A DNA stretch of 7,937 bases, from positions 1-7,937 of the forward strand of contig JAAUSP010000346.1 of the NCBI GenBank assembly GCA_012032575.1, written 5' to 3'. The DNA comes from Anaerolineales bacterium (lineage in GTDB: Bacteria > Chloroflexota > Anaerolineae > 4572-78 > J111). This document shows, one piece after another, positions 1 through 7,937 of the stretch. Made by a program: the position numbers and the translations under genes. Each line of letters starts with the position of its first letter. The first letter of the stretch is position 1. Under the pieces are notes generated by a model. That model was not told the origin of the DNA and made no database searches. It saw only the letters and a program-made list of their open reading frames with translations.

Positions 1-37
1 GGAAAAGCTGTCCGGTACTGATACAATTGGGCTGCGC
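1..37 (-). other. Out-of-frame continuation of the glycosyltransferase gene that stops at 38
   Basis: Read on the minus strand from position 38 down to the window edge, in the frame two bases on from the stop, this DNA gives SAAQLYQYRTAF. Joined to the ...VVLMVA end of the upstream frame, with one residue between them, it aligns with the same place in the paralogue at 5232-7694 (LLLAGSVLQLISLWTGY): last membrane helix, then the extracytoplasmic linker. One extra T (GCTTTAAGC instead of GCTTAAGC) would restore a single frame. The beta-sandwich part of this protein is therefore probably encoded left of the window. Confidence 0.6.
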
Positions 38-1429
38 TTAAGCAACCATCAAAACGACCAGTCCCACCAAACCGTAACGCTGATATTTTGGCCCCGTTAA
101 TTTGGCCGTACCCCAGGCCAGCAAGATGCCAATCGCAGGCGCAGCCGAAAACATCAAGTAACGAGCTTGAGCTGTGTCATGAATTCGCCCAGTCAAGATG
201 TAACGCATGAGCGGAATAGGGATAAAAACAAAAAAATGCCATACCAATACGGTTAACCACAATCGGCTCTGTCCTTGATTCCCTGACCGATCCCAGATCA
301 GCGCCAACCCAGCCGCCCCACAAACACCGCCCATCAACAAAAGATTGTAAAAAGGCGGGTAAAGCGGCGGTTTGCCATAAACTTCAACCTGCCAGAACTC
401 GGTAAAAAATTTATAGCTCCAATCCCAAATTGAACCTTCGGTTTCCTCAGTTGTTTCGGCAGTTTCACTTGTGCCGGTAAGGCTGCTGGCGATAATGAAC
501 GTGGTCGAGTCGGCCTCGGTCTCATCGCCGGCAATGAGGGGCCGAATGATGCCGGACACCCAACCCAACTCATCAATTTGATTAAAATACCAGCTTTGAA
601 ATACAAACCAGCCGGCAGAAGTCAGGGCCAGCAGGCCGCAGGCTATGGCTCCCTTTCTCAATCCTACCGGCCATTTTAGTTTTTTGGTCCAAATCAGGAT
701 AAGCAATAACAACAAAAACTCTAAAGGCAGGACCACAGCGCTGTATTTGGTGATCAGGGCCAAGCCCATCGCCAAACCGATGAGGGCCACATGCCAAAAC
801 CCGGTTTGCCCTTTGACCAACTTAACCAACAGCCAGAAATAAAAACTTATGATGACTCCCAAAAGAGTCTCATCGCTTAACACGGCGCTGATAAACGTAA
901 AACGGGGCATAAAAGCCACCACGCCGGCAGCACCCGTGGCCAAAGCAAAATTGCCCGGAAATATTTCTAAGGCAATCCCATAAACCAAAATAATCGTCAA
1001 AACGCCTAAAAAAATAGACAGCCAGCGCCCGCTCATCCAGGCCAAAACTACGCCGGCATAAGGCCAGGTTTCATCCTCGGTGCGAACAATCATGGCCCGG
1101 GGCAGCACCAGATCAACCAATTTACGTTGGGGCGAGTCCCAGGTCATTTTTAAGTGAGGCGGATTGCTTGTATCAACCCAACCAATGCTTAGGGCCAGCA
1201 GCCCATAATAAAGCGGGGGTTGATCAGATTTATAGCCGGCTTGCTGCCGTTCCTGAGCGGTGGTGGGTAAACGATGGTGCTCGGCAATAAATCGCCCGTA
1301 GAGAAAATGGACATATTCGTCGGGGGCTTTGCTGAGAGGGATACTGGCGCTGTTGAGCCAGGTCAGGCTGATGTAGACGCCCATAATTAAAATCAACAGT
1401 CCGTACTGCCGGGGATTAGCTTGATTCAT
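38..1429 (-). CDS. GT39/PMT-like GT-C membrane glycosyltransferase, C-terminus probably lost by frameshift
   Basis: This 463-residue polytopic protein should transfer a sugar from a polyprenyl-phosphate-linked donor to an extracytoplasmic acceptor. Helix 1 (about 9-27) is followed by a first outer loop with the acidic pair D37-E38 in APDEYVHFLYGRF, the usual catalytic signature of GT-C enzymes. Other features shared with the two neighbours are RTEDETWP (116-123), GRWLSIFLG (134-142), PRFTFISAVLSDET (175-188), ITKYSAVVLPLE (227-238) and TAQARYLM (419-426). About eleven hydrophobic helices are visible, and a Thr/Glu-rich stretch sits in an outer loop at 317-333. Unlike the paralogues it has no beta-sandwich region: it ends straight after the last helix, and the next 37 nt carry the expected sequence in another frame. 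The ATG at 1429 lies 22 nt after the hydrolase stop and has only a poor Shine-Dalgarno match, so expression probably depends on the operon. Membrane GT class is near certain; substrate unknown. Confidence 0.88.
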   Translation of the reverse strand: MNQANPRQYGLLILIMGVYISLTWLNSASIPLSKAPDEYVHFLYGRFIAEHHRLPTTAQERQQAGYKSDQPPLYYGLLALSIGWVDTSNPPHLKMTWDSPQRKLVDLVLPRAMIVRTEDETWPYAGVVLAWMSGRWLSIFLGVLTIILVYGIALEIFPGNFALATGAAGVVAFMPRFTFISAVLSDETLLGVIISFYFWLLVKLVKGQTGFWHVALIGLAMGLALITKYSAVVLPLEFLLLLLILIWTKKLKWPVGLRKGAIACGLLALTSAGWFVFQSWYFNQIDELGWVSGIIRPLIAGDETEADSTTFIIASSLTGTSETAETTEETEGSIWDWSYKFFTEFWQVEVYGKPPLYPPFYNLLLMGGVCGAAGLALIWDRSGNQGQSRLWLTVLVWHFFVFIPIPLMRYILTGRIHDTAQARYLMFSAAPAIGILLAWGTAKLTGPKYQRYGLVGLVVLMVA

Positions 1430-1451
1430 CGCTATTATGCGGGAGATTTCT

Positions 1452-2498
1452 CTAAGGCTGCTCTGTACTGATTTTTTGGCTCTGCTGGATGATCATCTGG
1501 TAAAGGCGTTCGGCTACTTCCCGGTTGATTGCCTCATTGGGATGAGAGTCAATCGCATTAACGGTGGTTGTGGCAGGATCACGCCCGGCCAGGAGCTTAC
1601 TGACATCCAGCACAGGAACCTCGTGAGTTTGAAAAAGATCAATCACCGGCTGGATAAAGGGCTGGCTCTCGTTCACAGCGGCTAAATTAGGAAAAACAAC
1701 CACAAAGAGCGGGATTTGCTCCGAAGCCGCGCCGTCAATAATCTTCAAAAGCTCCTCTTGATGCTGCCAGAGGATGTCGGGGTTGGTGCTGATTTTTTTC
1801 AACCAGTCATTCCAGTAAACCTCGGCCCATTCTTGCGGCCCCAGGCGAATGATGCGCCAGTATAAAAAGTTGACTGCATACGAATTTTGAACCAGCGGTA
1901 ACAGCCAGGTCGGCGGATCCTGTCGAATTTGAGGCCGCTGTGCCCCGGTTTGATAGGCCGTCCCCTCAATATCATTGATGTAATAGGACAGCACCAGCAT
2001 ATCGGGCCGATAGGGATAGTTCAGGATGGCTTCAACCTCATCCACCGTATCCCAGCCGGGTGAGGCCACATTGAGCACGGCGTAATTATCCCCCAATAAC
2101 CGGCCAAGCTGGTTAGAAAAACGATCCTGCGGATTAGCAATGCCCGAGCCGGCGACAAAGGAGTCGCCCACCACCATCACTTTTGTTTTTCCGGCTAATT
2201 TCTCCGGCGTCCACTCAACATCGCGATAGCCGAGCGAATTTTCTTGCCAATAGCGCTCATACCAATTTTGAGAGGCCAGAGTGTAACGGAAGCCATCGGA
2301 TTGGGCAAAAAAGAGTTTAAAGCCAAGTTCGACCAGCATAAAGGTGAGAAAAAAGACGAGCAAGGCCAGCGAAATATTTTCAACAAGCCGGGTTATCCCG
2401 GTTGACTCGCCTGGCCTGCGCCGCAGCCACACCAGCGAGCTGCCGCCTAAAGCCGCTCCCAGGATTAAAATGACACCATAGCCTAGCCAATAAAACAT
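1452..2498 (-). CDS. Membrane-anchored SGNH/GDSL-family hydrolase or acyltransferase
   Basis: The 348-residue protein has two N-terminal helices (about 2-25 and 42-64) joined by a basic loop (RRR at 26-28), then an SGNH catalytic domain. Positive-inside logic puts the loop in the cytoplasm and the catalytic domain outside. All four SGNH blocks are visible: GDSF with nucleophile Ser113, SPGW with Gly148, YYIND with Asn175, and DSHPN with Asp317 and His319. The fold covers lipases, carbohydrate esterases and O-acetyltransferases such as those acting on exopolysaccharides and peptidoglycan. Its place between glycosyltransferase genes favours adding or removing acyl groups on the glycan they build, but this is inference. 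The ATG at 2498 follows the previous stop by 28 nt; no ATG, GTG or TTG lies in frame between them, and the Shine-Dalgarno match is weak (AAAG only). Fold assignment is strong; reaction and substrate are not known. Confidence 0.88.
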   Translation of the reverse strand: MFYWLGYGVILILGAALGGSSLVWLRRRPGESTGITRLVENISLALLVFFLTFMLVELGFKLFFAQSDGFRYTLASQNWYERYWQENSLGYRDVEWTPEKLAGKTKVMVVGDSFVAGSGIANPQDRFSNQLGRLLGDNYAVLNVASPGWDTVDEVEAILNYPYRPDMLVLSYYINDIEGTAYQTGAQRPQIRQDPPTWLLPLVQNSYAVNFLYWRIIRLGPQEWAEVYWNDWLKKISTNPDILWQHQEELLKIIDGAASEQIPLFVVVFPNLAAVNESQPFIQPVIDLFQTHEVPVLDVSKLLAGRDPATTTVNAIDSHPNEAINREVAERLYQMIIQQSQKISTEQP

Positions 2499-2501
2499 AT
2501 C

Positions 2502-2517
2502 TTTACAAATTTGTGAA
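2502..2517. other. AT-rich imperfect palindrome in the 28-nt gap before the SGNH gene
   Basis: The gap between the 902-residue glycosyltransferase and the SGNH hydrolase holds a perfect 10-bp palindrome, ACAAATTTGT (2505-2514). It extends to 16 nt with one mismatched pair (2502-2517). It is A/T-rich within a G/C-rich region and lies 4-19 nt before the hydrolase start codon, where a hairpin or bound protein could affect translation. It could be chance. It is not a terminator, since no strong G/C stem or U-run follows. Confidence 0.3.
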
Positions 2518-2526
2518 ATTCCAGGA

Positions 2527-5235
2527 TTACGGTTTAACTACCTCAATCGGCCCGATGGTAATACTGCTTGTCTCTGTCATCTGCCCATCAACAACCAGGG
2601 GCAGGTTAACGGCGCTCTCGCCTATGGTCAGATAGTAACCGATATTCAAATAGTACTCCCCCGGAGGCGCATCGGCATTGACCGGCACGGCGTAACCATC
2701 CACCACCACTTCACCCGGAGACCAGAGGAGGGTACTGTAATATTCTAAGGGCAGACGGTCATAACCGCCATACAACTTGCCGGTGCTGTCCAACAGATGA
2801 TTAAACTGCACAAAATTGGCCTGAGGCGATCTATCGGACAGGGCCTGCCAGTACAGGGTCAAAGGAAAGGCTTCACCCGCTTTGACCTGCTGCTGCGGCA
2901 GCAGATACCCCAAATACTTTAACTGGTTGGCAAAATTGGCCTCACCCGGCACGGCAATTGCCGGAATCGCAAATTCGCGCTTCCACCAATTCTCAACCGC
3001 CACCATCGGCTCGCTGCTGGCCTGACCCACTATTTGATCTCCTTGCCGCAGCGTCAGCCGCACTTGATACAACCCGCTGCTCCAGCGAGGGCCGATGACA
3101 AAGGTAAAAATATTGGCTTCAGCCAAGTCGGCGGGCCAGGCCTGGCCGGTTTCATCCACCAACTCCGCGACCAGATTACCTGTCTCAAGTGGGGGCAGCG
3201 CTGCAATCACCGCAATAGTGGCCGGGTAACGATACGGTGAGAGCGACTCTAACCTGGAGAGAGGCCCATCACTACGCCACACCTCAAAAGGCACTTCCAC
3301 AGAGGCTGCAGCGCCGATGAGGCTGAGGTGATGATGCGGCAGAGGGAGCACTGCCGGTTCAGTCAGAGTAATCTTGGTAAGCCTAAGCGCGGGGGTGGAC
3401 CTACACCTGGTCTCTTCTGCGGCGTCACAGCCCTGCTCGGTCACAGGCAGCGGCCCGGCCAAACCCCGCATTTGAATCTGAAGAGTGTACTCGCCTGCCG
3501 GGAGATCGGGTAAAGGCAGAGCCAGCCGGTCAAAAACTGAGTCGCCGGGGTCCCAGGCCAGGGTGGGCAGGCGACCTTGCCCATTGTAGCCCAGCCAATG
3601 TGAAACAACCTGCCCTTGATGGTTGAGTAAAACAAGCTTTAGTAAATAATTTTCATTCACCTGGGCCAGCGAGCGCCAGGCCAGGTTCAGGCGGAGTTGG
3701 CCCTGAGCTGGTTGGGGTTCCAACTCATAGCTGACCAGTTCGATAGCCTCGCCGAATTTAATCCCGACCGGATGGGCCAGCCACTCGGCCGACTGGGGAG
3801 CTGTCCGCATTGGAACAGGTGCCGGCGCAGCATTGACCAAATAAATTCCATGCGCTCCCGCCCAAACCATAAAACCAGCTATCAGCACAGCCAGACCCCA
3901 AGGCCGCCCCTTTGCCGGTAGCGTTGTGGTTACACCCCAGATAATTAAAACAACCACCGCTGCCAGAGCCGGGACTAAAATATGGCGGCCCTGCGCTGTT
4001 TCACCAATCCGGCGGGTCATAAAAAACCGCAGCAGTGGCAAAATAATGAAGACGCCAATGTGAAATAACAGCAGCAGCAGCCATTTGCGGGCCGGCGGTT
4101 CTGCCCGCCAAAGCTGCCACAAGCCAAATCCGGTCAGCCCCACAATTAAGGCCACAAAAATGAATATATACGGCGATAGGGGGATAGAACCATTAATACT
4201 CTCCCCCCAAAAGGATTGAAACGTTTTCTGAAGCCAACTGGCAAATGTGCCAGGCCGATAACGGGCCGGAATATCCGCCAGGCCGATCTCACCACCGCTG
4301 AAAAAGTAGCCTAGCCGGGACAGGGTAATATCCGGGCCTCCGGTAAAAATGGGACGTAACAGCCCGGCTACCCAGCCCAATTTTTTAACCTCGTTGAGAT
4401 ACCAGAAGTTCCAGCCAAACCACCAACTGGAAGCCACAATTGTGCCCGCGCCTATCCATGCCGTTCGCTGCACCCACCACCACCCACCATAGTCGCAGCG
4501 CCAGGCCAAAACCGCCAGCACCACCAGCACTTCCAGAGGTAGAATGATAGTGGTATATTTGACCGTTACTGAAACTCCCAAAACCAGGCCGAGCGCCAGA
4601 TAAAGCCAGAGTTTACCCGGTTCTTTAATCACCAAAATAAACAGCCACAGGTACAACGTGGTCAGGGCCGCCATCATGGTATCCTCGTTTAATACCGAAC
4701 TCATAAAGGTATAGGTCGGCCAAAAGGCCGCTACCCCTACTGCGGCAATGGCTAGCCAGCGTTTACCGGGCAGTAACTCTAAAAAAACGCGGTAAATAAG
4801 CCATAGATTAATTAAGCCAAACAAAATTGACAGCCAGCGCCCTAACTGCAAAACCAGAATCCGCCCCAAAAAAGGCCATACCTGATCCTCGGTGCGCAGG
4901 TAATACCAATCCCGGCCTGCATCTATAACCCGGTAGTGAAAAGAGTCCCAAAAAATTTTAATAACAGGTGGTCCACTGACATCTATGCCCATCAGCCGGC
5001 TGATATAGGCTAACAGAAGGTGATACAGCGCCGGCCAATTGGAGTCCTTACCAATCAAGGCCCTTTCTTCATAACTTACGGGTAATCGGCCCGTGGTGAT
5101 CAGAAACTCGGTGTAGGCCAGGTTTGTCTCTTCGTCCGGGCCTTCGTTAAAGGCAGCTACCTGGCTCATCATCAAGCTCAGGCTAAGGTAAAGGATAATG
5201 ATAATGCTCAGGGTTAGCTTTTGCTTGCCATTCAT
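2527..5235 (-). CDS. GT39/PMT-like GT-C glycosyltransferase with two C-terminal beta-sandwich modules
   Basis: This 902-residue protein is the intact reference for the family here. Residues 1-467 form the membrane transferase: helix 1 (about 7-28), acidic motif D34-E35-E36 in the first outer loop, RTEDQVWP (114-121), GRWLSILFG (132-140), SSVLNEDT (179-186), VKYTTIILPLE (225-235) and TAQGRHIL (413-420), with about 11-12 helices. After a Pro/Ala linker (469-480), residues 481-902 are extracytoplasmic. Two related beta-rich modules lie there (about 495-590 and 769-868), each with a 'L.L.W..L' strand, a W-x-PG-(D/E) turn and a final PxGEY strand; the second has the typical LTLYWQAL. A less clear beta region lies at 640-745. 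Cys603 and Cys611 could form a disulphide. The modules may bind glycan or acceptor, a role not proven for this family. The start overlaps the upstream stop as ATGA, and GAGGT lies 9 nt before it. Sugar donor and acceptor unknown. Confidence 0.92.
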   Translation of the reverse strand: MNGKQKLTLSIIIILYLSLSLMMSQVAAFNEGPDEETNLAYTEFLITTGRLPVSYEERALIGKDSNWPALYHLLLAYISRLMGIDVSGPPVIKIFWDSFHYRVIDAGRDWYYLRTEDQVWPFLGRILVLQLGRWLSILFGLINLWLIYRVFLELLPGKRWLAIAAVGVAAFWPTYTFMSSVLNEDTMMAALTTLYLWLFILVIKEPGKLWLYLALGLVLGVSVTVKYTTIILPLEVLVVLAVLAWRCDYGGWWWVQRTAWIGAGTIVASSWWFGWNFWYLNEVKKLGWVAGLLRPIFTGGPDITLSRLGYFFSGGEIGLADIPARYRPGTFASWLQKTFQSFWGESINGSIPLSPYIFIFVALIVGLTGFGLWQLWRAEPPARKWLLLLLFHIGVFIILPLLRFFMTRRIGETAQGRHILVPALAAVVVLIIWGVTTTLPAKGRPWGLAVLIAGFMVWAGAHGIYLVNAAPAPVPMRTAPQSAEWLAHPVGIKFGEAIELVSYELEPQPAQGQLRLNLAWRSLAQVNENYLLKLVLLNHQGQVVSHWLGYNGQGRLPTLAWDPGDSVFDRLALPLPDLPAGEYTLQIQMRGLAGPLPVTEQGCDAAEETRCRSTPALRLTKITLTEPAVLPLPHHHLSLIGAAASVEVPFEVWRSDGPLSRLESLSPYRYPATIAVIAALPPLETGNLVAELVDETGQAWPADLAEANIFTFVIGPRWSSGLYQVRLTLRQGDQIVGQASSEPMVAVENWWKREFAIPAIAVPGEANFANQLKYLGYLLPQQQVKAGEAFPLTLYWQALSDRSPQANFVQFNHLLDSTGKLYGGYDRLPLEYYSTLLWSPGEVVVDGYAVPVNADAPPGEYYLNIGYYLTIGESAVNLPLVVDGQMTETSSITIGPIEVVKP

Positions 5236-7694
5236 CTGGCAGTTACCTCGATGCGTTGAAGTACAACGCCATTATCAATGGTCCCCTGAACGGATAAACG
5301 CGCACCCGTGTCAAAATCATACATGCCCACCACCACTTCGTACTCATCCGCCCTGACATCTTCTAAAGGAATAATTATTTCATCCTTTATAATTTCACCG
5401 GCGTCCCACAGACTGGTCGGGTAAGCGCCGCCGGCCGGAGGGGTATCCTTTTGGGCCACAGTTTGTCCCCCGGCATCGCGCACATGGGCAAAAACGGTAT
5501 AATTGGTTTGAACAGCGGTCAAAGCCTGCCAATAGAGCGTCAGATGAAGCAAAGCAGATGTATGGAAGATGGGAAGGTTGGCTGCACTTTCCTGTAACTT
5601 GCCGGCTGGTTGACTGGTTAAATCAAAACCCAACAATTTAATCTGCTCTCCCAGAACAGCCCCAACTTCAATCCGAGGAGCCGCGACGACGACGGGAATA
5701 CCCGGCGGCGGGCCACCGACCTTGACCGGCCCTATCGTTACCGCCGTTAGCCCGTTTGGTTCGCCGCTGGCCGGATCAAGAATTGGCAGCGAGTCGGCCT
5801 GCTCGCCAACCCGCCGGTACCAACCCAAACTCACAGTGTAGACTCCCGGCGGCGTTGTGGGGTCAATCGGGACGGCAAAGCCATCGCTCACAATTTCGCC
5901 GGGTGCCCAGTAGAGGGTGCTGTAATTTTCTTTGGCCCGGCGGTCGTACCCGCCCCAGGACATCCCTGCATTATCCAGCAAACGATTAAAAATGACAAAA
6001 TCCTCCCCCATCCAGCGCAATCCCTGCCAATAAAGTGTGATCGGCAAGCCTTCCCCTGGTTGAACCCGGCGGGTGGGCAAATCATAACCCAGCAGGTTGA
6101 TTTGCCCGGCAAAATTAGCCTCCAAGGGGTGAGAGAACGGCGGTATCTGGAAATTGCGCCCGCTTTCGGCGACCCGCAAAACCACCTGTCCATCAGACTG
6201 CCAGCGATACTCTCCCGCCGGCCAATCCGGGCCGATGATAAAATTGGCCCAGGTTTCGCCCAGCGAAACCGGCGGGCGCGGGAGGTGGTCGGGACCGATG
6301 AGGTAGAGATTGGAGATTGGAGATTGGAGATTGGTAAGAGTAAACTGCGCCGTTTCGCGTTCCCGCAGAAGGGGGGGATGGCGAACCGTCTGTCCATCGT
6401 GCCACAAAAGCCATTGGGCCGATTCGTTCGCCTGCGGCTGTGCCGTCGCAGTGAGAGTATAGGTCGAAAGAGTTTGCCAATCCAGCACCGGCCCATTTTC
6501 GCCTAAAATCCGCCAACGAATCTGATAATCTCCACGCGAAGCATCTAATCCCTCAAGCGGCAGCCAGCCCTCATCGCGGATGGTATCGCCCGCTTCCCAG
6601 ACGCGGGTGGGATAACGGGCCTGGGTTTGATAGCCCAGCCAACTGGCGCGAACCTGTCCCTGGCTATCCAGCAGCGCCAGCTCCATTTGATAATCCTCCG
6701 GGGCCGGCTCGGCCCCGCCCTGCCATAAAACGACGACGCGCAAAACTGGCAGGGTGGGGATGAGCGCGTTCAGCCATCCCGGCTCCACCGGGGTGGCACT
6801 GGCCTTCATCAGTACCGCGCCGCCGGGCAAGGTAATCGGGGGCGGAGGCGTTGCCGCTTGCGGGACGGGGGGTGTACGCACCGGCAAGAGCGGAGGGTAG
6901 CCGGTCCACAGTGAGATAAGTTGGAGGACTGATCCGGCCAACAACAGTCCGGTCAGACCGTAAAACGTGATGCGTGATGCGTGATGCGTGATGCGTGAGC
7001 TACCGATAAAGGACCGACTCTCAGCCATCATACTTGATACCTGACCCGTGACCCTTTGTACTCCCCAAACTACCAGGATAGCCAGCGCGGGACCGGCCAA
7101 AAACAGGACGTGCCGGCCCTGGACCGCTTCGAGGGCATCGCGTGCGCCAAAAAGACGAACGGCCATAAAAGGCAAAGACAGCAAACAGTGCAGCAACAAC
7201 AGAGAGACGACGCGAAGCGGGCGGGGAGGCGAGGAGGCGAGGAGAGAGGAGGCAGGTTGATCTGACCCGTTGAACAAGCGCAAGCGCCGGGGCCATTTGA
7301 CCAGGCCAAACAGAGCAACAATAGCTATACCTGTCATCACGATAACAAACCCATTCAGAGCAACGGAAGGGATGACAGGATTAATCCAGAAGGTGGTGAA
7401 AAATCCGCTGATAAGCTGCCAGACGGAATAATGCTGCTGGTCAATATGGGCCGGCGCGGGAGACTGACCGCCGCTGATGAAAGCAAAAATCTGCTCCACC
7501 GTGCGGTCGCTGCCGTCGCCGCGCAGCAACGGGGCCACAGTGCCGAGCACCGGCCCGTAACGTTCGATTTCATTAAAGTTGACCAGCAGATAGCTGAACC
7601 AGGGGATGATCACTAAAACAAAAGCCAGGGCAGCCTGTCCCAATTTGAGCAGGGGAGCAGGGGAGCGGGGGGCGGGGGGAAGCTTCAATTTCAC
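5232..7694 (-). CDS. 3' part of a frameshifted GT39/PMT-like glycosyltransferase with three beta-sandwich modules and repeat insertions
   Basis: This 820-codon frame begins in mid-domain. Its first possible start, GTG at 7694, lies inside an inverted repeat and is unlikely to be the natural start; the true N-terminal part is in another frame at 7573-7937. Visible here are helices at about 20-40, 110-133, 162-180, 195-212 and 244-262, and the family motif VQGRHVLF (191-198). The extracytoplasmic C-terminus has three related beta modules: about 315-398, 529-626 (LYWQGL, GGYDRR) and 682-793 (LTLYWQAL, WDAGE). The third is absent from the 902-residue neighbour. Repeat-derived insertions interrupt it at 145-161, 218-243 and 455-462, all in loops or linkers and all in frame. 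An intact protein would be about 1,070 residues. The transferase may be inactive if the frame break is real. The last codons overlap the next gene by 4 bp. Confident as a GT-C family member; substrate unknown. Confidence 0.82.
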   Translation of the reverse strand: MKLKLPPAPRSPAPLLKLGQAALAFVLVIIPWFSYLLVNFNEIERYGPVLGTVAPLLRGDGSDRTVEQIFAFISGGQSPAPAHIDQQHYSVWQLISGFFTTFWINPVIPSVALNGFVIVMTGIAIVALFGLVKWPRRLRLFNGSDQPASSLLASSPPRPLRVVSLLLLHCLLSLPFMAVRLFGARDALEAVQGRHVLFLAGPALAILVVWGVQRVTGQVSSMMAESRSFIGSSRITHHASRITFYGLTGLLLAGSVLQLISLWTGYPPLLPVRTPPVPQAATPPPPITLPGGAVLMKASATPVEPGWLNALIPTLPVLRVVVLWQGGAEPAPEDYQMELALLDSQGQVRASWLGYQTQARYPTRVWEAGDTIRDEGWLPLEGLDASRGDYQIRWRILGENGPVLDWQTLSTYTLTATAQPQANESAQWLLWHDGQTVRHPPLLRERETAQFTLTNLQSPISNLYLIGPDHLPRPPVSLGETWANFIIGPDWPAGEYRWQSDGQVVLRVAESGRNFQIPPFSHPLEANFAGQINLLGYDLPTRRVQPGEGLPITLYWQGLRWMGEDFVIFNRLLDNAGMSWGGYDRRAKENYSTLYWAPGEIVSDGFAVPIDPTTPPGVYTVSLGWYRRVGEQADSLPILDPASGEPNGLTAVTIGPVKVGGPPPGIPVVVAAPRIEVGAVLGEQIKLLGFDLTSQPAGKLQESAANLPIFHTSALLHLTLYWQALTAVQTNYTVFAHVRDAGGQTVAQKDTPPAGGAYPTSLWDAGEIIKDEIIIPLEDVRADEYEVVVGMYDFDTGARLSVQGTIDNGVVLQRIEVTAR
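5245..5249 (-). promoter_or_regulatory. Ribosome binding site (GAGGT) of the 902-residue glycosyltransferase
   Basis: On the minus strand GAGGT lies 9 nt before the ATG at 5235, inside the last codons of the upstream gene. It is the only convincing Shine-Dalgarno sequence before a start in this window. It supports the ATG of the 4-bp ATGA overlap as the true start and suggests translational coupling. Confidence 0.65.
5564..5581. repeat. Possible degenerate 8-mer pair in module 3 of the first gene
   Basis: GGAAGATG is followed directly by GGAAGGTT, then GG: two 8-mers differing at two positions. They sit where the third beta module has extra residues (around NLPIF, 706-710) before LTLYWQAL, compared with the second module. 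This may be a worn copy of a tandem repeat like those elsewhere in the gene. With only two imperfect units it could be chance. Confidence 0.25.
6306..6334. repeat. Heptamer tandem repeat (gagattg)x4 within coding sequence
   Basis: Four perfect copies of GAGATTG fill 6306-6333, plus one more G. On the coding strand the unit reads CAATCTC and the translation is NLQSPISN (455-462 of the 820-codon frame). Seven-base units return to frame only every three copies, giving a seven-residue period. It resembles the short tandemly repeated heptamers described in cyanobacteria and is familiar from Chloroflexota. It lies in a linker between beta modules 1 and 2, where the paralogue at 2527-5235 has nothing similar. 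Confidence 0.9.
6699..6717. other. Perfect 8-bp G/C hairpin with 3-nt loop within coding sequence
   Basis: CGGGGCCG, then GCT, then CGGCCCCG make a perfect stem inside codons for GGAEPAP (residues 326-332 of the 820-codon frame), in beta module 1. No U-run follows on either strand, so a terminator is unlikely. A G/C-rich coding region can produce such a stem by chance. Confidence 0.4.
6966..6998. repeat. Heptamer tandem repeat (cgtgatg)x4.7 within coding sequence
   Basis: Four perfect copies of CGTGATG (6966-6993) are followed by five bases of a fifth (6994-6998). The coding strand reads CATCACG repeats, translated as SRITHHASRIT (233-243 of the 820-codon frame). It is part of a 22-residue excess over the paralogue at 38-1429, placed between two membrane helices: TG-PKYQR-YGL there, TG-27 residues-YGL here. 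The array is an insertion that kept the frame. Confidence 0.9.
7219..7255. repeat. Purine-rich tract with 8-mer repeats (gaggcgag) within coding sequence
   Basis: The plus strand has an almost pure purine run broken only by single C bases. It contains two perfect copies of GAGGCGAG (7226-7241) flanked by worn copies. It encodes SSLLASSPPRPLR (149-161 of the 820-codon frame), in a cytoplasmic loop about 16 residues longer than in the paralogues. The frame is kept. It looks like the same class of insertion as the two heptamer arrays, with a different unit. Confidence 0.65.
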
Positions 7695-7937
7695 CCCTGC
7701 CCCTCTGCTCCCCTGCCCCCCTGCTGAAGGCCAAGAACATAATCTCCAGGGGCAGCAGTGCGGTTAAATACTTGGTCAGCAAGGCCAGTCCGGCCAACGC
7801 GCCCAGCCCCCAGAACCCCCAGCGTAAATTATAGCCTCTGGCTATCCGAACCCCCAGCCACAGAAACAGCGAAGCCACCAACAGGGTCAAACTGTCGTAA
7901 TTAAACAGTATCCCGGTAAACAGAAACCGCGGAGAAG
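7573..7937 (-). CDS. 5' part of the frameshifted GT39/PMT-like glycosyltransferase (partial, runs off the right edge)
   Basis: From the window edge this frame reads SPRFLFTGILFNYDSLT and continues through a helix, then LLTKYLTALLPLEIMFLA. It matches 175-241 of the protein at 38-1429 (PRFTF..SDET..ITKYSAVVLPLE) and the same region of the 902-residue paralogue. It is the middle of the GT-C membrane domain, so about 175 upstream residues, including the DE motif, lie beyond the window. The meaningful sequence ends near 7728. From there the frame enters the inverted repeat (SRGAGEQRGRGE...) and reads non-family sequence to the stop at 7573, while the family sequence resumes in the frame ending at 5232. 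Internal TTG or other start codons here are not credible starts. A one-base change within the homopolymer-rich repeat would rejoin the parts. Confidence 0.75.
   Translation of the reverse strand, partial: SPRFLFTGILFNYDSLTLLVASLFLWLGVRIARGYNLRWGFWGLGALAGLALLTKYLTALLPLEIMFLAFSRGAGEQRGRGEIEASPRPPLPCSPAQIGTGCPGFCFSDHPLVQLSAGQL
7648..7725. repeat. Inverted repeat of 8-mer arrays (agcagggg) with G-quadruplex motifs on both strands
   Basis: Two 32-nt arms (7648-7679 and 7694-7725) are reverse complements at 26 of 32 positions and flank a 14-nt spacer. Each arm consists of four 8-mer units related to AGCAGGGG. The plus strand of the left arm has four G-runs (7652-7655, 7660-7663, 7667-7672, 7674-7679) with loops of 1-4 nt. 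The minus strand of the right arm likewise has four G-runs with loops of 2-6 nt. Each arm thus fits a G-quadruplex pattern, on opposite strands. The element lies in the cytoplasmic loop after the LPLE helix of the glycosyltransferase, exactly where the reading frame changes. Confidence 0.85.

Follow-up and report, generated by a model that had tools for sequence, protein, structure and literature searches.

Heptamer and octamer arrays at recurrent sites of a putative membrane glycosyltransferase gene in Anaerolineales and their possible origin in a genome-wide copying process

The glycosyltransferase gene and its arrays

The window analysed here is the whole 7937-base stretch of Anaerolineales contig JAAUSP010000346.1 (GCA_012032575.1), positions 1-7937 of the forward strand, and its features are collected in Table 1. 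By homology and a predicted model, the main frame covers the end of a membrane domain together with beta-rich domains; its best homologues besides itself reach 64% identity, and a Pfam search with it returned no match. The frame for the N-terminal part shares 122 bases with the main frame and continues past the window edge. PF13231 scored 36 bits in it against a cut-off of 26.1, and on this domain the gene is classed as a putative PMT_2 / GT39-type membrane glycosyltransferase. A search of the whole window against Rfam at gathering scores gave no matches.

Table 1 Features of the window; residues are those of the main frame
Feature	Coordinates	Strand	Remarks
Main glycosyltransferase frame	5232-7694	-	820 aa, GTG start at octamer hairpin
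N-terminal (PMT_2) part of the gene, different frame	7573-7937	-	PF13231, by homology
PMT_2 paralogue used for comparison	2527-5235	-	no arrays of period 7 or 8
Site B, octamer arrays of AGCAGGGG type as an inverted pair	7645-7728 (7645-7679 / 7694-7728)	-	predicted hairpin
Site C, array of octamers (CCTCGCCT type on the coding strand)	7218-7253	-	residues 151-159, predicted coil
Site D, array of heptamers (ATCACGC on the coding strand)	6966-6998	-	residues 233-243, register common with four orthologues' arrays
Site E, array of heptamers (ATCTCCA on the coding strand)	6306-6334	-	residues 454-463, coil flanked by predicted strands
Site F, apparent remnant of AACCTTCC octamer array	5556-5579	-	residues 706-713, by alignment with L070

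A lag scan over the whole window, with periods from 4 to 20, detected five tandem arrays with periods of 7 and 8 (and their doubles), all inside the gene at 5232-7937, and together with Tandem Repeats Finder it bore out the four clear repeat tracts described in the initial annotation. The arrays of CGTGATG (4.7 copies, site D) and GAGATTG (4.1 copies, site E) show 100% matches and, with 7-nt tandem units in at least three copies, are heptanucleotide repeats; the octamer array at site C, with unit GGCGAGGA, is imperfect (81% matches over 7220-7253). A possible fifth tract, at site F, looks like a decayed octamer array, its residues NLPIFHTS aligning with NLPTFQPS of a clean array in the relative L070. 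The neighbouring genes had been described as free of arrays, which holds for the window, where the paralogue gave just two weak Tandem Repeats Finder rows at a lower threshold (period 10, 1.9 copies, 4471-4489; period 9, 2.2 copies, 4511-4530), but not for other genomes, in which 8 of 11 paralogue ORFs have arrays.

Three of the tracts keep the reading frame, as annotated, and by homology the frame changes inside the octamer array of site B, with both frames open across the site. This frame break is present in the sequence of this one contig. The RNA of the site (96 nt) has a predicted fold of -68.2 kcal/mol (z -5.97). Phase variation, in which gain or loss of units at the hairpin switches the enzyme and the break is its off state, would suit both the change of frame within the array and the few shorter homologues, some on long contigs, that lack the N-terminal domain (P0016, for example, has 916 aa and a contig listed as 50248). 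No off state was found, however, among the 29 matches listed from 19 genomes of the class search, which have no internal stops and open frames of at least 983 aa, and the break is explained equally well by a single-base error where the strong hairpin has a run of G or C; we regard phase variation as very unlikely. Contingency loci also combine non-triplet repeats with a frame break in the array, but here several arrays lie in one gene and there is no evidence of switching. The break could likewise belong to a decaying pseudogene accumulating junk, a reading that is highly improbable given that open orthologues bear the same kind of arrays and that the branch is of ordinary length. The suggestion of relaxed selection on the gene was not supported, as root-to-tip distance is 0.816 compared to 0.777-0.846 in six sister proteins (tree of 60 proteins, 738 core columns).

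Position, recurrence and register in orthologues

The tracts had all been placed in loops. In the predicted model this applies to C and E, which are coil, but the D array lies entirely at the start of a predicted helix (233-265) and the F relic overlaps a short predicted strand (709-711), with low model confidence around C, D and F. Array columns are variable, with a mean conservation of 0.33 (highest 0.47) compared to 0.64 overall. Residues absent from the window paralogues, as annotated, are present at C and D, but E aligns with the paralogue at 2527-5235 without net insertion, and the E segment has a median length of 18 whether the array peptide is present or absent. Length differences between close protein pairs at D are multiples of 7 residues (three heptamers) in 24/44 cases, a pattern that does not extend to E (1/28), F (7/37) or C (2/48), the pairs in these counts not being independent. 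The variable stretches and the steps at D are consistent with the proposal that selection keeps frame-safe arrays in tolerant places. Among close pairs, unit type changed at site F between L071 and P0011 (84% identity; P0011 as protein only), and the site E segments of P0005 and P0008 (86% identity; P0005 as protein only) changed at equal length; no closer genome pair for a comparison of clean borders was found among 12 genomes of the G001 family.

Arrays occur in 9/10 orthologues, the window included, and overlap in 48 pairs compared to 20.2 expected in equally variable spans, a value reached by one of 300 placements. The copies are near-identical inside one gene and differ between genes, and their near-identity at the nucleotide level persists despite reading in three codon phases. 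Since 7 and 8 are not multiples of three, successive copies fall in different codon phases, so that copy identity is not maintainable by protein selection alone. Array peptides of at least 6 residues, taken from a dictionary of 108 units of other DNA (two stretches with orthologue genes left out), were found in 9/74 at C, 27/77 at D, 23/81 at E and 9/79 at F, compared to 0.05-0.3 after shuffling and 10/1418 in other spans.

At site D, five of the six orthologue arrays share one register. The units of all six period-7 arrays, chosen by rule and without a filter, are ATCACGC, CTCACGC, TTCACGT, TTCACGT, GTTTTTA and TTCAAAT; 9/13 pairs are best or tied in register, the remaining four all involving L074, and the mean distance is 3.40 in register compared to 5.11, with 22 of 16807 register choices equally good. 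With the L074 array excluded by a low-complexity filter, 9/9 pairs are best or tied (2.11 compared to 5.61); L074 itself matches in 0/4 pairs. Sharing is partial at E, where 2/6 pairs match, 5/343 choices are equally good and two of four units are identical, and was not seen at the N-terminal site A (2/13 pairs best or tied), in the paralogues (3/13) or at F (0/1). When every site and the paralogues were tested, a common register did not hold generally; it failed outside D, with E intermediate. Because five of six arrays lie in one register, the comparison suggests one inherited array at D whose copies have changed together, and the description of the tracts as recent separate insertions is not supported. 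The registers at site A and in the paralogues look random, suggesting separate origin or replacement there; another possible source of scrambled registers is indels that fall between an array and its anchor.

The register at D could be held in place by selection acting on the pattern of residues that precede the helix. A wider form of this idea, in which peptide selection makes and keeps the pattern and the DNA repeats are its by-product, could appeal to the helix start at D and to two orthologue arrays at F that end at an LTLYW strand. In L098, inspection by eye suggests that a 7-residue rhythm persists at D although the DNA repeat has largely gone. We find peptide selection improbable as the source of the arrays, given that tandem copies are nearly identical in nucleotides across the three codon phases and that intergenic arrays have the same period.

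Arrays across related genomes

Period-7 arrays occur at 66-129 per Mb in related genomes compared to 0 and 5 per Mb in two control plasmids, and period 7 is over-represented relative to neighbouring periods in genome samples of the relatives. There were 62 period-7 and 13 period-8 arrays in 480 kb of G001 and 27 and 7 in 410 kb of G002, compared to 0 and 0 in a Rhizobium plasmid and 1 and 0 in a Streptomyces plasmid (200 kb each). Intergenic arrays are mostly of period 7 (24/45 in G001, 10/19 in G002), indicating that coding selection is not what sets the period. Across all periods, 46/91 arrays in G001 and 34/53 in G002 lie within ORFs (ORF share 0.818 and 0.834); arrays per base are depleted in ORFs of both genomes, without being mainly intergenic. 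In G001 and G002, ORFs predicted to have at least 5 membrane helices hold genic arrays at 307 and 332 per Mb, compared to 11-80 per Mb in other ORFs. In 28 ORFs, 37 period-7 and 12 period-8 arrays were counted, codon-shuffled genes giving none of either, and the triplet periods 6, 9, 12 and 15 gave one, one, two and one. The preference for periods 7 and 8 both in and out of the relatives' genes supports the genome-wide array-making process that had been proposed.

If new arrays were simply seeded independently in tolerant stretches while old ones decay, likeness between orthologues would come from a common unit vocabulary. All four window units were indeed found as arrays in a 400-kb sample of G001, unit lengths of 7 and 8 are both found at site F, and the arrays of site A, of the paralogues and of L074 at D are out of register. 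However, relatives have only some of this vocabulary in common: 10 units are shared by G001 and G002 (3 in the reverse-order control) and 1 by G001 and G008 (1 in the control). The one register at D is hard to reconcile with seeding alone, which we consider unlikely. Six units were shared with Nostoc (sets of 114 and 25, control 3), a weak sharing by this census. Plasmid BLAST gave Nostoc records in 8/13 cases for GAGATTG, 24/40 for AGCAGGGG and 0/16 for CGTGATG, counts unscaled to Nostoc's share of the collection; with units in reverse order as controls, the yield was 8 records (all Borrelia) and 2 records.

Small mobile elements carrying an array, a loop and an inverted array as one unit are suggested by inverted partners within 90 nt of 11/34 intergenic arrays in G001. 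Such partners are rare elsewhere (2/35 genic arrays in G001; 1/27 genic and 0/15 intergenic in G002), and hairpin loops and flanks look by eye to be unconserved between copies, leaving this origin extremely improbable. A 20-nt GC-rich element adjoins or splits arrays in G002 and G008. Elhai in 2008 reportedly described small dispersed repeats that had inserted into heptad arrays of cyanobacteria, which the element resembles in its position at or in arrays, although just four distinct copies were seen here.

Relation to known repeats and proposed origin

Bacterial heptanucleotide repeats are already known, among them GGGNATC in Xanthomonas and Nostoc (PMC4692102), TAACTGA in Beggiatoaceae (PMC4679880) and GATAGRA in Chloroflexus (PMC6749651). 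The present arrays resemble these in their dispersed 7-nt units, with Chloroflexus and cyanobacteria among the hosts in the passages cited. In those passages the arrays are mainly intergenic, or multiples of three are expected in genes, whereas here coding 7- and 8-mers occupy recurrent places with a register common to orthologues at one site. Borg elements, as far as the cited section goes, also have many ORF arrays, enrichment in membrane or extracellular proteins and quick turnover, but their tandem repeats in ORFs all have unit lengths divisible by three (PMC9879509), in contrast to the dominance of periods 7 and 8 in the 28 ORFs. Contingency-locus repeats of phase-variable genes are touched on in PMC3711429, in the part cited. 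What appears to be new is the homogenised non-triplet coding array at recurrent sites; in open-licence literature no paper on heptamer repeats of Chloroflexota was found, and among the papers listed for concerted evolution of heptanucleotides none dealt with such arrays by its title.

We propose, with a probability of about 0.57, that arrays of 7- and 8-nt units, made by a genome-wide slippage or template-switch process, fill these coding tracts and that their copies evolve concertedly. Replication slippage or template switching favouring 7- and 8-nt units would produce the arrays across the genome, a variant in one copy would spread along its array by slippage, as concerted evolution at the 7-base scale, and selection would purge those products that disrupt the frame, contain stops or intrude into the conserved core. 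At site A, for L074 at D and in the paralogues, arrays would have arisen or been replaced separately, and probably likewise at F. No single slippage event was seen. The simplest guess for the length of 7-8 nt may be a polymerase contact of about 7 nt, as proposed by others and reported in the part of PMC4679880 cited here. A dedicated enzyme or repair pathway that writes arrays of an enzyme-set 7-8 nt and diversifies GT-C type membrane glycosyltransferases is quite unlikely.

Because the corresponding positions of related genes are filled by different repeats of this type, segments of these proteins seem to be rewritten again and again by a genome-wide copying habit. Whichever of the three frames it is read in, a 7-nt unit encodes one and the same 7-residue peptide, so that a stop-free array is adoptable in any frame. 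The arrays offer a natural case in which non-triplet DNA repeats become protein sequence over long evolutionary time. They open to testing both the source of the 7-nt period in bacterial repeats and the question of whether a bias in mutation is enough by itself to mould segments of proteins.

Period-7 and period-8 arrays in the target gene and its homologues

The window contains four minus-strand genes, three for membrane glycosyltransferases (PMT_2 matches) and one of GDSL type, and a lag scan of its full length at periods 4–20 found five period-7/8 arrays (plus doubles), all within the target glycosyltransferase gene. The description of the neighbouring genes as array-free holds for periods 7 and 8 in that scan, but a looser program placed two weak rows in one of them, one of period 9 and one of period 10. 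The initial annotation had also assigned every array to loops or linkers. In a predicted model of the target protein (mean pLDDT 72.4, pTM 0.62; pLDDT below 50 at 135-158, 227-234 and 696-705, with the membrane part poorly resolved), this agrees with arrays C and E, which are coil, but not with array D, at the start of helix 233-265, or the F relic, which overlaps strand 709-711.

The target gene is read in two frames, and by homology the change lies inside the octamer inverted pair, where a stretch of 96 nt gave an RNA fold of -68.2 kcal/mol (z -5.97). Since both frames are open across the pair, the frame change may reflect a genuine indel, a changed unit or an error in the sequence. P0016, a homologous protein from a 50-kb contig, is without the N-terminal domain and starts directly after the site A loop, and may be a further case of a gene interrupted where an array lies.

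Period 7 accounted for 37 arrays among 28 ORFs (10 orthologues, counting the window, and 18 further homologues, with the paralogue locus L091 left out for a wrongly chosen ORF), periods 8 and 14 for 12 each and period 16 for 3, with 0–2 at every other period from 4 to 20 and 0 to 0.3 per period in codon shuffles. The tandem-array feature is real and more general than initially supposed.

Positions of arrays and associated features
Feature	Sequence	Position	Strand
Target gene, N-terminal part	window	7573-7937	minus
Target gene, remainder	window	5232-7694	minus
Site B, octamer inverted pair	window	7645-7728	
Site C, octamer array	window	7218-7253	
Site D, CGTGATG array	window	6966-6998	
Site E, GAGATTG array	window	6306-6334	
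Site F, octamer relic	window	5556-5579	
Arrays in DNA-repair type genes	L014 (G001)	15017-17359	
Arrays in DNA-repair type genes	L015 (G001)	5054-11424	
Arrays in DNA-repair type genes	L026 (G001)	16730-19966	
20-nt GC-rich element beside array	L031	14952	
20-nt GC-rich element beside array	L045 (G002)	18234	
20-nt GC-rich element beside array	L008 = L074 (G008)	11238	

Arrays across genomes and gene classes

Genomes of relatives stood in for the window's own genome in the array census. In 400 contiguous kb of the relative G001, exact arrays of at least three copies numbered 17 at period 7, 6 at 8, 4 at 14, 2 at 6, 1 at 5 and none at 9–13. One order-2 Markov shuffle of this sample held none at periods 7 and 8, and 7 at period 4, against 11 observed. 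All four window units were present (AATCTCC, ACGCATC, AGCAGGGG and AGGAGGCG). A tolerant scan gave 129 and 27 arrays/Mb at periods 7 and 8 in G001 (including 80 kb of hand-picked stretches), 66 and 17 in G002, 110 and 20 in G008, 60 and 25 or 30 and 0 in two Nostoc plasmids, 5 and 0 in a Streptomyces plasmid, and 0 and 0 in a Rhizobium plasmid. Period 7 was foremost in intergenic arrays as well (24 of 45 in G001, 10 of 19 in G002), indicating that the period is set by mutation and not by coding selection.

Single units are patchy across the phylum: three copies of GAGATTG were found in 12 of 400 genomes, with 45 matches in G001 (backward control, 1 match in one genome), and not in six of the nine genomes behind the first orthologue loci, while three copies of CACGCAT were found in 9 of 400 (control, 2 matches in one genome). 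The maximum for GAGATTG among the 400 was 260 matches in the 5.6 Mb of G726. G001 arrays at times form hairpins of array, short loop and inverted array, as near the GAGATTG arrays of loci L051, L052, L058, L060, L062 and L066; three such hairpins fold at -36 to -37 kcal/mol. In the stretches searched, a GC-rich element of 20 nt, matching the GAGCCGAAGGCCCCCTATGG type with at most 2 mismatches, was found in four distinct copies, three of them no more than 12 nt from a 7/8-mer array; at site E of L074 the insert measures 21 nt, or three blocks of seven.

With membrane helices predicted by a simple hydropathy rule, ORFs having at least five of them carried 307 arrays/Mb in G001 (80 and 46 in other ORFs) and 332 in G002 (19 and 11). 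Pfam scans covered 40 of 76 listed ORFs. Arrays occurred in 7 of 11 polytopic ORFs of PMT_2, PMT, YfhO, DUF2079 or DUF1616 type, which we take to share the GT-C fold, one of the seven (L049:6823) matching below cut-offs only, versus 2 of 14 in other families, six polytopic ORFs with no Pfam match (two with arrays) being left out. G001 stretches picked for many PMT_2 genes, a sample biased by that choice, held 550 period-7 arrays/Mb; the genome has 77 PMT_2 matches (E up to 0.001). Among ORFs of the G001 sample with no predicted membrane helices, 12 of 15 arrays were in DNA-repair type genes, namely two of UvrD-like type, one of which matches weakly, and those for a PD-(D/E)XK nuclease, RecJ and Mfd.

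Recurrence at common sites

At least one array was present in nine of the ten orthologues with DNA (27 arrays; periods 7, 8 and 14–16). Arrays of different orthologues overlapped in 48 pairs, compared with 6.4 under uniform placement and 20.2 under placement in equally variable spans, where 48 was reached in 1 of 300 trials. A dictionary of 108 units, drawn from other DNA but not from the two stretches that carry orthologue genes, detected array peptides of at least six residues in 9/74 homologous segments at C, 27/77 at D, 23/81 at E and 9/79 at F (shuffled controls, 0.05–0.3; other spans of the same proteins, 10/1418), and a larger dictionary of 117 units gave 13, 32, 26 and 10 (other spans, 13/1344). 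Segments with array peptides exceeded the others in length at C and F (26 vs 17), did not clearly do so at D (30 vs 26, p 0.08) and were of equal length at E (18 vs 18). The number of unit-label changes on the tree was close to that for shuffled labels at site D (22 against 24.3) and site F (9 against 9.6). For site E (13 against 16.0) and site C (12 against 15.8) it matched the minimum of 200 shuffles, indicating some inheritance at these two sites.

Register of the arrays

At site D, register was set by stepping back seven bases at a time from the conserved GLLL codon, giving units of ATCACGC in the window, CTCACGC, TTCACGT, TTCAAAT and GTTTTTA in the orthologue loci L071, L072, L077 and L074, and TTTACGT and TTCAGGT in L070. 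With one unit per array chosen by rule for all six arrays, the mean distance was 3.40 in register and 5.11 when averaged across every register, and 22 of 16807 register choices did as well. Of 13 overlapping pairs, eight were uniquely best in register and one tied; the other four all include L074, whose unit is unrelated, and with L074 removed 9/9 were best or tied (2.11 vs 5.61). Protein-inferred heptamers agree at D (16 distinct, 3.76 vs 5.10, 0/5000), with 12 at E giving 4.26 vs 4.82 (fraction 0.0048). In this protein-based comparison, conservation where the next helix begins may play a part. For 24 of the 44 close pairs unequal in D length, the difference was a multiple of 7 residues; these pairs are not independent. 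Successive copies are nearly identical although they lie in different codon phases, so selection on the protein alone is insufficient to explain them. Together with the register, this identity points to one inherited array homogenised in concert, most likely, in five of the six genes, with a different array in L074.

Dispersed 7-mers have been described in Xanthomonas and Nostoc (PMC4692102) and a heptamer family has been named in Chloroflexus (PMC6749651). The coding repeats described in PMC9879509 have unit lengths divisible by three, unlike the coding arrays of the target gene, with periods 7 and 8. A non-triplet coding array in common register between orthologues was not found described in the portions of the bacterial repeat literature compared, and site D is a well-supported new aspect of the tandem-array feature.

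Elsewhere, arrays were out of register at site A (2/13 pairs best or tied, 5.0 vs 4.97), at site F (0/1) and at common places in paralogues (3/13, 4.92 vs 4.99), where indels before the anchor could have scrambled it, and intermediate at site E (2/6; 3.17 vs 5.11). Two modes thus seem to exist: at D the array is inherited and homogenised, and elsewhere arrays arise anew or are replaced.
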